Below the pieces are notes generated by a model, which saw only the letters and a program-made list of their open reading frames with translations, made no database searches and was not told the DNA's origin. The position numbers were made by a program, and so were the translations under genes. From Asticcacaulis sp. MM231 (GTDB lineage: Bacteria; Pseudomonadota; Alphaproteobacteria; Caulobacterales; Caulobacteraceae): a stretch of DNA of 64,000 nt. This document shows positions 1 through 64,000 of the stretch, one piece after another. Every line of letters starts with the position of its first letter. Position 1 is the stretch's first letter. The stretch covers positions 1,116,001 through 1,180,000 of the forward strand of contig NZ_OZ075108.1 in NCBI RefSeq assembly GCF_964186625.1, written 5' to 3'.

Positions 1-204
1 CGCATCCTCGCCCAGCGTGGCCGTGGCGATGGTATTGAAGCGCTTGAGCAGGCTGTGCAGTTCGTCACGGTTGTGCGCCGTTTTGCGGCCATCCGGCAGC
101 AGGTGAAAGCGCGTGACATTCCAGCCTTCGGCGTCGCGCAGCAGATGCCCGACCGGGGTGGTGCGCGGGTGAAAGCTTTGCCAGTCCGACTGAAATCTAT
201 CCAT
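1..204 (-). CDS. unrecognised protein, N-terminal part (runs off the left edge)
   Basis: The reading frame starts at the ATG complementary to 202-204 and stays open to the window edge, giving 68 residues that begin MDRFQSDWQSFHPRTTPVGH. It has no signal peptide or membrane segment, and is polar with several His and Arg residues. Its start overlaps the stop codon of the MFS gene by 8 nt, and both genes are on the minus strand. The two are therefore probably co-transcribed, with this gene second. I do not recognise the family and the C-terminus is outside the window. Confidence 0.6.
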   Translation of the reverse strand, partial: MDRFQSDWQSFHPRTTPVGHLLRDAEGWNVTRFHLLPDGRKTAHNRDELHSLLKRFNTIATATLGEDA

Positions 205-1534
205 GGGCGTGACGCTTCTGTTGTTTGCCGACCTGCAAGGCCAGGAGAGCGGCGGGCAGGGTGAGGCCGGCTCCCATCCACAAGGCCGCATCGGGGCCGA
301 GCCAACTAAACAGGTAGCCGGCCAGCATCGGGCCGGTGATGCGGGCGATGGCGCCGGTCGACATGTTGAGGCCGAGCATGGCGCCTTGCTTGTCGGGGGA
401 GGTCGACATGGCAATAATGGCGCAGATCGATGAGAAGATGACTGCCTGACCGAGCGTGCCCAGCATGACAATGGGCGTGATCAGCCAGTTGATGTGGTTG
501 ATGCCTTGCAGCGCGAAGCTGAGGCCGAAGACGAACAGCCCGCCGGCCAGCACCTTGCTTTCGCCATAGCGGCGGGTGAGGGGGCGCATGAAGACCATCT
601 GCATCAGAGCGGCGGCGAGACCGATGAACAGGAAGATAGCGCCGATCTCTTTTGGACCCCAGTGGAAGCGCGATTCCGCCCACAGGCCGAAGGTGGATTC
701 CAGACCCGCGAAGGCCGCCATATAACAGAGCGTGGCGAGGATCAGGCGCACCATTACCGGATTGCGCCAGGCTTCCTGAGCGGTTTTCAGGATGTTGGGC
801 TGGGCGGCTTCGACCTTGCTGCGGCGCTGACGGCTTTCGCTGATGAACAGCATAACGCCCAGACACGCGATACCCGAAAGCACGGCCGCACCGATCAGCG
901 GCAGGCGAAATTCGTTGCCACCACCACCTTCATGGCTCAGCATCCCGCCGATAAACGGGCCGATGACGAAGCCTAGCGAGAAGGCGCCGCCGATCAGGCT
1001 CATGCGGCCGGAGCGCTTTTCCGGCGGGGAAACATCCGAGACATAGCCCTGAATGGTCGAGATATTACCGGAGCTCAGGCCGCCGAAAAAGCGGATCAGG
1101 ATGGCGATCCAGATATTGGGCGAAAAGGCCAGCAGCATATAGAAGAGCACGCTCAGCGCCGTGGTGACGATCAGGATCGGCTTGCGGCCGATGCGATCGC
1201 TCAGGCGGCCGCAATAAGGTTCGGCGAAGAACTGACCGAGCGAATAGGTGGTGAACATCAGGGTCACCTGCCAGGCCTGGGCGTGCAGGCTTTGCGCGAA
1301 GAACGGCATCAGCGGCACGACGATGCCGAAGCCAACCAGGTTGACGAACACCACGGCGAACATGGCCGCCAGAGGGCCGTTTTCGTTCATGAAATGGCGG
1401 ATTTTACGTAACAGCTTGCCGCGAAAAAAGGTGCGCTCGTTACGCGGATCGTCGGCCTCGGGCGGGATTACCGGTTCCGCTTCGGACAGCAGGGCTTCGT
1501 CCGTGGACGCAACAGAGGTATCGGCTTTTGACAT
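197..1534 (-). CDS. MFS transporter, DHA1/TetA-like drug exporter
   Basis: This 445-residue inner-membrane protein has a polar N-terminal extension of about 55 residues followed by about 12 hydrophobic segments. The loop between TM2 and TM3 reads GRLSDRIGRKPIL, the classic MFS motif A, and FVNLVGFGIVVPLMPFF is typical of the first helix of the TetA/DHA1 branch. Such proteins usually export small drugs by proton antiport; the substrate here cannot be told. The ATG at 1534 is the only sensible start, because upstream sequence is the divergent promoter region shared with the SOS-type polymerase gene. The downstream gene overlaps it by 8 nt. Confidence 0.88.
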   Translation of the reverse strand: MSKADTSVASTDEALLSEAEPVIPPEADDPRNERTFFRGKLLRKIRHFMNENGPLAAMFAVVFVNLVGFGIVVPLMPFFAQSLHAQAWQVTLMFTTYSLGQFFAEPYCGRLSDRIGRKPILIVTTALSVLFYMLLAFSPNIWIAILIRFFGGLSSGNISTIQGYVSDVSPPEKRSGRMSLIGGAFSLGFVIGPFIGGMLSHEGGGGNEFRLPLIGAAVLSGIACLGVMLFISESRQRRSKVEAAQPNILKTAQEAWRNPVMVRLILATLCYMAAFAGLESTFGLWAESRFHWGPKEIGAIFLFIGLAAALMQMVFMRPLTRRYGESKVLAGGLFVFGLSFALQGINHINWLITPIVMLGTLGQAVIFSSICAIIAMSTSPDKQGAMLGLNMSTGAIARITGPMLAGYLFSWLGPDAALWMGAGLTLPAALLALQVGKQQKRHAHG

Positions 1535-1623
1535 GCGCGGTTTTATAACTGATTTGCGACCGATTGCGACAGTTTCTTTATCGCAAGTGCGTAATGGCCC
1601 TGAGGGGTTGACTCGGCAAGAAT

Positions 1624-1638
1624 GTTCTTGTTATGTTC
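1624..1638 (+). promoter_or_regulatory. LexA/SOS box GTTC-N7-GTTC upstream of the Y-family polymerase
   Basis: The sequence GTTCTTGTTATGTTC is an exact match to the alphaproteobacterial LexA operator, a direct repeat GTTC-N7-GTTC. It ends 5 nt before the ATG at 1644, so bound LexA would cover the start region. A transcript starting at or inside it would be nearly leaderless. This implies DNA-damage induction of the polymerase gene. Confidence 0.8.
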
Positions 1639-1643
1639 TTTGC

Positions 1644-2936
1644 ATGGCGCAGAATGCAGACACGACAGAACTCGACGAACGCTGGCGCGACGGTGCGGAA
1701 CTGCGCTGGCTCTACCTCGATATGAACTCTTATTTCGCCAGTTGCGCCCAGCAGGACGAACCGGCGATACGCGGGAGGCCGGTAATCGTGGTGCCGGTGA
1801 TGTCGGATTACACCTGCGCCATTGCCGCCAGCTATCAGGCCAAGGCGCTCGGCGTCAAAACCGGCACCCAGGTCAAGGAGGCGAGGGAGAAGATTCCGGG
1901 GCTAATTGTCCGTGAGGCCCGACCGGATCGTTATGTCGACCTGCACAACAAGATCCTGGAGCAGATCGACCACGTCATTCCGGTCGAAAAGGTGTGTTCG
2001 ATCGATGAGGTCGTGTGCCGGCTGATGGGGCCGCAGTGTCTGGAAGCGCCGGCACGCGCGCTCGGCCATCGCATCCAGCGGCGCATATTGGAGAATGTCG
2101 GCGAGTGCCTGACCTCTTCCATCGGCATCGCGCCGTCGCGCCTGCTGGCCAAGACGGCGGCCGATATGAAAAAGCCGCTGGGCTTGACCGTGCTGCGGCA
2201 GGATCAACTGCCCGGCGCGCTTCTTGGTCTCGATATTGATGAGTTCGCCGGTATCGGACGCTCGATGAAGTTGCGGCTGAACAAGGTGGGCGTCGAGACG
2301 GTGCGGGAGTTGTGGGATATGAGCCCGTCACGGATGCGCCAGGTGTGGCGCGGCATCATGGGGGAAAACTTCTGGTATGCCCTCCATGGCACCGATCCAC
2401 CCGAGATCGAAACCCAGCGCGCCAGCATCACCCACGGTCATGTTCTGGCGCAGGAACTGCGTCCGGTGGAGCACGCGCGCGGCGTTGCACGGCGGTTGAC
2501 GGCCAAGTGCGGTTCGCGGCTGCGGCGCATGGGCTATAAGTGCGGCGGTTTGCATATCTACCTGCGCGGCGCGGATGGCGAAAAGCTGGAGGCGGCGACG
2601 CGCTTTTCCGTCACCTCGGACAGTTTCCGTATGCTGCAGGCCTGCGATGAGTTGTGGGCGCAATGCGCGCGTAAACTTAAAGGCCCGCGGGTGAAGCAGA
2701 TCGTTGTCACCTGTCTCCATCTCCTTGAAGCGGGCATGAAGCCGGACCTTTTTGGCTGGAGACCGGAAGGCGAGGAAGATGGCCGCCATATGAACCTGCT
2801 GTCGGCGCTCGATGGTATAAATCAGAGGTTTGGCAAGGATAAGGTGACCATCGGCCCGCCCACAAAGATGCACGGCTTTGTCGGGGCCAAGATCGCTTTC
2901 AACCGCATCCCGGAACAACCGGAATTTTGGGAGTAG
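1644..2936 (+). CDS. Y-family DNA polymerase (DinB/Pol IV-like), SOS-controlled
   Basis: This 430-residue translesion polymerase inserts nucleotides opposite damaged template bases. The palm motifs are visible: LYLDMNSYFAS near residue 20 gives the first catalytic Asp, and SIDE near residue 120 gives the second Asp/Glu pair. A helix-hairpin-helix-like FAGIGRSMKLRL segment follows near residue 200, and then a little-finger region. The C-terminus is longer than in E. coli Pol IV and no beta-clamp motif is obvious. The frame is open upstream to 1248, but that part overlaps the divergent MFS gene. The start at 1644 follows directly after an SOS box. It is not a clear ImuB, and no imuA or dnaE2 is nearby. 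Confidence 0.85.
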   Translation: MAQNADTTELDERWRDGAELRWLYLDMNSYFASCAQQDEPAIRGRPVIVVPVMSDYTCAIAASYQAKALGVKTGTQVKEAREKIPGLIVREARPDRYVDLHNKILEQIDHVIPVEKVCSIDEVVCRLMGPQCLEAPARALGHRIQRRILENVGECLTSSIGIAPSRLLAKTAADMKKPLGLTVLRQDQLPGALLGLDIDEFAGIGRSMKLRLNKVGVETVRELWDMSPSRMRQVWRGIMGENFWYALHGTDPPEIETQRASITHGHVLAQELRPVEHARGVARRLTAKCGSRLRRMGYKCGGLHIYLRGADGEKLEAATRFSVTSDSFRMLQACDELWAQCARKLKGPRVKQIVVTCLHLLEAGMKPDLFGWRPEGEEDGRHMNLLSALDGINQRFGKDKVTIGPPTKMHGFVGAKIAFNRIPEQPEFWE

Positions 2937-3052
2937 GAAGCGAAACTGCCAACCGCCGTAACGATCCTGACAAACTCATAGTGACAACAAGAAACGGAGG
3001 GACGCCAGACCTATCTCATGGCATATCGCCGATCGATCTCAGGAGTTACGCC

Positions 3053-3946
3053 ATGCCCTTGTCCAGTCTGTTGAAATTGTTCGGGCTTGCCGCCATCTGG
3101 GGCGGGTCGTTCCTGTTCATGCGTATCGCGGCGCCGGTTCTGGGGCCGGTGCTGCTGATCGAACTGCGTGTCGCGCTGGCGGCGGTCTTCCTGCTCGGGC
3201 TGGCGCTGCTGTGGAAGAAGAAGCTGGATATCAAGGCCGACTGGAAGCACTTCGTCATTCTGGGCCTGTTCAATACGGCCGTACCGTTTCTGCTGTTCGC
3301 CTGGGCGGCCAAGAGCCTGCCGGCGTCTCTGATGTCGGTTCTGAACGCCACCACGCCGATCTGGGGCGCGCTCTTCGGGGCCATCTGGATGCGCAACCGG
3401 CTATCGGTGAAAACGATCATCGGTCTGGCGCTTGGTGTGTCCGGCGTGGCGGTTCTGGTCGGTCTTGATGGCGCGCACCTGTCGCCGCTGGCTTTACTCG
3501 GCGTTGGGGCAGGTCTGATCGCCGCCGCCTGTTACGCCATCGCCGCGCTCTATTCCAAGGTAGCCAAGAGCGTCGATGCCTTCTCGAACGCGCACGGCAG
3601 CATGTGGGCTGCCACGCTTATGGTGCTGCCCGCCGCGCCGTTTTTTCCCGCCGCCGCCATGCCGGATGTGTGGGTGATGATCTGTGTGGCCATGCTCGGC
3701 ATCGTCTGCAGTGGCATCGCCTATATTCTTTATTTCAAGCTGATCGACGAGGTGGGGGCGGCCTCGGCCACGACGGTCACCTTCCTGGTGCCGATCTTCG
3801 GCACCCTTTGGGGCCGTCTGGTGCTGCATGAGCATGTCGGCCTGGTCAGCCTTGTCGGCGGTGCGCTGATCATTGCGGGCGTGGCCCTGATCACCGGCTT
3901 TTCGCCATCGGCCTTGATGAAGCGCCGCGCGGTTACGGCAGAATGA
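3053..3946 (+). CDS. EamA/DMT-family transporter
   Basis: This 297-residue integral membrane protein has about ten hydrophobic helices in two EamA repeats. The first starts LFGLAAIWGGSFLFMRIAA and the second begins near residue 150. Members of this drug/metabolite superfamily export metabolites or amino acids; the substrate is not predictable. The ATG at 3053 was chosen because AGGAG lies 7 nt upstream and the helix starts at once. The longer frame from 2927 would add a non-hydrophobic leader. Its 3' end overlaps the convergent cupin gene by 14 nt. Confidence 0.85.
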   Translation: MPLSSLLKLFGLAAIWGGSFLFMRIAAPVLGPVLLIELRVALAAVFLLGLALLWKKKLDIKADWKHFVILGLFNTAVPFLLFAWAAKSLPASLMSVLNATTPIWGALFGAIWMRNRLSVKTIIGLALGVSGVAVLVGLDGAHLSPLALLGVGAGLIAAACYAIAALYSKVAKSVDAFSNAHGSMWAATLMVLPAAPFFPAAAMPDVWVMICVAMLGIVCSGIAYILYFKLIDEVGAASATTVTFLVPIFGTLWGRLVLHEHVGLVSLVGGALIIAGVALITGFSPSALMKRRAVTAE

Positions 3947-4283
3947 TCACGAAGGTTTTCAGCACCGGCGCGATCACCTGCCACTGCCCCTGATAGCCGG
4001 CACGGAAGATGATGTGGTCACCGGCTGTCAAGGTGACCGGCGCCTTGCCGTTTTCCGTGACGACCGCATGACCTTCGAGGATCGTGCAATATTCCCACTC
4101 GTCGTAGCTGACCCGCCAAGTGCCGGGTGTGGCGGCCCAATAACCGGCATAGGTTTTCTCGTCCGGCGTTGTTTCCAGCAGCCATGTGGTGAAAACCGGG
4201 TCGCCGTCGATCACCCGTTCCGGCACGGGGCGCTCCTGTTCGGGGGTGACCAGTGAACGGTCGAAGTGAAGAAAACGGGACAT
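3933..4283 (-). CDS. small cupin-domain protein (RmlC-like)
   Basis: This 116-residue protein is essentially one cupin barrel. WEYCTILEGHAVVTENG and then LTAGDHIIFRAGYQGQW correspond to the two conserved cupin motifs. It resembles the short cupins related to ureidoglycine aminohydrolase (DUF861-like). The usual metal-binding His cluster of motif 1 is largely replaced by E, Y and C, so catalysis is uncertain. It overlaps the convergent EamA gene at the 3' end. The infC terminator lies upstream of its start, so it probably has its own promoter. Confidence 0.75.
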   Translation of the reverse strand: MSRFLHFDRSLVTPEQERPVPERVIDGDPVFTTWLLETTPDEKTYAGYWAATPGTWRVSYDEWEYCTILEGHAVVTENGKAPVTLTAGDHIIFRAGYQGQWQVIAPVLKTFVIILP

Positions 4284-4307
4284 GACGAGCTTTCGGGGCG
4301 TTGAATA

Positions 4308-4335
4308 ACAAAAAAGCCCCGCGCGGGCGGGGCTT
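4308..4335 (-). terminator. rho-independent terminator of infC
   Basis: A perfect GCCCCGC/GCGGGGC stem (4316-4322 with 4327-4333) has a 4-nt loop and flanking A/T pairs. It is followed on the minus strand by a T-rich stretch, the complement of the A run at 4308-4315. It lies 18 nt after the infC stop codon. Confidence 0.85.
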
Positions 4336-4352
4336 CTTATGAGGCTGGCGAC

Positions 4353-4886
4353 CTATTTGGGCGCCAAAATCATGATCATCTGCTTGCCTTCCATCCTCGG
4401 TTCGTATTCGACCTTGGTGGTGGGCTCGAAATCGGCTTTCACCTTGTTGAGCAGTTTCATGCCCAGTTCGGGGTGCGCCATTTCGCGGCCGCGGAAGCGG
4501 AGCGTCACCTTGACCTTGTCGCCTTCTTCAAAGAAGCGCGTCATGGCCTTGGCCTTCACCTCGTAATCGTGGATATCGATATTGGGGCGAAGCTTGATTT
4601 CCTTGATTTCAACGACCTTCTGCTTCTTGCGCGCCTCGGCCTTTTTCTTTTGCTCCTGGAAACGGTACTTGCCGTAATCGAGGATCTTGCAAACAGGCGG
4701 GTCAGCGGTAGGAGAGACTTCGACGAGGTCCAATCCAGCTTCTTCAGCGGCTTCCAGGGCGGACGAAGTCGGCATGATGCCTTGTTTTTCGCCGGCGGCG
4801 TCGATTAACAGGACGCGAGGGACTTTGATGTCCTGATTGATGCGGGGGCCGTCTTTGGGAGGCGGGGTTTGGATTGGGCGACGAAT
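4353..4886 (-). CDS. infC: translation initiation factor IF-3, AUU start codon
   Basis: IF-3 binds the 30S subunit and checks start-codon and initiator-tRNA pairing. The C-terminal domain is clear ([20 protein letters not shown], then [17 protein letters not shown]). The frame upstream of the first ATG (4775) keeps coding for the conserved N-domain, including [17 protein letters not shown]. It runs back to an ATT at 4884-4886, preceded by AAGGAG with 8 nt spacing. Using ATT gives 177 residues, the normal family length (E. coli 180). An AUU start is the known autoregulatory feature of infC. No rpmI or rplT follows; a terminator and then a cupin gene do. Confidence 0.93.
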
Positions 4887-5005
4887 AGGTCGTTCTCCTT
4901 GAGTTTGTTAAAAGTGCGCGGATTATGCCGAAAGGGGCGTTAACTAGCAATCCCCAATAGGGCAGATCGGTTAAAATTTCAGGAATTTACAAAGCTATGG
5001 CGCTT

Positions 5006-6190
5006 TTAACCGCGAATTTGCCGTGCGCCTGAGATAAGCAGCGCGCGATAAACATCAAGGGTGCGTTCGCACATCAGCGGCAAACCGAACAAGGCCTTCA
5101 CATGTTCGCGCCCGCGCTGGCCCATGGCGAAGCGCGCTTTCTCCGGCATATCGATGGCTTCTTTCAGCGCATCTGCCCATTTTTGCGCATCGCCCGCTGT
5201 CACCAGCCAGCCGGTATCGCCGGGCAGAACGGTCTCGACCGTAGCGCCATGGGCGGCGGCTAAAGGCGGGCGCTGCATGGCCTGCGGCTCCACCGCCGTG
5301 CGGCCGAACGCTTCCGGATCGAGCGAGGGCGCCAGCGCGAAATGGCAGGCGCTGTAGGCTGAGGGCATGTCGGCGCAGTGTCCTACCAGCCGGACATGGT
5401 CGCCCAGACCGTAAGTCTCGATGCTGGCTTGCAGGCCTTGAGTGTAATCGCAGCGGCCCTGATCGTCACCGGCCAGCAGGATCACGAAATTATCCGTCCC
5501 TTGCGTTTTCAGCAGATGCGCGGCCTCGATGATGAAGGCTTGCCCTTTCCAGCGCGTCAGGCGCGCCGCCAGCAGAAAGCGGATGCGCTGATCTTTTTCC
5601 GGCAGCCCCCAGGCCTCTTCCAGCTCCATGATCTTGCGCACATCGAAGGCTTCGGGATCGAAACGCTTGAGATCGACCCCGCGCGGGATGCTGATGATGC
5701 GCTCTGACGGCACGTCAGGATAGGTTTGCAGGATATGGGCGCGTGTAAAGTCGGAATTGGCGATGGTCATGTCGGCGCGCGTCATCTGGCTGTTGTACCA
5801 GCGCTTGAGGGCCGATTTCGCATTATAGATGCCGTGGTAGGTGGCCACGCTGCGGATGCCCTCGGCTCTGGCGGCGCCGATCGCGGCCATGGCGGGGGCG
5901 CGCGAACGGACATGGACGATATTGACGTGCTCGGTGCGGATGATCTTGCGTAAGGCCTGATAGTTTTGCCATTGCACCAGCGGACTTTTGCTGTGGACCG
6001 GCAGGTGGATGACCTGAGCGCCGCCGCGTTCCAGCCGTTTTTCCAGCCGTCCGCCCCTAGTCGCCACGATCGAGCGCCCGCCGGCTGAGATGATCGCTTC
6101 GCTGACATCCACCACGGTCTGCTCGACGCCGCCGGTATCGAGTTCGGGGACGACCTGCAAAACGCACGCGGTGAAGGGGGAAGGCGACAT
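5006..6190 (-). CDS. glycosyltransferase family 4 (GT-B fold)
   Basis: This is a 394-residue cytoplasmic or membrane-associated sugar transferase. The N-terminal Rossmann domain contains VVPELDTGGVEQTVVDVSEA, the usual donor/acceptor GG loop. The C-terminal domain starts near residue 200 (FLLAARLTRWKGQAFIIEAA). It ends with the nucleotide-sugar site AFGRTAVEPQAM, where the E-x7-E arrangement of GT4 is recognisable. It probably works in lipopolysaccharide or capsule synthesis. The ATG at 6190 is preferred because the longer frame would overlap the divergent hydrolase gene starting at 6232. No other glycan genes are adjacent. Confidence 0.82.
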   Translation of the reverse strand: MSPSPFTACVLQVVPELDTGGVEQTVVDVSEAIISAGGRSIVATRGGRLEKRLERGGAQVIHLPVHSKSPLVQWQNYQALRKIIRTEHVNIVHVRSRAPAMAAIGAARAEGIRSVATYHGIYNAKSALKRWYNSQMTRADMTIANSDFTRAHILQTYPDVPSERIISIPRGVDLKRFDPEAFDVRKIMELEEAWGLPEKDQRIRFLLAARLTRWKGQAFIIEAAHLLKTQGTDNFVILLAGDDQGRCDYTQGLQASIETYGLGDHVRLVGHCADMPSAYSACHFALAPSLDPEAFGRTAVEPQAMQRPPLAAAHGATVETVLPGDTGWLVTAGDAQKWADALKEAIDMPEKARFAMGQRGREHVKALFGLPLMCERTLDVYRALLISGARQIRG

Positions 6191-6231
6191 GTTGACTTGT
6201 ACGAAGGGTTTAGGAAAGGTAGCATGGTGCA

Positions 6232-6999
6232 ATGACCATGGAAGCTGTGCCAAATCAAGAGCCTGCGTCTTCTCTCGAGGTGCCCGGTGGCGACCGCATC
6301 GCGTATCGTCATGTGCGCGGCGATGGCCCGACCGTGCTGTGGCTGGGTGGTTTCCTGTCGGATATGACCGGCGCAAAAATCACCCGCCTGACCCGCGAAG
6401 CGCAAACGCGCGGCTGGGATTTCCTCTGTTTCGACTATTTCGCTCATGGCGAGACCGGCGGCGCTTTCGATGAGGCGCGTGTCGGCAGGTGGTTTGATAA
6501 TGTGCTGGCGGTGGTCGATCATTTGACGCAGGGCCCTCTTGTGGGCGTGGGTTCGTCCATGGGCGGGCACATGTTGTCGCTGCTGAGTAAGGCGCGTCCG
6601 CTGCGCCTCAAGGCGGCCGGTTTTCTGGCGCCGGCGGCCGACTTCGTCACCGCACTGATGCTGCCGGGCCTCTTACCCGAAGACCGCCGCCAACTGGAGG
6701 TGTCGGGCGTCTGGATGATGCCGGGCTATGACCGTCCGGTGCCGTTGTCGCAGGCGTTTTTTGATGAGGCGACGCAGCATGAGGTGCTGGGTGGGCCGAT
6801 ACTGTTCGACGGCCCGGTGCGTATCCTGCACGGAATGAAGGATACTGTGGTGCCATGGCGGCACGGCGTGCGGCTGCTGGAAGCCTTCACCACGCCGGAT
6901 GCCCATATGCACCTGATCAAGGACGGCGATCACCGCCTGTCACGGTCGGAGGACCTCGACCTGCTGGTGAATATGGTGGCAGAGTTACTTGTGACATGA
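6232..6999 (+). CDS. alpha/beta-hydrolase fold protein
   Basis: This is a 255-residue soluble hydrolase. VLWLGGFLSDMTG is the oxyanion-hole strand, VGVGSSMGGHML near residue 105 is the nucleophile elbow (G-x-S-x-G), and RILHGMKDTVVPW and KDGDHRLS near the C-terminus supply the acid and His. It resembles serine esterases and thioesterases of the BD-FAE/acyl-protein thioesterase kind; the substrate is unknown. Its stop overlaps the start of the next gene in an ATGA, so the two are translationally coupled. The divergent GT4 gene starts 41 nt away, leaving room for back-to-back promoters. Confidence 0.82.
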   Translation: MTMEAVPNQEPASSLEVPGGDRIAYRHVRGDGPTVLWLGGFLSDMTGAKITRLTREAQTRGWDFLCFDYFAHGETGGAFDEARVGRWFDNVLAVVDHLTQGPLVGVGSSMGGHMLSLLSKARPLRLKAAGFLAPAADFVTALMLPGLLPEDRRQLEVSGVWMMPGYDRPVPLSQAFFDEATQHEVLGGPILFDGPVRILHGMKDTVVPWRHGVRLLEAFTTPDAHMHLIKDGDHRLSRSEDLDLLVNMVAELLVT

Positions 7000-7877
7000 C
7001 AACTCTGTCCACCGCTGAGGCAGGCAGACGTGTCCTGCTGGTCTTTGCTACCGCCGCCTTTCTGGCGGTTGCGGCGGGCGCCTGGGGCATGTCGCAATCC
7101 GATCTCCCTCCGTCTTTGTGGCTGCGCAATCTGCTGGCCTGGTTTATCGCTGGAATGACGGGCTTAGGGATGGTGCGCTGGGGCAGATTTTCCCTCTGGG
7201 GCAAGCCAGCTTCGCTTGTCATCATCCCCATATCTCTTGTTTTGCTCATGGCGTGTTTTGCCAGTGCGGGCCAGGCCGGCGTCCATCGCTGGCTTGGCAT
7301 AGGGCCGATCCAGTTTAACGCTGCCGCCTTGATCCTGCCTGTGGTGATCGCCACAACCCGCAGGGATAGCCATCTTATCGCATTCATCGGTTTGGCCTTA
7401 TTGTCCATCCTGTTGGCTATCCAGCCGGATGCATCGCAACTGGGGGCTTTTGGTGTGGCCTTTGTTGTTCTGTGTGTATCGAAATTTGGCGTGAAGGGAT
7501 GGGCGGCCGCTCTATGGTGTCTGGCGGCGGCGATCATCTGTTTATCACGGGCCGATCCCTTGCAGGCTGTCGGCCATGTCGAAGGCATCGCGTCCATGGT
7601 TTGGGCGCACCAGCCGGCGATAGCCGTCCTTATGGTGGCTGCCATCGTCATGGCGGCGCTAAGCCCCTTGGCGCTATGGCCCGTCAGGGAGGCGCGGACC
7701 TCTGCCGTGGCGCTCAGCCTCTATGGGCTGGTGTCGCTGCTCGCCTGCTTGTCGGGCAAATTCCCGGTCCCCTTGGCGGGATACGGGTTAAGCTATGTCA
7801 TCGGCTGGTGGTGGGGTGTCGCTGCGCTTGTCGCGTCGGCGAAGCGGACAGACGGGGCTGCGCCGTCGGGTTGCTAA
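6996..7877 (+). CDS. polytopic membrane protein with SEDS (FtsW/RodA)-like motifs
   Basis: This 293-residue protein has about 8-9 hydrophobic helices. HRWLGIGPIQFN (residues 97-108) resembles the RWLGIGP..FQPSE motif of SEDS glycosyltransferases. LLAIQPDASQLGA (139-151) matches the QPDLGTA helix. PLAGYGLSYVIGWW near residue 258 recalls the PFISYGGSS segment. True FtsW/RodA proteins have about 370-420 residues and 10 TM, so this is short, and the S-E after QP is replaced by A-A. It starts in an ATGA overlap with the hydrolase gene. It may be a diverged or non-catalytic SEDS relative; the assignment rests on motif resemblance only. Confidence 0.5.
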   Translation: MTTLSTAEAGRRVLLVFATAAFLAVAAGAWGMSQSDLPPSLWLRNLLAWFIAGMTGLGMVRWGRFSLWGKPASLVIIPISLVLLMACFASAGQAGVHRWLGIGPIQFNAAALILPVVIATTRRDSHLIAFIGLALLSILLAIQPDASQLGAFGVAFVVLCVSKFGVKGWAAALWCLAAAIICLSRADPLQAVGHVEGIASMVWAHQPAIAVLMVAAIVMAALSPLALWPVREARTSAVALSLYGLVSLLACLSGKFPVPLAGYGLSYVIGWWWGVAALVASAKRTDGAAPSGC

Positions 7878-7880
7878 AGA

Positions 7881-8732
7881 CTACTGTGTTGTGTCACGTT
7901 GCAGAGACCGATAGATATCCGCAAGGCCCTCGCGGTAGGTCGGGTAACGCAATTGCCAGCCGAGTTCCGCCTTGGCACGCGCATTGGAGACGCGCTTATT
8001 GTCCTGATAAAACCGCTTCATGTTCGGACTAAGGCCGGGATCATCGAAGGTGATTGAAGGTGGCAACGGCAGGCCGCAAAGCTCTGCCGCCCAGGCCAGA
8101 ACCGTATCGCCCGGCGCGGGCTCATCATCGCAGAGATTATAGACGCCACCGGCACGCGGACGCGCCAGGCTGGCCAGCAGGGCCGAAGCGCAATCATCAT
8201 GATGGAGGCGGGAAAAGACGTGGTCGGGCTTGTGGATACGTCGTGCCGTGCCGTCCATCAGACGCTCGATCACGTTGCGGCCGGGGCCGTAAAGTCCCGG
8301 CAGACGAAAGATCTGCGCGCCGACGCTTAGCCACTGGCTTTCGGCCAGTGCGCGCCGGCGACCCTCGGCCGATGTGGGGGTAAGCGCTGAATCCTCGAAC
8401 ACCCAGCCGCCGCCGCGATCGCCATAGACGCCGGTGGTGGAAAGATAGCCGATCCATTTTTGCTGACCGGCTGAAGGTTTGAGCGCGGCAAAGGCCGGGC
8501 AACCGTCATCGCCGGGCGCAGGCGTGATCAGGACGGCGTCAGCCCCGGCAAAAGCCCGCTGCAGGTGTTCTGCATCGGTGGGATCGACGGGGATAACGCC
8601 CAAAGCGCCAAGATCTTCGCGTTTTTCAGCCGCGCGCGCGGTGGCGGAGATAGCATAACCGGCATGGCGGGCGGATCTGGCGAAGGCGTCGCCGATAAAA
8701 CCGTAGCCAAAGATCAGGGCCTTGGGTTTCAA
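7881..8732 (-). CDS. NAD(P)-dependent epimerase/dehydratase-like SDR (YeeZ type)
   Basis: This 283-residue Rossmann protein begins ALIFGYGFIGDAFARSA, an atypical extended-SDR nucleotide motif (G-x-G-x-x-G). Further on are LSTTGVYGDRGG with the active-site Tyr and FRLPGLYGPGRN. The pattern fits the YeeZ-like branch of sugar-nucleotide-epimerase relatives, whose substrate is unknown. The start is TTG at 8730-8732, which overlaps the TGA stop of the preceding small gene (TTGA), so the two form a coupled pair on the minus strand. The stop lies 3 nt from the convergent SEDS-like gene. Confidence 0.75.
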   Translation of the reverse strand: MKPKALIFGYGFIGDAFARSARHAGYAISATARAAEKREDLGALGVIPVDPTDAEHLQRAFAGADAVLITPAPGDDGCPAFAALKPSAGQQKWIGYLSTTGVYGDRGGGWVFEDSALTPTSAEGRRRALAESQWLSVGAQIFRLPGLYGPGRNVIERLMDGTARRIHKPDHVFSRLHHDDCASALLASLARPRAGGVYNLCDDEPAPGDTVLAWAAELCGLPLPPSITFDDPGLSPNMKRFYQDNKRVSNARAKAELGWQLRYPTYREGLADIYRSLQRDTTQ

Positions 8733-8989
8733 GGGGCGGCGGAGGCGGAGGCTTCGGCCGCCGCGGCGCTGGCATCGTCGGCTTCCGCCTGACGTCTGGC
8801 CTCATCTTCCGCCTTTTTCTTCTGGCGCGCGTCGCGTTCCTTTACCATGCGGAAATAGTCGGGTTTTTCAATAGCGTGGCCAAAGGGCGCCGGCGAGCGT
8901 GCGCCTTGACCCTGTGGCCAGACAAAGCTCAGGCCAATCAGCAGGAGGGCGATCAGGGCCGCGGCGGGATAGAAGATTTTGGCGTTCAT
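8729..8989 (-). CDS. small single-pass membrane protein with charged, Ala-rich tail
   Basis: This 86-residue protein has an N-terminal hydrophobic segment (AALIALLLIGLSFVW, residues 9-23), followed by a Lys/Arg/Glu-rich coiled region (KERDARQKKKAEDEARRQAE) and an Ala/Ser tail. It is probably inner-membrane anchored with the charged part in cytoplasm or periplasm. I do not recognise a family. The ATG at 8989 begins just before the helix; the longer frame from 9133 would run into the clpB promoter. Its stop overlaps the TTG start of the epimerase gene. Confidence 0.55.
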   Translation of the reverse strand: MNAKIFYPAAALIALLLIGLSFVWPQGQGARSPAPFGHAIEKPDYFRMVKERDARQKKKAEDEARRQAEADDASAAAAEASASAAP

Positions 8990-9063
8990 GACGGCTTTTA
9001 TAGGCAATTCGGCGCAGAGGCGCCAGCCCCTTTTCCAGTTCCTTTTATTCTCGAAGTCGCCCC

Positions 9064-9091
9064 CTTGTGTGATGCAAAGGTCACACCATAT
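9064..9091 (+). promoter_or_regulatory. candidate heat-shock (sigma-32-type) promoter of clpB
   Basis: CTTGTGT at 9064-9070 and CCATAT at 9086-9091 resemble the -35 CTTGAAA and -10 CCCATNT elements of sigma-32 promoters, with 15 nt between them. They lie 73 nt before the clpB ATG. The match is partial, and the call rests mainly on clpB being a heat-shock gene. Confidence 0.4.
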
Positions 9092-9163
9092 CGGTGCTAT
9101 CAGGCCGTTGCCTTGTGAGGGGCGGCCGGACATTCAATCCGCCGAAATGGGGAACCCTACACC

Positions 9164-11746
9164 ATGAATATCGAAAAATATTCCGAAAAGACTCAAAAGC
9201 TTATCCAAAGCGCCCAAGGTATCGCGCAGGCGCGCAATCATCAGTATTTCAGCCCGATCCATGTGCTCAAGGCGCTGACCGAGGACAAGGAGTTGCTTTC
9301 CAGCCAACTGATCTCGCTGGCTGGCGGCCGCGCCGATGCTTTCGCCGCCTCCGTCGATCTGGCGCTTGGCAAGCTGCCCGCCGTCACCGGTGGCGCGCAG
9401 CTCTATATGGCCAACGAAACCAACAAGCTTTTCAACGACGCCGAGAACGATGCCAACAAGGCGGGCGACAGCTTTGTCACCGCCGACCGCCTGCTGATCG
9501 CCGCCGTCGATAACAAGGAAGGCGCCGAAGCGCTGAAAGCCGCCGGCATTTCGCTCGGCAAGCTGAAGGACGCACAAGCCGCCTTCCGCAAAGGCAAGCC
9601 CGCCGATAGCGCCTCGGCTGAAAATGGCTTTGACGCGCTCAAGAAGTATGCACGCGACCTAACCCAGGCTGCGCTCGATGGCAAGATCGATCCGGTCATT
9701 GGCCGTGACGAAGAAATTCGCCGTACCATTCAGGTTCTGGCGCGCCGCACCAAGAACAATCCCGTCCTGATCGGTGAACCCGGCGTCGGCAAGACCGCCA
9801 TCGTCGAAGGCCTGGCGCAGCGCATCATCAATGGCGATGTGCCGGAAAGCCTGAAAGACAAGAAGCTCTATTCGCTCGACATGGGCTCACTGATCGCCGG
9901 TGCGAAATATCGCGGCGAGTTCGAGGAACGCCTCAAAGGCGTGCTCAACGAGGTGACGCAGGCCGAAGGCCAGATCGTGCTGTTCATCGATGAGATGCAC
10001 ACGCTCGTCGGTGCCGGCAAGGGCGATGGCGCCATGGATGCGTCTAACCTGCTCAAGCCGGCGCTGGCGCGTGGCGAACTGCACTGCGTCGGTGCCACCA
10101 CGCTCGATGAATACCGCAAGCACGTTGAAAAGGACCCGGCTCTGGCGCGGCGTTTCCAGCCGGTGTTCGTGACCGAACCGACCGTGGAGGACACCATCTC
10201 GATCCTGCGCGGCCTGAAGGAAAAGTATGAGGTCCACCACGGCGTCCGTATTTCGGACAGCGCCATCGTGTCGGCCGCCACGCTTTCCAACCGCTACATC
10301 GCCGACCGCTTCCTGCCGGATAAAGCCATTGATCTGATCGATGAGGCCGCGTCACGCGTGCGCATGGCGGTCGATTCCAAGCCGGAAGAACTCGATGAAC
10401 TCGATCGCCGCATTGTGCAGTTGAAGATCGAGCGCGAAGCCCTGCAAAAGGAAACCGATGCCGGATCGAAAACGCGCCTGGAAAAGCTTTCCGAAGAACT
10501 GGAAGATCTGGAAGAAAAGTCGCTTAGCCTGACCACGCGCTGGAAGGCAGAAAAAGACAAGGTCGGCTCGGCCGCCCGGTCCCGTGAGGCGCTTGAGCGT
10601 GCCCGTATCGACCTGGCCAATGCTCAGCGCGCCGGCGATCTGCAAAAGGCGTCCGAGATTATGTACGGCATCATTCCGGCGCTCGAAAAGGCGCTGGAAC
10701 GCGCTGAAAACGCGCCGCAGGGCGAGCAATCGCCGCTGACCCCGGAAGTGGTCAATTCGGCGCAGATCGCGCAGGTCGTGTCGCGCTGGACCGGTATTCC
10801 CGTCGACAAGATGCTGGAAGGCGAGCGCGACAAGCTGTTGCGCATGGAAGACGTGCTGCGCGGCCGTGTGGTGGGTCAGGATGAAGCCCTGACTGCCGTG
10901 GCCGATGCCGTGCGCCGTGCGCGGGCGGGTTTGAAAGATCCTAACCGCCCGATCGGTTCGTTCCTGTTCCTGGGGCCTACGGGCGTTGGCAAGACCGAGC
11001 TGAACAAGGCCCTGGCGGAGTTCCTGTTCGATGACGAGACGGCGATTACGCGCCTCGACATGTCGGAATATATGGAGAAGCACTCCGTTTCGCGCATGAT
11101 CGGCGCGCCTCCGGGCTATGTCGGTTATGACGAAGGCGGGGCTCTGACTGAAGCTGTGCGGCGCCGGCCCTATCAGGTCGTGCTGTTCGATGAGGTCGAG
11201 AAGGCGCATCCAGACGTGTTCAACATCCTGTTGCAGGTGCTGGATGACGGCCGCCTGACCGATGGGCAGGGGCGTGTGGTCGATTTCCGCAACACCCTGA
11301 TCGTCATGACGTCGAATCTCGGCTCGGATATCCTGGTCAATATCGATGATGCCACGCCGGTCGAGACCGTGCGCCCGCTGGTGATGGAGGTGGTGCGCCG
11401 GCATTTCCGGCCGGAATTCCTCAACCGTATCGACGAGACGATCCTGTTCCATCGCCTCGACAAGGTGCACATGCACGACATCGTCCGCATCCAGCTCAAG
11501 GGGCTGGAAAAGCTGATGAAAGACCGCGACATGACGCTCAGCATCGATGACGCGGCGCTGACCTATCTGGCCGACAAGGGCTATGATCCGGCCTATGGCG
11601 CACGGCCCCTGAAGCGGGTGATCCAGAAGCTGCTGGTTGACGGCATCGCTCGCCAGATTCTTAGCGGCACGGTCACGGATGGCGACGTCATCCATGTCGG
11701 CTTCGATGGCGAGGAACTGGCGATCGGCAAGCCAACCGTGAACTAG
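9164..11746 (+). CDS. clpB: ATP-dependent chaperone ClpB (disaggregase)
   Basis: The 860-residue Hsp100 hexamer works with DnaK to pull proteins out of aggregates. The domains are in the normal order: Clp N-domain (1-145), AAA1 with Walker A GEPGVGKT near 203 and [13 protein letters not shown], a long coiled-coil middle domain (about 405-525), and AAA2 with GPTGVGKT near 604. It ends with a D2-small domain containing [11 protein letters not shown]. Length equals E. coli ClpB. No internal lesion is seen. It is monocistronic: a candidate sigma-32 promoter lies upstream and a strong terminator 39 nt downstream. Confidence 0.97.
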
Positions 11747-11784
11747 GGGCAAGCCCCTAGGACCATAACTCGACAATGCTAAGT

Positions 11785-11819
11785 AACGCCTCTTCGAACA
11801 TGGAGAGGCGTTTTCTTTT
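11785..11819 (+). terminator. rho-independent terminator of clpB
   Basis: A perfect 9-bp stem, AACGCCTCT (11785-11793) with AGAGGCGTT (11804-11812), has a 10-nt loop and is followed by TTCTTTT. Confidence 0.88.
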
Positions 11820-11854
11820 GTCCGGAGTGTGCTAGCCTGTGTGCAGGGGGCTTT

Positions 11855-12527
11855 ATGAAATATAGATTGACCAAGCGTATATTGCCTTTCATCGTCGTTT
11901 TATAAGCGATGGTGTCTATGTGGCGCTGGTTATCTTTTGCACCGGTGTTACAGGACGGTGACCTGATCTTCCAGACTTCCCGCAGCCGTCAATCGACAGC
12001 CATCGGCGTGGCCAGTCTTAGCCTCTATACGCATATGGGGATTATCAAACGGACAGGCGACGGCACATTTGTTATTGAAGCCGTAGGCCCCGTCAAAGAA
12101 ACGCCGCTAAAAAGCTGGATTAAGCGAGGGCGGTTCGGCCGCTACGCTGTTTATCGATTGCCCAAACTGCAAAGGTCTCAGACAGACAAAGTCTTTTCAG
12201 CCTCCCGCGGGCTCTACGGCAGGCCCTATGATCCCTATTTTTCGTTTGATAATTCCGCCATCTATTGTAGCGAACTCGCCGAGTACGCCTTTAGTGCCGC
12301 TAAGATTAAGCTAGGCAAAAGACAACGAGTTCGATGAGTTGATCATGCTGACGGGGCCGGCAAAAAAATTGTTGAAGAGGCGCGCCTTATCCGATCCGCA
12401 ATGCCGGACGAAGGGATTGCTGGGGGCGGATTGTGTTGATCTGATCATGAAGCGTCAGTTGGTTACTCCGATCAGTATTGCTCAGGACCCAAAAGTGCAG
12501 CAGGTCTATTCGAACTATCCATTTTAA
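11855..12527 (+). pseudogene. YiiX/YebB-type NlpC/P60 family protein, broken by a stop and a frameshift
   Basis: The continuous part (11909-12337) contains DGDLIFQTSRSRQSTAIG, a GPVK.TPLKSWI block and a late IYCSELAEYAF, the layout of E. coli YiiX, a papain-like NlpC/P60 relative with the Cys in YCSE. An ATG at 11855 opens the same frame with a hydrophobic signal-like stretch (RILPFIVVL), but TAA at 11903-11905 cuts it. At about 12326 one extra nucleotide shifts the frame. The correct continuation (EFDELIMLTGPAKKLL and on to 12527) is in the next frame. Two lesions suggest decay, though sequencing error could explain the second. The stretch from 12528 to 12685 holds nothing recognisable. Confidence 0.75.
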
Positions 12528-12685
12528 TATGGCAGATTGGCATGGCGTCGAGCCTCGGCCTGAAGGCTGTACCATGGGGCCGAAGCCTGCTCGTGCTGGG
12601 AGCACTCGGCCTAACGGTCTTAAGGCATCGCTCGACACGCATCGCAGTACGGCAGGACAAACTATGTGTGAGGGGGGAGATCCGA

Positions 12686-12760
12686 TGGCAGTCCCTAGCG
12701 GAGTCGAACCGCTCTTTTCAGGATGAAAACCTGACGTCCTAACCGATAGACGAAGGGACC
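12686..12760 (-). tRNA. tRNA-Glu (anticodon TTC)
   Basis: The reverse strand folds as a 75-nt cloverleaf including an encoded CCA (12686-12688 complement). The anticodon arm is TCAGG-TTTTCAT-CCTGA with TTC at positions 34-36, and the T-arm contains GGTTCGACTCC. The acceptor stem is GGTCCCT with AGGGACT, giving one G-T pair at the end. The discriminator base is G, as in other tRNA-Glu. Confidence 0.95.
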
Positions 12761-12770
12761 GTAATCGGGA

Positions 12771-12813
12771 GAGGAGCCTTTGACCGATTATTTCGCTTCG
12801 GTCAAGGCTCCTC
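12771..12813 (-). terminator. hairpin between dapD and tRNA-Glu, probable dapD terminator
   Basis: GAGGAGCCTTTGACCGA (12771-12787) pairs with TCGGTCAAGGCTCCTC (12798-12813), with one bulged T and a 10-nt loop. It starts 17 nt beyond the dapD stop. No T-run follows on the minus strand, so it may act as a 3'-end stabiliser rather than a classical terminator. Confidence 0.55.
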
Positions 12814-12829
12814 GTGGAATTTCCACAGC

Positions 12830-13699
12830 TTAGTCTCTCAAAAGCTCGTTGATACCGGTTTTGGAGCGCGTCTGGGCATCGACGCGCTTGACGATGACGG
12901 CGCAATAGAGGTGCGGCGCGTTAGGGGCCGCATTGGCGGAGGGCATAGAGCCCGCCACGACCACCGAATAGGGCGGCACTTCGCCGTAGAAGACCTCGCC
13001 GGTGGCGCGGTCGACGATGCGGGTGGACTTGCCGATATAGACGCCCATGCCGAGCACCGAGCCCTCACGGATGATGCAGCCTTCGACTACTTCCGAGCGC
13101 GCGCCGATGAAGCAGTTGTCCTCGATAATGGTGGGGCTGGCCTGCAGGGGTTCCAGCACGCCGCCGATGCCGACGCCGCCTGAGAGGTGCACGTTCTTGC
13201 CGATTTGCGCACAGGAACCGACCGTGGCCCAGGCATCGACCATGGTGCCTTCATCGACATAGGCGCCGATATTGACGAAGGACGGCATCAGCACGACGTT
13301 CTTGCCGATAAAGGCGCCGGCGCGGACGATGGCGCCCGGCACCGAGCGGAAGCCGGCTTCGGTATATTCCTTCTCGCCCCACTTGGCGAACTTGTTCGGC
13401 ACCTTGTCCCAGAAAGGACCGATCGGTGCCTGCTCGAACAGGCCGCGGCCGGTATGCATCAGTTCGTTGCCATTGAGGCGGAAGGACAGCAGGACGGCTT
13501 TTTTCAGCCAGTCGTGTGTGATCCACTGGCCGTCCTTCTTTTCGGCGACGCGAAAACGACCGCTGTCGATCAGCTCGATGGCGCCCATGACGGCTTCACG
13601 GTAGGGGCCGTGATAGGCAGGATTGAGCGTGTCGCGAACCTCCCAGGCGGCTTCGATATCATCTTTGAAGGCGGCGAGATCGGACATGGGTTTGCTCAT
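12830..13699 (-). CDS. dapD: 2,3,4,5-tetrahydropyridine-2,6-dicarboxylate N-succinyltransferase
   Basis: This 289-residue cytoplasmic enzyme succinylates tetrahydrodipicolinate with succinyl-CoA, the first step of the succinylase branch of lysine/meso-DAP synthesis. After an N-terminal helical domain (to about 105) it shows left-handed beta-helix hexapeptide repeats: [53 protein letters not shown]. Length is close to E. coli DapD (274). It is followed on the same strand by a hairpin and tRNA-Glu. Upstream is a 56-nt gap after the DUF2145 gene. Confidence 0.96.
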
Positions 13700-13755
13700 C
13701 TGGAAGGGAGAAAGATGGGCTAGGCCTTAAGGCGCGAAGGCTTTCCGATCAAGCG

Positions 13756-14592
13756 TTAATTCTGGCGCGGGATCACATAGGCGGTCTGTAACAGGTGATT
13801 GTCGCTCATGAAGACGCGGATGCTTTCATAGGTAACGGTTTCGATGCGGCCCGGCTGGTCATCCAGGCGCAGACGCGGGTTGATCATGGGGCCGAAGGTG
13901 CGCGCGAAGATATTAGCGCGGATCACGGTGGGTTTGAAATGGGCGCCAAGATCGGCCTTGATCTGCGTGTAGTCGCTGGTCTCCCAAGCTGCCGAAGCGA
14001 TGACATCGAGCAGGAATTCGGTGCAGTTCTGGTGCTCTGAGGAAAACGGATTGGACACCAGCGAATAGCTGGGCACATGCAGGCGCTCATAGGTCGGCGA
14101 GGCGATCAGGGCCAGCAGACGGCGCTGCATCTCCGGCGACGGGATAATGACGCCGACATCATCGACCTGATTGGCGCTGATGAAATCGAGCGGGAAATCC
14201 TGCGCCAGATAGGACTGGTCAAGCGGGGCTGAAACGCCGTCACCCTGATAGAGGTTGTACGAGCTGTAGCCCTTATAGATCTTGCCATCCGGTCCCTTGA
14301 TATCGCCATAGACCCAGAAGGCGCCATGGGTATAGGGCACATTGTCGGGCAACTGATCGCGCGGTTTGCCGGCGCGGAAGACGAGCGCTACACGGGCCTG
14401 ACGGCTGGCCAAGTCGCGCTCGATCTGTTTGGCGAAGCTGGCGGCTTCCACCGGCGTATAGTGCGCCTTGGGTGCCCGGCCGCTTTGGCCGGAATCCGCC
14501 ACGGGCTTGGGGACATCGGTCGCTTGCGGTGCCGCCATCACCGGCGTCGCCATCAGGCAGGCCGCCAGGCTCACGAATGCAAGGTGGCGCAT
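13756..14592 (-). CDS. DUF2145-family exported protein
   Basis: This protein has 278 residues with a Sec signal peptide (HLAFVSLAACLMATPVMAAP, cut after about 21). The body contains RVALVFRAGKPRDQLP, YTHGAFWVYGDIKGPDG, and later EHQNCTEFLLDVI. These Asn-Cys and His landmarks are typical of DUF2145, a family I regard as papain-like but of unknown function. It is probably periplasmic. The ATG at 14590-14592 shares one base with the TGA stop of the gene before it (TGATG), so the pair is coupled. A GTG one codon earlier is possible. Confidence 0.75.
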   Translation of the reverse strand: MRHLAFVSLAACLMATPVMAAPQATDVPKPVADSGQSGRAPKAHYTPVEAASFAKQIERDLASRQARVALVFRAGKPRDQLPDNVPYTHGAFWVYGDIKGPDGKIYKGYSSYNLYQGDGVSAPLDQSYLAQDFPLDFISANQVDDVGVIIPSPEMQRRLLALIASPTYERLHVPSYSLVSNPFSSEHQNCTEFLLDVIASAAWETSDYTQIKADLGAHFKPTVIRANIFARTFGPMINPRLRLDDQPGRIETVTYESIRVFMSDNHLLQTAYVIPRQN

Positions 14593-14942
14593 CACTGCCC
14601 CGTATTATCGCGCCGGCGACCGGTATCGTACGGCACCTGCGGCGCGGGCTGGGCCACCACGGTTTCCGGTGAAATCTCCAGCGGGCCATTGGCTTCGTCC
14701 CACACAGCGCCTGCGGAATCGCGCACCACCCTGCCGGAACCTTCGATGACGGCGCCGGCGGCCACGAAGGGCAGGGCGACCGCGCCGGCCACGACCTTGA
14801 CGCCGGCTTCGGACAGGCGTGCGGTGGATACAAGCGACTCAGCCGAAGCCTGCGAGGCGTTGGCGAGGCTGTCCTGCGCATGAACGCCGTTGGCGGCAGC
14901 GGCTGTCAGCAGGGACGCGGTAAGGAAAAGGGCCTTGGGCAT
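14592..14942 (-). CDS. exported small protein of unknown function
   Basis: This is a 116-residue protein with a signal peptide (KALFLTASLLTAAAANGVHA). The mature part is Ala/Ser-rich, with a weakly hydrophobic stretch (GAVALPFVAAGAVIEGSG). No family is recognised. The ATG at 14942 is preferred over that at 14954 because GGAG lies 8 nt before it. The upstream ATG falls inside the large dyad at 14951-14993, which may control the operon formed with the coupled DUF2145 gene. Confidence 0.6.
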   Translation of the reverse strand: MPKALFLTASLLTAAAANGVHAQDSLANASQASAESLVSTARLSEAGVKVVAGAVALPFVAAGAVIEGSGRVVRDSAGAVWDEANGPLEISPETVVAQPAPQVPYDTGRRRDNTGQ

Positions 14943-14950
14943 GTGTCTCT

Positions 14951-14993
14951 CCATTTTTGAACCATGTTCAATATGAACATCGTTCAAAAATGG
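14951..14993. promoter_or_regulatory. 43-bp dyad, candidate operator
   Basis: Two 20-nt arms (14951-14970 and 14974-14993) are reverse complements with one mismatch around a 3-nt centre, ATA. Inside are nested GAAC and GTTC words. It sits 9 nt before the ATG of the exported-protein/DUF2145 operon and 38 nt after the HAD gene. No T-run follows, so it fits a repressor operator of TetR type better than a terminator. The spacing is wrong for a LexA box. Confidence 0.5.
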
Positions 14994-15031
14994 GCCGTCG
15001 TCAAGTCTGTATCTGCTGCCTGTGGAAACTT

Positions 15032-15679
15032 TTAGGTAAGGGCGGAGAGGAAGGCTTTCAACGACGGGCTGCGGAAATCGACGTGGTTGTCGCTGTTGGT
15101 CAGGGCGGTGGGGCCGACAAGGATGGTCTTCATGCCCAGCGCCTGCGCCGGCTTGAGGTTTTTTGAGCTGTCTTCGAAGAAGGCGGCAGTTTCGGGGCGC
15201 ACCGCATGGACCGCCATCATCTTCTCGAAGGTGGCCAGGGCGGGCTTGGGAATCCAGCTGGCGTGTTCGAGATGGAAAACGCCGTGGAACAGGTCCGCCA
15301 TGTCCATATGGGCCAGCAGGCGGATGGCGTGGCGTTCATCGCCATTGGTGAAGACCAGCTTGCGGCCGGGCAGGTCGTGGATCAGGCGGTTCAGGTCTTC
15401 ATCGGGCGCCAGCGTGTCGAGCGAGACGTCATGCACCTCGTTGAGGAAGCTATAGGGATCGATGTTGTGATAGGCGACGAGGCCGGCCAGGGTGGTGCCG
15501 TGTTCATGGAGATACTGGTCGCGCAGGCGGGCAGCTTCGATGGGCGGCAGACCGGTTTCGCGGATCATGTAGGCGGCCATCTTCTCTTCCACCTGCGACA
15601 TGATGTTCGCCTCATGCGGATAGAGCGTCTGGTCGAGATCGAAGATCCAGGTATCGATGTGGGCGAGGGCGAGAATCAT
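15032..15679 (-). CDS. pyrimidine 5'-nucleotidase-type HAD hydrolase
   Basis: This 215-residue haloacid-dehalogenase phosphatase has all four motifs: WIFDLDQTLY (motif I, nucleophile Asp), LVFTNGDERHA (motif II, FTNG), IPKPALATFEKM (motif III Lys) and FFEDSSKNL (motif IV). DLDQTLYP and FEDSSKN are typical of the SDT1/PpnN-type pyrimidine 5'-nucleotidases. The ATG at 15679 immediately precedes the first beta strand; the longer frame adds only seven residues. It stands alone between a REP-like pair upstream and the 43-bp dyad downstream. Confidence 0.82.
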   Translation of the reverse strand: MILALAHIDTWIFDLDQTLYPHEANIMSQVEEKMAAYMIRETGLPPIEAARLRDQYLHEHGTTLAGLVAYHNIDPYSFLNEVHDVSLDTLAPDEDLNRLIHDLPGRKLVFTNGDERHAIRLLAHMDMADLFHGVFHLEHASWIPKPALATFEKMMAVHAVRPETAAFFEDSSKNLKPAQALGMKTILVGPTALTNSDNHVDFRSPSLKAFLSALT

Positions 15680-15700
15680 TGGGAGCCTTATGAGTAGCAC

Positions 15701-15826
15701 CCTTCGCCCCGCTTATTGCGGGGAGAAGGTGGCCCGGAGGGCCGGATGAGGGGCAGTACGACCGTTAGAAAAAGCCCCTCACCCGCCGCTGAAGCGGCAC
15801 CCTCTCCCCGTAAACAGGGAGAGGGG
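15701..15826. repeat. pair of REP-like palindromes in opposite orientation
   Basis: The first unit (15701-15753) has the hairpin CCTTCGCCCCGC/GCGGGGAGAAGG, then a GGCCC..GGGCC hairpin, then GGATGAGGGGC. The second (15774-15826) is the same design inverted: GCCCCTCACCC, a GCCGCT..AGCGGC hairpin, then CCTCTCCCCG..CAGGGAGAGG. A 20-nt spacer separates them. The architecture matches the repeats flanking the DUF559 gene. Confidence 0.75.
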
Positions 15827-15835
15827 AAGAGAGGT

Positions 15836-16780
15836 TTACGGTTCCGGATCGGCCTGAATAAGCGTACCAGCGCCGTGTTCGGTGAAGAGCTCGACCAGCA
15901 TGGCGTGCGGACGGCGACCATCGAGAATGACCACGGCCTCGACGCCGGCTTCCACTGCCATGATGGCGGTTTCCAGCTTGGGGATCATGCCGCCAACGGC
16001 GACGCCCAATTCGATCAGCCCCTTGGCTTCCGAAATGGTCATCTGGCGGATCAGGTTCTTGTTTTCGTCCATGACACCGGCGATATCGGTCAGCAGCAGC
16101 ATGCGCTTGGCGCTGAGCTTGCCGGCGACGGCGCCCGCCACGGTATCGGCGTTGATATTGAAGGTATGGCCGTCATCCGACACACCGATCGGGGCGATGA
16201 CCGGCACGTAGTCGTGGTTCGGATCGTCGATCAGGGTGCGCAGCAGCTTGTCATCGACATTCTTGGGCTCACCCACGAAGCCGAGATCGACGACCTGTTC
16301 GATCATCGAATCCGGATCGCGCTTGATACGGGTGGCCTTTTCGACCGTGATCAGGCCGGCGTCCTTACCAGACAGTCCGACGCCACGCACATCGGCCTCG
16401 CGACCGGCCTGGGTGATCCAGTTGGCGATCTCCTTGTTGACGGCGCCGGAGAGCACCATCTCGGCGATCTCCATGGTGGCGTCGTCGGTGACGCGCAGGC
16501 CATCGATGAAGGTCGATTTGACTCCGGCGCGGCCGAGCATGGCCGAGATCTGAGGCCCACCGCCATGCACTACCACCGGATGGATGCCGAGCAGTTTGAG
16601 CAGCACGATATCCGAAGCGAAAATCCGCGCCGTTTCGGCCTCGCCCATGGCATGGCCGCCGTACTTGATCGTCACGATCTCACGGTCGTAGATCTGGATA
16701 TAGGGCAGGGCTTCAGCGAGCTGTTTCGCCGTGGCCCAGCCGCGTTCTTCGGAGGAGTTGATTTCAGTTTGAATGATCAT
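15836..16780 (-). CDS. argB: acetylglutamate kinase
   Basis: This 314-residue cytoplasmic kinase phosphorylates N-acetylglutamate, the second step of arginine synthesis. Amino-acid kinase landmarks are [12 protein letters not shown] (ATP site Lys), [25 protein letters not shown] and [14 protein letters not shown]. The N-terminal helix (about 25 residues) is typical of arginine-sensitive hexameric enzymes. Start at ATG 16780. A REP-like pair follows the stop after 10 nt. A long hairpin lies between it and the upstream gene, so argB may have its own promoter. Confidence 0.95.
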
Positions 16781-16787
16781 CAGTTAA

Positions 16788-16831
16788 GCATTTCAGAGAA
16801 AAGTGGCTGCCACTTTTCTCGCTCGAAATGC
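16788..16831. repeat. long hairpin upstream of argB
   Basis: GAGAAAAGTGG (16796-16806) pairs perfectly with CCACTTTTCTC (16810-16820). An outer stem GCATTTC (16788-16794) pairs with GAAATGC (16825-16831). The element fills much of the 112-nt gap between argB and the preceding gene. It may be a terminator of the gene at 16893-17495 or a dispersed palindrome. Confidence 0.5.
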
Positions 16832-16892
16832 GACAAAAGACAGCCCCTGCGCATTAGCGGATATGTGTGTCGCTGTCATGAATTTTTTCGGC

Positions 16893-17495
16893 CTAACGCG
16901 CTTTACGCAGGGAAAAGCGCGTGGCGGTCAGCCTATCCGAGACGGCGCTGCTCTTGGTGTCGATAAGGTTCAGCGCGTGCATGTGGGTGCGGACGGTGGA
17001 ATCGGGCAGGGGCGATTTCGGGCCTTTGGGGTAGACGACCCAGATCGGCGCGTGCGGCAGGCGTTGTGTCACCTCGGCCAGGGCAGCGCTCAGTTCATCG
17101 GGTGCGCGGGCGATGATGACGGAAACGGCGGCTTGCAAGGGATCGGTGGTGACGGCGTCCAGCAAGGCTTCCTCGAGCGCGGCATCATCGACATGGCCCG
17201 TAACAAACGCCCTGTGATCGCTGTCGATGCCGAGCTTGGCGGCCAGGGTCGGTGGTGCGGTGGTGAGCTTTTTCAACCATTTCGACGCCTGTCCGGCGGG
17301 CAGGGCGAGGGCATACGACAAGTCTTCGTGCTCGAATAACAACGCGTCATTGACGATGCGCGGGTCTTTCAGGTCGGCTATGGGCAGGGTCTTGCGGAAG
17401 GCACCGCGGAAGATCAGGTCCCGGCTTTCGAGCAGCGCCTTGACGTAGTGGCTTTCGCGCCCGACCCGTACTTCGCTTTCGGCTTCAAGACCCAT
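16893..17495 (-). CDS. conserved hypothetical protein, DUF3052-like C-terminus
   Basis: This is a 200-residue soluble protein. The C-terminal half (IWVVYPKGP..., then TVRTHMHALNLIDTKSSAVSDRLTATRFSLRK) has the pattern of DUF3052-type proteins, where a 'WV.YPKG' strand is followed by 'GLVD.KV.A....W....F'. The N-terminal half (FRGAFRKTLPIADL) may be a related but separate domain. No catalytic residues are evident. The start at 17495 lies just outside the left repeat of the DUF559 element, 19 nt away. Confidence 0.6.
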   Translation of the reverse strand: MGLEAESEVRVGRESHYVKALLESRDLIFRGAFRKTLPIADLKDPRIVNDALLFEHEDLSYALALPAGQASKWLKKLTTAPPTLAAKLGIDSDHRAFVTGHVDDAALEEALLDAVTTDPLQAAVSVIIARAPDELSAALAEVTQRLPHAPIWVVYPKGPKSPLPDSTVRTHMHALNLIDTKSSAVSDRLTATRFSLRKAR

Positions 17496-17513
17496 GTCGG
17501 CACCTGATAAAGA

Positions 17514-17562
17514 ACCTCCCCTGGTATCAGGGGAGGGTGGCGCGCAGCGCCGGGTGGGGTTA
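17514..17562. repeat. left inverted repeat of the DUF559 unit
   Basis: The outer hairpin is CCTCCCCTG..TCAGGGGAGG and the inner one is GGCGC..GCGCC, ending in GGGTGGGGTT. This is the same design as the other REP-like units in the window. Confidence 0.8.
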
Positions 17563-17594
17563 ATTTCTGTCAGTCAATATGGTACGCCTGTCCT

Positions 17595-17960
17595 ATGGTT
17601 AGGCAACCCGGAATTCAATTTGCACGGCAATTGCGGCATGAGATGACGCTGCATGAAATCTTGTTATGGAGCCGTATCAAAAAGCGATATCCGAATGGCC
17701 CTGTCTTTCGCCGCCAGTATCCCTATGCGCCGTATGTCTTTGATTTCTACTGTGCACGCATAAAGCTGGTTATTGAGATTGATGGTATGGGCCACGATAT
17801 TTCTGATCAAGCACGCAAGGACGAGGCACGTGATCAATATCTGCGCTTGAGAGGATTTGAGGTATTGAGGATAGCAGCGGCCGAAGTTCTTGCTGATCCG
17901 GATGATGTCGCAGATGGCGTGATCAGATTAGCAACAGAACGTATGCGGCAAGCCATCTAA
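17595..17960 (+). CDS. DUF559 protein, Vsr-like PD-(D/E)XK endonuclease fold
   Basis: This 121-residue protein belongs to the DUF559 (PF04480) type, related to very-short-patch-repair nucleases. The signature runs FRRQYPYAPYVFDFYC, then LVIEIDGMGHD, then RDQYLRLRGFEVLRI. The D of FDFYC and the E and D of IEIDG are the expected metal ligands. Function in this family is unproven; DNA cleavage is inferred from the fold. Codon use is more AT-rich than in neighbours. The gene starts 32 nt after the left repeat and its TAA overlaps the right repeat. Confidence 0.88.
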   Translation: MVRQPGIQFARQLRHEMTLHEILLWSRIKKRYPNGPVFRRQYPYAPYVFDFYCARIKLVIEIDGMGHDISDQARKDEARDQYLRLRGFEVLRIAAAEVLADPDDVADGVIRLATERMRQAI

Positions 17961-18007
17961 CCTCACCCGGCGCTGCGCGCCACCCTCCCCTGAGATCAGG
18001 GGAGGTT
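17959..18007. repeat. right inverted repeat of the DUF559 unit
   Basis: This is the reverse complement of 17514-17562 with three mismatches. It ends 7 nt before the last base of engB. Confidence 0.8.
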
Positions 18008-18014
18008 CATGTCT

Positions 18015-18677
18015 TTACAAAGTGATCCCGCAGGTCTGCATGATCTCAAGGCGCAATTCCGGGATGCCGAAGCCGACCTCGGACGAGGTGGGCAGCACGA
18101 TCGGGTGGGCGGCAGGGCGCTTCTTGATGCCGGCCTGCGTGGCGGCGATCACCTTCGCCAGTTCGGCCGGCTTGATCTTGTCGGCCTTGGTCAGCACGAT
18201 CTGGTAGCTGACGGCGGCCTTGTCGAGCGCGTCCATTGGCTCGTTATCGACGTCTTTCAGGCCGTGGCGCGCATCGATCAGAAGATAGGCGCGCTTGAGG
18301 TTAGGCCGGCCGCGCAGGTAATCGCGGCCCAGATTCTGGAACTTCTTGACCGCCACCTTGGACGCGCGCGCCCAGCCATAGCCGGGCAGATCGACCATGT
18401 GCATGGCGTCGTTGAGGCGGAAAAAGTTCAGCTCGCGGGTACGGCCGGGTTCATTGGAGGCGCGCGCCAGATGCTTATGGCTCACCAGCGCGTTGATCAG
18501 CGACGACTTGCCGACATTGGAGCGGCCGGCGAAGGCCACTTCAGGCAATTCGTCGGACGGCAACTGATCGACCGAGACCGCGCCCATGACGAAGGACACC
18601 GGGCGGGCAAACAGCACCCGCGCGGTTTCGATCGCTTCGGCCTGCAGTTCGGCTTCGGTCTTTACAGAGTTGGTCAC
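18015..18677 (-). CDS. engB: ribosome-biogenesis GTPase EngB (YihA/YsxC)
   Basis: This 220-residue TRAFAC GTPase is needed for 50S subunit assembly. The G motifs are [11 protein letters not shown] (G1, about residue 50), EPGRTRE (switch I), VDLPGYGWA (G3), LTKADK (G4) and PTSSEVG (G5). The N-terminus carries [12 protein letters not shown] as in other alphaproteobacterial EngB. The start is GTG at 18675-18677, overlapping the TGA of yidC (GTGA). Together with rnpA and yidC it forms a tight translationally coupled block. Confidence 0.94.
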
Positions 18678-20543
18678 GCCGCCTTCTTTCCCTTATCCAT
18701 CATTTCGCGCACCTTCTTGATGCCGGTATCGATCGGGTTTTCGACCTTGAGGCGGTGCATGATGGAGTATTGTTGCAGGATGGTCAGGATGTTCGACCAG
18801 ATCCAGTAGATGATCAGGCCGACAGCAACCTGGGTCATGAAGAAGGTCAGCATGATGGGCATAAAGCTCATCATCTTCTTTTGCATCGGGTCAACGCCGG
18901 TCATCGGCGTCATTTGCTGGCTGAGCCACATCGAGGCGCCGTAGAGGATGGCGATGATGCCGATATGTAGCGGGCCATCGAGCACGGTACCGATCAGGGG
19001 CACGGTTGCGGGGTTGTAATTTATAGCGCCGAACAGGTTGAAGATCGTGGTGCTGTCGCGTGCCGACAGATCTCTGATCCAGCCGAAGAAGGGGGCGTGG
19101 CGCATTTCGATGGCGAGCATCAGCACCTTATAGAGCGCCCAGAAAACCGGCAATTGCAGGAGCATGGGCAGACAGCCGCCAAGACCGGCCATCGGGTTGA
19201 CTTTTTCCTCCTGATAGAGGGCCATGGTCGCTTCCTGCGTCTTTTGCGGATCGCCTTCGTGACGCTTCTTGATGGCGTCGAGCTTCGGCTTCAGGCGCTC
19301 CTGCACCTGCTTCATCTTGGTCATCGAACTCGTAGGACTTGTGAGCCAGCGGGTAGAAGACCAGCTTGACGATGACGGTGAGCGACAGGATGGCAAGGCC
19401 GAAGTTACCAACCAGGGCATAAAGCTTATCAAGCAGCCAGTACATCGGATAGGTCAGGACGCTGAGCATACCCCAGTCCACCGCCCAGTGGAAACGCGGG
19501 ATATGCAGGGTGTCTTCGTAGACCTGGAGCTGGGTGTTTTGCTTGGCACCGGCGAAGACATGCGATTCCGCTTTCCAGGTCTGGCCGGGCGCCAGGGTGA
19601 CGGCGTTATCGACATAACCGCTGCGGAATACAGGCACGCCATCGAGCAGATCGGCGCGTGCGGTATACTGCACGGCTTGCGACTGATTGGGGATAACGGC
19701 CGCCATCCAGTACTTGTCGGTGATGCCGTACCAGCCACCGATGGAATCCTTCTTCTCCAGCTTCTTGCCGTCTTTCGGCTTGGCCATATCCTTGTACTTC
19801 AAGGAGTTGGTGCGGTAGTCGCCCATCTTCGGGCTGGCCAGGGTCTTGGAGGAGGTGGCGATGGCGCCTTCATGGACCACGGCTTCCTTGCCGGCGTGTT
19901 CGGGCATGCCGTTGCGCACGACCATCGAATAGGGGGCGAAGGCGATGGCCTGCGGCGTCGCATTGGCCACCGCATTGTCCTCGGTGATCATGTAGTTGGC
20001 GTCGATGCTCAGGGTGCGCGTGAAGGTCAGGCCGGCACCGTTGTTATAGGTCAGCACGACCGGCTTGCCGACGCTCAAGGTCGTGCCGGAAGCCACCGTC
20101 CACACCGTATCGATCGTCGGCGCGTTGGGGATGTTCTGGAAATTATAGCCCGACACCACGTAGTAAGCGCTCTTGCTGTTGGCGGGGGTCAGCAGTTCGA
20201 CCGGATCGTTCTTCTTTTCGACCGTGCGGTCATACTTGATCATATAGAGATCGTCGATCAAGGCGCCTTTCAGCGACAGGCTGCCCTTGAGCGAAGGTGT
20301 GTCGATAGCGACGCGCGGCGTCTGGGTCAGGGCCTGCTCGCGGGTCAGCGGCACCGCGACGACGCCCCCAACCGGCAGACCGGCGGCGATAGCGGCGCTG
20401 GAAGAGGCGGCGGCAGCGGCCACTTGCGCGGCCTCGCGCTTCTTCTGTTGCGGGCCAAAGACGAAGAACTGATAGAAGGCCAGCAAAGCCATGCTGACGA
20501 TCAGGAAATAGATCATATTCCGGTTGTCGGTATCTTTATTCAT
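18674..20543 (-). CDS. yidC: membrane protein insertase YidC, interrupted by a single-base frameshift
   Basis: YidC inserts proteins into the inner membrane with or without SecYEG. The first frame (20543 to about 19332) gives TM1, the large P1 periplasmic domain and TM2, up to [13 protein letters not shown]. The second frame, from about 19330, gives [18 protein letters not shown], the remaining helices with [19 protein letters not shown], and a C-terminal basic tail. One extra G at about 19331 separates the halves. Joined, the protein has about 622 residues, normal for the group. YidC is essential in studied bacteria, so a sequencing error is the simplest explanation. It starts in an ATGA overlap with rnpA. 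Confidence 0.88.
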
Positions 20544-20947
20544 CGAACGGTCTTTGTTTCCTGAGGAGTATCTTCGGACTTTATGACGTCTGTGGTTATG
20601 GGGGCCTTGGGGCGCGCCACTGACTTCGCAGCGAGCCTTATCAGGGCGGCTTTAACATCGTCAAGTAAAGCATTCCAATCGCGCGAAACCGTATCGGCAC
20701 GGGCGATCAGCACATAATCGTGGCCGGGGCGGCCAAACTGGGGAATCATGACCTCTGCGGCTTCGCGCATGCGGCGCTTGGCCCGGTTGCGCACAACGGC
20801 ATTGCCGATCTTTTTTGTGGCGGTGAAGCCGACCTTGATCGCATCGTCCTCGCGCGTCTTTGCCTGCACGACCACGCCGGGGCGGGCCTGATAGGCGGCC
20901 TTGGCGGCGGCCAGAAACTCTGCGCGGATTTTGAGGCGGGGAATCAT
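20540..20947 (-). CDS. rnpA: ribonuclease P protein component
   Basis: This 135-residue basic protein binds the RNase P RNA and assists 5' maturation of tRNAs. It has the family's KVGFTATKKIGNAVVRNRAKRRMRE block with the RNR motif, then a Arg/Ala-rich C-terminus. The ATG at 20947 (MIPRLKIRAEF) fits the usual start; the frame open to 20983 would intrude on the hairpin behind rpmH. It sits between rpmH and yidC, the conserved order near many bacterial origins, and overlaps yidC by 4 nt. Confidence 0.93.
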   Translation of the reverse strand: MIPRLKIRAEFLAAAKAAYQARPGVVVQAKTREDDAIKVGFTATKKIGNAVVRNRAKRRMREAAEVMIPQFGRPGHDYVLIARADTVSRDWNALLDDVKAALIRLAAKSVARPKAPITTDVIKSEDTPQETKTVR

Positions 20948-20984
20948 TGGATGCTGATGTGGTGCCCTATGCCGGAAATACAAG

Positions 20985-21011
20985 AGAGTCCTTAAGCGAC
21001 TTAAGGACTCT
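20985..21011 (-). other. perfect hairpin between rpmH and rnpA
   Basis: A 12-bp stem (20985-20996 with 21000-21011; arm AGAGTCCTTAAG) has a 3-nt loop. On the minus strand it follows rpmH by 29 nt and precedes rnpA by 37 nt. The sequence after it (CTTGTATTTCC) is only weakly T-rich. It may be a partial terminator or processing site that sets rpmH above rnpA expression. Confidence 0.6.
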
Positions 21012-21040
21012 TCTTAAAATTCAGCAGTGCGTTGACGCGA

Positions 21041-21181
21041 TTAGGCCGTCAGGCGCTTGCGACCCTTGGCGCGGCGGCGCGCAACGATCTTTTGGCCGTT
21101 CTTGGTGGCCATGCGGGTGCGGTAGCCGTGGCGGCGCTTGCGCACAAGGCGGCTCGGCTGATAGGTACGTTTCGTTCCCAT
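21041..21181 (-). CDS. rpmH: 50S ribosomal protein L34
   Basis: This 46-residue, extremely basic protein begins [20 protein letters not shown] and ends in [13 protein letters not shown], the unmistakable L34 sequence. The ATG at 21181 is preceded by GGAG. The longer frame to 21403 is not coding. It is first in the rpmH-rnpA-yidC-engB block. Confidence 0.97.
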
Positions 21182-21342
21182 AGGGGGCTCCGATTGGTGT
21201 AGCGGGCCCCTTTGAGGGCCGGAATTGCGTAAAGAGGCGCGTGGATAGTCCGGCCAGAGACGCTTGTCAATAATATTTAGGCCGCTTTGGCTAAAATGAA
21301 GCGGTTGCGACGTAATTCTGCTATATATACAACGAAGCAGTA

Positions 21343-22935
21343 GTGAAGCCAAAGGTTTACGTGTTCGATCAGGGCAAATCAGACGCATCCGACAGGCGGG
21401 CAAAGACTCTCAAGGTGATACGCCGTGAGGGCTTCTATGCCGAACGGCTGGCGCACGCCCTCTCTATAGTGGCCGCTTTTTCGCTGAAATACGGCATGGT
21501 CGCCTTTAATCTGGCGCGTAACTTCCTGCTCAGCCTCTCCGGACAATTGCTGATCCTGACCTTCGTCTTCGTGATGATCGTTGAAATCGTGATTCTGATT
21601 CCATCGCTCGCCTCCGATCAGGAACGCTGGCTGACCGATCGGGTGCGCCAGGCCGAACTGACCTCGCAGGCGGTCGACACCTCGGAAAAGAACGCTGTGT
21701 CCAGGCCGGTGTCGTCGCAACTGCGCAAGAGCGCCGGCGTGCTCTATCTCGCCATCCAGAACGAGGGCGTGCGCGATTACGTGCTGTTCGATCAGAATGT
21801 GGTGGTGCCGGAAAAGGTCATGGACCTGCGCCAGACCCACACCAACATATGGCACGACATTACCTATCTGTGGGCGCCGTGGGAGACCTTCATGGGCCAG
21901 CCCGATCGGCTGCTGCACATCGTCGCCAAGCCGCGCGTGCGGTCTGGCGAGGTGATCGAGATCGTGGTCAAGGCCGATCCGCTGAAAGCCTATCTCAAGG
22001 CCAGCCTGCTCAGCATGCTGCGTGTGTCGCTCAGTATTTCCTTTCTGGCCGGCTTTCTGGTCTTCGTCGCCCTGTCCGTCTTTATCGTCCGCCCTATCCA
22101 GAACCTTACCCAGGCGATCCAGCGCTTCAAGACCAATCCGGAAGACGTGACGGTCACCCGGCCCTCCGGCCAGCTCAACGAGATCGGCCATATTGAAGCC
22201 GAACTGGCCTCGATGCAGGAAGAGGTGCGTCAGGCTCTGCGCTCGCGGGCACGTCTGGCAGCGCTCGGCCAGGCGGTGTCCAAGATCAATCACGACCTGC
22301 GCAACATGCTGACCTCGGCGCAGATGGCCTCGGACCGGCTGGCCAATTCGGCGGATCCGATCGTGGCCAAGGCGCTGCCGCGTCTGGAGCGCGCGCTCGA
22401 TCGCGCTGTGGCGCTGGCGCAAAACGTGCTGACCTACGGCAAGTCCGATGAGCAGACGCCGCAGATCCAGATCGTCAAGCTGAAAGCGCTGGCTGAGGCG
22501 GCTGCGGAAGACGCCGGCCTTGGGCTGGCGACGCAGGGGCCGGAAGCGGTGCGCTTCATCTCCAAGGTGGCTAAGGGCTTCAATCTCGAAGCTGATCCGG
22601 AACAACTGCACCGTCTGCTGGTCAATCTGATGCGCAATGCCCGTCAGGCTATTGAGCTTCAGCCGAACCGCAAGGCGCGCGGCCGCCTGACCCTGACGGC
22701 GGTCAAGACCTCGGAAGAGGTGCTTTTGATCGTCAACGACAATGGCCCCGGCATTCCGGAGAAGTTGCGCGACAAGCTGTTTCAGCCCTTTACCTCCAGC
22801 ACCACGCCCGGCGGTTCGGGCCTTGGGCTTGCCATCGCGCGCGAACTGGCGCAACTGCATGGCGGTGATGTCCGGCTGGTGAGCAGCGGCGCCGAAGGCA
22901 CGACCTTCGAGGTGCGCCTGCCCCTAAAGCCGTAA
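21343..22935 (+). CDS. sensor histidine kinase (HAMP, HisKA, HATPase)
   Basis: This 530-residue membrane-bound kinase has TM1 at about residues 61-88, a periplasmic sensing region to about 225, TM2 (225-249), then HAMP ([13 protein letters not shown]). The HisKA segment [15 protein letters not shown] has the phospho-acceptor His near 317. The ATPase domain has the N box [13 protein letters not shown]1 [10 protein letters not shown] and G2 [10 protein letters not shown]. No receiver domain is fused and no response regulator is adjacent. The start is GTG at 21343; a stop upstream at 21313 rules out a much longer form. The following small acidic gene is 17 nt away and may be co-transcribed. Confidence 0.88.
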
Positions 22936-22952
22936 AACTGACGGAGTAGAGT

Positions 22953-23474
22953 TTGGAATTCGAGGATTTGCTGGAACTGGCGCGGGATAGTTATCTCGAA
23001 CAGTTCGCCACCTTTGTCGACAAGCAGCGGACCTTGTCCGAAAAAGGCACGATCGAGCTTAAGCTGGAAGTGCCGGAAGAGGGCGGCTTTTATCGCAACT
23101 ATTATTGCGCCGATTACGCCACAGACGGCGAGATGCTGGAACTGCAGTCCGAGGAAGAAGTGACCTTCGATACGATTGAGGTCACCCTCGGTGATATGGA
23201 TATGGTCATCAGCCGGCTGGTCTGGGACGATATCACCATCAAGGCCGGTGATAAGGCCGTGTCAGGCGATGATTTCAGCGAGTGGTTCGAGACCTGGTTC
23301 GATCCGGAAGAGACGACCTTCGATCCCGATACACGCTTCTCCGCCTGCATCCATTCGCTGCGGGTCGATGAGGCGGGGGTGTCGGTCGATTTCGGCACCG
23401 CGCCGATCACGGCCCTGGCCGACCTCTTGATGCGCTTTGAAAGCCTGGGGTGTCGCGCGCTTAGTGTGAGCTGA
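22953..23474 (+). CDS. acidic conserved hypothetical protein
   Basis: This 173-residue protein is rich in Asp and Glu (for example LELQSEEEVTFDTIEVTLGD) with no signal peptide or membrane segment. No family is recognised. The start is TTG at 22953, with ACGGAG 6 nt upstream; no ATG is near. It follows the sensor kinase by 17 nt on the same strand, so it could be a partner in signalling. Its end overlaps the convergent toxin gene by 14 nt. Confidence 0.6.
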   Translation: MEFEDLLELARDSYLEQFATFVDKQRTLSEKGTIELKLEVPEEGGFYRNYYCADYATDGEMLELQSEEEVTFDTIEVTLGDMDMVISRLVWDDITIKAGDKAVSGDDFSEWFETWFDPEETTFDPDTRFSACIHSLRVDEAGVSVDFGTAPITALADLLMRFESLGCRALSVS

Positions 23475-23805
23475 GTTTAGCTATGTCTTGCAGTAAATCC
23501 GGATGCATGGCTTGGATCGGGCGCTCAATCTCACGCCTTTGATGCTGGATGGTCAGGATGAGCACGGCATCCGGCGTGACGTCATAAATGATAAAGTGCT
23601 GTTGTGCCTCAATCATCAAGAAGGGCCAGGCGCGTTTTTGCCGTTTTACACCAAGGTCAGGCGCGGCAGCGATTTTTCCAAACGTCTCGTATAAAGCTTG
23701 AATATAGAGATTGGCGCGCGGCTCTCCCCATCTTTCCGTCGAATGGTTGAAGATGTGACGCAGGTCCGCCAAGGCACGACGTGACAGGCGATATTGGACT
23801 GACAC
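23461..23805 (-). CDS. ParE/RelE-type toxin
   Basis: This 114-residue protein of the ParE/RelE fold begins VQYRLSRRALADLRHIFNHS, typical of ParE (Y.LS..A..DL..I..Y). The later HFIIYDVTPDAVLILTIQHQRRE is the core strand pair. ParE toxins poison DNA gyrase; others cleave mRNA, and the sequence alone does not decide which. The C-terminus is about 15 residues longer than usual. The start is GTG at 23805 sharing one base with the antitoxin stop (TAGTG), so the two are coupled. Confidence 0.85.
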   Translation of the reverse strand: MSVQYRLSRRALADLRHIFNHSTERWGEPRANLYIQALYETFGKIAAAPDLGVKRQKRAWPFLMIEAQQHFIIYDVTPDAVLILTIQHQRREIERPIQAMHPDLLQDIAKLSSH

Positions 23806-24092
23806 TACTTCCAGCCTTCGGCTTCGCGCTTTTCAAACAGCGCCATATCACTTTTGAAGTCACCCATAGAGTCGATATATCGGCAAGCACTGATGTCACG
23901 ATAGCCTTGCAAGACGGCTTCACCGAGCTGATTGGCCTGCGTATCGATGTCGTTGCGCTTTTCCATGTCTCGGCGAATCAGATCGCGGACATATTCGCTG
24001 GGCGTTTCGTAGAGGCCGTCTTCGCCGACCATGCGCGCGACAAATTTTGCCAAAGGGGCCGACAGACGAGCATTGATACGGTCAGAAATCAT
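23805..24092 (-). CDS. ParD/CopG-type antitoxin
   Basis: This 95-residue protein has an N-terminal ribbon-helix-helix (INARLSAPLAKFVARMVGE, then TPSEYVRDLIRRDMEKR) that should bind operator DNA. A flexible C-terminal half (GDFKSDMALFEKREAEGWK) should wrap the toxin. It lies upstream of and overlaps the ParE gene, the standard order for this class. The repeats at 24122-24161 are the likely autoregulatory operator. Confidence 0.85.
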   Translation of the reverse strand: MISDRINARLSAPLAKFVARMVGEDGLYETPSEYVRDLIRRDMEKRNDIDTQANQLGEAVLQGYRDISACRYIDSMGDFKSDMALFEKREAEGWK

Positions 24093-24121
24093 GACGAGTC
24101 TCCTTGGCGATAATCTATATC

Positions 24122-24161
24122 TGTCGCCATGAAAGTCAAGTTTGTCGCCATTATTGCGACA
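24122..24161. promoter_or_regulatory. candidate operator of the parDE-type module
   Basis: A 6-bp inverted repeat TGTCGC (24143-24148)/GCGACA (24156-24161) and an extra half-site TGTCGC at 24122-24127 lie 30-70 nt upstream of the antitoxin start. Ribbon-helix-helix antitoxins bind such arrays. The site overlaps the last codons of the sirtuin gene. Confidence 0.5.
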
Positions 24162-24837
24162 GAAGTCGCCCTATATAATCTGGCACCACCTGCGTGGCCG
24201 GGCCCAGTATCTTTTCCTGAAACAGGCTGTGGCCCACTGACGGTTCGAGGTTAAGTTCGACTGTATGGGCGCCGGCGTGGCGTGCGGCCGATACGAAGCT
24301 GGCCGCCGGATAGACATTGCCGGATGTGCCGATGGAGAGAAACAGATCGCAGGCAGCAAGCGCGCGTTCGATCCGCGGCATGGCCAGAGGCATTTCGCCG
24401 AACCAGACGATATCGGGACGCAACTCCAATTCGACCGGGATGTCGGTATGCCAGTCCTGCACCGCGCCGGTATCTACGTGGCGCGCCTTGAGCAGTTCCC
24501 CGTGCATATGGATGAGGTTCGCGCCATCCACCCCTCGTTCGGCATAGGCGCGGTCGTGCAGGTCGTCGACATTCTGCGTCACCAGCAGCACGTCGCCCTT
24601 CGTCCATTCCGCGGCCAGTCGCGCCAGCGCATGATGGGCGGCATTGGGCCTAACCTCTGCCAGTTGGCGGCGGCGCTGGTTGTAGAAATCCTGCACCAGG
24701 GCCGGATCGGCCTCGAACCCCTCCGGTGTCGCCACGGCTTCGACGCGATGACCGCACCATAGCCCATCGGAAGCACGGAAGGTTGGCACGCCCGATTCCG
24801 CTGAAATGCCGGCGCCGGTCAGGATGACGATGTTCAT
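24151..24837 (-). CDS. cobB: NAD-dependent protein deacylase (Sir2/CobB, class III-like)
   Basis: This 228-residue sirtuin removes acyl groups from lysines using [19 protein letters not shown] is the NAD-binding start, TQNVDDLH and HMHGEL contain the catalytic His, and [11 protein letters not shown] follows. FYNQRRRQL carries the Tyr and Arg associated with desuccinylase activity in CobB and SIRT5. The four zinc Cys residues are missing, as in many short bacterial class III sirtuins. It lies 10 nt downstream of ggt on the same strand, so both may share a transcript. Confidence 0.88.
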
Positions 24838-24847
24838 TTTCTGTGCC

Positions 24848-26620
24848 CTACCGCTTCGCTGCTTGAGGGCTCTTTATAACAACCCCCTCACGACGCGGAT
24901 CGCTGCCGCCGTCAAAGGTGCCGTCAGGCTGGCGCAGGATGCCGTTCAGGCCCGATTCTTCGCCATTCGTGGCGGTGAGGGTGTAGCCCATCGCCGTCAA
25001 ACCATCCCAGACCGCTGGCTCCATGCGGGCGCGCTCGACACGAATGCTGTTGCCGCGCGACACCACATTGGGCAGGTTGATGGCGTCCTGCATCGAGAGC
25101 TTCCAATCGAGCACGGCGATCAGCACCTTGAGATTATAGGACAAAATAGCCGAGCCACCGGGCGAGCCGACCGCCGCGATCACCGACTTGCCGGTCTGAT
25201 CAAACACGATCACCGGACTCATGGACGAGCGCGGGTGCTTGCCCCCGGCCACGCTGTTTGCCACCGGCAGGCCATCGGCCGTCTGCGGGCTAAACGAGAA
25301 GTCGGTGAGTTGATTGTTGAGGAAGAAGCCGCCCACCATGCGGCCGGTGCCGAAATAGCTCTCGACCGTTGTCGTCATGCTCAGCACATTGCCGTAGGAA
25401 TCGCGGATGACGAAGTGGCTGGTGCCGGCAGGCTCCAGTGTCCTGTCCGTCGCTACCTGCATCGGCAGCACGCCGGCCTTGGGTGCGGCGTTAGCGGTGC
25501 CGATCTTGATAAGGGCCGAGCGGGCTTTCAGATAAGCAGGGTTCAGATAGGCGTCCTGCTGACGGTTGAAGAGGGGCGTATCGGCCTCATACTGGTCGCG
25601 GTCGGCGTACATCAGGCGCTCGGTCTCGATCAGCGCCTGCCAGGCGCGCGGATCGTGCACGCCCCACTGGTCCAGTGGCTGCAATTCGGCGATCTTCAGA
25701 CCCTGCAGCAGTGCGATGCCGCCCGAAGGCGTGTTGTTCGAGCAGACGATATAGATGCGGTAGGTGATGCAGACCGGCTTGCCGGCATAGCCGCCAACCG
25801 TAGCGTAAGGCGCGGTGGTGCTGGTCTTGACCTGATAGCCGCTCAGATCGGCCAAGGTCATGCCACCGGCCAGCGGTGCTTCGTGGGTCTTGGCGATGAT
25901 GGCCTCGGCGATCGGCCCTTTGCGGAAGGCGTCGCCGCGCTGGGCCGCCAAAGCGCGCAAGCTGCCGGCATAGGCCGGATTCTTGAGGATATCGCCGGTC
26001 TTGTGGTAGCCGCCCTGACCATCCCCGAGATAGGCGATGAAGTCAGCCGTGTGTTTTTGCGGGAAGTCGACGTTTTGCAGATAGTTGCCGAGGCGCGGCG
26101 TCACGCGGAAGCCATCATCGGCCAATTGGGTGGCGGCGGTGAAAAGACTGTCCCAAGTCTGGTTGCCATGGTCTTTTTGCGCGCGATCGAGCAGGTGCAT
26201 GGCGCCGGGCACGCCGGTGGCGCGGCCTGAAAGCACCGCATCCCTAAAGCTTATCGGCTTGCCATCGGCGCCCATAAAGAGATCGGGCGTGGCGGCGGCC
26301 GGCGCAGTTTCGCGGCCATTATAGTCGGTGATCTCGCCGGTTTTGGCATCGTAATAGAGCATGAAGGCGCCGCCGCCGAGACCGGAGCTTTGCGGCTCCA
26401 TCAGTCCCAGCACGGTCTGGACCGCCACGGCGGCGTCAGCGGCGGTGCCGCCGAGTTTGAGAATATCCATACCGGCCTGGGCCGCTTCCGGTTCGGCGGC
26501 CACGACGATCGGCTGAACGCGAGGGGGTTCATACGCGGGAAGGGTGGCGCAAGCCGTGGTAGAGGTGAAAAGGACAGCCAGCCCCGTGAAAATCAGGGAT
26601 TTCATTGGGGTATGGATCAC
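24848..26620 (-). CDS. ggt: gamma-glutamyltransferase (glutathione hydrolase)
   Basis: This 590-residue N-terminal-nucleophile hydrolase self-cleaves and transfers the gamma-glutamyl group of glutathione. The predicted cleavage Thr begins [20 protein letters not shown], near residue 398. Substrate loops [19 protein letters not shown] and SPGGSAI are present. The N-terminus is a signal sequence with a possible lipobox (STTAC). The start is GTG at 26620 because AGGAG lies 8 nt upstream; ATG at 26605 is the alternative. It is probably periplasmic. The sirtuin gene follows after 10 nt. Confidence 0.93.
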
Positions 26621-26828
26621 AGCGGGTACTCCTGAAGGGCAGCAATGGCCGGTTTTATATAGGGGTTTGGCGGGGTTGCGACAGGATGATCAACAAAAAA
26701 ACATCAAAACGGTGGAAAAAGTGCCAATCAAGCCTTGCCTTATCGAAACAGGTCAACTAAATGTCCGCCCCTCGCTGCAAGGCACTGCCGACACTAGGTT
26801 GGGCCGACGCGGTGAACTTTTGTGGTAA

Positions 26829-26905
26829 GCACTCGTAGCTCAGCTGGATAGAGCATCAGACTACGAATTTGAGGGTCGGGCGTTCGAATCGCTCCGAGTG
26901 CGCCA
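26829..26905 (+). tRNA. tRNA-Arg (anticodon ACG)
   Basis: This is a 77-nt cloverleaf with encoded CCA. The acceptor stem is GCACTCG with CGAGTGC. The anticodon arm is TCAGA-CTACGAA-TTTGA with ACG at 34-36, including one G-T pair. The T-arm carries CGTTCGAATCG. tRNA-Arg genes are frequent integration sites, but no second copy of its 3' end was noticed. Confidence 0.95.
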
Positions 26906-26924
26906 CCACAAAACAATAAAGAAG

Positions 26925-26958
26925 CCCTGACGCCGCAAAGCGTCAGGGTCTTTTTTTT
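26925..26958 (+). terminator. rho-independent terminator of tRNA-Arg
   Basis: A perfect 9-bp stem CCCTGACGC/GCGTCAGGG (26925-26933 with 26940-26948) has a 6-nt loop, followed by TC and eight Ts. Confidence 0.92.
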
Positions 26959-27002
26959 ATCTTTTTGGCAACTGAAAGTATGCGAAGCGAGCATAGGGCT
27001 TG

Positions 27003-27605
27003 TCAGGTCGGATGATAGGCGCGAATAAATACGTCTGTTGCCGTCGTAGCTGCCTTCAGCAGATCTTCATCCGTCACGGCTTTAACTGCGCCTTCCAGGA
27101 GATTTTGGACCGGGCCGGCTTCGCACAGGGCGTAAAATTGCTGCGCGGCGATCCAGGGATCAGATCGTCGGATCTGGCCTTTATCCATCGCGTGGGCCAG
27201 ATGTTCGGCCATCCGCACATATCCTTTCTTGGGGCCATGCTCGTAAAACAGTTTGCCAAGGTTTGAACGTGCGCCTTCCGCGTAGACGATGCGGCGTATG
27301 GCGAGCGCCTCGGGACTCGTTATAAAGCGCAGAAAGCGGATGGAGAATTCTCTAAGGGCGTCCTTTAGATCGCGATCTTCGTCCAAAACTATAAAGGCCG
27401 GGTCAGCCAGTGCCGCGCCTTTTTCGAGCATGACGGCGACGAACAGGTCATCCTTCGATGAAAAGTAGCTGTAAAGAGTCTGCTTGGAACATGAGGCCTG
27501 GGCCGCAACCTCGGCCATGCTGGCGGCCTCGTATCCGCGTTCGATAAACACCGTCATGCCTGCCTCTAGGATAGTGAGGCGCTTGGTCTCGCTTTTGGTC
27601 CGCAT
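27003..27605 (-). CDS. TetR/AcrR-family repressor
   Basis: This 200-residue regulator has an N-terminal helix-turn-helix (ILEAGMTVFIERGYEAASMAEVAAQASCSKQTLYSYF) and a ligand domain of the AefR-like type (REFSIRFLRFITSPEALAIRRIVYAEG). It is divergent from an MFS exporter, the usual arrangement for local control of efflux. Two CTGTACA-like sites lie between them. The gene ends 45 nt from the tRNA-Arg terminator. Confidence 0.88.
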   Translation of the reverse strand: MRTKSETKRLTILEAGMTVFIERGYEAASMAEVAAQASCSKQTLYSYFSSKDDLFVAVMLEKGAALADPAFIVLDEDRDLKDALREFSIRFLRFITSPEALAIRRIVYAEGARSNLGKLFYEHGPKKGYVRMAEHLAHAMDKGQIRRSDPWIAAQQFYALCEAGPVQNLLEGAVKAVTDEDLLKAATTATDVFIRAYHPT

Positions 27606-27638
27606 AGCCGTCCATCTTCTTTTTTATATCTGGACCGG

Positions 27639-27699
27639 CCTGTACACTTTCTGCTTGACGAGGTCACGTGCAAATTATAAATGAACCGTACTGTACAGT
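27639..27699 (+). promoter_or_regulatory. divergent control region with two TetR-type half-palindromes and a promoter
   Basis: ACTGTACAGT (27690-27699) is a perfect palindrome, and CCTGTACACT (27639-27648) is a near copy. Between them are TTGACG (27655-27660) and TATAAA (27676-27681), a plausible -35/-10 pair with 15-nt spacing for the MFS gene. Repressor bound at both sites would enclose the promoter. Confidence 0.5.
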
Positions 27700-27842
27700 C
27701 CATTAAAGGGCTGGCCATCTTACCGTCGTTTCGTTTATTACCCCCGTCTTTCAGTGAAATGCCTAAGTCGCGTTGCGCGCGCACAGGTTCGTACCGGGAG
27801 GCGGCCTTAAGGCGCTTGAAACGTAGCGCAAGGATAATCACC

Positions 27843-29381
27843 ATGGCTAGCACATCCAGCAAGGCTGAACCCGCGCCCCTTTCGGGGCTGGCGATGATAT
27901 TGTCAGGGTTAGTCCTGGCTATTGCCAATTTTCTGGTGGTTCTGGATACGACCATCGCGAATGTGTCGGTCTCCAATATTTCCGGAGCCCTGGCGGTCTC
28001 GCCCAGCCAGGGGACCTGGGTCATTACCTCCTATGCGGTTGCCGAGGCCGTCGTGGTTCCCCTGACAGGATGGTTGTCGGCGCGTTTCGGCACGGTAAAA
28101 GTCTTTGTATTGGGTATGGTCGGGTTTGGGGTCTTTTCCTTTCTTTGCGGTCTTGCGCCTTCGCTAGGCTTGCTTGTTCTCTTCCGCATCCTTCAGGGGA
28201 TGTGCGGCGGGCCACTGATGCCGCTGTCGCAAACGCTTATGTTGCGTGTATTTCCAAAGAAATACGCCACGGCCGCCACGGGGCTTTGGGCTATGACCAC
28301 GCTGATCGCACCCATCGCGGGTCCTATTCTGGGGGGCATATTGTGCGATAATGTTGGGTGGGCATCCATTTTTTGGATTAATGTGCCTATTGCCATTGTC
28401 TGCAGTTGGTTTGCGATGCAGTTACTGTGGAAGCATGAAAGTACGACGGTAAAATCATCCATTGATATGGTTGGCCTGGGCTTGCTGATTGTTTGGGTCG
28501 GCGCGCTACAGATCATGCTCGATCTGGGCAAGGAGCACGATTGGTTCTCATCGCCTATGATCGTCTGCCTCGGGCTGGTCGCCTTGATAGGGTTTATCGC
28601 CTTTCTCATCTGGGAATTGACAGAAGCTAATCCGATCGTTGATCTGCGGGTGTTCCGTCACCGTGGCTTCAGCGCCAGCGTACTGACGCTTTGCGTCGCC
28701 TTTGGCGCTTTCTTTGGCATAAATGTGCTGACGCCACTTTGGTTACAGCAAAACATGGGCTATACGGCCACATGGGCCGGCTATCTTACGGCCCTGCTGG
28801 GCGTATCTGCTGTTATTGCAGCGCCCTTCGCCTCCGTGCTTTCGGCAAAGGTCGATCCACGCCGGCTGGTCTTTTTAGGCCTTATATGGATGGGCGGCAT
28901 GACCTTTATGCGCAGTCTGGCGAATTCCGACATGGGTTTCTTTGATATCGGCCATTGGCTGCTGCTGCAGGGCTTTGGCATGCCGCTTTTCTTTGTTCCC
29001 CTGACCGCGCTCGCCCTGTCCAGCGTCAGCGAGGCGGAAACCGCCAGCGCCGCGGGTCTGATGAACTTTTCCCGGACGATGGCCGGGGCTATAGCCACCT
29101 CGATCGTCAATACGGTATGGGCAGACAACGCCACCTATCAGCGCAGCGAACTGGTGGGCGTACTCAATGGGGCATCGGATATGATGAATGATCTGGCCGC
29201 CAAGGGCATGAGCTTGGAGCAGGCACGGGGAACCCTTGATCAGCTAGTTCAGAGCCAGAGCGTGATGCTGGCGACCAATCAGGTTTTCACGGTGATCGCT
29301 ATTCTGTTCGTTTTGTCAGCGTTTGTCATCTGGTTGGCGCCGCGTCCGACCCGCGTGGCAGATACGTCTGCCGTCCACTAG
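27843..29381 (+). CDS. MFS drug exporter, DHA2/EmrB-QacA family
   Basis: This is a 512-residue protein with about 14 hydrophobic helices. FLVVLDTTIANVSV is the DHA2 motif D in TM1, GWLSARFGTVKVFV is motif A, and RILQGMCGGPLMPLSQT is motif C-like. This family exports lipophilic drugs and cations, sometimes with an EmrA-type adaptor; none is present here. The ATG at 27843 follows AAGGAT, and the longer frame from 27681 would start inside the operator. A lipoprotein hydrolase gene follows 87 nt later. Codon use is noticeably less GC-rich than in neighbours. Confidence 0.87.
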   Translation: MASTSSKAEPAPLSGLAMILSGLVLAIANFLVVLDTTIANVSVSNISGALAVSPSQGTWVITSYAVAEAVVVPLTGWLSARFGTVKVFVLGMVGFGVFSFLCGLAPSLGLLVLFRILQGMCGGPLMPLSQTLMLRVFPKKYATAATGLWAMTTLIAPIAGPILGGILCDNVGWASIFWINVPIAIVCSWFAMQLLWKHESTTVKSSIDMVGLGLLIVWVGALQIMLDLGKEHDWFSSPMIVCLGLVALIGFIAFLIWELTEANPIVDLRVFRHRGFSASVLTLCVAFGAFFGINVLTPLWLQQNMGYTATWAGYLTALLGVSAVIAAPFASVLSAKVDPRRLVFLGLIWMGGMTFMRSLANSDMGFFDIGHWLLLQGFGMPLFFVPLTALALSSVSEAETASAAGLMNFSRTMAGAIATSIVNTVWADNATYQRSELVGVLNGASDMMNDLAAKGMSLEQARGTLDQLVQSQSVMLATNQVFTVIAILFVLSAFVIWLAPRPTRVADTSAVH

Positions 29382-29468
29382 CCTTATGACTTGAACTTGC
29401 GGCGCGTGATCCATTTGCCGGTCAGTATGGCTCATGCCTTGGCACAGGCGTTAACTCAGGAGGGGGGG

Positions 29469-30623
29469 ATGATGACAAACGTAAAAGCCTCAACGTGTAA
29501 GTATGTCTTGCTGTTGTTTCTGGTGTTCGCACTGCCTGGTTGCGCCACGCAGGTTAAAGGCATGATGCAGCCGGTAGCCCCCCCTGTGAAAGGCGGGCAA
29601 ACTGTAGACATGATCGTCGCAACCGATCGGAAGTCCAGCGACAAGCCCGCTATCCTTTATACCGGGGAGCGCGACGACCGGATCGCCCTTTCTAATGTGG
29701 TTATCTCCATACCGCCGGCCGCGAACCGTAAACGTGGAGAGGTTCAGTGGCCCAGGCATCGTAAAGCGGACCCTGACAAAGAGTTTGCGACGGTGAGCGC
29801 CACGCCTATAACGACCGCTCAGATAGACGACTGGCTCTCCAGGATACCCGCCGAAAACCGTGGGCACGTGATTATTTTTGTCCATGGTTATAATACGCCC
29901 TTCGACAGGGGTGTTTACCTGTTCGCTCAGGTTTTCAATGATGCCGGCATACGGGCAGCGCCGGTCTTGTTTTCGTGGCCGTCACGGGGGGAAACCCTGG
30001 CCTATGGATACGATCGGGAAAGCGCCATGGCCTCCAGGACCGATTTCGCGCGTGTTCTTGAAGAGGCGGTTGCGCAAAACCAGGTGATAGACATTACCAT
30101 ACTGGCGCATTCGATGGGCACCGATTTGACTATGGAAGCCTTGCGCACCCTGGCCCTGACGCATGGGGCGGTACCCGCCAAAATCCGCAATGTCATCCTG
30201 GCTTCGCCGGATATAGATGTAAATGTCTTTCGTAAGCAATTTGAGGATCTCGGTTCGCAACCGCCCTCGATAACGCTCTTTGTCTCCAAGGACGATAAGG
30301 CGCTTAAACTATCGCGGTTCCTGGGCGGGAATGTTGACAGATTAGGCGCCGCCGATTTTAGCCGTGAGCCCTATCGCTCGGCCATAGACAAAGCTGGCAT
30401 ACATGTCGTCGATCTCTCCAATGTTCATGGGGATGACGATTCGGATCATCTGAAATTCTCGGAAAATCCCGATATTGTCAGTGTCATAGGCAATGCCCTT
30501 ATAGGTGGCCAGTCTCTTGACGATAATCCGCCATCATTATATGAAAGTATGGGCATTCTTGTGATTGGCGGGAGTCGGCTTGGGGTCGAAACGGCTAAAA
30601 CGATTACAAGTGGTCAGCCTTAG
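29469..30623 (+). CDS. lipoprotein alpha/beta hydrolase (DUF900-like)
   Basis: This is a 384-residue protein with a lipoprotein signal (YVLLLFLVFALPGCATQ, Cys near residue 24). The hydrolase domain contains VIIFVHGYNTPFDRGVYL (oxyanion loop) and ITILAHSMGTDLTMEAL with the Ser nucleophile, and NVILASPDIDVNVF, the layout of DUF900 esterase-like proteins. A His in NVHGDDDSDHL could close the triad. AGGAGG precedes the tandem ATGs at 29469 and 29472. It lies directly behind the DHA2 exporter and may be part of the same TetR-controlled unit. The IS element begins 55 nt after its stop. Confidence 0.78.
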   Translation: MMTNVKASTCKYVLLLFLVFALPGCATQVKGMMQPVAPPVKGGQTVDMIVATDRKSSDKPAILYTGERDDRIALSNVVISIPPAANRKRGEVQWPRHRKADPDKEFATVSATPITTAQIDDWLSRIPAENRGHVIIFVHGYNTPFDRGVYLFAQVFNDAGIRAAPVLFSWPSRGETLAYGYDRESAMASRTDFARVLEEAVAQNQVIDITILAHSMGTDLTMEALRTLALTHGAVPAKIRNVILASPDIDVNVFRKQFEDLGSQPPSITLFVSKDDKALKLSRFLGGNVDRLGAADFSREPYRSAIDKAGIHVVDLSNVHGDDDSDHLKFSENPDIVSVIGNALIGGQSLDDNPPSLYESMGILVIGGSRLGVETAKTITSGQP

Positions 30624-30678
30624 CTTAAGGGTTGCCTTTTGCCTTGATGTCGCCTCCGGAAGTATAAAGCCCGGCTAG

Positions 30679-32224
30679 GAGCACGTCCGAGTAATCAGCC
30701 TTTTTGAGGTTTTTGGTCGACAGTTGTGTGTCTTGGTGATTCACTCATTTCCTATGAGCACCAAGACATTCCGGCCCTGGCTAGTTGACCAACTTCAGCT
30801 TCTTCCACCTTCTGTGGACGAATTCGTTCCCGCAGGTCACCTGTCTCACTTTATCCGAGACATGGTCAGGGAAGATCTTGATTTGTCTTCTATTTTGGAT
30901 GTTTACAGCGAGGATCGCGGTTATCCACCTTATGATCCTCGCATGATGACGGCCCTGCTACTTTATGGTTATAGCCGGGGTGTTTATTCGTCTCGTCGCC
31001 TGGCAAGGTCGTGTGATGAGCGGTTAGATTTTATGGCGGTTACTGCGATGAACCGTCCTGACCATCGGACGATCTCCGATTTTCGCAAACGTCACTTGAG
31101 CGCGTTGTCCGGCCTATTCCTGCAGGTGTTGACGCTGTGCCGTAAGGCTGGTCTTGTTGCCTTAAACCATGTGTCTGTGGACGGTACGAAGATGAAGGCC
31201 AATGCGTCAAAAAATAAGGCTATGAGCTACGGTCGGATGAAGACCGCCGAGGTTGACCTGGAAGCTGAGGTTGCGCGTTGGCTTAAGTCCGCAGAAGCTG
31301 CAGATGCCGCTGAAGATGCAGAGTTTGGTGACAAGCGTGGCGATGAAACGCCAGACTGGATGACTTCGAAGGAAAAGAGGCTGGCGAAAATCAAGGAGGC
31401 ACGAGCCGCCCTTGAGGCCGAGGCCAAAGCAAAGTCTGAGAACAAAAAGGCTGAAGCGGCAAAGTCCGGAAAAGACCCGGAAGATCCAGATGACCCACCA
31501 GCATCATCCGGGAAGAAGCGTGGCCCCAAGCCGAAAACGCCCGAAGGTATGCCATCCGATAAGACACAACGGAACTTCACTGACCCTGATAGCAAAATCA
31601 TGCTGGGACGTGATGGATTTATCCAAGGCTATAATGCCCAGGTGGCCGTGGACGCCAGGGCTCAGATCATATTGGCGCATGACTTAAACAACTGCGCCGC
31701 CGACTGCACCCAGTTGGTGCCTATGGTTGACGCCGTTATTGCCAATACTGGCAAGGCTCCAGACGAATTATCGGCTGATGCAGGCTATTGCTCCGAAGCC
31801 AATATAGCGGCCATGGAAAATCGGAAAATAGACGCCTTTATTGCAACCGGACGTCAAAAGCATAACAGCCCGGCTGCGGATGGCGGCCGGGCCAAAACGC
31901 CCAAAACGGAAGAGATGCGCAAACGATTGCGCGAAGGCGGCTATGAAAGTCCATACCGTTTACGAAAGCAGACGGTAGAACCTGTGTTTGGCCAGATCAA
32001 ACACGCCAGAGGCTTCCGTCAGTTTCTAATGCGAGGCATAGAAAACGTATCCGCCGAATGGGCAATGATCTGTACCGTTCACAACATCCTGAAGCTCGCC
32101 AAGGCAACCTAAAGACAAAACACCTTCTGAACAGACTGGCAGCAACGAAAAAATGGCCGGGCCCGATATTGCCGAACCAAATCAGAAAATACCTAACCCC
32201 AAAACTGGTTACTCGGACGGGCTC
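30679..32224 (+). mobile_element. IS1182-type insertion sequence with 20-bp TIRs and CTAG target duplication
   Basis: The element is 1546 bp. Left TIR (30679-30698) begins GAGCACGTCCGAGTAATCAG and the right TIR, read inward from 32224, begins GAGCCCGTCCGAGTAACCAG, matching at 18 of 20 positions. CTAG flanks both sides (30675-30678 and 32225-32228), a 4-bp palindromic target duplication. The single transposase gene is intact, so the copy may be active. The insertion lies exactly at the stop codon of the glutamine amidotransferase gene, which the duplication preserves. Confidence 0.88.
30754..32112 (+). CDS. IS1182-family transposase
   Basis: This 452-residue DDE transposase has an N-terminal DUF772-type region (HLSHFIRDMVREDLDLSSIL, YDPRMMTALLLYGY, then MAVTAMNRPDHRTISDFRKRH). 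The first catalytic Asp is in HVSVDGTKMKANAS, the second in ELSADAGYCSE, and the Glu in VEPVFGQIKHARGF. A Lys/Glu-rich coiled insert (about 170-270) separates D1 from D2. The ATG at 30754 is preferred to the TTG at 30724 because STKTFRPW is the usual beginning. No frameshift is needed. Confidence 0.92.
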   Translation: MSTKTFRPWLVDQLQLLPPSVDEFVPAGHLSHFIRDMVREDLDLSSILDVYSEDRGYPPYDPRMMTALLLYGYSRGVYSSRRLARSCDERLDFMAVTAMNRPDHRTISDFRKRHLSALSGLFLQVLTLCRKAGLVALNHVSVDGTKMKANASKNKAMSYGRMKTAEVDLEAEVARWLKSAEAADAAEDAEFGDKRGDETPDWMTSKEKRLAKIKEARAALEAEAKAKSENKKAEAAKSGKDPEDPDDPPASSGKKRGPKPKTPEGMPSDKTQRNFTDPDSKIMLGRDGFIQGYNAQVAVDARAQIILAHDLNNCAADCTQLVPMVDAVIANTGKAPDELSADAGYCSEANIAAMENRKIDAFIATGRQKHNSPAADGGRAKTPKTEEMRKRLREGGYESPYRLRKQTVEPVFGQIKHARGFRQFLMRGIENVSAEWAMICTVHNILKLAKAT

Positions 32225-32998
32225 CTAGGCAAAAGATTTCACAATAGCGCCTTTGCGGGCGACCAGAGTGGTTTTGGGCGGCACGTGTGTCCAGGTCTCA
32301 TTGCGGGTCAGGGGCGTTGACGCCAATATAATGACGCGGTCGTTCGGCGTCGTTTCCTGAGCAAAGTCGACCTCAAGATCCTCGTCGATCAGGCTGGCCT
32401 GGCCAAACGGCGCACGGCGTTCGACATAGCACAGTTTGGTCGAGCAACTGGCATAGAGTGAACGTCCGTCGCTCAGCAGGGCATTGAAAACGCCCAGTTC
32501 GCGCAAATCCCCGAACAGTTCAGAGATGGCCAGGCTGAGCTTGTGATCGGAGGGCCGCTGCGGATAGAGCGTGCGCAGGCGGTCGAGCAGCCAGCAAAAG
32601 GCGTGTTCGCTGTCGGTGGTGCCGATGGGCGCGTAGTGGGTCAGTCTGCGGGTCTTTATGCCCTTGAGCTGGCCATTGTGCGCAAAGCTCCAGGCGCTGC
32701 CCCACAGTTCGCGGCCAAACGGATGGGTATTTTCCAGCGCTACACGGCCGCGATTGGCCTTGCGCACATGGGCTATGACCATAAGGCTCTTGATCGGGTA
32801 AGAGCGGATAAACTTCGCCAGCTCGGAGTGCGCGCTGGGGTTCGGATCATGGAGACTGCGGCAGCCTTTTTGTTCGTAAAAGCTGATGCCCCAGCCATCG
32901 GTATGCGATCCCGTCGCGCCGCCGCGTTGCGACAAGGCGGCAAAACTGAAACGCACGTCCGTTGGTACATTGGCGCTCATCGCCAGCAGTTCACACAT
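32225..32998 (-). CDS. class II glutamine amidotransferase (YafJ-like)
   Basis: This 257-residue protein begins MCELLAMSANVP, so Cys2 becomes the N-terminal nucleophile after Met removal. GGATGSHTDGWGISFY, HVRKANRGRVALENTHPF and WSFAHNGQLKG are the remaining Ntn amidotransferase motifs. Family members of this length are stand-alone and of unknown substrate (E. coli YafJ). The stop codon TAG lies in the CTAG duplicated by the adjacent IS, so the protein is intact. It diverges from alkB, with an SOS box between them. Confidence 0.85.
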   Translation of the reverse strand: MCELLAMSANVPTDVRFSFAALSQRGGATGSHTDGWGISFYEQKGCRSLHDPNPSAHSELAKFIRSYPIKSLMVIAHVRKANRGRVALENTHPFGRELWGSAWSFAHNGQLKGIKTRRLTHYAPIGTTDSEHAFCWLLDRLRTLYPQRPSDHKLSLAISELFGDLRELGVFNALLSDGRSLYASCSTKLCYVERRAPFGQASLIDEDLEVDFAQETTPNDRVIILASTPLTRNETWTHVPPKTTLVARKGAIVKSFA

Positions 32999-33112
32999 GA
33001 AAGCCTCGTGTAAGGAAGCGTCCGGTGTCGCGCCTTATGTCGCGAAAGTAAAACCATAATTGCTTCGCCATTGGCGCAGGCCCGCTACACTGTTCGACCG
33101 GGCGCCTTTAAT

Positions 33113-33127
33113 GTTCTCTTTATGTTC
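33113..33127 (+). promoter_or_regulatory. LexA/SOS box GTTC-N7-GTTC upstream of alkB
   Basis: GTTCTCTTTATGTTC matches the alphaproteobacterial LexA operator exactly and ends 21 nt before the alkB ATG. It differs only in two or three spacer bases from the box in front of the Y-family polymerase gene (33117-33123 against 1628-1634). Confidence 0.78.
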
Positions 33128-33148
33128 TATTTGATGTAAAGTGACGCT

Positions 33149-33736
33149 ATGTCGATCCTTTCCCTGTTTGAAGAACCGCTGCTCTCCGGCCTGACCTATC
33201 GGGACGACTATATCACGCCGGCGGAGGAGGCGGCTTTGATCGCATGGATCGACCAGCAGCCATGGTCGATGGAGTTGCTGCGCCGACGGCAATGGTACGG
33301 CTGGAAGCCCGATGACAGCGCCTATGGTCATCCGGGCGAGTATCAACCGCAGCCCATGCCGGACTGGCTGCGCTGGCTAGGCGAGCGGCTGCATCGGGAT
33401 GGCATCTTCAAGGGCGTTCCGCAGCGCGCACTGATCAACGAATATCATCCGGGGCAGGGGATCGGTGCGCATAAGGACCGTGATATCGAGCGCATCAAGG
33501 CGGTGGCTATCGTGAGTCTCGGTTCGCCGATCATGATGGATTTCACCCGCATGGATCACCCGACGCGCGCTCAATATCTCTATCCGCGCAGCCTGCTGAT
33601 CATGCGTGGCGAGGCGCGTGACATGTGGATGCATGGCATTGTCGGGCGAAAAACCGATAAGGTCGGCGGCCTGATCGTGCCGCGTCAGCGCCGTTTGTCG
33701 CTGACCTTCCGTTATATCGACGCTGTTAGCCCTTGA
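33149..33736 (+). CDS. alkB: AlkB-type 2-oxoglutarate/Fe(II) dioxygenase
   Basis: This 195-residue enzyme should oxidatively remove alkyl lesions from DNA or RNA bases. The iron ligands are visible: HKDRD (H-x-D) after NEYHPGQGIGA, and the distal His in WMHGIVGRKTDK. RQRRLSLTFR supplies the 2-oxoglutarate-binding Arg. It resembles the ALKBH8/eukaryote-like small AlkB proteins more than E. coli AlkB. An SOS box stands in its promoter, so it is probably induced by DNA damage. The 3' end overlaps the pseudouridine synthase gene by 11 nt. Confidence 0.87.
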   Translation: MSILSLFEEPLLSGLTYRDDYITPAEEAALIAWIDQQPWSMELLRRRQWYGWKPDDSAYGHPGEYQPQPMPDWLRWLGERLHRDGIFKGVPQRALINEYHPGQGIGAHKDRDIERIKAVAIVSLGSPIMMDFTRMDHPTRAQYLYPRSLLIMRGEARDMWMHGIVGRKTDKVGGLIVPRQRRLSLTFRYIDAVSP

Positions 33737-34487
33737 TCAGCGCTGTGCGTTCTTCGGGCGTCATCACGCGCCACTGGCCTTCGGGCAGGGTGCCGATTTT
33801 GACGGCGCCGATGCGCGGGCGATAGAGATCGGTGACGCGCAGTTCGCACATGTCGCACATACGGCGGATCTGGCGGTTGCGGCCTTCCTTGAGGATAAAG
33901 GTCAGGGTTTGCTCGCCGGTTTGCACCACCTTGGCGGGGCGGAGCTTGCGACCATCGAGTTCAAGGCCGTGACGCAGCCATTTCAGCTTTTCCTCGAAAA
34001 TCTCACCGCGCACCCGGACGTGGTATTCCTTTTCCAGATCGCTTTCGGGGCCGATGACGGCCTTCACCAGCACGCCATCGCCCGACAGGATGAGCAGGCC
34101 GCGCGAATCCTTATCGAGCCGGCCCACCGGCGCCAGCTTGGTATCCTGATCCGGATAGACATTGGCCGGACCGAACACGTTGGCGCGTTTGATCATGCGC
34201 ACAGCCGGGGTTTCGCCGGGCTCGGGCTGGCCGGAGACGATGCCGACGGGCTTGTGATAGATCACCGTCATGCGCGAATCGAGCACCTCGGCGCCGCCCT
34301 GGTCCATCGTCAGGGTCTGGCCGCGCTCGATCTTGCGTCCGGCATCGGTGAAGGCGACGCCATCAATGCTGATACGGCCGCTCTCGATCAGGGCATCGGC
34401 CTCGCGTCGTGAACAGACGCCGGTCTGGGCCAGCCACTTGTTGACCCGTACGGGCTCATCACCATCATATGTTTTGCTTAAGGACAT
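33726..34487 (-). CDS. rRNA pseudouridine synthase, RsuA/RluB/RluF family
   Basis: This 253-residue enzyme isomerises a uridine in rRNA. An S4 RNA-binding domain (VNKWLAQTGVCSRREADALI) is followed by the catalytic domain with PVGRLDKDSRGLLIL (catalytic Asp), HKPVGIVSG and ILKEGRNRQIRRMCDMCELRV. GRLDKDS rather than GRLDYDT points to the RluF/RluE side, but the exact target position cannot be set. The start ATG at 34487 is close to the divergent M23 peptidase gene. The C-terminal Lys/Arg tail common in RluB is absent. Confidence 0.88.
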   Translation of the reverse strand: MSLSKTYDGDEPVRVNKWLAQTGVCSRREADALIESGRISIDGVAFTDAGRKIERGQTLTMDQGGAEVLDSRMTVIYHKPVGIVSGQPEPGETPAVRMIKRANVFGPANVYPDQDTKLAPVGRLDKDSRGLLILSGDGVLVKAVIGPESDLEKEYHVRVRGEIFEEKLKWLRHGLELDGRKLRPAKVVQTGEQTLTFILKEGRNRQIRRMCDMCELRVTDLYRPRIGAVKIGTLPEGQWRVMTPEERTALIKG

Positions 34488-34542
34488 GCCGCTTCCTACA
34501 GCGCTATCGACGGCGGTTCAAGTCTGGGCTAGGTTTGGTCGC

Positions 34543-35199
34543 ATGACCTACGCGCTTTATACTGACTGGCTGAAGACCGCCGCGCCGCGGGCCGAGCTCA
34601 TGGCGGGGTTACATGCCGGTTTTGATCCGATCCGGCTCGATGCCGAAGGCGCGCGCCAGTTGGGCCTGACCGATGACTTGCCGGGCAGTCATGTGATCGA
34701 GACGCCGCGGCTGAAGGTCGGTGGTTATGATGAGGAACGCGCCATCTATTCCGGTCCGGTATTCACGCCGGCGGCAGGCGCTGAAGCGCGGACCCTCCAT
34801 CTGGGCCTTGATATCTTCGCCGTGGCCGGCACGCCGGTCTTCGCGCCGCTGGACGGGCGCATCCACAGCTTTCAGGATAATGCCAACCCGAAGGACTATG
34901 GCCCGACCATTATTATGGCGCACGCGGTCACTGAGGCGCTGACATTCTATACGCTCTACGGTCATTTGAGCCGCGACAGTCTTGAGGGGCTGGAGGTGGG
35001 GCAAGGGATGGCGCGCGGGCAGCAGATCGCGCGGCTTGGCGCGGCGGAGGTCAATGGCGACTGGCCGCCGCATCTGCATTTTCAGGTCATTCTCGATATG
35101 CAGGGCAAGACGGGCGACTATCCCGGCGTCTTCCGCAAGAGCGAGCGCGAACGGTGGAAGCGCATCTGTCCCGATTCGGCGGGTTTACTCGGTATCTAA
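34543..35199 (+). CDS. M23-family metallopeptidase (LytM-like)
   Basis: This 218-residue protein has an M23 fold: HLGLDIFAVAGTPVFAPLDG supplies the first His and Asp, and WPPHLHFQVI the H-x-H. The strand YTLYGHLSRDS lies between. No signal peptide is seen, so it is unlike typical cell-wall hydrolases and may act in the cytoplasm or lack a recognised export signal. The ATG at 34543 is preferred since upstream sequence belongs to the divergent gene. A repeat element follows its stop. Confidence 0.8.
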   Translation: MTYALYTDWLKTAAPRAELMAGLHAGFDPIRLDAEGARQLGLTDDLPGSHVIETPRLKVGGYDEERAIYSGPVFTPAAGAEARTLHLGLDIFAVAGTPVFAPLDGRIHSFQDNANPKDYGPTIIMAHAVTEALTFYTLYGHLSRDSLEGLEVGQGMARGQQIARLGAAEVNGDWPPHLHFQVILDMQGKTGDYPGVFRKSERERWKRICPDSAGLLGI

Positions 35200-35215
35200 A
35201 AATAAGAGAAGTGGT

Positions 35216-35312
35216 CCACAGATAAGCCAGATAAGCGCAGATTTTTAAGTGGATCATGGCCAAACGCGGCGGCCTTCTCTTAGGCGCGAAGCGCCATCTG
35301 TGAAATCTGTGG
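35216..35312. repeat. CCACAGAT-type dispersed element, copy A
   Basis: Left arm CCACAGATAAGCCAGATAAG begins at 35216; the right arm (35295-35312) ends ATCTGTGG. A core hairpin GGCGCGAAGCGCC occupies 35283-35295, and GGATCATGGCCAAACGC lies in the left half. It fills the gap between two convergent genes (M23 peptidase and modC). The same arm and core occur at 51849-52007. Confidence 0.7.
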
Positions 35313-35318
35313 TTTCCC

Positions 35319-36053
35319 TTAAACCTTAATGCCGGCCTTCAAAGCCGCCTCAGCCAGGGCACGCACCTGCGCCTCGCTCAGGCCATCGAGCGAGGTGTCG
35401 AAGGTCGTAGCCGGCGCGTCGATGATCCGCCCTCTGGCCATGCGCAGGGTACGGTCGGCGAGGCGCTCGACCTCGTAGGCATCGTGGCTGACATAGAGGA
35501 CCGGCACGCCCGTATCGCGCGACAGGCTGGCGATCATCGGCACGATCTCGGCCTTGGCCTCGCTGTCTAAGCTGGACAAAGGCTCATCCATCAGCAGAAT
35601 TTCCGGCGCACTAAGCAGGGTGCGGGCCAGGGCGACGCGCTGGCGTTCGCCGCCGGAAAGTTGGGTGACCGAGCGTTTGAGCAAGCCCTCCAGTTTCAGC
35701 CGCGCCACCAGGCCCGAAAAATCGACCGTGTGGCCGCCGTTGCGCTTGAGGGCGAAATCGAGATTGCCGCGCACGGTGAGATGCGTCAGCAGCGAGGCCT
35801 CCTGAAAGACATAGCCGACGCGGCGTTTATGCACCGGCACGAAGGTGCTGCCATCCTGCCAGATATCGGCGCCGATCTTCACATGGCCGTCCAGCCGCGT
35901 CAGGCCGGCGATGGCGCGCAGGAGCGTGGTCTTGCCCGAACCCGACGGTCCCCAGATGGCGGTGACGCCCTGCGCCGGCACGGAAAACGCCGCATCGAGA
36001 ACGAACGCACCCGCCGAGCCTTTCAGCGATACGTCAATCATGTCATTTGGCAT
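35319..36053 (-). CDS. modC: molybdate ABC transporter ATP-binding protein, short form
   Basis: This 244-residue ATPase drives molybdate uptake. Motifs are [16 protein letters not shown] (Walker A), [14 protein letters not shown] (Q loop), [16 protein letters not shown] (signature) and [12 protein letters not shown] (Walker B). E. coli ModC has 352 residues; the C-terminal MOP/TOBE regulatory domain is absent here. The start at 36053 overlaps modB by 11 nt; a second ATG at 36041 lies just after the modB stop. It is last in the four-gene mod operon. Confidence 0.9.
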
Positions 36054-36720
36054 GTTTGGCGCTCAAGCGGCGGTCGATCACCAGCAGTGACAGCAGAACC
36101 GCGAAGGCGAAGACCAACAGGCCGCCGGCCAGCCGGTGGGCGCTCGGCCAGTCCATCTGCTCAACCAGTTGCCAGATGCGGATCGAAACGACCTCGGTCT
36201 TGCCGGGAATGGCGCCGCCGATCATCAGCACCACTCCGAATTCGCCCACCGTATGGGCGAAGACGAGCAGGGCGGCGGTCAGGAAACCCTTGCGCGCCAT
36301 AGGCAGAGCGACATTGAAAAACGTGTCGAGTTGGGAGGCGCGCAAGGTGGCAGCGACATCGAACGGGCGCTGTCCCAGGGCTTCGAAGGCATTACGGATC
36401 GGCTGCACGGCGAACGGCAGGGAATAGATGATCGAACCGATGACCAGCCCGGCGAAGGAAAAATTGAGCGTGTGGACGCCGAAGGGGTGGAGCAGGTCCA
36501 TCAGCGGGCTTTTCGGACCCATGGCCACGAGCAGATAGAAACCCAGCACCGTCGGCGGCAGGACGATGGGCAGGGCTATGACCGCCGTGACGATATCCTT
36601 GAACAGGTTGCGGCGTCTCGACAGCCACCAGCCGATCGGCGTGGCGATCACCAGCAGGCAGAGCGTGGTGGTGGCGGCCAGGTTGACCGTCACCCAGATG
36701 GCGCTGCCGATATCGTTCAT
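36043..36720 (-). CDS. modB: molybdate ABC transporter permease
   Basis: This is a 225-residue inner-membrane protein with about five or six helices. [16 protein letters not shown] is the hallmark ModB/CysT segment, and [23 protein letters not shown] is the EAA loop that contacts the ATPase. It pairs with ModC (11-nt overlap) and ModA. Its start overlaps the VOC gene by 4 nt, so translation is coupled through that gene. Confidence 0.93.
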
Positions 36721-37079
36721 GCTTCCGGCTTGTGACAGACGGCTTCGATATTATGGCCATCGGGATCGAGCACGAAGGCGCCGTAATAGTTGGGGTGATA
36801 GTGCTCGCGGATGCCTGGCGGACCATTGTCGCGGCCGCCGGCCGCCATGGCGGCCTTGTAAAAAGCATCCACGGCGGCGCGGTTTTCAGCCTTGATAGCC
36901 ACGTGCAGATGGTCGGTCGGCGCGCCATCCTGTAGCCAGAAATCCGGTTTGCCTATGCCAAATCCGGTGCCGTAGGGGCCGTCCATGACCGCGGTATAAC
37001 CAAGCGGTGCGAAGGCTGCGGCGTAGAAAGCCTTGCTGCGTGTGCGGTCGGAAACCAGCAGTCCCATATGGTCGATCAT
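36717..37079 (-). CDS. VOC (glyoxalase/bleomycin-resistance) domain protein within the mod operon
   Basis: This 120-residue protein folds as two beta-alpha-beta-beta-beta units: [20 protein letters not shown] and then [18 protein letters not shown] and [17 protein letters not shown]. His4, the middle His and Glu near the end are the usual metal ligands. The substrate is unknown. It overlaps modA and modB by 4 nt each, so it is part of the operon rather than an accidental neighbour. Confidence 0.82.
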
Positions 37080-37825
37080 GATGTGTGTACCTTGTAGCCG
37101 TAAGATGTGATGATCTTGACGCCTTCGGGTGACCTTAAAAAGGCCAGCCAGGCGCGGCCTTCCGGGGTGTCTTTCAACAGGATGGCTTGCTGATCCATGG
37201 GGGTGTAATCACCCGCCGGCACGATCCAGCGCGAACCCTTGCCCGACTTGTAGACCTGTGACAGGGCGACGAAGCCCAGTTCTGCTGAGCCGGTATCGAT
37301 AAAGCCGAAGGTCTGCGCGATCGAACTGCCCTTGACGATTTTGGCGGCGACCGCGTCATACAGGCCGCGCTTTTTCAGATATTCGACCGCGGCGACGCCG
37401 TAAGGCGCCGAGGCCGGGTCGGCGATGGCGAGGTGCTCGAACCTGCCCTTGGCGATAGCCGCGCCTTTGCTATCGACAAAACCGGGCGTAGCGCTCCACA
37501 GCACCAGCGTGCCGTAGGCATAGACGAAGCGTGTGCCCTTGATGCCGAGTCCTTCGGCTTCGAGTTTGGTCGGGCGCTCGGCGTCGGCGCTCAGGAAGGC
37601 GTCGAAGGGGGCGCCTTGCTGGATCTGACTGTAAAAACCGCCGGAGGGGCCGAAGCTCAAGCTCACGTGCGTCCCGGTCTTTTTCTCGAAAGCGGCGGCT
37701 GCGTCCTTGGCGGCGTCGGTAAAATTGGCAGCCACGGCCACCTGAAGGTCTTTTGCTGACGCGACGGCCGGCAAGGCAAGGGCCAGGAGTGCAAGGCCCG
37801 TCAGCAGTGCGCGTCTGATCGTCAT
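37076..37825 (-). CDS. modA: molybdate ABC transporter substrate-binding protein
   Basis: This 249-residue periplasmic protein has a signal peptide (ALLTGLALLALALPAVASA). The mature part begins DLQVAVAANFTDAAKDAAAAFEKKTG, then SFGPSGGFYSQIQQGAPFD with the oxyanion-binding Ser residues, and later ELGFVALSQVY. The ATG at 37825 gives a normal signal; the longer frame would run into the porin terminator. It is first of the operon modA-VOC-modB-modC. Confidence 0.93.
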   Translation of the reverse strand: MTIRRALLTGLALLALALPAVASAKDLQVAVAANFTDAAKDAAAAFEKKTGTHVSLSFGPSGGFYSQIQQGAPFDAFLSADAERPTKLEAEGLGIKGTRFVYAYGTLVLWSATPGFVDSKGAAIAKGRFEHLAIADPASAPYGVAAVEYLKKRGLYDAVAAKIVKGSSIAQTFGFIDTGSAELGFVALSQVYKSGKGSRWIVPAGDYTPMDQQAILLKDTPEGRAWLAFLRSPEGVKIITSYGYKVHTS

Positions 37826-37839
37826 GGGATATCTCTCAT

Positions 37840-37875
37840 AAAAAAGGGCCGCAGCGATTTTACGCACTGCGGCCC
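37840..37875 (-). terminator. rho-independent terminator of the porin gene
   Basis: A perfect 9-bp stem GGGCCGCAG/CTGCGGCCC (37846-37854 with 37867-37875) is followed on the minus strand by a T-run (complement of the A-run at 37840-37845). It separates the porin from modA. Confidence 0.85.
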
Positions 37876-37897
37876 GAAAAGAAAAGATGTTTGGAGT

Positions 37898-39505
37898 TTA
37901 GTAGTTGAATTGGGCGCGAGCGGCGATGGTCGTGTAGTCCTGACCGATCGAGGCGCCTGCAGCGTTCAGACGTTCAACCTTGACATCCTGGCCCTCAAAG
38001 ATGAAGCGGATGCTGGGGTTGAGTTGCCAGTTGAGGCCGAGGGAGGTGATGTCCTGCTGACCACCGCGCACGCGGTCGGCCGCCAGCAGGGCGTCGGCGT
38101 GGTAGTTGAGGTCGAGGGTCGAGTAACGCGCCACCAGTTCAAAGGCGCCCCACTGGCCCGTCTTCGGATCGAAGTTGTGGGCCGGCACGATGCCGTCGAA
38201 GGCGCCGGTTTGGGTGTTGTACTTGCGTGTTTCACCGGTGATGACCCAGCCACCTTCGGCATACCAGCCGGTGAAGTCAGGGTCGGTGACACCGGCCGCT
38301 GCGCCGAAGCGTTTGATCTTGTACTGGAAGGCTTCGGATGCGAGGTAGAAGTTCTTGTACTGCGCGCCGAACTCGATGCCGGTGGCAGAGGCGGACTGGG
38401 TGTTGATTGCGCCGCTGTCGATCAGGCGGGTGCCGTCGACGCGGAGTTCGGGGCGGTCGCGCAGTTGCACAGGATAACGCGTAGCGGCGCTGGCGCCGGC
38501 ATCGCCCGGATTGATGATGGCGTTGTAGTTGAGGCCGACGTGGATCAGAGAGTTCTTGCCCTTAATGGGCGTACCTGCCACGCGGGCGACGACGCCCAGT
38601 TGCTCATCGTTATTGACGGTGTTGAAACCGCTCGCCGCGGTATTGAGCGCCGAGACCGTGCCGCCGGTTAGGGCGGCTGAATAGAGCCAGCGATCATAGG
38701 TATTGAAGATGCCAACGCCCATGCGTGTGTCGCCGCCGGCGAAATTACGCGCCAGTTCGGCCGAGGAGGCGCGTTCCATGAAGGGCGAGGCATTTTGTGA
38801 CGCGGCGTCGGCCATGCCGGCCAGAGGCGCGAATTCACCCACACGGATCTTGGCGTTCTTGAAGCCGGAATACTGGATCCAGGCTTCGTGGATGCGGCCG
38901 ACATCCTCGGCGCCGGCGCCGCCGAAATCAAACACCATGTTGTAGTCGAAGTCTTTGAACACCTTGCCTTTGAAGCCCAGGCGGGCGCGGCGGAAATTGG
39001 TGCCGCTGTTCAGGTCGCGCGCGGCGCCCGTAATGGCGGCGGACAGATTATCGTCCTGCATGTAGCTGGCGGCGTCGGCCTGGATATTGCCATTGATGCT
39101 GAGCGTGAAGGCGCCGTCACTGGAGGCAAATGTCGGTGTACCGTTCTTGATGGAGACCGAAGCCGTGGGGGCGGCCGGTGCCGGCTTCGGCGCGGTTACG
39201 ACAGCCAGGGTTTGGGCCTGAGTTTGTGCTTGGGCTTGCAGAGTACGCAACTGATCGGCCAGGTTACGCACTTCGGCCTGAAGGGCATCGATCTGCGCCT
39301 GCTTCTGAGCTTCTGAAACCGCGTCGTTGGACTTCTGGATAGCGATCAGCTTATGGGCTTCCGCCATGATCAGATCGTGGATATCAGCCTGTGTCAGTTG
39401 TTTGGCGGGCTTGGCCATAACCGGTGCGGCGGCTACACTGAGCGTCAGCAGGCTGGCGGCGGCCAGGCAAACATTCCGGTATGTCCGGCGGGTGGGGGTA
39501 CGCAT
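37898..39505 (-). CDS. OprO/OprP-type outer-membrane porin
   Basis: This 535-residue protein has a signal peptide (ASLLTLSVAAAPVMA), then a coiled-coil periplasmic segment (residues about 60-95, heptads with AEVRNLADQLRTLQAQ) and a beta-barrel ending in the outer-membrane signature AQFNY. RRARLGFKGKVFKDFDYNMVFDFG is characteristic of phosphate-selective porins O and P. It may import phosphate or other oxyanions. It lies upstream of the mod operon on the same strand but is closed off by its own terminator. The 388-nt AT-rich region upstream is its likely control region. Confidence 0.87.
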   Translation of the reverse strand: MRTPTRRTYRNVCLAAASLLTLSVAAAPVMAKPAKQLTQADIHDLIMAEAHKLIAIQKSNDAVSEAQKQAQIDALQAEVRNLADQLRTLQAQAQTQAQTLAVVTAPKPAPAAPTASVSIKNGTPTFASSDGAFTLSINGNIQADAASYMQDDNLSAAITGAARDLNSGTNFRRARLGFKGKVFKDFDYNMVFDFGGAGAEDVGRIHEAWIQYSGFKNAKIRVGEFAPLAGMADAASQNASPFMERASSAELARNFAGGDTRMGVGIFNTYDRWLYSAALTGGTVSALNTAASGFNTVNNDEQLGVVARVAGTPIKGKNSLIHVGLNYNAIINPGDAGASAATRYPVQLRDRPELRVDGTRLIDSGAINTQSASATGIEFGAQYKNFYLASEAFQYKIKRFGAAAGVTDPDFTGWYAEGGWVITGETRKYNTQTGAFDGIVPAHNFDPKTGQWGAFELVARYSTLDLNYHADALLAADRVRGGQQDITSLGLNWQLNPSIRFIFEGQDVKVERLNAAGASIGQDYTTIAARAQFNY

Positions 39506-39893
39506 GTCTTACTCCTGTGAACAATGCGGCTATCCTAACCCCTATGAGTTAATTGCGCGTTTAGGATGAAAACGCACTTTCAGCACCAAGGAGGCGTGCT
39601 TTCTGAGCTGAGAATGAAAATTTCATCAGAATTATAAGTATTTGAATTTGTATGGATAATTTTTAAAATATTGATAGGGCTGAGTTTGGCCTTGATGTAA
39701 TATTTTGCCGCTGAGTGCATTTTTCGTCTTTTGAATAAAGAACAAATTTTGGCCGCAAAGACGCTTTTTTGGGGTGTGCATGAAGATCCATGGCGCCAGA
39801 CCGCGCTTGGTATTATCTCGGACAGGGGGGGGGAGGCTACCCAACCGCTGCAAAACCGGCTAAGCCACCGGCAGTTTATTGAGGAGTTTTGCC
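39506..39893. other. AT-rich intergenic region between the divergent porin and bolA genes
   Basis: There is no gene here. The stretch from about 39610 to 39780 is much more AT-rich than the rest of the window and has several T and A runs. GTTAATTGCGCGTTTAG at about 39548 is one base from a TTAA-N7-TTAA (CtrA-like) pattern on the porin side. A run of nine Gs lies at about 39825. The bolA ribosome site GAGGAG is at 39881-39886. No repeat or RNA structure was recognised. Confidence 0.5.
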
Positions 39894-40127
39894 ATGGCCA
39901 TCGCCCAGAGCGATCTTGAGGCGCGTATCGCTGCCGCTTTTCCGGACGCGGAGATCACCATCACCGATCTGGCCGGGGACGGCGATCACTATAAGGCGCG
40001 CATCGTATCAGAGGCCTTCAATGGCCTGCCGCGCGTGCGCCAGCACCAGTTGGTCAATAGGGCGCTGGCCGATCTGCTCAGCGGTCCGCTGCATGCCCTG
40101 GCGCTGGAAACAGTGGCTAAAGTCTAG
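39894..40127 (+). CDS. BolA-family protein (IbaG-like)
   Basis: This 77-residue protein has the BolA class II KH-like fold: ARIAAAFPDAEITITDLAGD, then HYKARIVSEAFNGLPRVRQH with the conserved His and the F-x-G-x-x-x-V-x-x-H pattern. Members assist Fe-S or iron regulation together with monothiol glutaredoxins. GAGGAG precedes the ATG at 39894. It overlaps the convergent META lipoprotein gene by 4 nt. No grxD is adjacent. Confidence 0.87.
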   Translation: MAIAQSDLEARIAAAFPDAEITITDLAGDGDHYKARIVSEAFNGLPRVRQHQLVNRALADLLSGPLHALALETVAKV

Positions 40128-40588
40128 TCTTTCTTGCGCGCCCATTCGTAGGTGCCCTTGCCGTCTTTCAGGCCCAGCACAAGGCTGTCACCGGCGACGG
40201 CGTAGTTAGCGACTGAATTGGCATTGAGTTCCCAGCCTGTATCGAGCGCCGGGGTCGGGCAGGCCATGCGCGTCATGGCCATGGGGCCGAAGGTCAGGCT
40301 TCCGTGGGTGCCATCGGTCGGCGTGGTTTCCCAGATTGCGGTGGCGCGGTTGCAATCGACCTTGAGGGCAACGCGGCCTTTATCGACGAAGGTAATTTCA
40401 TAGCGATCGGCGGCATCGGGCTTGACTGGCGCTGCACCGCCCTTGGGCAGGAACTGCACCAGTTGCCAGGTGCCGATGAGGGTTTGTGGCGCTTCGGCTG
40501 TCTTGCCGACCGGGAAGGTCGAACAGGCGGTAAGCGTAAGCGCGGCACACGCGCCGGCAACCATCAGGAATGTGGAATTTTGGGTCAT
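40124..40588 (-). CDS. META-domain lipoprotein (HslJ-like)
   Basis: This is a 154-residue protein with a lipoprotein signal (AGACAALTLTAC, Cys near residue 22). The META domain follows: LIGTWQLVQFLP at the start, then KVDCNRATAIW and MAMTRMACP, the two-Cys pattern of HslJ/META proteins. It is predicted in the outer membrane or periplasm. The ATG at 40588 is chosen for the signal sequence. Its function is unknown; E. coli HslJ is heat-shock and novobiocin linked. Confidence 0.8.
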   Translation of the reverse strand: MTQNSTFLMVAGACAALTLTACSTFPVGKTAEAPQTLIGTWQLVQFLPKGGAAPVKPDAADRYEITFVDKGRVALKVDCNRATAIWETTPTDGTHGSLTFGPMAMTRMACPTPALDTGWELNANSVANYAVAGDSLVLGLKDGKGTYEWARKKD

Positions 40589-40679
40589 CTGTGCGCCTTT
40601 GCTGAAACAGTTACCCATCCTAGCAAAGATCAACCGTCACGGGAAGCATCCGGCTATAATTCTCCGGTAGGCGGGTAGC

Positions 40680-41158
40680 CTAGAGTGACGGCGATGGATC
40701 GCGCTTGAGGCGGCGCAGGCAAAAGGTCGAGCGCGTGTGGCGGATTCCGGGGAATTTCAGCAATTTCTTGCGCAGGAAAACCTCGTAATCCTCGGTGTCC
40801 TCCACGGCGGCGATGATGACGTAATCGTATTCGCCGGTGGTGAGATAGGCGTCGGTCACTTCGGTCAGGGTGGCGATATGGCGGGAAAAGTTCTCGATCT
40901 TCTCATCATCATGTTGCTCCAGCGTCATTTCAACGATGACAGAGAGCGGCTTGCCGACCTTTTCCGGATTGAGCAGAGCCACATAGCCGGTGATCACGCC
41001 GGTGTCTTCCAGCCGCTTGATGCGCGACCAGCAGGGGGTTTGCGACAGCCCCACCTTGTCGGCGACCTCCTGCGTCGTCAGATGACAGTCTTCGCGCAAC
41101 AGGCGAAGAATTTCTTGTCGATCTCATCGAGGGCGCGGAGGTCCTTGCTCTTGTTCAT
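40680..41158 (-). pseudogene. Lrp/AsnC-family regulator with a single-base frameshift
   Basis: From ATG 41158 the frame reads NKSKDLRALDEIDKK, the usual start of an Lrp protein, but then hits a stop. One missing base near 41112, within the run AAGAAATT, would restore ILRLLREDCHLTTQEVADKVGLSQTPCWSRIKRLE, the winged-helix domain, and the ligand domain to 40680 (DYVIIAAVEDTEDYEVFLRKKL). About 159 residues would result. Lrp proteins sense amino acids; the divergent gene begins the branched-chain amino acid operon, so this is its likely regulator. The change may be a sequencing error. The 153-nt AT-rich gap 41159-41311 is the probable binding region. Confidence 0.82.
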
Positions 41159-41311
41159 TCGCTTATATTGCCCTGCACCAGAGTTTTATTCTGCCGTTTT
41201 GCGTCATTGCAGAAATTATAGCTGAAAACGTGGATTACGCATCCGCAGTTCGGAAGCACTTTCTCACATTTCAGGATTAGTATCATTAGAAAATAACTAT
41301 GCCACAGGGAT

Positions 41312-44300
41312 ATGTTGATGCGCGCCGAGGTAAGCCTTGCCGACCGATATGAACTGACATCCGGCTGGGCTTTCATGACCGGCGTTCAGGCGCTTGTCCG
41401 GCTGCCCATGCTGATCCGCGACAGGGATCGCGAGGCCGGGCTGAACACGGCAGGCTTTATCTCCGGCTATCGCGGCTCGCCGCTCGGCTCCTACGATATG
41501 CAACTGGCGCAGGAACAAAAGCGCCTCGATGACCACGATATCGTTGTCCAGCGCGGCATCAATGAAGACCTGGGCGCCACGGCGGTGTGGGGAACGCAGC
41601 ATGTGCCGCTGTTTAACGGGCACAGGAAGGATGGCGTGTTCGGCCTATGGTACGGCAAGGGGCCGGGTGTTGACCGGACCGGAGACGTGTTCAAGCATGC
41701 CAACTTCGCCGGAACCTCGGCGCTCGGCGGTGTGCTGGCCCTGGCCGGAGACGATCATAACTGCAAGTCATCGACCCTGCCGAACCAGTCGGAATTTGCC
41801 TTCGCCGACGCCGAAATGCCGACCCTGTCGCCATCGACCATTGATGAGGTGATCGAGTTCGGCATGAAGGGGATACAGCTTTCGCGTTATTCCGGCTGCT
41901 GGATCGGCATCAAGACCATTTCCGACCTGATGGACGCCTCGACCTCGGCGCATATCGACTCGCTGCGCTGGCAAACCAGCCTGCCAGATTTCGACCTGCC
42001 GGAAGGCGGGCTGAATATCCGCCTCAACCATACGCCCGATCAAAAGGAAGTGCTGCACCGTCATTTCCGTTTGCCGGCGGCGCAGGCCTTCGCCCGCCAT
42101 AACGGCCTCAATCCACTGATGCAGGATGCGCCGAGCGCGCGTCTGGGTATCGCCACCTCCGGCAAGGGGTTCCTGCATGTGCTCGATGCCCTGCGCCTGT
42201 TGCAGATCGATGAGGCCGGGGCGCGTCAGATGGGGCTTCGCATCTGGAAGGTCGGCATGGTGTGGCCGCTCGATCCGGTGGGCGCGCTCGCCTTCGCTGA
42301 CGGGCTGGAAACCGTGCTGGTGGTTGAGGAACGCCGTAACCTGATCGAATACCAGCTCAAGAACGCGCTCTATGGCCTGCCGGATTCGCGCCGACCGCGT
42401 ATGCGCGGCAAGGACGTGGTCCGCGATGTGCTTGATCTTGATACGGTCAGCGTCGCCATGGCCCTGTTCGAGGTGTTGCCGGCGGAAGCCCGCACCGAGG
42501 CGCGTCAGGCGATCATCGCCCGTTATGCTGAACAGGCGATTGCCAAAGAAAACGTCGTCCAGCTTCATACGCGTAAGCCGTTTTTCTGCGCCGGCTGTCC
42601 GCACAACACCTCGACCACCGTGCCGGAAGGCTCACGCGCCACAGCCGGGATCGGCTGTCACTATATGGTGCAGTTTATCCCCGATCGTCATTCGGAAATC
42701 TGCACCCATATGGGTGGCGAGGGCGTGACCTGGGTAGGGCAGGCGCCTTTCACCGACGAGCACCACATCTTCGCCAATCTGGGCGACGGCACCTATTTCC
42801 ATTCCGGCCTGCTGGCTATCCGTCAGTCGGTGGCGGCGCACGTCAACATTACCTACAAGATCCTCTATAATGACGCCGTAGCCATGACCGGTGGCCAGCA
42901 TGTCGATGGCGTGCTGCATCCGGTGACGGTGGCGCAGCAGGTCGCGGCCGAAGGCGTCCGGCGGATCATCCTCGTATCGCCGCATCCGGAGCGCTGGCAG
43001 AACCACCCGAAAATGCCGGCCAAGGTCAGCTTCTATCACCGTGATCAGCTTGAGGTGGCCGAGGCCGAACTGAAGGCGACGCACGGCACCACCGTGCTGA
43101 TCTATGATCAGATGTGCGCCACCGAACTGCGCCGTCGCCGCAAGCGCGGTCTGGCGCCGCAGACGAAAGAGCGAATTTTTATCAACGCCAAGGTATGCGA
43201 AGGTTGCGGTGATTGCTCGGTCAAATCGAACTGCATCGCGGTGGGGCCAAAGGACACCGAACTCGGCCGCAAGCGCGAGATCGACCAGTCGGCGTGCAAT
43301 CTCGATACCTCATGCGTGAAAGGCTTCTGCCCCAGCTTCGTGTCACTGGAAGGCGCGCAGATAAAGAAGGTGCAGCCCGCCGCCATCGATCATCTGATCC
43401 ATGATCTGCCTGAGGCGACGCCGATGCCGCTGACGGCGCAGCCCTATAACCTCTTGCTCACAGGTATCGGCGGTCTGGGCGTGACCTCGCTTTCGGCCAT
43501 GATCGGCATGGCGGCGCATATCGACGGCGTGGAAGTGATCTGCGTCGATCAGATCGGTCTGGCGCAGCGTGGCGGCGCGGTTGATGCCCATGTCCGTTTT
43601 GCCGCCCCCGGCGTGATGGTGCCGGGCGGTCGTATCCCGCTCGGTGAGGCCGATGTCATGATTGCCGCCGACATGATCACGGCGCACGGCAAGGCCTGCT
43701 TGCCGCTGTTGAATACGGAACGCACAATAGGCTTTCTCAACAGCGCCCTCACACCGAGCGGTGAATTCACCCTCAACACCAACACCGTGTTCGACCAGCT
43801 TTCCATGGTGCGCAAGGTGCGCAACGCCGCGCGCACGCTGGAGACCTTCGATGCCGCTGGCCTTGCCCGCACCTATATGGGTGATGCGGTCTATGCCCTG
43901 ATGATCATGTGGGGCGCGGCCTGGCAGGCCGGCGTATTGCCCTTGTCACTGGCGGCGGTCGAACGCGCCATCGCCCTGAACGGTGCCGCGGTGACGGCCA
44001 ATCTGCGCGCTTTCGCCCTGGGGCGTGCCTGGGCGGAAGGCCGGCTGGAAGCGGCGCCTGCGCAGACGCCCGTCTTTGATCTCGATAGCTTCGTCAGCGC
44101 CCGCATGACCGATCTGACCGACTATCAAAACGCCGCCTACGCCGCGCGCTACAGGGCGCTGGTTGATCGGGTGAGGGACGAACCACGCCTTGCCGAGGCA
44201 GTGGCGCGCAACGCCTATAAGCTGATGGCCTACAAGGACGAGTATGAAGTGGCGCGGCTCTATTGCGATCCGGAGTTCCGCAAAGTCCTGGCCGAACAGT

Positions 44301-44713
44301 TTGAAGATACAAAAAAAATCTCGGTCTACCTCGCGCCGCCCATGATGGGCACGAAGAAGCGTAAATTCGGCCCGTGGGTTTTCAAGGCCTTCGCTATGTT
44401 GAAGGCCGCCAAGGCCTTACGCGGCACACCGTTCGATCTCTTTGGTTACACCCGCGAGCGCCGCACCGAGCGCCAGCTCATCATCGACTACGTGCATCTG
44501 ATCGAACGTCTGGCGCGTGATCTTCGTCCCCATAATCTCGATCTGGCGGTGGCCCTGGCCAAACTGCCGGAAGAGATCCGTGGCTTCGGCCACATCAAGC
44601 TGGCCAATCTCGACAAGGCCAATGTCAAAAAAGCCGACCTCATTGTGCAATTTGAGGCCGCCCAACCCGCTCTCCCCCTAAAGCCTGAAACGAAAGTATT
44701 GCTAAATGTTTGA
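41312..44713 (+). CDS. fused indolepyruvate-type 2-oxoacid:ferredoxin oxidoreductase
   Basis: This 1133-residue, thiamine-diphosphate and Fe-S enzyme oxidatively decarboxylates 2-keto acids to acyl-CoA. An N-terminal alpha-type region (SGYRGSPLGSYDMQL) is followed by CAGCPHNTST near 426 and a TPP domain (HMGGEGVTWVGQAPF, then GDGTYFHSG). Fe-S cysteines occur around 629 (CEGCGDCSVKSNC, then CNLDTSCVKGFCPSF). The gamma domain is at about 715-890 (TGIGGLGVTSLSAMIG). This is the IorA-IorB fused form of aerobic proteobacteria. The operon context suggests branched-chain keto acids as substrates. The ATG at 41318 is an alternative start. Confidence 0.9.
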   Translation: MLMRAEVSLADRYELTSGWAFMTGVQALVRLPMLIRDRDREAGLNTAGFISGYRGSPLGSYDMQLAQEQKRLDDHDIVVQRGINEDLGATAVWGTQHVPLFNGHRKDGVFGLWYGKGPGVDRTGDVFKHANFAGTSALGGVLALAGDDHNCKSSTLPNQSEFAFADAEMPTLSPSTIDEVIEFGMKGIQLSRYSGCWIGIKTISDLMDASTSAHIDSLRWQTSLPDFDLPEGGLNIRLNHTPDQKEVLHRHFRLPAAQAFARHNGLNPLMQDAPSARLGIATSGKGFLHVLDALRLLQIDEAGARQMGLRIWKVGMVWPLDPVGALAFADGLETVLVVEERRNLIEYQLKNALYGLPDSRRPRMRGKDVVRDVLDLDTVSVAMALFEVLPAEARTEARQAIIARYAEQAIAKENVVQLHTRKPFFCAGCPHNTSTTVPEGSRATAGIGCHYMVQFIPDRHSEICTHMGGEGVTWVGQAPFTDEHHIFANLGDGTYFHSGLLAIRQSVAAHVNITYKILYNDAVAMTGGQHVDGVLHPVTVAQQVAAEGVRRIILVSPHPERWQNHPKMPAKVSFYHRDQLEVAEAELKATHGTTVLIYDQMCATELRRRRKRGLAPQTKERIFINAKVCEGCGDCSVKSNCIAVGPKDTELGRKREIDQSACNLDTSCVKGFCPSFVSLEGAQIKKVQPAAIDHLIHDLPEATPMPLTAQPYNLLLTGIGGLGVTSLSAMIGMAAHIDGVEVICVDQIGLAQRGGAVDAHVRFAAPGVMVPGGRIPLGEADVMIAADMITAHGKACLPLLNTERTIGFLNSALTPSGEFTLNTNTVFDQLSMVRKVRNAARTLETFDAAGLARTYMGDAVYALMIMWGAAWQAGVLPLSLAAVERAIALNGAAVTANLRAFALGRAWAEGRLEAAPAQTPVFDLDSFVSARMTDLTDYQNAAYAARYRALVDRVRDEPRLAEAVARNAYKLMAYKDEYEVARLYCDPEFRKVLAEQFEDTKKISVYLAPPMMGTKKRKFGPWVFKAFAMLKAAKALRGTPFDLFGYTRERRTERQLIIDYVHLIERLARDLRPHNLDLAVALAKLPEEIRGFGHIKLANLDKANVKKADLIVQFEAAQPALPLKPETKVLLNV

Positions 44714-45770
44714 CCACCCCGATTATGACGCCCACGAAAAAGTCCTCATGGTGGAGGATGCCGCCTCTGGCCTGAAAGCCATTATCGCCGTCCATTCCAC
44801 GGCGCTGGGCGCGGCCGCCGGTGGCTGCCGCCTTTGGGCCTATGACAACGGGGTGAGCGCGCTCAGCGATGCTTTGCGCCTGTCACGCGGCATGAGCTAC
44901 AAGAACGCCATGGCCAATCTGCCGATGGGGGGCGGCAAGGCGGTCATTTTAGGACCTGTGCCGGCTGATCGCCGCGAAGCCGTGCTGGAAGCCTTCGGTC
45001 GCGCCGTGGATAGCCTGGATGGTCAGTATATCACCGCCGAGGATGTCGGGGTTTCGGTCGCTGACATGAAGATCGTGGCGCGCACCACCGGCTATGTCTC
45101 CGGGCTGGATGCGGCTGTGGGCAAGTCTGGCGGAGATCCGTCGCCCTTCACGGCGCGTGGCGTGCGCGTCGGTATCGAAGCCGCGGTCAAGGCCAAGCTC
45201 GGTCGTTCTGATCTCGCCGGTATCAAGGTCGCCGTTCAGGGCCTCGGCCATGTCGGCACCTATCTCTGCGAAGAACTGTTCAGTCTCGGTGCCAAGCTTG
45301 TGGTGGCCGATATCAATCCGGAGCGGGTGGAAGAGGTCTGCAATCGCTTTGCGGCCGAGAGCGTATCGGTCAACAACATCCTGTTGCAGACGGTCGATGT
45401 GGTGGCGCCGTGCGCGCTTGGTGGCGCGATCAGCGAGGATGTGGCTAGCCGTCTGCAAGCCACGATCGTCGCTGGCGCGGCCAATAATCAACTATTGACT
45501 CCGGGGGCTGGGCGTATCTTAGGCCAGCGCGGCATTCTCTATGCGCCGGACTATGTGATCAATGCCGGCGGCATCATCATGGTGGCCGGTGAAATCTCGG
45601 GCCGTAACGATGAGGCCGATATTCTGGCGCAGGTCGACGCCATCGGTCCGCGCCTGTTTGATATCTTCACCAAGGCAAAAAGCGCCAACGCACTCACCAA
45701 TGTGATTGCCGATGCGATGGCGCGCGATAAGATCGCGGCCGCGCGCGCCAGGGTGACCGAGGCGGCTTAA
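44706..45770 (+). CDS. leucine/valine dehydrogenase (Glu/Leu/Phe/Val dehydrogenase family)
   Basis: This 354-residue NAD-dependent enzyme reversibly deaminates branched-chain amino acids to keto acids. ALGAAAGGCRLWAY and KNAMANLPMGGGKAVI with the catalytic Lys are typical of leucine and phenylalanine dehydrogenases. AVQGLGHVGTYLCEELF is the NAD site and LTPGAGRILGQRGILYAPDYVINAGGI closes the active site. Its ATG lies 8 nt inside the end of the oxidoreductase gene. It would feed keto acids directly to that enzyme. Confidence 0.9.
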   Translation: MFDHPDYDAHEKVLMVEDAASGLKAIIAVHSTALGAAAGGCRLWAYDNGVSALSDALRLSRGMSYKNAMANLPMGGGKAVILGPVPADRREAVLEAFGRAVDSLDGQYITAEDVGVSVADMKIVARTTGYVSGLDAAVGKSGGDPSPFTARGVRVGIEAAVKAKLGRSDLAGIKVAVQGLGHVGTYLCEELFSLGAKLVVADINPERVEEVCNRFAAESVSVNNILLQTVDVVAPCALGGAISEDVASRLQATIVAGAANNQLLTPGAGRILGQRGILYAPDYVINAGGIIMVAGEISGRNDEADILAQVDAIGPRLFDIFTKAKSANALTNVIADAMARDKIAAARARVTEAA

Positions 45771-45805
45771 ACGATCCGAAACGGGACTAAATAACAGGGA
45801 CGATC

Positions 45806-46930
45806 ATGCCACTCAACGACGATCAGGCGATGATAAGCGAGGCGGCCAGGCGCTTCGCCTATGACAAACTGCGGCCTTTCGCCGGTGCGTGGGATGAGCA
45901 AAAGCATTTCCCGGTTGATGTAATGCGCGAGGCGGCGGGCCTGGGATTCGCCGCCATCTACACAGGTGAAGAGCACGGCGGGGCGGCTATGTCGCGGCTC
46001 GATGCCGTGCTGATTTTTGAGCAGTTATCGCGCGGCTGCATCGCCACGGCGGCCTTTCTGTCGATCCACAACATGTGCACCTGGATGATCGACAGCTTTG
46101 GTTCAGATGCGTTGCGGGCGCGTTTCGTACCGAAGCTGACCGGCATGGCGACGATCGCCAGCTACTGCCTGACCGAACCGGGTTCCGGCTCCGACGCCGC
46201 CGCCATGAAAACGCGTGCGGTGAGAGAGGGTGATGCTTATGTGCTTAATGGCTCGAAAGCCTTTATCTCCGGCGCTGGCGTCTCGGATATCTATGTCGTC
46301 ATGGCCAATACGGATGAGACCATTTCCGCTTTTGTGGTGTCGAAAGAGACCTCGGGGTTAAGCTTCGGCGCCGTCGAGAAGAAGATGGGCTGGAACGCCC
46401 AGCCGACGCGACAGGTCATGTTCGATCAGGTGCAGATACCCGTGGGCAATCGTATTGGCGATGAGGGACAGGGCTTCAAATTCGCCATGAAGGGGCTGGA
46501 TGGCGGACGTCTCAACATCGCCGCCTGTTCGCTTGGCGGCGCGCAGGATGCGCTGGATCGCGCCATGGCCTATGCCTCTGAACGCAGCCAGTTCGGCCAA
46601 CACCTGAATGCGTTTCAGGTGACGCAGTTCAAGCTGGCTGATATGGAGACTGAGTTACAGGCGGCGCGTTCCATGCTCTATGAGGCGGCGGCGCGGCTGG
46701 ATGATCACACACCGGACGCGACGAAATGGTGCGCCATGGCCAAGCGCTTCGTCACCGATACATGCTCGAAAATCGCCAATGAGGCCCTGCAAATCCATGG
46801 CGGCTATGGTTATCTGCATGACTATGGTGTCGAACGGATCGTGCGTGACCTGCGGGTGCATCAGATCCTGGAAGGCACCAACGAGATCATGCGCGTTATT
46901 ATTGCGCGCGATATGCTGAAAGGGTCGTGA
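45806..46930 (+). CDS. acyl-CoA dehydrogenase, isobutyryl-CoA type
   Basis: This 374-residue flavoenzyme introduces a 2,3 double bond into short branched acyl-CoAs. CLTEPGSGSDAAAMKTRA is the FAD/substrate signature, FISGAGVSDIYVVMA follows, and QIHGGYGYLHDYGVERIVRDLRVHQILEGTNEIMR contains the second signature. The E in LEGTNEI region is the usual short-chain-specific site. Context favours isobutyryl-CoA or 2-methylbutanoyl-CoA. It follows the dehydrogenase by 35 nt and overlaps the next gene. Confidence 0.9.
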   Translation: MPLNDDQAMISEAARRFAYDKLRPFAGAWDEQKHFPVDVMREAAGLGFAAIYTGEEHGGAAMSRLDAVLIFEQLSRGCIATAAFLSIHNMCTWMIDSFGSDALRARFVPKLTGMATIASYCLTEPGSGSDAAAMKTRAVREGDAYVLNGSKAFISGAGVSDIYVVMANTDETISAFVVSKETSGLSFGAVEKKMGWNAQPTRQVMFDQVQIPVGNRIGDEGQGFKFAMKGLDGGRLNIAACSLGGAQDALDRAMAYASERSQFGQHLNAFQVTQFKLADMETELQAARSMLYEAAARLDDHTPDATKWCAMAKRFVTDTCSKIANEALQIHGGYGYLHDYGVERIVRDLRVHQILEGTNEIMRVIIARDMLKGS

Positions 46931-47958
46931 TGGACGTATCTGTCCGTGTAGAAAACGGTGTCGGCCGGATTACGCTGAACCGACCCAAGGCGCTGCATGC
47001 CCTGACGACGGAGATGTGTCAGGCGATGAGCGATGCGCTCACCCGGTGGGCTGCGGATGATGGCGTGCGCATGCTGATGATCGATCATGCCGAGGGCACG
47101 CGCGGCTTTTGCGCCGGTGGTGATATCCGCATGGTGGCGCAGTCCGGTCGCGCTGATGGCAAGGCGGGGGAAGCCTTCTTCAACATCGAATATCGCCTCA
47201 ACACACAGATAAAGCGCTTCCCAAAGCCGTATGTTGCTTTGCTGGATGGCGTGACTATGGGCGGCGGCGTGGGTATTTCGATCCATGGATCGCACCGCAT
47301 CGCCACCGAAAACACCCTCTTCGCCATGCCGGAAACCGGTATTGGCCTGTTTCCGGATGTCGGCGGCGGCTGGTTCCTGCCGCGGCTGGAGGGACAGCTT
47401 GGTATCTGGCTGGCGCTGACGGGTGCGCGCCTTAAAGGTTCGGATGTTGTGGCGGCCGGCCTCGCTACGCACTTTGTTACCTCTGAAAACCTGCCGGATG
47501 TGAAGGCGCGGATACTGGCGGGCGAAGCTCTGGATGATGTCCTGGCCGACTGTACGCAGATGCCCGTCAGGGCCGGCTATGCCGAACATCTGGATGTCAT
47601 TCATCATTGCTTTTCACGCCCCACGATCACCGACATCTGTCTGGCGCTGAAAATGGCCGATGACGATTGGGCTACCGCGCAGGCCGATATTCTCAAGAGC
47701 CGCTCACCCTTGTCGCTCAGCGTCTCGCTCGAACAGTTGCGGCGAGGGGCGCGCATGGCATCGTTTGAAGACGTTATGCGTATGGAATACCGCATCGCCT
47801 GTCATATCATCCGCAGCCACGATTTTTCCGAGGGCGTGCGGGCGGTGATCGAGGACAAGGACAATGCGCCGACGTGGTCGCCGGCCAGTCTGTCGGGTGT
47901 CACGCCGCAGATGGTTGAGGCGATGTTCGCAGCCGTGGACGAGGAGCTTGCGCTATGA
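46930..47958 (+). CDS. enoyl-CoA hydratase/isomerase-family, 3-hydroxyisobutyryl-CoA hydrolase-like
   Basis: This 342-residue crotonase-fold protein is longer than ordinary hydratases (about 260), matching the ECH_2 group of 3-hydroxyisobutyryl-CoA hydrolases. GFCAGGDIRMVAQ, DGVTMGGGVGISIHGSHRIA and FAMPETGIGLFPDVGGGWFLPRL carry the CoA and active-site residues, with the Glu of PETGIG. It probably releases 3-hydroxyisobutyrate. ATG at 46930 overlaps the preceding stop; GTG at 46927 is possible. A separate hydratase for methacrylyl-CoA is not in the window. Confidence 0.87.
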   Translation: MDVSVRVENGVGRITLNRPKALHALTTEMCQAMSDALTRWAADDGVRMLMIDHAEGTRGFCAGGDIRMVAQSGRADGKAGEAFFNIEYRLNTQIKRFPKPYVALLDGVTMGGGVGISIHGSHRIATENTLFAMPETGIGLFPDVGGGWFLPRLEGQLGIWLALTGARLKGSDVVAAGLATHFVTSENLPDVKARILAGEALDDVLADCTQMPVRAGYAEHLDVIHHCFSRPTITDICLALKMADDDWATAQADILKSRSPLSLSVSLEQLRRGARMASFEDVMRMEYRIACHIIRSHDFSEGVRAVIEDKDNAPTWSPASLSGVTPQMVEAMFAAVDEELAL

Positions 47959-48833
47959 AAATCGCCTTTATCGGTCTGGGGCATATGGGTTCGGGCATGG
48001 CGGCCAATCTGGTCAAGGGCGGGCATGAGGTGCGCGCTTATGATCTGAGCGCAGCGGCCGTGACCCAGGCGGTGGCCGAGGGCTGCATCGGTGTGGCCTC
48101 GCTCAACGAGGCCTGTCAGGATGCGGAGGCCGTGATCACCATGCTGCCGGCAGGACAGCACGTCCTGTCGGTCTATGCGCAGGTGATGGAACAGGCAGAG
48201 CCCTCCGCGCTGCTGATCGATTGTTCGACCATCGATGTTGAGAGCGCCCGCAAGGTGGCCAGACAGGCGGAAAGCGCCGGATTCGCCATGGTCGATGCGC
48301 CGGTTTCGGGCGGTGTGGCGGGGGCGAAAGCCGGCACCCTGACCTTTATGTGCGGTGGCCCGCAAGCGGCTTTTGCCCGCGCGGAACCGATGCTGCAAGC
48401 TATGGGCAAGGCCGTCATCCATGCCGGTAGCGCGGGCGCGGGGCAAGCGGCCAAGCTGTGCAACAACATGCTGCTGGCCATTACCATGATCGGCACCTGC
48501 GAAGCCTTTGCCCTGGCGGAAAAGCTCGGGCTCGATGATCAGGTGTTTTTCGACATTGCCTCGAAGGCGTCGGGTCAGAACTGGTCGATGACCAGCTATT
48601 GCCCGGTGCCGGGGCCGGTGCCCACCTCGCCGGCCAATAACGATTATCAGCCGGGTTTCGCGGCGGCGTTGATGCTGAAGGACCTGACCCTTGCCATGCA
48701 GGCGGCGGCGCAGAATGACGCCCACACGCCACTCGGCGCCAAGGCGCATACGCTCTATGAGGCGTTGTGCCGTCAGGGCTACGCGGCGCAGGACTTCTCC
48801 TATATGATGGAACGGATACGCAGGGGGTCTTAA
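47955..48833 (+). CDS. mmsB: 3-hydroxyisobutyrate dehydrogenase
   Basis: This 292-residue NAD enzyme oxidises 3-hydroxyisobutyrate to methylmalonate semialdehyde. IAFIGLGHMGSGMAANLVKGGH is the beta-hydroxyacid dehydrogenase signature at the N-terminus, DAPVSGGVAGAKAGTLTFM is the substrate loop, and AGAGQAAKLCNNML contains the catalytic Lys. PGPVPTSPANNDYQPGF is typical of MmsB proteins. It overlaps the hydrolase gene in an ATGA and closes the operon. MmsA, the next enzyme, is not in the window. Confidence 0.93.
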   Translation: MKIAFIGLGHMGSGMAANLVKGGHEVRAYDLSAAAVTQAVAEGCIGVASLNEACQDAEAVITMLPAGQHVLSVYAQVMEQAEPSALLIDCSTIDVESARKVARQAESAGFAMVDAPVSGGVAGAKAGTLTFMCGGPQAAFARAEPMLQAMGKAVIHAGSAGAGQAAKLCNNMLLAITMIGTCEAFALAEKLGLDDQVFFDIASKASGQNWSMTSYCPVPGPVPTSPANNDYQPGFAAALMLKDLTLAMQAAAQNDAHTPLGAKAHTLYEALCRQGYAAQDFSYMMERIRRGS

Positions 48834-48846
48834 GATTTCGCGGCGC

Positions 48847-49152
48847 TTAAGCCCGGATATAATGCAGTACGTCCGGGCTGTTGGCGGCAGCGGCCATGAC
48901 CACCTTGTTCAGGCCCTGTTCGGTGGTGCGCTGATCGATTTCACCCTTGCGGTACATCCACGACAGCTTGCGCAGGTAATCGCGCAGCGCCACCTTGTCG
49001 TCTTCGCCGAAGCGCACCGAGGTCATGGCTTCAGTGCGCGCCTGCAGTTTTTCGCGGGCGGCGCGGCCTTCGCGAATCCCGACCTTGAACGCTTGCATCT
49101 GCTCGGTCACGAAGGCGTGGCGGGCGATTTCATTAAAGGGATTGAGGGGCAT
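48847..49152 (-). CDS. conserved hypothetical small protein
   Basis: This is a 101-residue basic, helical protein with no signal or membrane segment (NEIARHAFVTEQMQAFKVGI, then ALRDYLRKLSWMYRKGEIDQ). The family is not recognised. The ATG at 49152 is preferred since it begins PLNPFNEIARH; the frame extends only 13 residues further. It faces the mmsB gene tail to tail, 13 nt apart. Confidence 0.6.
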   Translation of the reverse strand: MPLNPFNEIARHAFVTEQMQAFKVGIREGRAAREKLQARTEAMTSVRFGEDDKVALRDYLRKLSWMYRKGEIDQRTTEQGLNKVVMAAAANSPDVLHYIRA

Positions 49153-49256
49153 GAGGCGTACTCCTGAAAAGCCAGGCTCTAAGCATTTCACAGCCGCCGC
49201 GCCTTGCCAACTAACGCTTCCTCACTTCAGCGGCATCCAGATCAGCGAAAATTTGA

Positions 49257-49752
49257 TCAATCGTGACCGGAAAAATCCTGAAACATCACAAAAGCATCAA
49301 CATAACCTAATTCGGGATGCGCAAAGGCGCCCGGCAGGCGAGCAACAATCTCGAAACCCATGTGCTGCCACAGGGCGACGGCGCGTTCATTGCTGCTGAC
49401 GACGAAATTGAACTGCATGGCGCGGAAGCCCCGCGACTTGGCCACCTCCATAGCATGCCGGCACATGGCGCTGGCCACGCCCTTGCCTGTGGACGAAGGC
49501 GCGGTCATGAAACCGCAATTAGCAACGTGGGCGCCGCCGCCTTGCCGATTAGGTGTCAGGAAATAGTGCCCCAATACCGTGCCATCGACCTCGGCCACGA
49601 AGACCTGATGCGGTGCGGCGAACCAGTAGGTGAGCGCGGTGTCGCGGTCCCAGTCACGCGGCAGGGTGTAGGTCTCCCCGGCACGCAAGGTGGGTTTCAG
49701 GATGGCCCAGATGGCGTCATGGTCGGCGGTGGTGGCGAGTTCTGATCTGCAT
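49257..49752 (-). pseudogene. GNAT-family N-acetyltransferase with a single-base frameshift at the N-terminus
   Basis: The body (VFVAEVDGTVLGHYFLTPNRQG, then MTAPSSTGKGVASAMCRHAM with the acetyl-CoA loop, and SSNERAVALWQHMGFEIV) is a typical GNAT. Its expected N-terminus (LATTADHDAIWAILKPTLRAGETYTLP) continues upstream without a start codon. ATG 49752 with QIR lies in the neighbouring frame. One extra A in the pair at 49740-49741 separates them. The likely joined length is about 164 residues. It may be a sequencing error. Confidence 0.7.
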
Positions 49753-49855
49753 GGCGCTGATATAGGCCATCCTTAATCGCCGCATAACCCATTCGGTTGG
49801 AAAAAATTTAACGAAGCCGGCGCATGGTCAAAGTCAATCAGGATTGGGACGTATC

Positions 49856-50353
49856 ATGCGCCGACTATCATCTGCTGTTGTTCTGCTGGCAGGCTTATGC
49901 GCCACTGCGGCGCAGGCAGCACCGCGCAGCACCGAGGCCGAAGTGCTCGAGATGATCAACGCCGAACGCGCGGCGCACGGATGCCAGCCCTTGCATGTTG
50001 AGGCGCGCCTGACCGAAGCCGCGCAGCGCCAGAGCCGTCAGATGGTGGAGCGCCATTATTTCAGCCATACCGCGCCCGATGGCTCGACGCCGGGGCGTCG
50101 GGTACGGGATACCGGCTACGTCTACCAGATGGTCGGCGAAAACATCGAGGTCAATTCGGACGTACCCGAAGCGGTGGTTGACGCGTGGATGAACAGTCCA
50201 GGCCACCGGGATAACATCCTGATGTGTGCGTTCCGGGAAACCGGCATCGCCGTTGCCTGGCAGGAGGATGACCAGCCGGTGCCCGGCGTGCCGCCCGAGT
50301 TTCGCGCCTACTGGACGCAGGTCTTTGCCATGCCGCTTAATCTCGGCAAATGA
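49856..50353 (+). CDS. exported CAP/SCP-domain protein (YkwD-like)
   Basis: This is a 165-residue protein with signal peptide (AVVLLAGLCATAAQA). The CAP domain runs from EVLEMINAERAAHGCQPLHVE through ERHYFSHTAPDGSTPGRRV to VDAWMNSPGHRDNILM. The paired His residues (one in HYFSHT, one in PGHRDN) and Glu of GENIEV are the cavity residues. Function in bacteria is unclear. The ATG at 49856 gives the signal peptide. Its 3' end faces prpD 11 nt away. Confidence 0.85.
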   Translation: MRRLSSAVVLLAGLCATAAQAAPRSTEAEVLEMINAERAAHGCQPLHVEARLTEAAQRQSRQMVERHYFSHTAPDGSTPGRRVRDTGYVYQMVGENIEVNSDVPEAVVDAWMNSPGHRDNILMCAFRETGIAVAWQEDDQPVPGVPPEFRAYWTQVFAMPLNLGK

Positions 50354-50363
50354 AACTGGGCGA

Positions 50364-51815
50364 CTAGATCACATACAGATCGACATAGTCATTGACGGGC
50401 ATGGCTTCCAGCGCCTGCTGGTCGAGACTGACCTTGAGGATGGCCGCCTGTTGTTTTGACGGAAAACGGCGCGCGAGATTGGTGCGGAACTTGGCTTCGA
50501 GCAGAGGTATGCCGTCGGCGCGGCGGCGCTTGTGGCCGATCGGATATTCCACCACAATCTCATCCAAGACCGTACCATCGTTGAGTTCCAGGGTCAGGGC
50601 ATTGGCGATGCTGCGCTTGTCAGGGTCGTGGTAATCGGCGGTGAAGGCGGTATCCTCGACGCAAGTGATCTTGTCACGTAAGGCATCGATACGCGGATCA
50701 CCAGCGACGCCGTCTTCATAGTCCGCGGCCGTCAGACGGCCATGGATCAGCGGCACGGCGACCATGTACTGGATGCAGTGATCGCGGTCGGCCGGATTAT
50801 CGAGCGGCCCCTTCTTGTCGATGATGCGGATGCAAGCCTCATGGGTGCGGATGGTGACGCGCCGGATGTCCTCGGTCGTCTTGCCGAGCGCAGCCAGCTT
50901 ATGATGCAGCATCATGGCGGCTTCGACGGCGGTTTGACTGTGAAACTCGGCCGGGAAGCTGATCTTGAACAGGATCTGCTCCATGACGTAAGCGCCATAG
51001 GGCCGCTGGAACCTGAACGGCTGACCCTTGAACAGTACGTCGTAAAAGCCCCAGGTCTTGGCGGTGAGCACCGAGGGATAACCCATCTCGCCTTTTTGCG
51101 CCATGAGCGCCAGACGCACAGCGCGCGAGGTGGCGTCACCGGCGGCCCAGCTTTTACGCGATCCGGTATTGGGCGAATGGCGATAGGTGCGTAAGGCCTG
51201 GCCATCGACCCAGGCCAGTGACACGGCGTTGATGATCTCGTCGCGGTCGAGACCCAGCATCTGCGCCACCACGGCGGTGGAAGCGACCTTGACCAGCACG
51301 ACGTGATCGATGCCGACGCGATTGAAGCTGTTTTCCAGCGCCAGACAGCCCTGGATTTCATGCGCCTTGATCATCGCCGTCAGGACATCACGCATGAGGA
51401 GCGGCTTGCGTCCGGCGGCGATGGCGTTGCGCGACAGCCAGTCGGCGGTGGCCAGGATGCCGCCGAGATTATCGGACGGATGGCCCCATTCGGCCGCCAG
51501 CCAGGTGTCGTTGAAATCGAGCCAGCGGATCATGGCGCCGATGTTGAACGCCGCCTGTATGGGGTCGAGCTGGAACTGCGTGCCGGGCACTTTTGCACCG
51601 TGGGGAACGACGGTGCCGGGGACGATGGGGCCCAGCAGCTTGGCGCAGGCGGGATAGTCGAGCGCCTCCAGTCCGCAGCCGAGGGTATCGATCAGGCAGT
51701 TGCGCGCGGTTTCATAGGCGAGGTCGGAGGTGATCTCATAATCAAGCACATAATCGACGATGTCGGTGAGGACACTGTCCGGCGCGGGACGTTCGTTTGG
51801 GATATGGGCGGACAT
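50364..51815 (-). CDS. prpD: 2-methylcitrate dehydratase (MmgE/PrpD)
   Basis: This 483-residue enzyme dehydrates 2-methylcitrate to 2-methyl-cis-aconitate; the length equals E. coli Prp[22 protein letters not shown] is the family signature, with [19 protein letters not shown] and [19 protein letters not shown] further on. It is the last gene of prpB-prpC-prpD on the minus strand. A 159-nt palindromic repeat element separates it from prpC, which may alter its expression. ATG at 51815 precedes SAHIPNERP. Confidence 0.93.
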
Positions 51816-51848
51816 AGCGGGCTTTCTTGAGGGAAGACAAGAAAGGTG

Positions 51849-52007
51849 ATCCACAGATTACACAGATTACACAGATTTTTCAGAGCCTTAGTGGTCAAAT
51901 CCGCTTTTGTTGTCAGGGCCTGTTGGCGCAAAGCGCCTTTTCAATCTCATAAACTGCGATGGCCATTAAACTCAGAAAAATCTGTGTAATCTGTGTAATC
52001 TGTGGAT
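51849..52007. repeat. CCACAGATT-type dispersed element, copy B, inside the prp operon
   Basis: The two 33-nt arms at 51849-51881 and 51975-52007 are perfect reverse complements, each containing three CACAGATT repeats. The 93-nt interior holds the hairpin GGCGCAAAGCGCC (51925-51937) and imperfectly inverted inner arms around AGTGGTCAAAT and AATGGCCATC. The element lies between prpC and prpD. Confidence 0.85.
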
Positions 52008-52021
52008 AAACCTTCCTTAAA

Positions 52022-53176
52022 TTATGGACGGTCTTTCAGGGCCTCGAAGGGTTTATCCTCCGGGCCGGTATAGTTGGCATTGGGGCGGATGATCTTGCCG
52101 TCCTGGCGCTGTTCGATGATGTGCGCTGACCAGCCGGAGGTGCGCGAAATCACGAAAAGCGGCGTGAACATATCGGTCGGGACGCCCATCATGTGATAGG
52201 AAACCGCCGAGAACCAGTCGAGATTGGGGAACATCCTCTTGGCGTCCCACATCACGCTTTCCAGCCGCTCGGCGATGGCGAACATCTTCATGGAATTTTG
52301 CTCGGCGGAGAGGCGGCGCGCCACCTCCTTGATCACCACATTGCGCGGATCGGCCACCGTATAGACCGGATGACCAAAGCCGATGATGACCTCCTTACGG
52401 TCAACACGGGCGCGGATATCGGCCTCGGCCTCGTCCGGATTGTCGTAACGTTTCTGGATATCAAAGGCGACTTCGTTGGCGCCACCATGTTTGGGGCCGC
52501 GAAGCGCGCCGATGCCGCCGATGATGCAGGAATAAAAGTCCGAACCCGTACCGGCGATCACGCGGGCGGCGAAGGTTGAGGCGTTGAACTCGTGTTCGGC
52601 ATAGAGGATCAGCGAGGTGTGCATGGCGCGCACCCACGACTCAGGCGGCGGCTTGCCGTGCAGCATATGCAGGAAGTGGCCACCTATGCTGTCGTCGTCG
52701 GTCTCGACCTCGATGCGCTTGCCGTTATGGCTGAACTGATACCAGTAGAGCAGCATGGAGCCGAGGCTGGCCAATAGCTTGTCGGCAATGTCGCGCGCGC
52801 CGGGATGGTTGTGGTCTTCGCGCTCCGCCGACTGGCAGCCAAGGACGGACACGCCGGTGCGCAGCACGTCCATCGGGTGCGTCGAATAGGGCAGGCTTTC
52901 CAGCACGGCCTTCAGCGTGGCGGGCAGGCCGCGCAGGGATCGGAGCTTGGTCTTGTAGGCGGCCAGTTCGCTGAGATTGGGCAGCTTGCCGTGGATCAGC
53001 AGGTGGGCGATTTCCTCAAATTCCGAGGTGGCGGCGAGATCAAGGATATCGTAGCCGCGATAGGCCAGGTCATTGCCGGTGCGTCCGACCGTGCACAGGG
53101 CGGTATTGCCGGCGATCTGACCGGACAAGGCCACGGATTTCTTGGGCTTAAAGCCCGTCGGTGTATCTCCGTCCAT
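52022..53176 (-). CDS. prpC: 2-methylcitrate synthase
   Basis: This 384-residue enzyme condenses propionyl-CoA and oxaloacetate. Citrate-synthase landmarks are present: [15 protein letters not shown] with the catalytic His, [38 protein letters not shown] and [22 protein letters not shown] and the length of 384 fit PrpC better than the usual 430-residue GltA. It starts 20 nt behind prpB, with AAGGAA upstream, and is followed by the repeat element before prpD. Confidence 0.94.
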
Positions 53177-53196
53177 GAGGCATTTCCTTGTTCCTG

Positions 53197-54084
53197 TTAT
53201 TTTTGTTTGTTGGTGTTGAAAAGCGCGTCGAGGCGCTCTTCAAAGGCATGGTAACCGATACGGTCATACAGTTCCTCACGGGTCTGCATGGTATCGAGCA
53301 CATTCTTCTGATTGCCGTCGCGGCGGATGGCGGTATAGACGTTCTCCGCCGCCTTGTTCATGGCGCGGAAGGCCGACAGGGGGTAGAGCTGGATGGCGAC
53401 ACCGGCCGAGGCCAGTTCCTCGCGGGTGAAGAGGGGCGTCTTGCCGAACTCGGTGATATTGGCCAGCACCGGCACCTTTACAGCGTCGACAAAGCGGCGA
53501 TAGGTGTCCAGATCATAGGCGGCCTCGGCGAAGATGCCGTCAGCGCCGGCCTCAACGCAGGCGATGGCGCGTTCGATGGCGGCCTCCACGCCATCAACGG
53601 CAATGGCGTCGGTGCGGGCGATCAGGAAGAAATCGGGATCGGTCTTGGCGTCGGCGGCCGCTTTCACACGATCGACCATTTCGGCGGTCGAAACGATCTC
53701 CTTGCCGGGACGGTGGCCGCAGCGCTTGGCGCCGACCTGGTCCTCGATATGGCATGCGGCGGCGCCGAACTTGATCAATGACTTGATCGTGCGTTCGATG
53801 TTGAACGCCGAGGGGCCAAAGCCGGTATCGATATCGACCATCAGCGGCAGGTCGCAGACATCGGTGATGCGGCGGATATCGGTGAGCACATCATCAAGCG
53901 TATTGATGCCGAGATCGGGAAGCCCCAGCGATCCGGCCGCCACGCCGCCACCCGACAGATAGATGGCCTTGTAACCGGCACGTTTGGCCAGCAGGGCATG
54001 ATTGGCATTGATGGCACCCACCACCTGCAAAGGCTGTTCAGCGGCCAGAGCCGCGCGAAATTTCGCGCCTGCGGAGGTCATCAT
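53197..54084 (-). CDS. prpB: methylisocitrate lyase
   Basis: This 295-residue enzyme of the isocitrate lyase/PEP mutase fold splits 2-methylisocitrate into pyruvate and succinate. [38 protein letters not shown] (metal-binding Asp) and [14 protein letters not shown] (catalytic Cys) are the landmarks. It is first in the prp operon. The 115-nt gap upstream (54085-54199) holds its promoter; TTGACC with 17-nt spacing to TACCTT is a possible sigma-70 pair. No prpR is adjacent. Confidence 0.95.
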
Positions 54085-54199
54085 GTGGCGTTTCCCTGTC
54101 TTTACGACTTACAACCGAAAGGTATCAAGTGAAACCAATTGGGTCAAGCGCAATCATTTACGCTCACGTAAACCTCGGCGTCAATTCACGTGCGATTGA

Positions 54200-54805
54200 T
54201 CAGGCGCGCAACGACTCCAGGTAAAGGCGCAACTGCTTCATGCCAGAGATAAGGACGCGGCTATCCTGTGCTGTCTTGGCCAGGGAAATATAACCTTCGT
54301 AGGTGGCGACGAGGTAGGTGGCGGTGTCGCGGGCATCGATGTCGTTGCGCACCTTTTCATTGATCTGGCCAAGCCGCAGAGCATCGCTGACCCCCCCGAT
54401 CCAGTTGGTGAAGATCTCCGACAGGCGCCGGCGGAAACCCTCGTCGAGCGGCGACATTTCCTGCGCCAGATTGTTGAGCGGACAGCCACCGTTGACCTCG
54501 GCGTCAGAGGTGCCGGTGTCGTCGAGAATGCCGAGCAGGGCATCGATCGGATCATCAACATCATCGAGCGGGGCCAGCCACTTGTCCTGCGTTATGCGAG
54601 CGATGACGTGTTCGATGACGGCATGGCCCAGCGCTTCCTTGCCATCGAAATGATGATAGAGCGCGCCCTTGGTGACACCGGCCCTGGCGAGGATGGCCTT
54701 GAGGTCGCTGCCCTGAAAGCCATTGTGATACACCTCCTCGAACGCTGCGTTCATCAGGCGTTCGCGGGTCTGGACCGGTGCGCGGCGGGGGACTGAAACT
54801 GACAT
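54200..54805 (-). CDS. TetR-family repressor
   Basis: This 201-residue regulator has a helix-turn-helix (RERLMNAAFEEVYHNGFQGSDLKAILARAGVTKGALYHHF) and a LmrA/YxaF-like ligand domain (GGCPLNNLAQEMSPLDEGFRRRL). It is transcribed towards prpB on the same strand, 115 nt before it, so prp control is possible but unproven. The ATG at 54805 is preferred since an operator-like palindrome overlaps it. Confidence 0.87.
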   Translation of the reverse strand: MSVSVPRRAPVQTRERLMNAAFEEVYHNGFQGSDLKAILARAGVTKGALYHHFDGKEALGHAVIEHVIARITQDKWLAPLDDVDDPIDALLGILDDTGTSDAEVNGGCPLNNLAQEMSPLDEGFRRRLSEIFTNWIGGVSDALRLGQINEKVRNDIDARDTATYLVATYEGYISLAKTAQDSRVLISGMKQLRLYLESLRA

Positions 54806-54819
54806 ACCAACCAGTATGT
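54802..54819. promoter_or_regulatory. operator-like palindrome at the TetR start codon
   Basis: ACATACCAACCAGTATGT contains perfect 6-bp arms (ACATAC/GTATGT). Such a sequence is often seen in front of TetR genes of this subgroup. It overlaps the start codon at 54803-54805, which suggests tight autorepression. Confidence 0.55.
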
Positions 54820-54957
54820 ATGATGCTGGCCTAAAGTCAAGTATCCACAATATTTGCGGCGTCGCCGGATTTATGCTGACAGAACTTGGCATGAGGAGGA
54901 TGCTAGGGTTTCATCAGTGCCGCGTATTCGAGAACCTACCTGACCAAGGACGCCATC

Positions 54958-55770
54958 ATGTCGCGCGCCACCCGCCTGCTTGACCTTTTGCAACTGTTGC
55001 GACGCCATCGTTATCCGGTGGCCGGCGCCGAACTGGCGCGCGAACTCGATATTTCGCTGCGGACGCTTTACCGCGATATCGGCGCGCTTCAGGCGCAGGG
55101 CGCGCATATCGAAGGCGAGCCAGGCGTGGGTTATGTGCTGCGGCCGGGCTATATGCTGCCGCCTTTGATGCTGAGCCAGGAAGAACTGGAAGCGCTGGTG
55201 CTGGGCGTGCGCTGGGTGGCTGACCGGGGCGATGCCCGTCTGGGTGAGGCGGCGCAGAACGCCCTGACCAAGATCACCGCCGTGCTGCCAAAGGATCTGG
55301 CCGATGAAATCGAGACCTCCGGGCTTCTGGTGGTGCCAAGCTGGTCATCGCCGCAAAGCCGGATCGATCTCGGTGATATCCGCGCCTCCATTCGTGGCGA
55401 ATGCCGCGTCGAGGTGCGCTATACCGACCTGAAGGAGGTCACCACCGACCGCGTGGTCTGGCCGGTGGCGCTGGGCTTCTTCGAACACATTCGCATCGTT
55501 GTGGTGTGGTGCGAGATGCGGCAGGCCTTCCGCCACTTGCGCGCCGACCGTATCGTGTCGTGGTCACCGCTAGAAAACCGCTACCCCAAGCGCCGCGCCG
55601 TCTTGCTCAAGGCGTGGAAGGCGGAACGCAACGAGGAACACGCCAAGTATGAGGCGGGCCTGCCGGCGAAGAAGCAGCCGGTTGTGACTTCTGCAATAAT
55701 TCCCCTCTCCCCGCAAGAAGCGGGGAGAGGGGGCTTGCTATTCCTTCACAATCGGCAGCCAGACCGCTGA
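54958..55770 (+). CDS. HTH/WYL-domain transcriptional regulator (YafY-like)
   Basis: This 270-residue protein has an N-terminal winged HTH (RLLDLLQLLRRHRYPVAGAEL, then LDISLRTLYRDIGALQAQGA) and a WYL domain near residues 130-200. WYL sensors bind small ligands or nucleic acid. After about residue 240 the frame runs through the REP-like palindrome at 55702-55732, and the tail (IIPLSPQEAGRGGLLFLHN) is encoded by the repeat. The natural end was probably slightly upstream. The final bases overlap the convergent CocE gene. Confidence 0.83.
   Translation: MSRATRLLDLLQLLRRHRYPVAGAELARELDISLRTLYRDIGALQAQGAHIEGEPGVGYVLRPGYMLPPLMLSQEELEALVLGVRWVADRGDARLGEAAQNALTKITAVLPKDLADEIETSGLLVVPSWSSPQSRIDLGDIRASIRGECRVEVRYTDLKEVTTDRVVWPVALGFFEHIRIVVVWCEMRQAFRHLRADRIVSWSPLENRYPKRRAVLLKAWKAERNEEHAKYEAGLPAKKQPVVTSAIIPLSPQEAGRGGLLFLHNRQPDR
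55702..55732. repeat. REP-like hairpin at the end of the WYL gene
   Basis: A perfect 13-bp stem, CCCCTCTCCCCGC with GCGGGGAGAGGGG, has an AAGAA loop. It has the same arm sequence as the REP-like pair at 15701-15826. Confidence 0.75.
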
Positions 55771-57675
55771 GGCGGCTGTCGGCGTGCGATAGATACTTTC
55801 GGTCGCCGCCTTGTAATCCGCCGGCTTGGCGTTGAAGATATTGTCGACATAGGTCTGCGGGTTGCGGTCATAGAGCGGGAACAGCGATGACTGCACCTGG
55901 ATCATCAGCTTGTGTCCCGGCAGGAAGACGTGATCGACATTGGGCAACTCGAACTTGTACTGCTCGATCTTGCCGGGCGTCAGGGCCTGAGGCTTGTCGA
56001 AACCGTGCACGTAACGGCCGCGGAAAATCTCGATGCCGATGGGCAGTTCATAACCGGCCATGCCGGGCTTCGAGCCTTGCGCGGCGCCTTCCGGCAACTC
56101 GTTGGGATAGACGTCGATGATCTTGACCACCCAGTCGGAGTCGGTACCGGAGGTGGCGGCGTAGAGATCGACCACAGGCGCGCCCATGATATGCACCGGC
56201 TTGTCGAGCGCGGTGGAGGTATAGGTCAGCACATCGGGACGATCGGAGACGAAGCGCTGGTCGTGGACCAGCCAGGGCTTCCACTGGCTGGAATTGGCCA
56301 TGCTGATCGGGCGCGGAATAAAGGGCACGGGCTTCGACGGATCGGAGACGTAGTTGTCGTGGCCGTCCGTGGCGGGTTTGGTGAAGCTGGCGGTGAAGTT
56401 TTCACTGATATAGAGCGGGGTCAGGGTGCCCATCGGCCATTTCGGCAACTCGTTCCAGTGGTTCGCGCCGGTGGCGTAGGTCAGGACCGGCGGGGTTTTC
56501 GGATCGGGTGCGCCCTTGAGATAGTGATCGAAGAAGGGCTTCATGTATTTGACGCGGAATTCCTGCGCCGTGTCGCCGGTGAAGGTGAGGGCGCCGAGGT
56601 CGTAGCCATAGTGGTTGACGCCGGAGTGACGCCACGGCCCGATGACCAGAGACACCATGTCGTTGTTCGTGTCCTTGGGCTCCATGACCTTGTAGACCGC
56701 CGGTGCGCCGTAGGAATCTTCCTGATCCCACTGGCCAACGACCAGCATGGTCGGCACTTTCAGCGGCGCGGCGGCCATCCACTTATCAACCGCCTGGCCC
56801 GACCAGAAGGTGGTATAGGCCGGATTTTCCATCAGCTTGCGCACGAAGGGCACCTGATCGATGCCCCACTTGCGGGCGTAATCGCCCGTCGAACCAGCTT
56901 CGAGATAGCGATTATAATCGTCGCCCACACCATCCGGTATGTCGGCGCCGGCATCGGCCTTGCCGGTGCTTTGCCCCAGGGCATAGCTCAGGCTGTTGAC
57001 GCGGAAGGCGCCGTTGTGGAACCAGTCGTCGCCCTTCCAGCCATCGACCATCGGGCTTTGCGGCACGGCGGCTTTCAGGGCCGGATGCGGGTTGATCTCG
57101 GCCAGCAGGGAGGTGAAGCCGAGATAGGACGAGCCGATGATACCGACCTTGCCGTTCGATTCCGGGATGTTCTTCGCCAGCCAGTCGATCGTGTCATAGG
57201 CGTCGGTCGATTCATCAATGCCGGTGTCGTTGAGTGCACCCGAAAGCGGGCGGTTCATGACGTAGACGCCCTCAGAATTATGAATGCCGCGGATATCCTG
57301 CGTCACGATGATGTAGCCGTCATCAACGAACGGATCGTACATCGCGGGCAGGACTTCCTTGATCGTCTGGCTCGCCGATCTCGCCATGGTGGACTTGGCG
57401 TCATAGGGGGTGCGCGACAGCAGGATCGGACCGTCCTTCGTGCCCTTCTTGAATACGATCACGGTATAGAGCTTGGTGCCGTCGCGCATTGGCACCATGA
57501 TGACGCGACGGACAAAATCGGCATCCGGACGAACCTTGTCATAGCTGTCGAAGACATCCGGCGTCATGGGGGTGACGGCGGTGGAAGGGGCAGCCGGCTT
57601 CGGCTTGGCCAGCACGGGGGCGGCAAGGGCCAGCGACAGCAGGGCAGCGGCGCAGGTGAGGGTGCGGAAGGTCAT
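55738..57675 (-). CDS. CocE/NonD-family hydrolase (X-Pro dipeptidyl-peptidase S15 type)
   Basis: This is a 645-residue exported protein with signal peptide (TCAAALLSLALAAPVLA). The S15/CocE core includes IMVPMRDGTKLYTVIVF, VTQDIRGIHNSEG and VGIIGSSYLGFTSLLA with the Ser nucleophile. VGQWDQEDSYG (acid) and the His of WRHSGVNHYGYD are plausible partners. A C-terminal jelly-roll (FRGRYVHGFDKPQALTPGKIEQ) ends the protein. It probably cleaves acyl esters or peptides outside the cytoplasm. It is followed by nothing on its strand and preceded by another secreted peptidase 9 nt away. Confidence 0.88.
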   Translation of the reverse strand: MTFRTLTCAAALLSLALAAPVLAKPKPAAPSTAVTPMTPDVFDSYDKVRPDADFVRRVIMVPMRDGTKLYTVIVFKKGTKDGPILLSRTPYDAKSTMARSASQTIKEVLPAMYDPFVDDGYIIVTQDIRGIHNSEGVYVMNRPLSGALNDTGIDESTDAYDTIDWLAKNIPESNGKVGIIGSSYLGFTSLLAEINPHPALKAAVPQSPMVDGWKGDDWFHNGAFRVNSLSYALGQSTGKADAGADIPDGVGDDYNRYLEAGSTGDYARKWGIDQVPFVRKLMENPAYTTFWSGQAVDKWMAAAPLKVPTMLVVGQWDQEDSYGAPAVYKVMEPKDTNNDMVSLVIGPWRHSGVNHYGYDLGALTFTGDTAQEFRVKYMKPFFDHYLKGAPDPKTPPVLTYATGANHWNELPKWPMGTLTPLYISENFTASFTKPATDGHDNYVSDPSKPVPFIPRPISMANSSQWKPWLVHDQRFVSDRPDVLTYTSTALDKPVHIMGAPVVDLYAATSGTDSDWVVKIIDVYPNELPEGAAQGSKPGMAGYELPIGIEIFRGRYVHGFDKPQALTPGKIEQYKFELPNVDHVFLPGHKLMIQVQSSLFPLYDRNPQTYVDNIFNAKPADYKAATESIYRTPTAASAVWLPIVKE

Positions 57676-57684
57676 CTCTAATTC

Positions 57685-59211
57685 CTAACGGGTGTAAAGG
57701 GCTTTGGCGTCGGCCTTAAAGGCGGTGGCGCTGCCGGCGCGGCTGTAGAACATGTGACCGCCGGGATAGACGGCGAGCCTGACCTTGGCGGTGCCGCCAT
57801 AGGTCGGCAACTGGTCGATGACAAGGCGCGAGGTGAAGAAGGGGCACGACAGGTCGTTATAGCCATGGACGATCAGCACCTGCATCTTCGGGTCGTTGGC
57901 GATGGCCTGGCGCAGGTCGCTGACCGGCTTGTCGGCGGTCGGGTATTGCTGCCAGTCCTCGCCGACCTGTGGTGACAAGGCCTCATAGTGGGCATCGGTC
58001 TTCCAGCCGACCTCGCGCGTCACGAAATCGACCATGGCGCTGGTGGTAGGCGCCAGCAGGGCGTTGAGGATGGGATCGCCCGACTTCTGGCTCGACGCTT
58101 CGGGGAAAGGATCGTAGGCGGTGACGTTGGAATCGTACCAGCTACCGATCTTGCGCTGATCGCGGTGGCTTTCGCGCACGAAGGTCATCGTGTCGACGCG
58201 GCCATCCATGCGCGCCACCAGCGCCGGATCGAGCCCGGTATATTCCGATACCTTGGCGACGAGGCGGTTGACGGCCTGCGGATCGGAGCGACCGGCGAGG
58301 AAATCTGTGACGAACTGCGTGCGGTCATAGCGCTCGACCTCTGCCATGGCCTCCGGCGTCAGCTTGCCCTGCTTTTCCAGATTGGCGGCGGCCATGGAGG
58401 GCAGGTTGATCATCCACGGCAGCGGTGACAGAGCCGTTTCGGAGCCGACGGCGGCGGGGTCGAGATAGGGCGACACCATGATCAGGCCGGAAACACCGAC
58501 GCCCATACGGGTTTGCAGGGTGTTGGCGATGCGTGGGGCACGGTAGCCACCGTAGCTTTCGCCCATGATGTATTTGGGGGAGCGCAGGCGACCGTTCTTG
58601 ACCAGCCAGTCGTAGACGACGCGCGACAGGTACTGGATATCGGCCTCGGTCGAGAAGAAGTCCTTCTTGGCGGCATCGGACTCTTCCAGCGCGCGTGAAT
58701 AGCCGGTGCCGACCGGATCGATAAAGACGAGATCGCTCATATCGAGCCAGGTGCTGGCGTTATCGACCGTAACGCTGGAATCGGAGGGTGAGTTGCCTTC
58801 ATCGCCGAACTGCACGCGCTTCGGACCAATGGCGCCCATGTTGAGATAGACGGAAGAGGCGCCAGGGCCGCCGTTAAAGGCGAAGGTTACAGGCCTTTTA
58901 GGATCTTTGTCGGGCACGATATAGGCGGTGTAAACGACCTCGGCGATGACCTTGCCCTTGGCGTCGCGCACGGCGATCTTACCGACGGTGGCGTCATAGC
59001 TCAGCGCCTTGCCTTCGAGCTGGATGGATTGGCGAATGGTCTTGTCGTCCGGCAGGGCCGGGAAACTATCGCCATCGGGTTTATCGGCGGTTTTCTCAGG
59101 CTCGGCCTTGGGCTTGTCACCGGCAAAGGCGGGCAGGGCGGGGCTGCCGGCGAGCATAACACAGACCAGGCCGGTGAGGAGCGCGCGGGAGGGGCGGAGG
59201 GAAAACGTCAC
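57685..59211 (-). CDS. secreted serine carboxypeptidase-like protein (peptidase S10)
   Basis: This 508-residue exported enzyme has its signal near the N-terminus (LLTGLVCVMLAGSPALPAFA). VTFAFNGGPGASSVYLNMGAIG is the oxyanion loop, KYIMGESYGGYRAPRIA contains the nucleophile Ser, and HGYNDLSCPF plus YPGGHMFYSR provide Asp and His. The length matches S10-type bacterial carboxypeptidases. GTG at 59209-59211 is chosen; the frame is open to 59442 but the extra part lacks the look of coding. It lies 9 nt upstream of the CocE gene and is probably co-transcribed. Confidence 0.86.
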   Translation of the reverse strand: MTFSLRPSRALLTGLVCVMLAGSPALPAFAGDKPKAEPEKTADKPDGDSFPALPDDKTIRQSIQLEGKALSYDATVGKIAVRDAKGKVIAEVVYTAYIVPDKDPKRPVTFAFNGGPGASSVYLNMGAIGPKRVQFGDEGNSPSDSSVTVDNASTWLDMSDLVFIDPVGTGYSRALEESDAAKKDFFSTEADIQYLSRVVYDWLVKNGRLRSPKYIMGESYGGYRAPRIANTLQTRMGVGVSGLIMVSPYLDPAAVGSETALSPLPWMINLPSMAAANLEKQGKLTPEAMAEVERYDRTQFVTDFLAGRSDPQAVNRLVAKVSEYTGLDPALVARMDGRVDTMTFVRESHRDQRKIGSWYDSNVTAYDPFPEASSQKSGDPILNALLAPTTSAMVDFVTREVGWKTDAHYEALSPQVGEDWQQYPTADKPVSDLRQAIANDPKMQVLIVHGYNDLSCPFFTSRLVIDQLPTYGGTAKVRLAVYPGGHMFYSRAGSATAFKADAKALYTR

Positions 59212-59469
59212 GGAGGAGGCCCTTTTATTATAGGGGGTTATTATCTGGAAGCTGACAATACACACTTGCAAATCTGATACAATATACGCCGGTTTCATTT
59301 GCATCCGGATCGGGACAAAAAACAAAATCAGCGTTACCGGCTCGCCCTGCGAGGGGCAGGATGCCACGATCCATGTCACCGGCAAGATCACTGGCATATG
59401 CACCAAATCCTGATTGACTAAAGCGTAGAGTCGCGGCCCCATGCGCGGCGTAAAAAAGGGATCGCGACC

Positions 59470-60162
59470 ATGAATGGTATTAAGCTTGACGACGGCTGGA
59501 AGGCGCTTCTGGCGCCGGAGTTTTCAAAGCCCTACATGGTTGAGCTGAAGGCCTTCCTGAGTGCGCAGCGTGAGGCAGGTAAGCGCGTATTCCCCAAAGG
59601 CGCCGATTATTTCCGCGCGCTGGACCTGACGCCACCGGACAAGGTGCGCGTGGTGATTCTGGGGCAGGACCCTTACCATGGCGAAGGCCAGGCGCATGGT
59701 CTGTCGTTCTCGGTCAAACCGGGCGTGCGTATTCCGCCGTCCCTGGTCAATATCTACAAGGAATTGCAGGGCGATCTTGGTATTGCGCCGGCGAAGCACG
59801 GCTTTCTGGAGCACTGGGCAAAGCAGGGCGTATTGCTGCTTAACAGTGTGCTGACGGTCGAGATGGGCATGGCGGCGGCGCATCAGGGCAAGGGCTGGGA
59901 AAAGTTCACCGATGCGGTGATCCGCGCGGTCAATGACCTGCCGCAGCCGGTGGTCTTTATCCTGTGGGGCGCTTACGCACAGAAAAAGGCCGCTTTTGTC
60001 GATACCTCGAAGCATCTGGTCATCAAATCGGTGCATCCGTCGCCGCTGTCAGCCCATAACGGCTTCTTCGGCACCAAACCGTTCTCGCGCGCCAATGATT
60101 TTCTGGTGGCGAAGGGCCATGCGCCGATCGACTGGACGCTGCCGGCCAATCCAGCAGAATGA
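59470..60162 (+). CDS. ung: uracil-DNA glycosylase
   Basis: This 230-residue enzyme excises uracil from [21 protein letters not shown] has the catalytic Asp and Tyr, [22 protein letters not shown] is the uracil pocket, and [20 protein letters not shown] is the Leu-intercalation/His loop. Length and order equal family-1 UDG. The ATG at 59470 is preceded by GGGATCGCGACC. The 258-nt gap upstream has no confident gene. No SOS box was seen. Confidence 0.95.
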
Positions 60163-60236
60163 TCACCGGATCGACTTCCTAATTTCGTCTTTATATTTTC
60201 AAAACTAGGTTGAAGGGGCGTTACGGGAGAGTGTTG

Positions 60237-60353
60237 ATGAAGCCGCTTGTGTATGTATTCCCGACCAGTCTGGTCATTTGTGCGGTCGGTATGAAAAGGG
60301 GCTTTATCACCCCGGCAACGAACGGTAATCGCCAGGGCGTCAGCGCGACATGA
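60237..60353 (+). CDS. possible 38-residue small protein coupled to the next gene
   Basis: An ATG preceded by GGGAGAG opens a short frame (KPLVYVFPTSLVICAVGMKR at the start, then a polar tail) that ends in an ATGA overlap with the DUF3617-type gene. The N-terminal half is hydrophobic enough for one membrane segment. The coupling suggests that it may be translated, but no relatives are known to me. Confidence 0.3.
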   Translation: MKPLVYVFPTSLVICAVGMKRGFITPATNGNRQGVSAT

Positions 60354-60994
60354 TCACTATGCGGCACGTTTCTTTGAGTTTGTCTCTTCTGGCGTGCCTG
60401 GCGGTGGTGGCCTGTGACAAGCCCGACAAGCCGCCCGTGGCACCTTCCGGCAGCGCGACCGCGCAATCGGCGTCGTCGATGTACGACTCCACCGCGGAGC
60501 AGGCTTCGGAAAGCGTGGCCAGCAGCGAAACGCCTCCGCCTCGCAAGAGCCAGCGTGAGGGCCTGTGGCAATTGACGCAGACCTTGCCGCAACTGGGCGG
60601 CAGTTCGGTAGCCAGGATCTGCGTCGATGAAGATCAGGGCGAGCGTCTGGCGGTGATCGGTCAGGATCTGCTCGGCAAACCGGAAATGGATGACCTGTCG
60701 TGCATGACGCGCAGCGTGGTGCGGCTGGCCTCCGGCGCCGATATCGATACGGTTTGTGAGGTCAATGACACCACACTGACCAGTCATATCCATGTCGACA
60801 TCATCGGCAACGAGGCGTTCCACCAAACGGCCGAAACGCGCTATTCGCCGGCCTTTGCCGGTCATGGCCGCCAGATCACGGTGACCGATGGCAAGCGTCT
60901 TGGCGATTGTCCGGATGGCATGAAGGCGGGCGACTACGTCAACGGTGACGGCGTGAAGATGAAGGTCGGCAAGGTTCTGGCGAAATTCAGCTGA
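60350..60994 (+). CDS. DUF3617-type lipoprotein
   Basis: This is a 214-residue protein with a lipoprotein signal (SLSLLACLAVVACDK, Cys near residue 23). An Ala/Ser-rich linker is followed by REGLWQLTQTLPQLGG, ARICVDEDQGERL, DLSCMTRSV and a late DCPDGMKAGD. The four conserved Cys residues and GLW start fit DUF3617. Function is unknown. ATG at 60350 overlaps the small upstream frame; ATG at 60359 is also possible. Confidence 0.72.
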   Translation: MITMRHVSLSLSLLACLAVVACDKPDKPPVAPSGSATAQSASSMYDSTAEQASESVASSETPPPRKSQREGLWQLTQTLPQLGGSSVARICVDEDQGERLAVIGQDLLGKPEMDDLSCMTRSVVRLASGADIDTVCEVNDTTLTSHIHVDIIGNEAFHQTAETRYSPAFAGHGRQITVTDGKRLGDCPDGMKAGDYVNGDGVKMKVGKVLAKFS

Positions 60995-61116
60995 TTGCGC
61001 CAGCCGACAGTGGCCTCATAACTGGCGACACCGGACGATCTGATGCTACTAAGCTTCCTGTAAGACGCCTGGAAATGGGCGTTCGTCTTCACATCGCACC
61101 TATGTCAGGGAAGCCT

Positions 61117-61926
61117 ATGCGACAATATCTGATCGACGCCTTTGCAGAAGCACCGTTCAAGGGCAATCCCGCCTGTGTGGTCGAGCCCTTCACCGTGTGG
61201 CCGGACGCGGACTTCATGCAGGCGCTGGCCATGGAGAACAATCAGGCGGAAACCGCCTATCTGCTGCGCACCGGTGATCCCTCGCGCTTTGGTCTGCGCT
61301 GGTTCACGCCGGCCATGGAGGTGCCGCTGTGCGGGCACGCCACCCTGGCCTCGGCCCATGCGCTTTTCCATGAGTTTGGTGTGGCGGCCGATGGGCTGCG
61401 CTTTGACACCTTGTCGGGCGAATTGACCGTCCGTCGCTTTGAGGATCGGCTGGAAATGGATTTCCCGTCCTATCCGCCGCATGAGATCGCGCTAGTGCCG
61501 GCGGTCGAGGCCGTGCTGGGCGTGGCACCGCTGCGCTGCTATGGCGGACCGGCCCTGATCGCCTTCATGGACAGCGAGCAGACCGTGCGCGACATCATGC
61601 CGGATCTCAGCAAGCTGACCGCCTATCAGGGCACGGCCTATACCGATCGCCATCTGATCGTTACGGCCTTTGCCGATGCGGATAAGCCTTACAGCGTGGT
61701 CAGCCGGCTGTTTGCGCCCGATATGGGCATCAACGAAGATCCGGCCACCGGCTCGATGCACTGTATGCTGGCGCCGCTCTTTGCCGCCTTGACCGGAAAG
61801 CCTGTAATCGATTACTATCAAGCCTATCCGAGACGCGGCGCGCACCTGCAATGCGAAGTGGTGGGGGATCGCGTCAAGCTGCGCGGTCAGGCCGTCACTG
61901 TGATGATGTCGGACCTCAAACTATAA
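61117..61926 (+). CDS. PhzF-family isomerase/epimerase
   Basis: This 269-residue protein has the diaminopimelate-epimerase-like fold of PhzF. YLIDAFAEAPFKGNPACVVE is the characteristic N-terminus, MENNQAETAYLL provides the active-site Glu, and VPLCGHATLASAHAL and EDPATGSMHCML complete the site. Members isomerise varied metabolites; the substrate here is unknown. The ATG at 61117 follows AGGGAAG. A DUF1080 gene follows 20 nt later and may be co-transcribed. Confidence 0.88.
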   Translation: MRQYLIDAFAEAPFKGNPACVVEPFTVWPDADFMQALAMENNQAETAYLLRTGDPSRFGLRWFTPAMEVPLCGHATLASAHALFHEFGVAADGLRFDTLSGELTVRRFEDRLEMDFPSYPPHEIALVPAVEAVLGVAPLRCYGGPALIAFMDSEQTVRDIMPDLSKLTAYQGTAYTDRHLIVTAFADADKPYSVVSRLFAPDMGINEDPATGSMHCMLAPLFAALTGKPVIDYYQAYPRRGAHLQCEVVGDRVKLRGQAVTVMMSDLKL

Positions 61927-61946
61927 TAATATATTCGGGAAGATCC

Positions 61947-62855
61947 ATGTTCAAAGCCAGCCTTATCGCCGCCGCCTGCGCGGTGTTCGCCGTTTCCGCC
62001 GCCCATGCGGAAGCGCCCGTCTTCAAGCCACAAACGCTTGTTCTGAAGAACATTCCAAAGGCTGCCGGGCCGGCGGTGTCGATATTCAATGGCAAGGATC
62101 TCAACGACTGGAGCGGTTGGCTGGGCTATCCCGATCCGTCACGCACCTATAATGCCGGTGACGCCAAACCGATCGGGGCGGGTGGCGTAGGGTCGATCTT
62201 CACGGTGGTGACCGAGGACGGCGCCCCGGCCTTGCGGGTGAGCGGTGAAACCTGGGGCAGCCTTGTCCATAAGGGCGACTTCAGGAACTATCACCTGCGT
62301 CTGGAATACAAGTGGAGCGGCAAGCGCCATGCGCCGCGCCTCAATGAACCGGAGAACAACGGCCTCCTGTATCATACCCACGGCAATCCCGGCGCTGTGT
62401 GGGGCACATGGTCGCGGTCGGTAGAGTTCGAGATCATGACCGGAAGCGTCGGTATGGTGGTGCCGGTCGGTAACGGTCTGGAGGTTGACTCCAGCGTGGC
62501 GATTGATCCCTCGATCATCGATCCGAAGCAGCGTTTCATGGCGGGGGCGCCACTGGGCAGCGCGGTCGGTAACACCGCGCTGTGGAACATCGAAAACAAC
62601 AGCAATGCCGATAAGCCGGTCGGCGAATGGAATACGCTCGACCTCTACGTCTTCGCCAACCATGCGGTGCATGTGGTCAACGGTGTGCCGGTGATGGAGG
62701 TCTGGGGCCTGTGCGACAAGGCGACCGAAACGTCGGTTTGCGAACCGCTGATCCACGGCGCCATCCAGTTACAGTCGGAAGGCGCGGAGACCTTCTTCCG
62801 CAATATCACGCTGGAGCCGATCAATAGCCTGCCGGCGATTGAGGTGGTGAAGTAA
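61947..62855 (+). CDS. exported DUF1080 (3-keto-disaccharide hydrolase-like) protein
   Basis: This is a 302-residue protein with signal peptide (LIAAACAVFAVSAAHA). The DUF1080 jelly-roll shows SIFNGKDLNDWSGWLGY, then SLVHKGDFRNYHLRLEYKWSG, NNGLLYHTHG, EFEIMTGSVG and a late WGLCDK. This family includes enzymes that act on 3-keto-glycosides and lectin-like proteins. The ATG at 61947 has GGGAAG upstream. It is not in a recognised sugar-utilisation locus. Confidence 0.84.
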   Translation: MFKASLIAAACAVFAVSAAHAEAPVFKPQTLVLKNIPKAAGPAVSIFNGKDLNDWSGWLGYPDPSRTYNAGDAKPIGAGGVGSIFTVVTEDGAPALRVSGETWGSLVHKGDFRNYHLRLEYKWSGKRHAPRLNEPENNGLLYHTHGNPGAVWGTWSRSVEFEIMTGSVGMVVPVGNGLEVDSSVAIDPSIIDPKQRFMAGAPLGSAVGNTALWNIENNSNADKPVGEWNTLDLYVFANHAVHVVNGVPVMEVWGLCDKATETSVCEPLIHGAIQLQSEGAETFFRNITLEPINSLPAIEVVK

Positions 62856-62932
62856 GCGCAGTCTTCCGGATGGCGGAGACATGGAAACGCATCGCCATGA
62901 TCCGCGATCCGGGATTCGGGCAGGAGGAGGGT

Positions 62933-62965
62933 TATCCACAGATTGCACAGATTTACACAGATCAG
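62933..62965. repeat. CCACAGATT-type arm, copy C (single arm)
   Basis: TATCCACAGATTGCACAGAT and its continuation match the arm of the element at 51849-52007 with a few changes. No inverted partner was found nearby. It lies in the 203-nt gap between two convergent genes, which otherwise holds nothing recognisable. Confidence 0.65.
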
Positions 62966-63058
62966 GAAAGTCAGCGATGGGCCTGTGGTTCGTTTGAAGC
63001 CCATGAGGGTTAGGAACTCGCGCCCCTGTGTCGTCCGCGGATATGCCTGTTTTTTTAT

Positions 63059-63646
63059 TCAGGGCTCTGGCGCGAGGATGTCCGGCGCCGGCGTTTCGAC
63101 CTCTATAGTGTTTAATCCCAGGGCCGCGCGCGCTTTCAGAATGCTCTCGGTATAATCGACGTAACTGACGACGGGCGTCGGTTGCCTGCACGCGACCGTC
63201 TGCGAGGCCAGGTCTTCCTGAGGTAAGGTCTCAACCGACGTCTGGGCCTGAGGCTGGGCAGGTTGTGCCAGAATGCGTTCCCGAGTGCGTTCTTCTGCGG
63301 CGTCCCACCATTTTCCGAGATCGCGGCGACGTTTTTCGCCCCATTCCAAAGTATTGGCCAGACTGACGCGCGCCTTGATCGCTTCTTCTTCATGGCTGGC
63401 GCGTTCGGCTTCGAGTTTACGCGGATTGGGCGTCTGATCGCGTATCTGGCGCTCGGCGCGATCGCAACGGCTGTAGACGCGCTCGATCCCGGCGGCCACA
63501 CGCACGGCTTTCTCGACGCCTGGCATATCTTCGGGATCGTCCATAGCGGTGACCTTGAGCAGCATCCGGTCGGCGAAGGCGCGCAAAAGCGTACGCCGCT
63601 CATCCGGGGTCAAGTGTGCCTGTGCTGTGCGGTCATCCTGAGACAT
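63059..63646 (-). CDS. unrecognised charged protein
   Basis: This is a 195-residue soluble protein. The N-terminal half is helical and rich in Arg/Glu (DERRTLLRAFADRMLLKVTA, then GIERVYSRCDRAERQIRD). A middle helix contains WGEKRRRDLGKWWDAAEERT, and the C-terminus is Pro/Gln-rich. No signal or membrane segment is present. No family is recognised. The ATG at 63646 is chosen; the longer frame adds a non-typical extension. Confidence 0.6.
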   Translation of the reverse strand: MSQDDRTAQAHLTPDERRTLLRAFADRMLLKVTAMDDPEDMPGVEKAVRVAAGIERVYSRCDRAERQIRDQTPNPRKLEAERASHEEEAIKARVSLANTLEWGEKRRRDLGKWWDAAEERTRERILAQPAQPQAQTSVETLPQEDLASQTVACRQPTPVVSYVDYTESILKARAALGLNTIEVETPAPDILAPEP

Positions 63647-63783
63647 CGTTACAGTATGCACCGGGAAAAGGACGGGGGAATAGATTTGGGCTTCGCACCT
63701 TATCTTATTCTTCCGTGTCTTACATGGCGGGGGAGAAGCAAAAATCCGCACCACCGCATCTCAGCCTTCGGCTTCGTGCGGTC

Positions 63784-63806
63784 CCCCTCCCGACAAGTCG
63801 GGGAGG
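63784..63806. repeat. REP-like hairpin
   Basis: CCCTCCCGAC and GTCGGGGAGG pair as an imperfect hairpin with a short loop. It lies between two minus-strand genes. The sequence resembles the outer palindrome of the other REP-like units. Confidence 0.55.
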
Positions 63807-63860
63807 TATAAGGTAATCTCTGGTTGCGGCCATTCGATATTGCTGCTGCTTCCGGGCAAG

Positions 63861-63892
63861 AAAAGACCCCGCCGGACAGGTCCGGCGGGGTC
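63861..63892 (-). terminator. terminator of the right-edge gene
   Basis: A perfect 13-bp stem (63865-63877 with 63880-63892) has a 2-nt loop. On the minus strand it is followed by TTTT. It lies 25 nt after the stop of the partial gene at 63917. Confidence 0.85.
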
Positions 63893-63916
63893 GGTTATCA
63901 GGCGTTTTGAGAGGGC

Positions 63917-64000
63917 TTAATCGAGTGATACCACGGTCACCGATTCAGGGGCGACCTTCAGGATAAGCGAGCCGTTCCTGGCCGTGGCCGAGAAGGCCTT
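63917..64000 (-). CDS. C-terminal tip of a protein, possibly a glycoside hydrolase
   Basis: Twenty-seven residues are visible, ending NGSLILKVAPESVTVVSLD before TAA at 63917. A final beta strand of the type 'L.V.P.SVTVL.L' is common at the C-terminus of arabinofuranosidases and related glycoside hydrolases. The rest lies outside the window, so the family is only a suggestion. Confidence 0.4.
   Translation of the reverse strand, partial: KAFSATARNGSLILKVAPESVTVVSLD

Follow-up and report, generated by a model that had tools for sequence, protein, structure and literature searches.

Analysis of a 64,000-nucleotide stretch of Asticcacaulis sp. MM231 (contig NZ_OZ075108.1, positions 1,116,001 to 1,180,000; hereafter the window) showed a small DUF559 gene lying between two inverted repeat arms. 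The arms are 51 nt each, 94% complementary and separated by 395 nt, and the whole element is about 0.5 kb long with DUF559 as its only protein (Table 1). The gene begins with an ATG at 17595, 32 nt past the upstream arm, and the downstream arm opens with its TAA stop codon (17958-17960). Both arms folded into two hairpins (z about -4.2), and 0/200 shuffles were equally stable. An earlier sequence-only reading had described near-identical inverted repeats around the gene, one 32 nt upstream and one containing the stop codon, each arm a double hairpin, and the coordinates and folds agreed with all of this. The GTPase-domain gene next to the downstream arm is presumably engB, a name taken from that reading; its label "DUF3052-like" for the neighbour on the other side was not borne out by Pfam, in which no family was matched.

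Table 1. Features of the DUF559 element and related repeats in the window.
Feature	Position	Strand	Basis
DUF559 / Vsr-like PD-(D/E)XK nuclease gene, 121 aa	17595..17960	+	ORF and Pfam; E21, D50, E61, D63, H67 conserved
Upstream arm: hairpin A 17515-17536, hairpin B 17539-17551, gene-facing mirror-repeat tail 17552-17559	17512..17562	+	Inverted repeat, folds, triplex scan
Downstream arm (inverted copy): hairpin A 17984-18005, hairpin B 17969-17981; includes the gene's stop codon	17958..18008	-	Inverted repeat, folds
Gene-less doublet, left arm	15701..15752	+	Triplex scan, perfect mirror tail
Gene-less doublet, right arm; 23-nt spacer from left arm	15776..15825	-	Triplex scan, perfect mirror tail
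Solo hairpin A, probable remnant	55702..55732		By eye
Probable single arm or remnant	63748..63809 (approximate ends)	-	By eye
Presumed engB, GTPase domain (Pfam)	18015-18677	-	
Neighbour on other side of DUF559 gene, 0 Pfam families	16893-17495	-	

A triplex-arm scan returned 3 arms in the window versus 0 in three block-shuffled windows. The upstream arm of the element was found with a mirror match of 0.89, and the downstream arm, which has a differing tail, fell below the threshold and was missed. The same repeat design had been claimed for three other places in the window. The first (15701-15825) was indeed two facing arms; 55702-55732 proved to be a single hairpin and 63784-63806 to lie in an arm-like minus-strand stretch, both assigned by eye and neither passing the scan. 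In a search with known RNA families, only two tRNAs in the window reached the gathering level and no family came near its gathering score at the locus, and a known RNA family was rejected as the identity of the repeats.

The window protein matched only DUF559 (PF04480, E 1.6e-27) and MTES_1575 in Pfam, in keeping with its earlier description as a Vsr-like PD-(D/E)XK enzyme. The closest solved structure was 3hrl, an endonuclease-like protein (E 3.1e-15), and the restriction endonuclease PvuRts1I was a weak match (E 0.024). Among 123 DUF559 rows, 7 contained a stop and 6 were short. D50 and E61 were present in all intact copies (110/110), E21 and D63 in 108/110 each and H67 in 107/110, with a median column identity of 55%. 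These residues are presumed to be the active site, their conservation pointing to a catalytic role, and together with the sequence family they place DUF559 in the PD-(D/E)XK family. The closest kin of the protein were found in Asticcacaulis sp. YBE204 (61% identity) and A. machinosus (58%), where the arms belonged, by eye, to the same subfamily as the window arms; three other loci compared alongside had arm scores of 37, 15 and 15.

Vsr acts in mismatch repair, cutting at T:G mismatches, and is encoded beside a cytosine methylase. Four window neighbours were checked by Pfam and showed no methylase (one had no family); distant methylase cognates are possible for a Vsr-like protein, as noted in work on Caulobacter (PMC12907096). 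YcjD has been related to Vsr by profile (PMC1189080). The Caulobacter DUF559 protein VsrA was reported to be required for the SOS response when a cytosine methylase is missing, and it was predicted to be a mismatch-repair enzyme, with possible break-making suggested by the authors (PMC12907096). This role in the SOS response makes a DNA activity plausible for the DUF559 family. The findings on VsrA also favour an explanation in which DUF559 serves the host as a repair (VSP-type) nuclease and is a favoured passenger of repeats that act as terminators or insertion hot spots and owe their movement to some other factor; the predicted mismatch-repair role counts against the explanation preferred below.

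The intrastrand-triplex nature of the arms had been missed in the earlier reading. The purine strand of hairpin A (e.g. GGGGAGG) reappears as its mirror (GGAGGGG or GGTGGGG) in the tail past hairpin B. In the genus arms (181 purine-hairpin arms of 226), a mirror tail matching at 8/9 positions or better was present in 64% towards the gene, 4% away from it and 10% after shuffling; in the class-survey arms (49 of 60) the corresponding values were 55% inward, 10% outward and 6% shuffled. The linkers seen by eye were GTGG, GGGGACC and others. Only hairpin A was recovered by RNAalifold from alignment A1, in which the classes do not have hairpin B in the same register. Deinococcus arms had, by eye, tails pointing outward. 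The published PIT/TMECO repeats, in which the purine strand of a hairpin is repeated as an antiparallel third strand, have the same hairpin and mirror design and occur in E. coli and more than 260 bacteria (PMC4666352, Holder et al. 2015). The upstream window arm has this arrangement and the downstream arm fell below the threshold; judged by their sequence, the arms are of the PIT/TMECO design. The E. coli motif forms a triplex in vitro; a stable triplex was not seen in vivo in the experiments described, a point against the explanation preferred below, and the authors report no association of the E. coli repeats with mobile elements or flanking-gene function (PMC4666352). Repeats of the same core in Enterobacter 638 were presumed to be terminators (PMC2869309). 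In E. coli K-12, the stop codon of ycjD, which is annotated as DUF559, lies inside a TMECO-like hairpin, and a TMECO-type sequence is present further downstream.

Flanking was scored by the strongest inverted match of the 300 bp before a gene to the 300 bp after it, and the thresholds of 17 and 25 were picked after the first control distribution was known. A PF04480 search gave 75 matches in 17/21 genomes, and another 12 genomes of the genus added 48 rows. The genus set consisted of 25 Asticcacaulis-type genomes with 113 DUF559 rows, 4 of them untestable, which left 109 loci; DUF559 was present in 23/25 genomes, with up to 10 copies in one genome. Inverted arms flanked 91/109 of these loci at a score of at least 17 and 74/109 at 25 or more, while the values were 9/405 and 0/405 for non-DUF559 ORFs from the same stretches, and 8/959 and 1/959 for random positions, which occasionally strike doublets. 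The host genome of the window, G000 (4.65 Mb, three contigs), contained seven DUF559 loci, the other six encoding proteins 38-48% identical to the window protein. By eye all of them (7/7) were enclosed by facing arms whose sequence differed from locus to locus, and one locus (L004/L095) had one arm shortened and without hairpin A. By score, 4/7 passed 17 and the other 3/7 reached 16, just below, and these three were counted against the preferred explanation.

The pattern extended well outside the genus. Ten DUF559 loci of other families in the order gave 8/10 at 17 or more and 6/10 at 25 or more. A class-wide draw of 142 alphaproteobacterial genomes, 51 of them with a DUF559 match, returned 30 loci, one per genome, with 24/30 and 17/30 at the two thresholds (controls 2/46 and 0/46). 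In a phylum draw, further alphaproteobacteria gave 7/14 and 6/14 (controls 1/27 and 0/27), the 7/14 again weighing against the preferred explanation, and other Pseudomonadota gave 9/12 and 7/12 (controls 3/17 and 0/17). Twelve plasmid records were hand-picked among 39 matches (25 listed); 8/12 scored at least 25, among them two of Deinococcus and one of Pseudanabaena (a cyanobacterium), and those below 25 were from Azospirillum brasilense, Shinella, Photobacterium and Picosynechococcus. The failing DUF559 loci included some with arms of two subfamilies, some one-sided, some armless and some with broken genes. The question raised in the earlier reading, whether DUF559 genes of relatives are flanked by such palindromes, can be answered with yes for the genus, the order, the class and beyond, and both the flanking pattern and the range over which it occurs are well established.

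Chance or convergent terminator hairpins round a small gene might also have produced arms of this kind, GC-rich hairpins being common at gene ends and the downstream arm being able to terminate transcription. The ORF controls of the genus and class surveys, the folding values and block-shuffled windows given above, and the loss of the arms together with the gene at the empty sites described below all oppose this; the possibility was rejected on the surveys and shuffle controls and is extremely unlikely.

Some DUF559 loci showed further features. The units on plasmids of Sphingomonas parapaucimobilis (L364) and Deinococcus psychrotolerans (L365) lie between co-directed metabolic genes (transhydrogenase subunits and paaD/paaZ), likely inside operons. 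At L100:2971-4050 (G000 C1:803024 region), a single frame of 359 codons combines DUF559 (E 1.1e-31) with a cytidine-deaminase zinc region, which we take to be RibD-like, and a triplex arm is apparently translated as the linker. Open frames of 317-386 codons at the DUF559 matches L013, L016, L020, L021, L141, L142, L143 and L145, from other genomes of the genus, may be the same DUF559-deaminase fusion; the Pfam check covered L100 alone.

Comparison with relatives revealed sites without the element. Across the aligned blocks of the first 33 kb, identity between G022 and the window is 93.4-96.8%. At the engB site, where G000 carries the whole element, G022 has 34 other bases with no gene and no repeat, and the site was also free of both in G026, G032 and G024. 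These 34 bases were replaced, not duplicated, which is unfavourable to the preferred explanation. Among the seven G000 sites, G022 was clean at three, namely engB, L099 (beside a greA-type gene) and a ribD-like site; it had a solo hairpin A at purA, L096 and L097, accompanied at L097 by another insert, and a gene-less doublet at L095. The ribD-like site carried DUF559 in G024, G026 and G029 and none in G022 and G032, through gain or loss. The L054 site was empty in G007, G008 and G023. Other sites showed partial structures: a single arm at the L086 site in G008, gene-less doublets at the L083 site in G002 and the L087 site in G008, a solo hairpin at the L092 site in G021, and a different insert beside an A hairpin at the L047 site in G009, G004 and G030. 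In other clades the gene next to engB was often different, and there was, by eye, a gene-less doublet in G012 and G028, a shortened doublet in G025 and a solo hairpin in G001, G006, G011 and G023. G022 also had a gene-less doublet near window position 2938 that is absent from the window.

Two target duplications were convincing. At L099, TAGCGTATCGCGGT(G/A)AT (about 18 nt) is present on both sides of the G000 element and in single copy in G022; at L092 (G012) the duplication matches at 23/24 nt and comes from the end of the neighbouring gene. Their scores of 14 and 21 compare with a maximum of 10 in the mismatched-flank control. Direct repeats at L169 and L040 exceeded the controls too but lie in palindromic sequence. 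With a convincing duplication in only 2/80 elements with clear ends, the count tells against the preferred explanation.

The empty sites strongly support that gene and arms move as one unit. The earlier reading had singled out the site by engB for comparison, and the gene and repeats were both missing there in the four relatives named above. It had also held that relatives keeping the repeats while the gene comes and goes would speak against its proposal; this was not so at engB, but a solo hairpin, a single arm or a gene-less doublet is retained by relatives at several of the other sites. Such remnants, found at many sites, also fit a two-step, homing-like history, in which the repeats first spread without the gene and by other means, and the nuclease gene later entered palindromes already in place, by cutting them and serving as the template for their repair. 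The solo hairpins of G022 (purA, L096, L097) and G021, the single arm in G008, and the doublets at L083 in G002, at L087 in G008 and behind engB in G012 and G028 are what such a history would leave, and Vsr-like folds are found among homing enzymes. Homing elements usually sit in an intron or intein, at a conserved target of the cognate allele; DUF559 elements occupy seven different sites in one genome, and no intron or intein was noticed. The two-step history is fairly unlikely, given that neither repeat nor gene is present at the three clean G022 sites or at engB in three more relatives, that solo hairpins are equally explicable by deletion between palindromic A copies, and that the arms are cognate to the protein subfamily and not random genomic repeats.

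Some sites had a more complex structure. At L083/L057/L162/L184 (G009, G004, G027, G030), each flank at L083 and in G027 is a facing doublet (doublet-gene-doublet), and G002 (L342) has a single doublet and no gene at this place. Near window position 15684-15826, the window and G022 both carry repeats, but these belong to different sequence classes, which suggests that arms have been replaced at a site used more than once. In E. coli, ycjD covered at least 80% of the query in 3362/5426 genomes; the three ycjD-less strains opened have an efflux operon at the site and were hence uninformative as within-species empty sites. In the fabI-sapF interval (L307-L311; L310 has ycjD), a TetR regulator and RND efflux genes beside fabI replace ycjD in these three strains, and a 2026 paper on EefABC mentions ycjD (PMC12817139).

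Within genomes, the own downstream arm was the strictly best match of the upstream arm in 54/70 cases, with 13.5 expected (first 74 loci), and both arms of an element were of the same hand-made class in 44/47, with 15.3 expected. Of 101 arms on either side, 34 (upstream) and 41 (downstream) fell outside these hand-written classes; omission of the 21 elements in which this applied to both arms gave a set of 80. In this set, the nearest non-orthologous protein shared the arm class in 54/80, against a mean of 23.4 and a maximum of 38 over 2000 shuffles, a test that left out pairs with similar flanks and whose count rearranged orthologues could inflate somewhat. These comparisons showed, at the level of sequence classes, that arms and nuclease are paired by subfamily.

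A simple repeat pattern gave 21 to 275 matches per genome in all 25 genus genomes, its read-backwards control (6 to 180) being inflated by the mirror symmetry of the motif. In G021, 22/24 close pairs faced each other, with gaps of 18-19 nt (6), 43-48 nt (14), 51 and 64 nt; this count covered 94 of 100 listed matches (187 in total), two nested duplicates and four matches without a hairpin having been dropped. The gap clusters are fixed-size units. The survey of 142 alphaproteobacterial genomes used a different pattern with a near-zero control. At least 5 repeat matches were found in 26/37 genomes with strong DUF559 (E < 1e-20) versus 3/105 without (Fisher p 1.2e-16, for 140 genera and with no phylogenetic correction), the 14 genomes with only weak matches being counted as lacking DUF559. 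The three repeat-rich genomes without DUF559 were G043 (77% complete), G120 (apparently low-complexity sequence) and G074, a real exception. Three observations were counted against the preferred explanation: repeats occur without DUF559 in G005 (145 matches), G011 (63) and G074 (44), G022 has one DUF559 and 81 pattern matches, and 10/37 strong-DUF559 genomes have fewer than 3 matches of the class-wide pattern. The expectation of solo palindromes genome-wide in gene-carrying strains held with qualifications: gene-less copies are dispersed and track DUF559, and G005, G011 and G074 have repeats without it. Most repeat matches are not at DUF559 genes, which likewise qualifies the earlier proposal.

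Ordinary REPs moved by RAYT/IS200-type HUH transposases, with DUF559 incidental, were suggested by the similar palindromic facing doublets and by the analogy drawn in the earlier reading. The Y1 transposase family of RAYT and IS200 (PF01797) was present in only 4/25 genus genomes and absent from 21/25 including G000, whereas all 25 had tens to hundreds of pattern matches; this distribution largely refutes RAYT-driven REPs, which are very unlikely. Spread mainly by plasmids or phages was also rejected, since the window protein (E at or below 1e-5) was found in 39/72,556 plasmid and 2/50,697 phage records. The repeats without DUF559 in some genomes are in line with a host repair nuclease carried as a passenger, as introduced above. 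That explanation is nevertheless unlikely: other genes are rarely so flanked (0/405 at 25 or more), arm class tracks protein class at non-orthologous sites, repeats and DUF559 co-occur strongly at genome level, and a genome may hold up to 10 DUF559 copies.

The preferred explanation, which is probably correct, is a mobile element of about 0.5 kb in which a Vsr-like DUF559 nuclease lies between two inverted intrastrand-triplex arms and which works like REPIN/RAYT with an unrelated nuclease. We infer that the nuclease itself moves the element. The arms vary in sequence and keep their fold and mirror tail, which indicates recognition by shape; the nuclease would recognise its own arms as a hairpin with a third strand on single-stranded DNA, for example behind the replication fork. 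It would nick at the arms and at the target, and copying or repair would insert the arm-bounded stretch, sometimes leaving a target duplication of 18-24 nt. The copy step could be nick-primed replication, break repair or excision. Gene-less doublets may be mobilised in trans, as REPINs are by RAYTs, and deletion between the two palindromic A hairpins would leave solo hairpins. The earlier suggestion of a self-copying element behind the dispersed palindromes is supported, with copying by the nuclease being likely.

The DUF559 element resembles REPIN/RAYT systems in having one small gene between inverted palindromic arms, dispersed facing gene-less doublets, rarity on plasmids and phages here, and arms paired with the enzyme by subfamily, as shown for DUF559 by this analysis. 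RAYTs and their REPs are also paired by subfamily. It differs in its enzyme, a PD-(D/E)XK nuclease and not an HUH Y1 transposase (PF01797), in reaching up to 10 copies per genome, and in its arms, which are a hairpin with a mirror tail whereas REPs are hairpins tagged GTAG/CGTC (PMC3733652). With PIT/TMECO repeats it shares the hairpin with a polypurine strand and mirror third strand, sometimes in inverted pairs and in many bacteria, but a specific nuclease gene lies between DUF559 arms, and for the E. coli motif no link to mobile elements was reported (PMC4666352). Vsr and YcjD belong to the same domain family, which includes the solved member 3hrl, and E. coli ycjD ends in a TMECO-like hairpin; Vsr, however, serves mismatch repair beside a methylase, and the DUF559 gene sits inside a repeat-bounded mobile unit. 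Terminal inverted repeats, short gene-less derivatives, empty sites and occasional target duplication are shared with IS elements and MITEs. Unlike these, DUF559 is the only gene inside, there is no DDE transposase gene between the arms, the arms vary in sequence and keep their fold, and the target duplication is long (18-24 nt) and was seen in two cases only, not as a regular short duplication. Among the matches listed in a literature search, with most subscription journals and preprints outside its scope, none connected DUF559 with REP or triplex repeats. We call the DUF559 element a new kind of mobile element because it falls into none of the classes tested; on a stricter view it could be counted as one more form of REPIN-like system.

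A broader claim, towards which we lean slightly, is that DUF559 nucleases define a cross-phylum kind of mobile element, in which a stand-alone Vsr-like nuclease reads triplex ends by shape and copies what lies between them. Its non-autonomous offspring and scars would then be the triplex repeats scattered through alphaproteobacteria, E. coli (TMECO), Deinococcus and cyanobacteria. Two orphans, the DUF559 nuclease and the triplex repeats, would explain each other, and the origin of a widespread and so far unexplained class of bacterial repeat DNA could be accounted for. If the nuclease moves triplex-ended DNA, one more enzyme class would join the known DNA mobilisers. If true, there would also be a naturally occurring protein reader of three-stranded DNA and a reason for the genome instability at triplex repeats, and some Vsr-like "repair" genes would have to be seen as selfish or domesticated elements.
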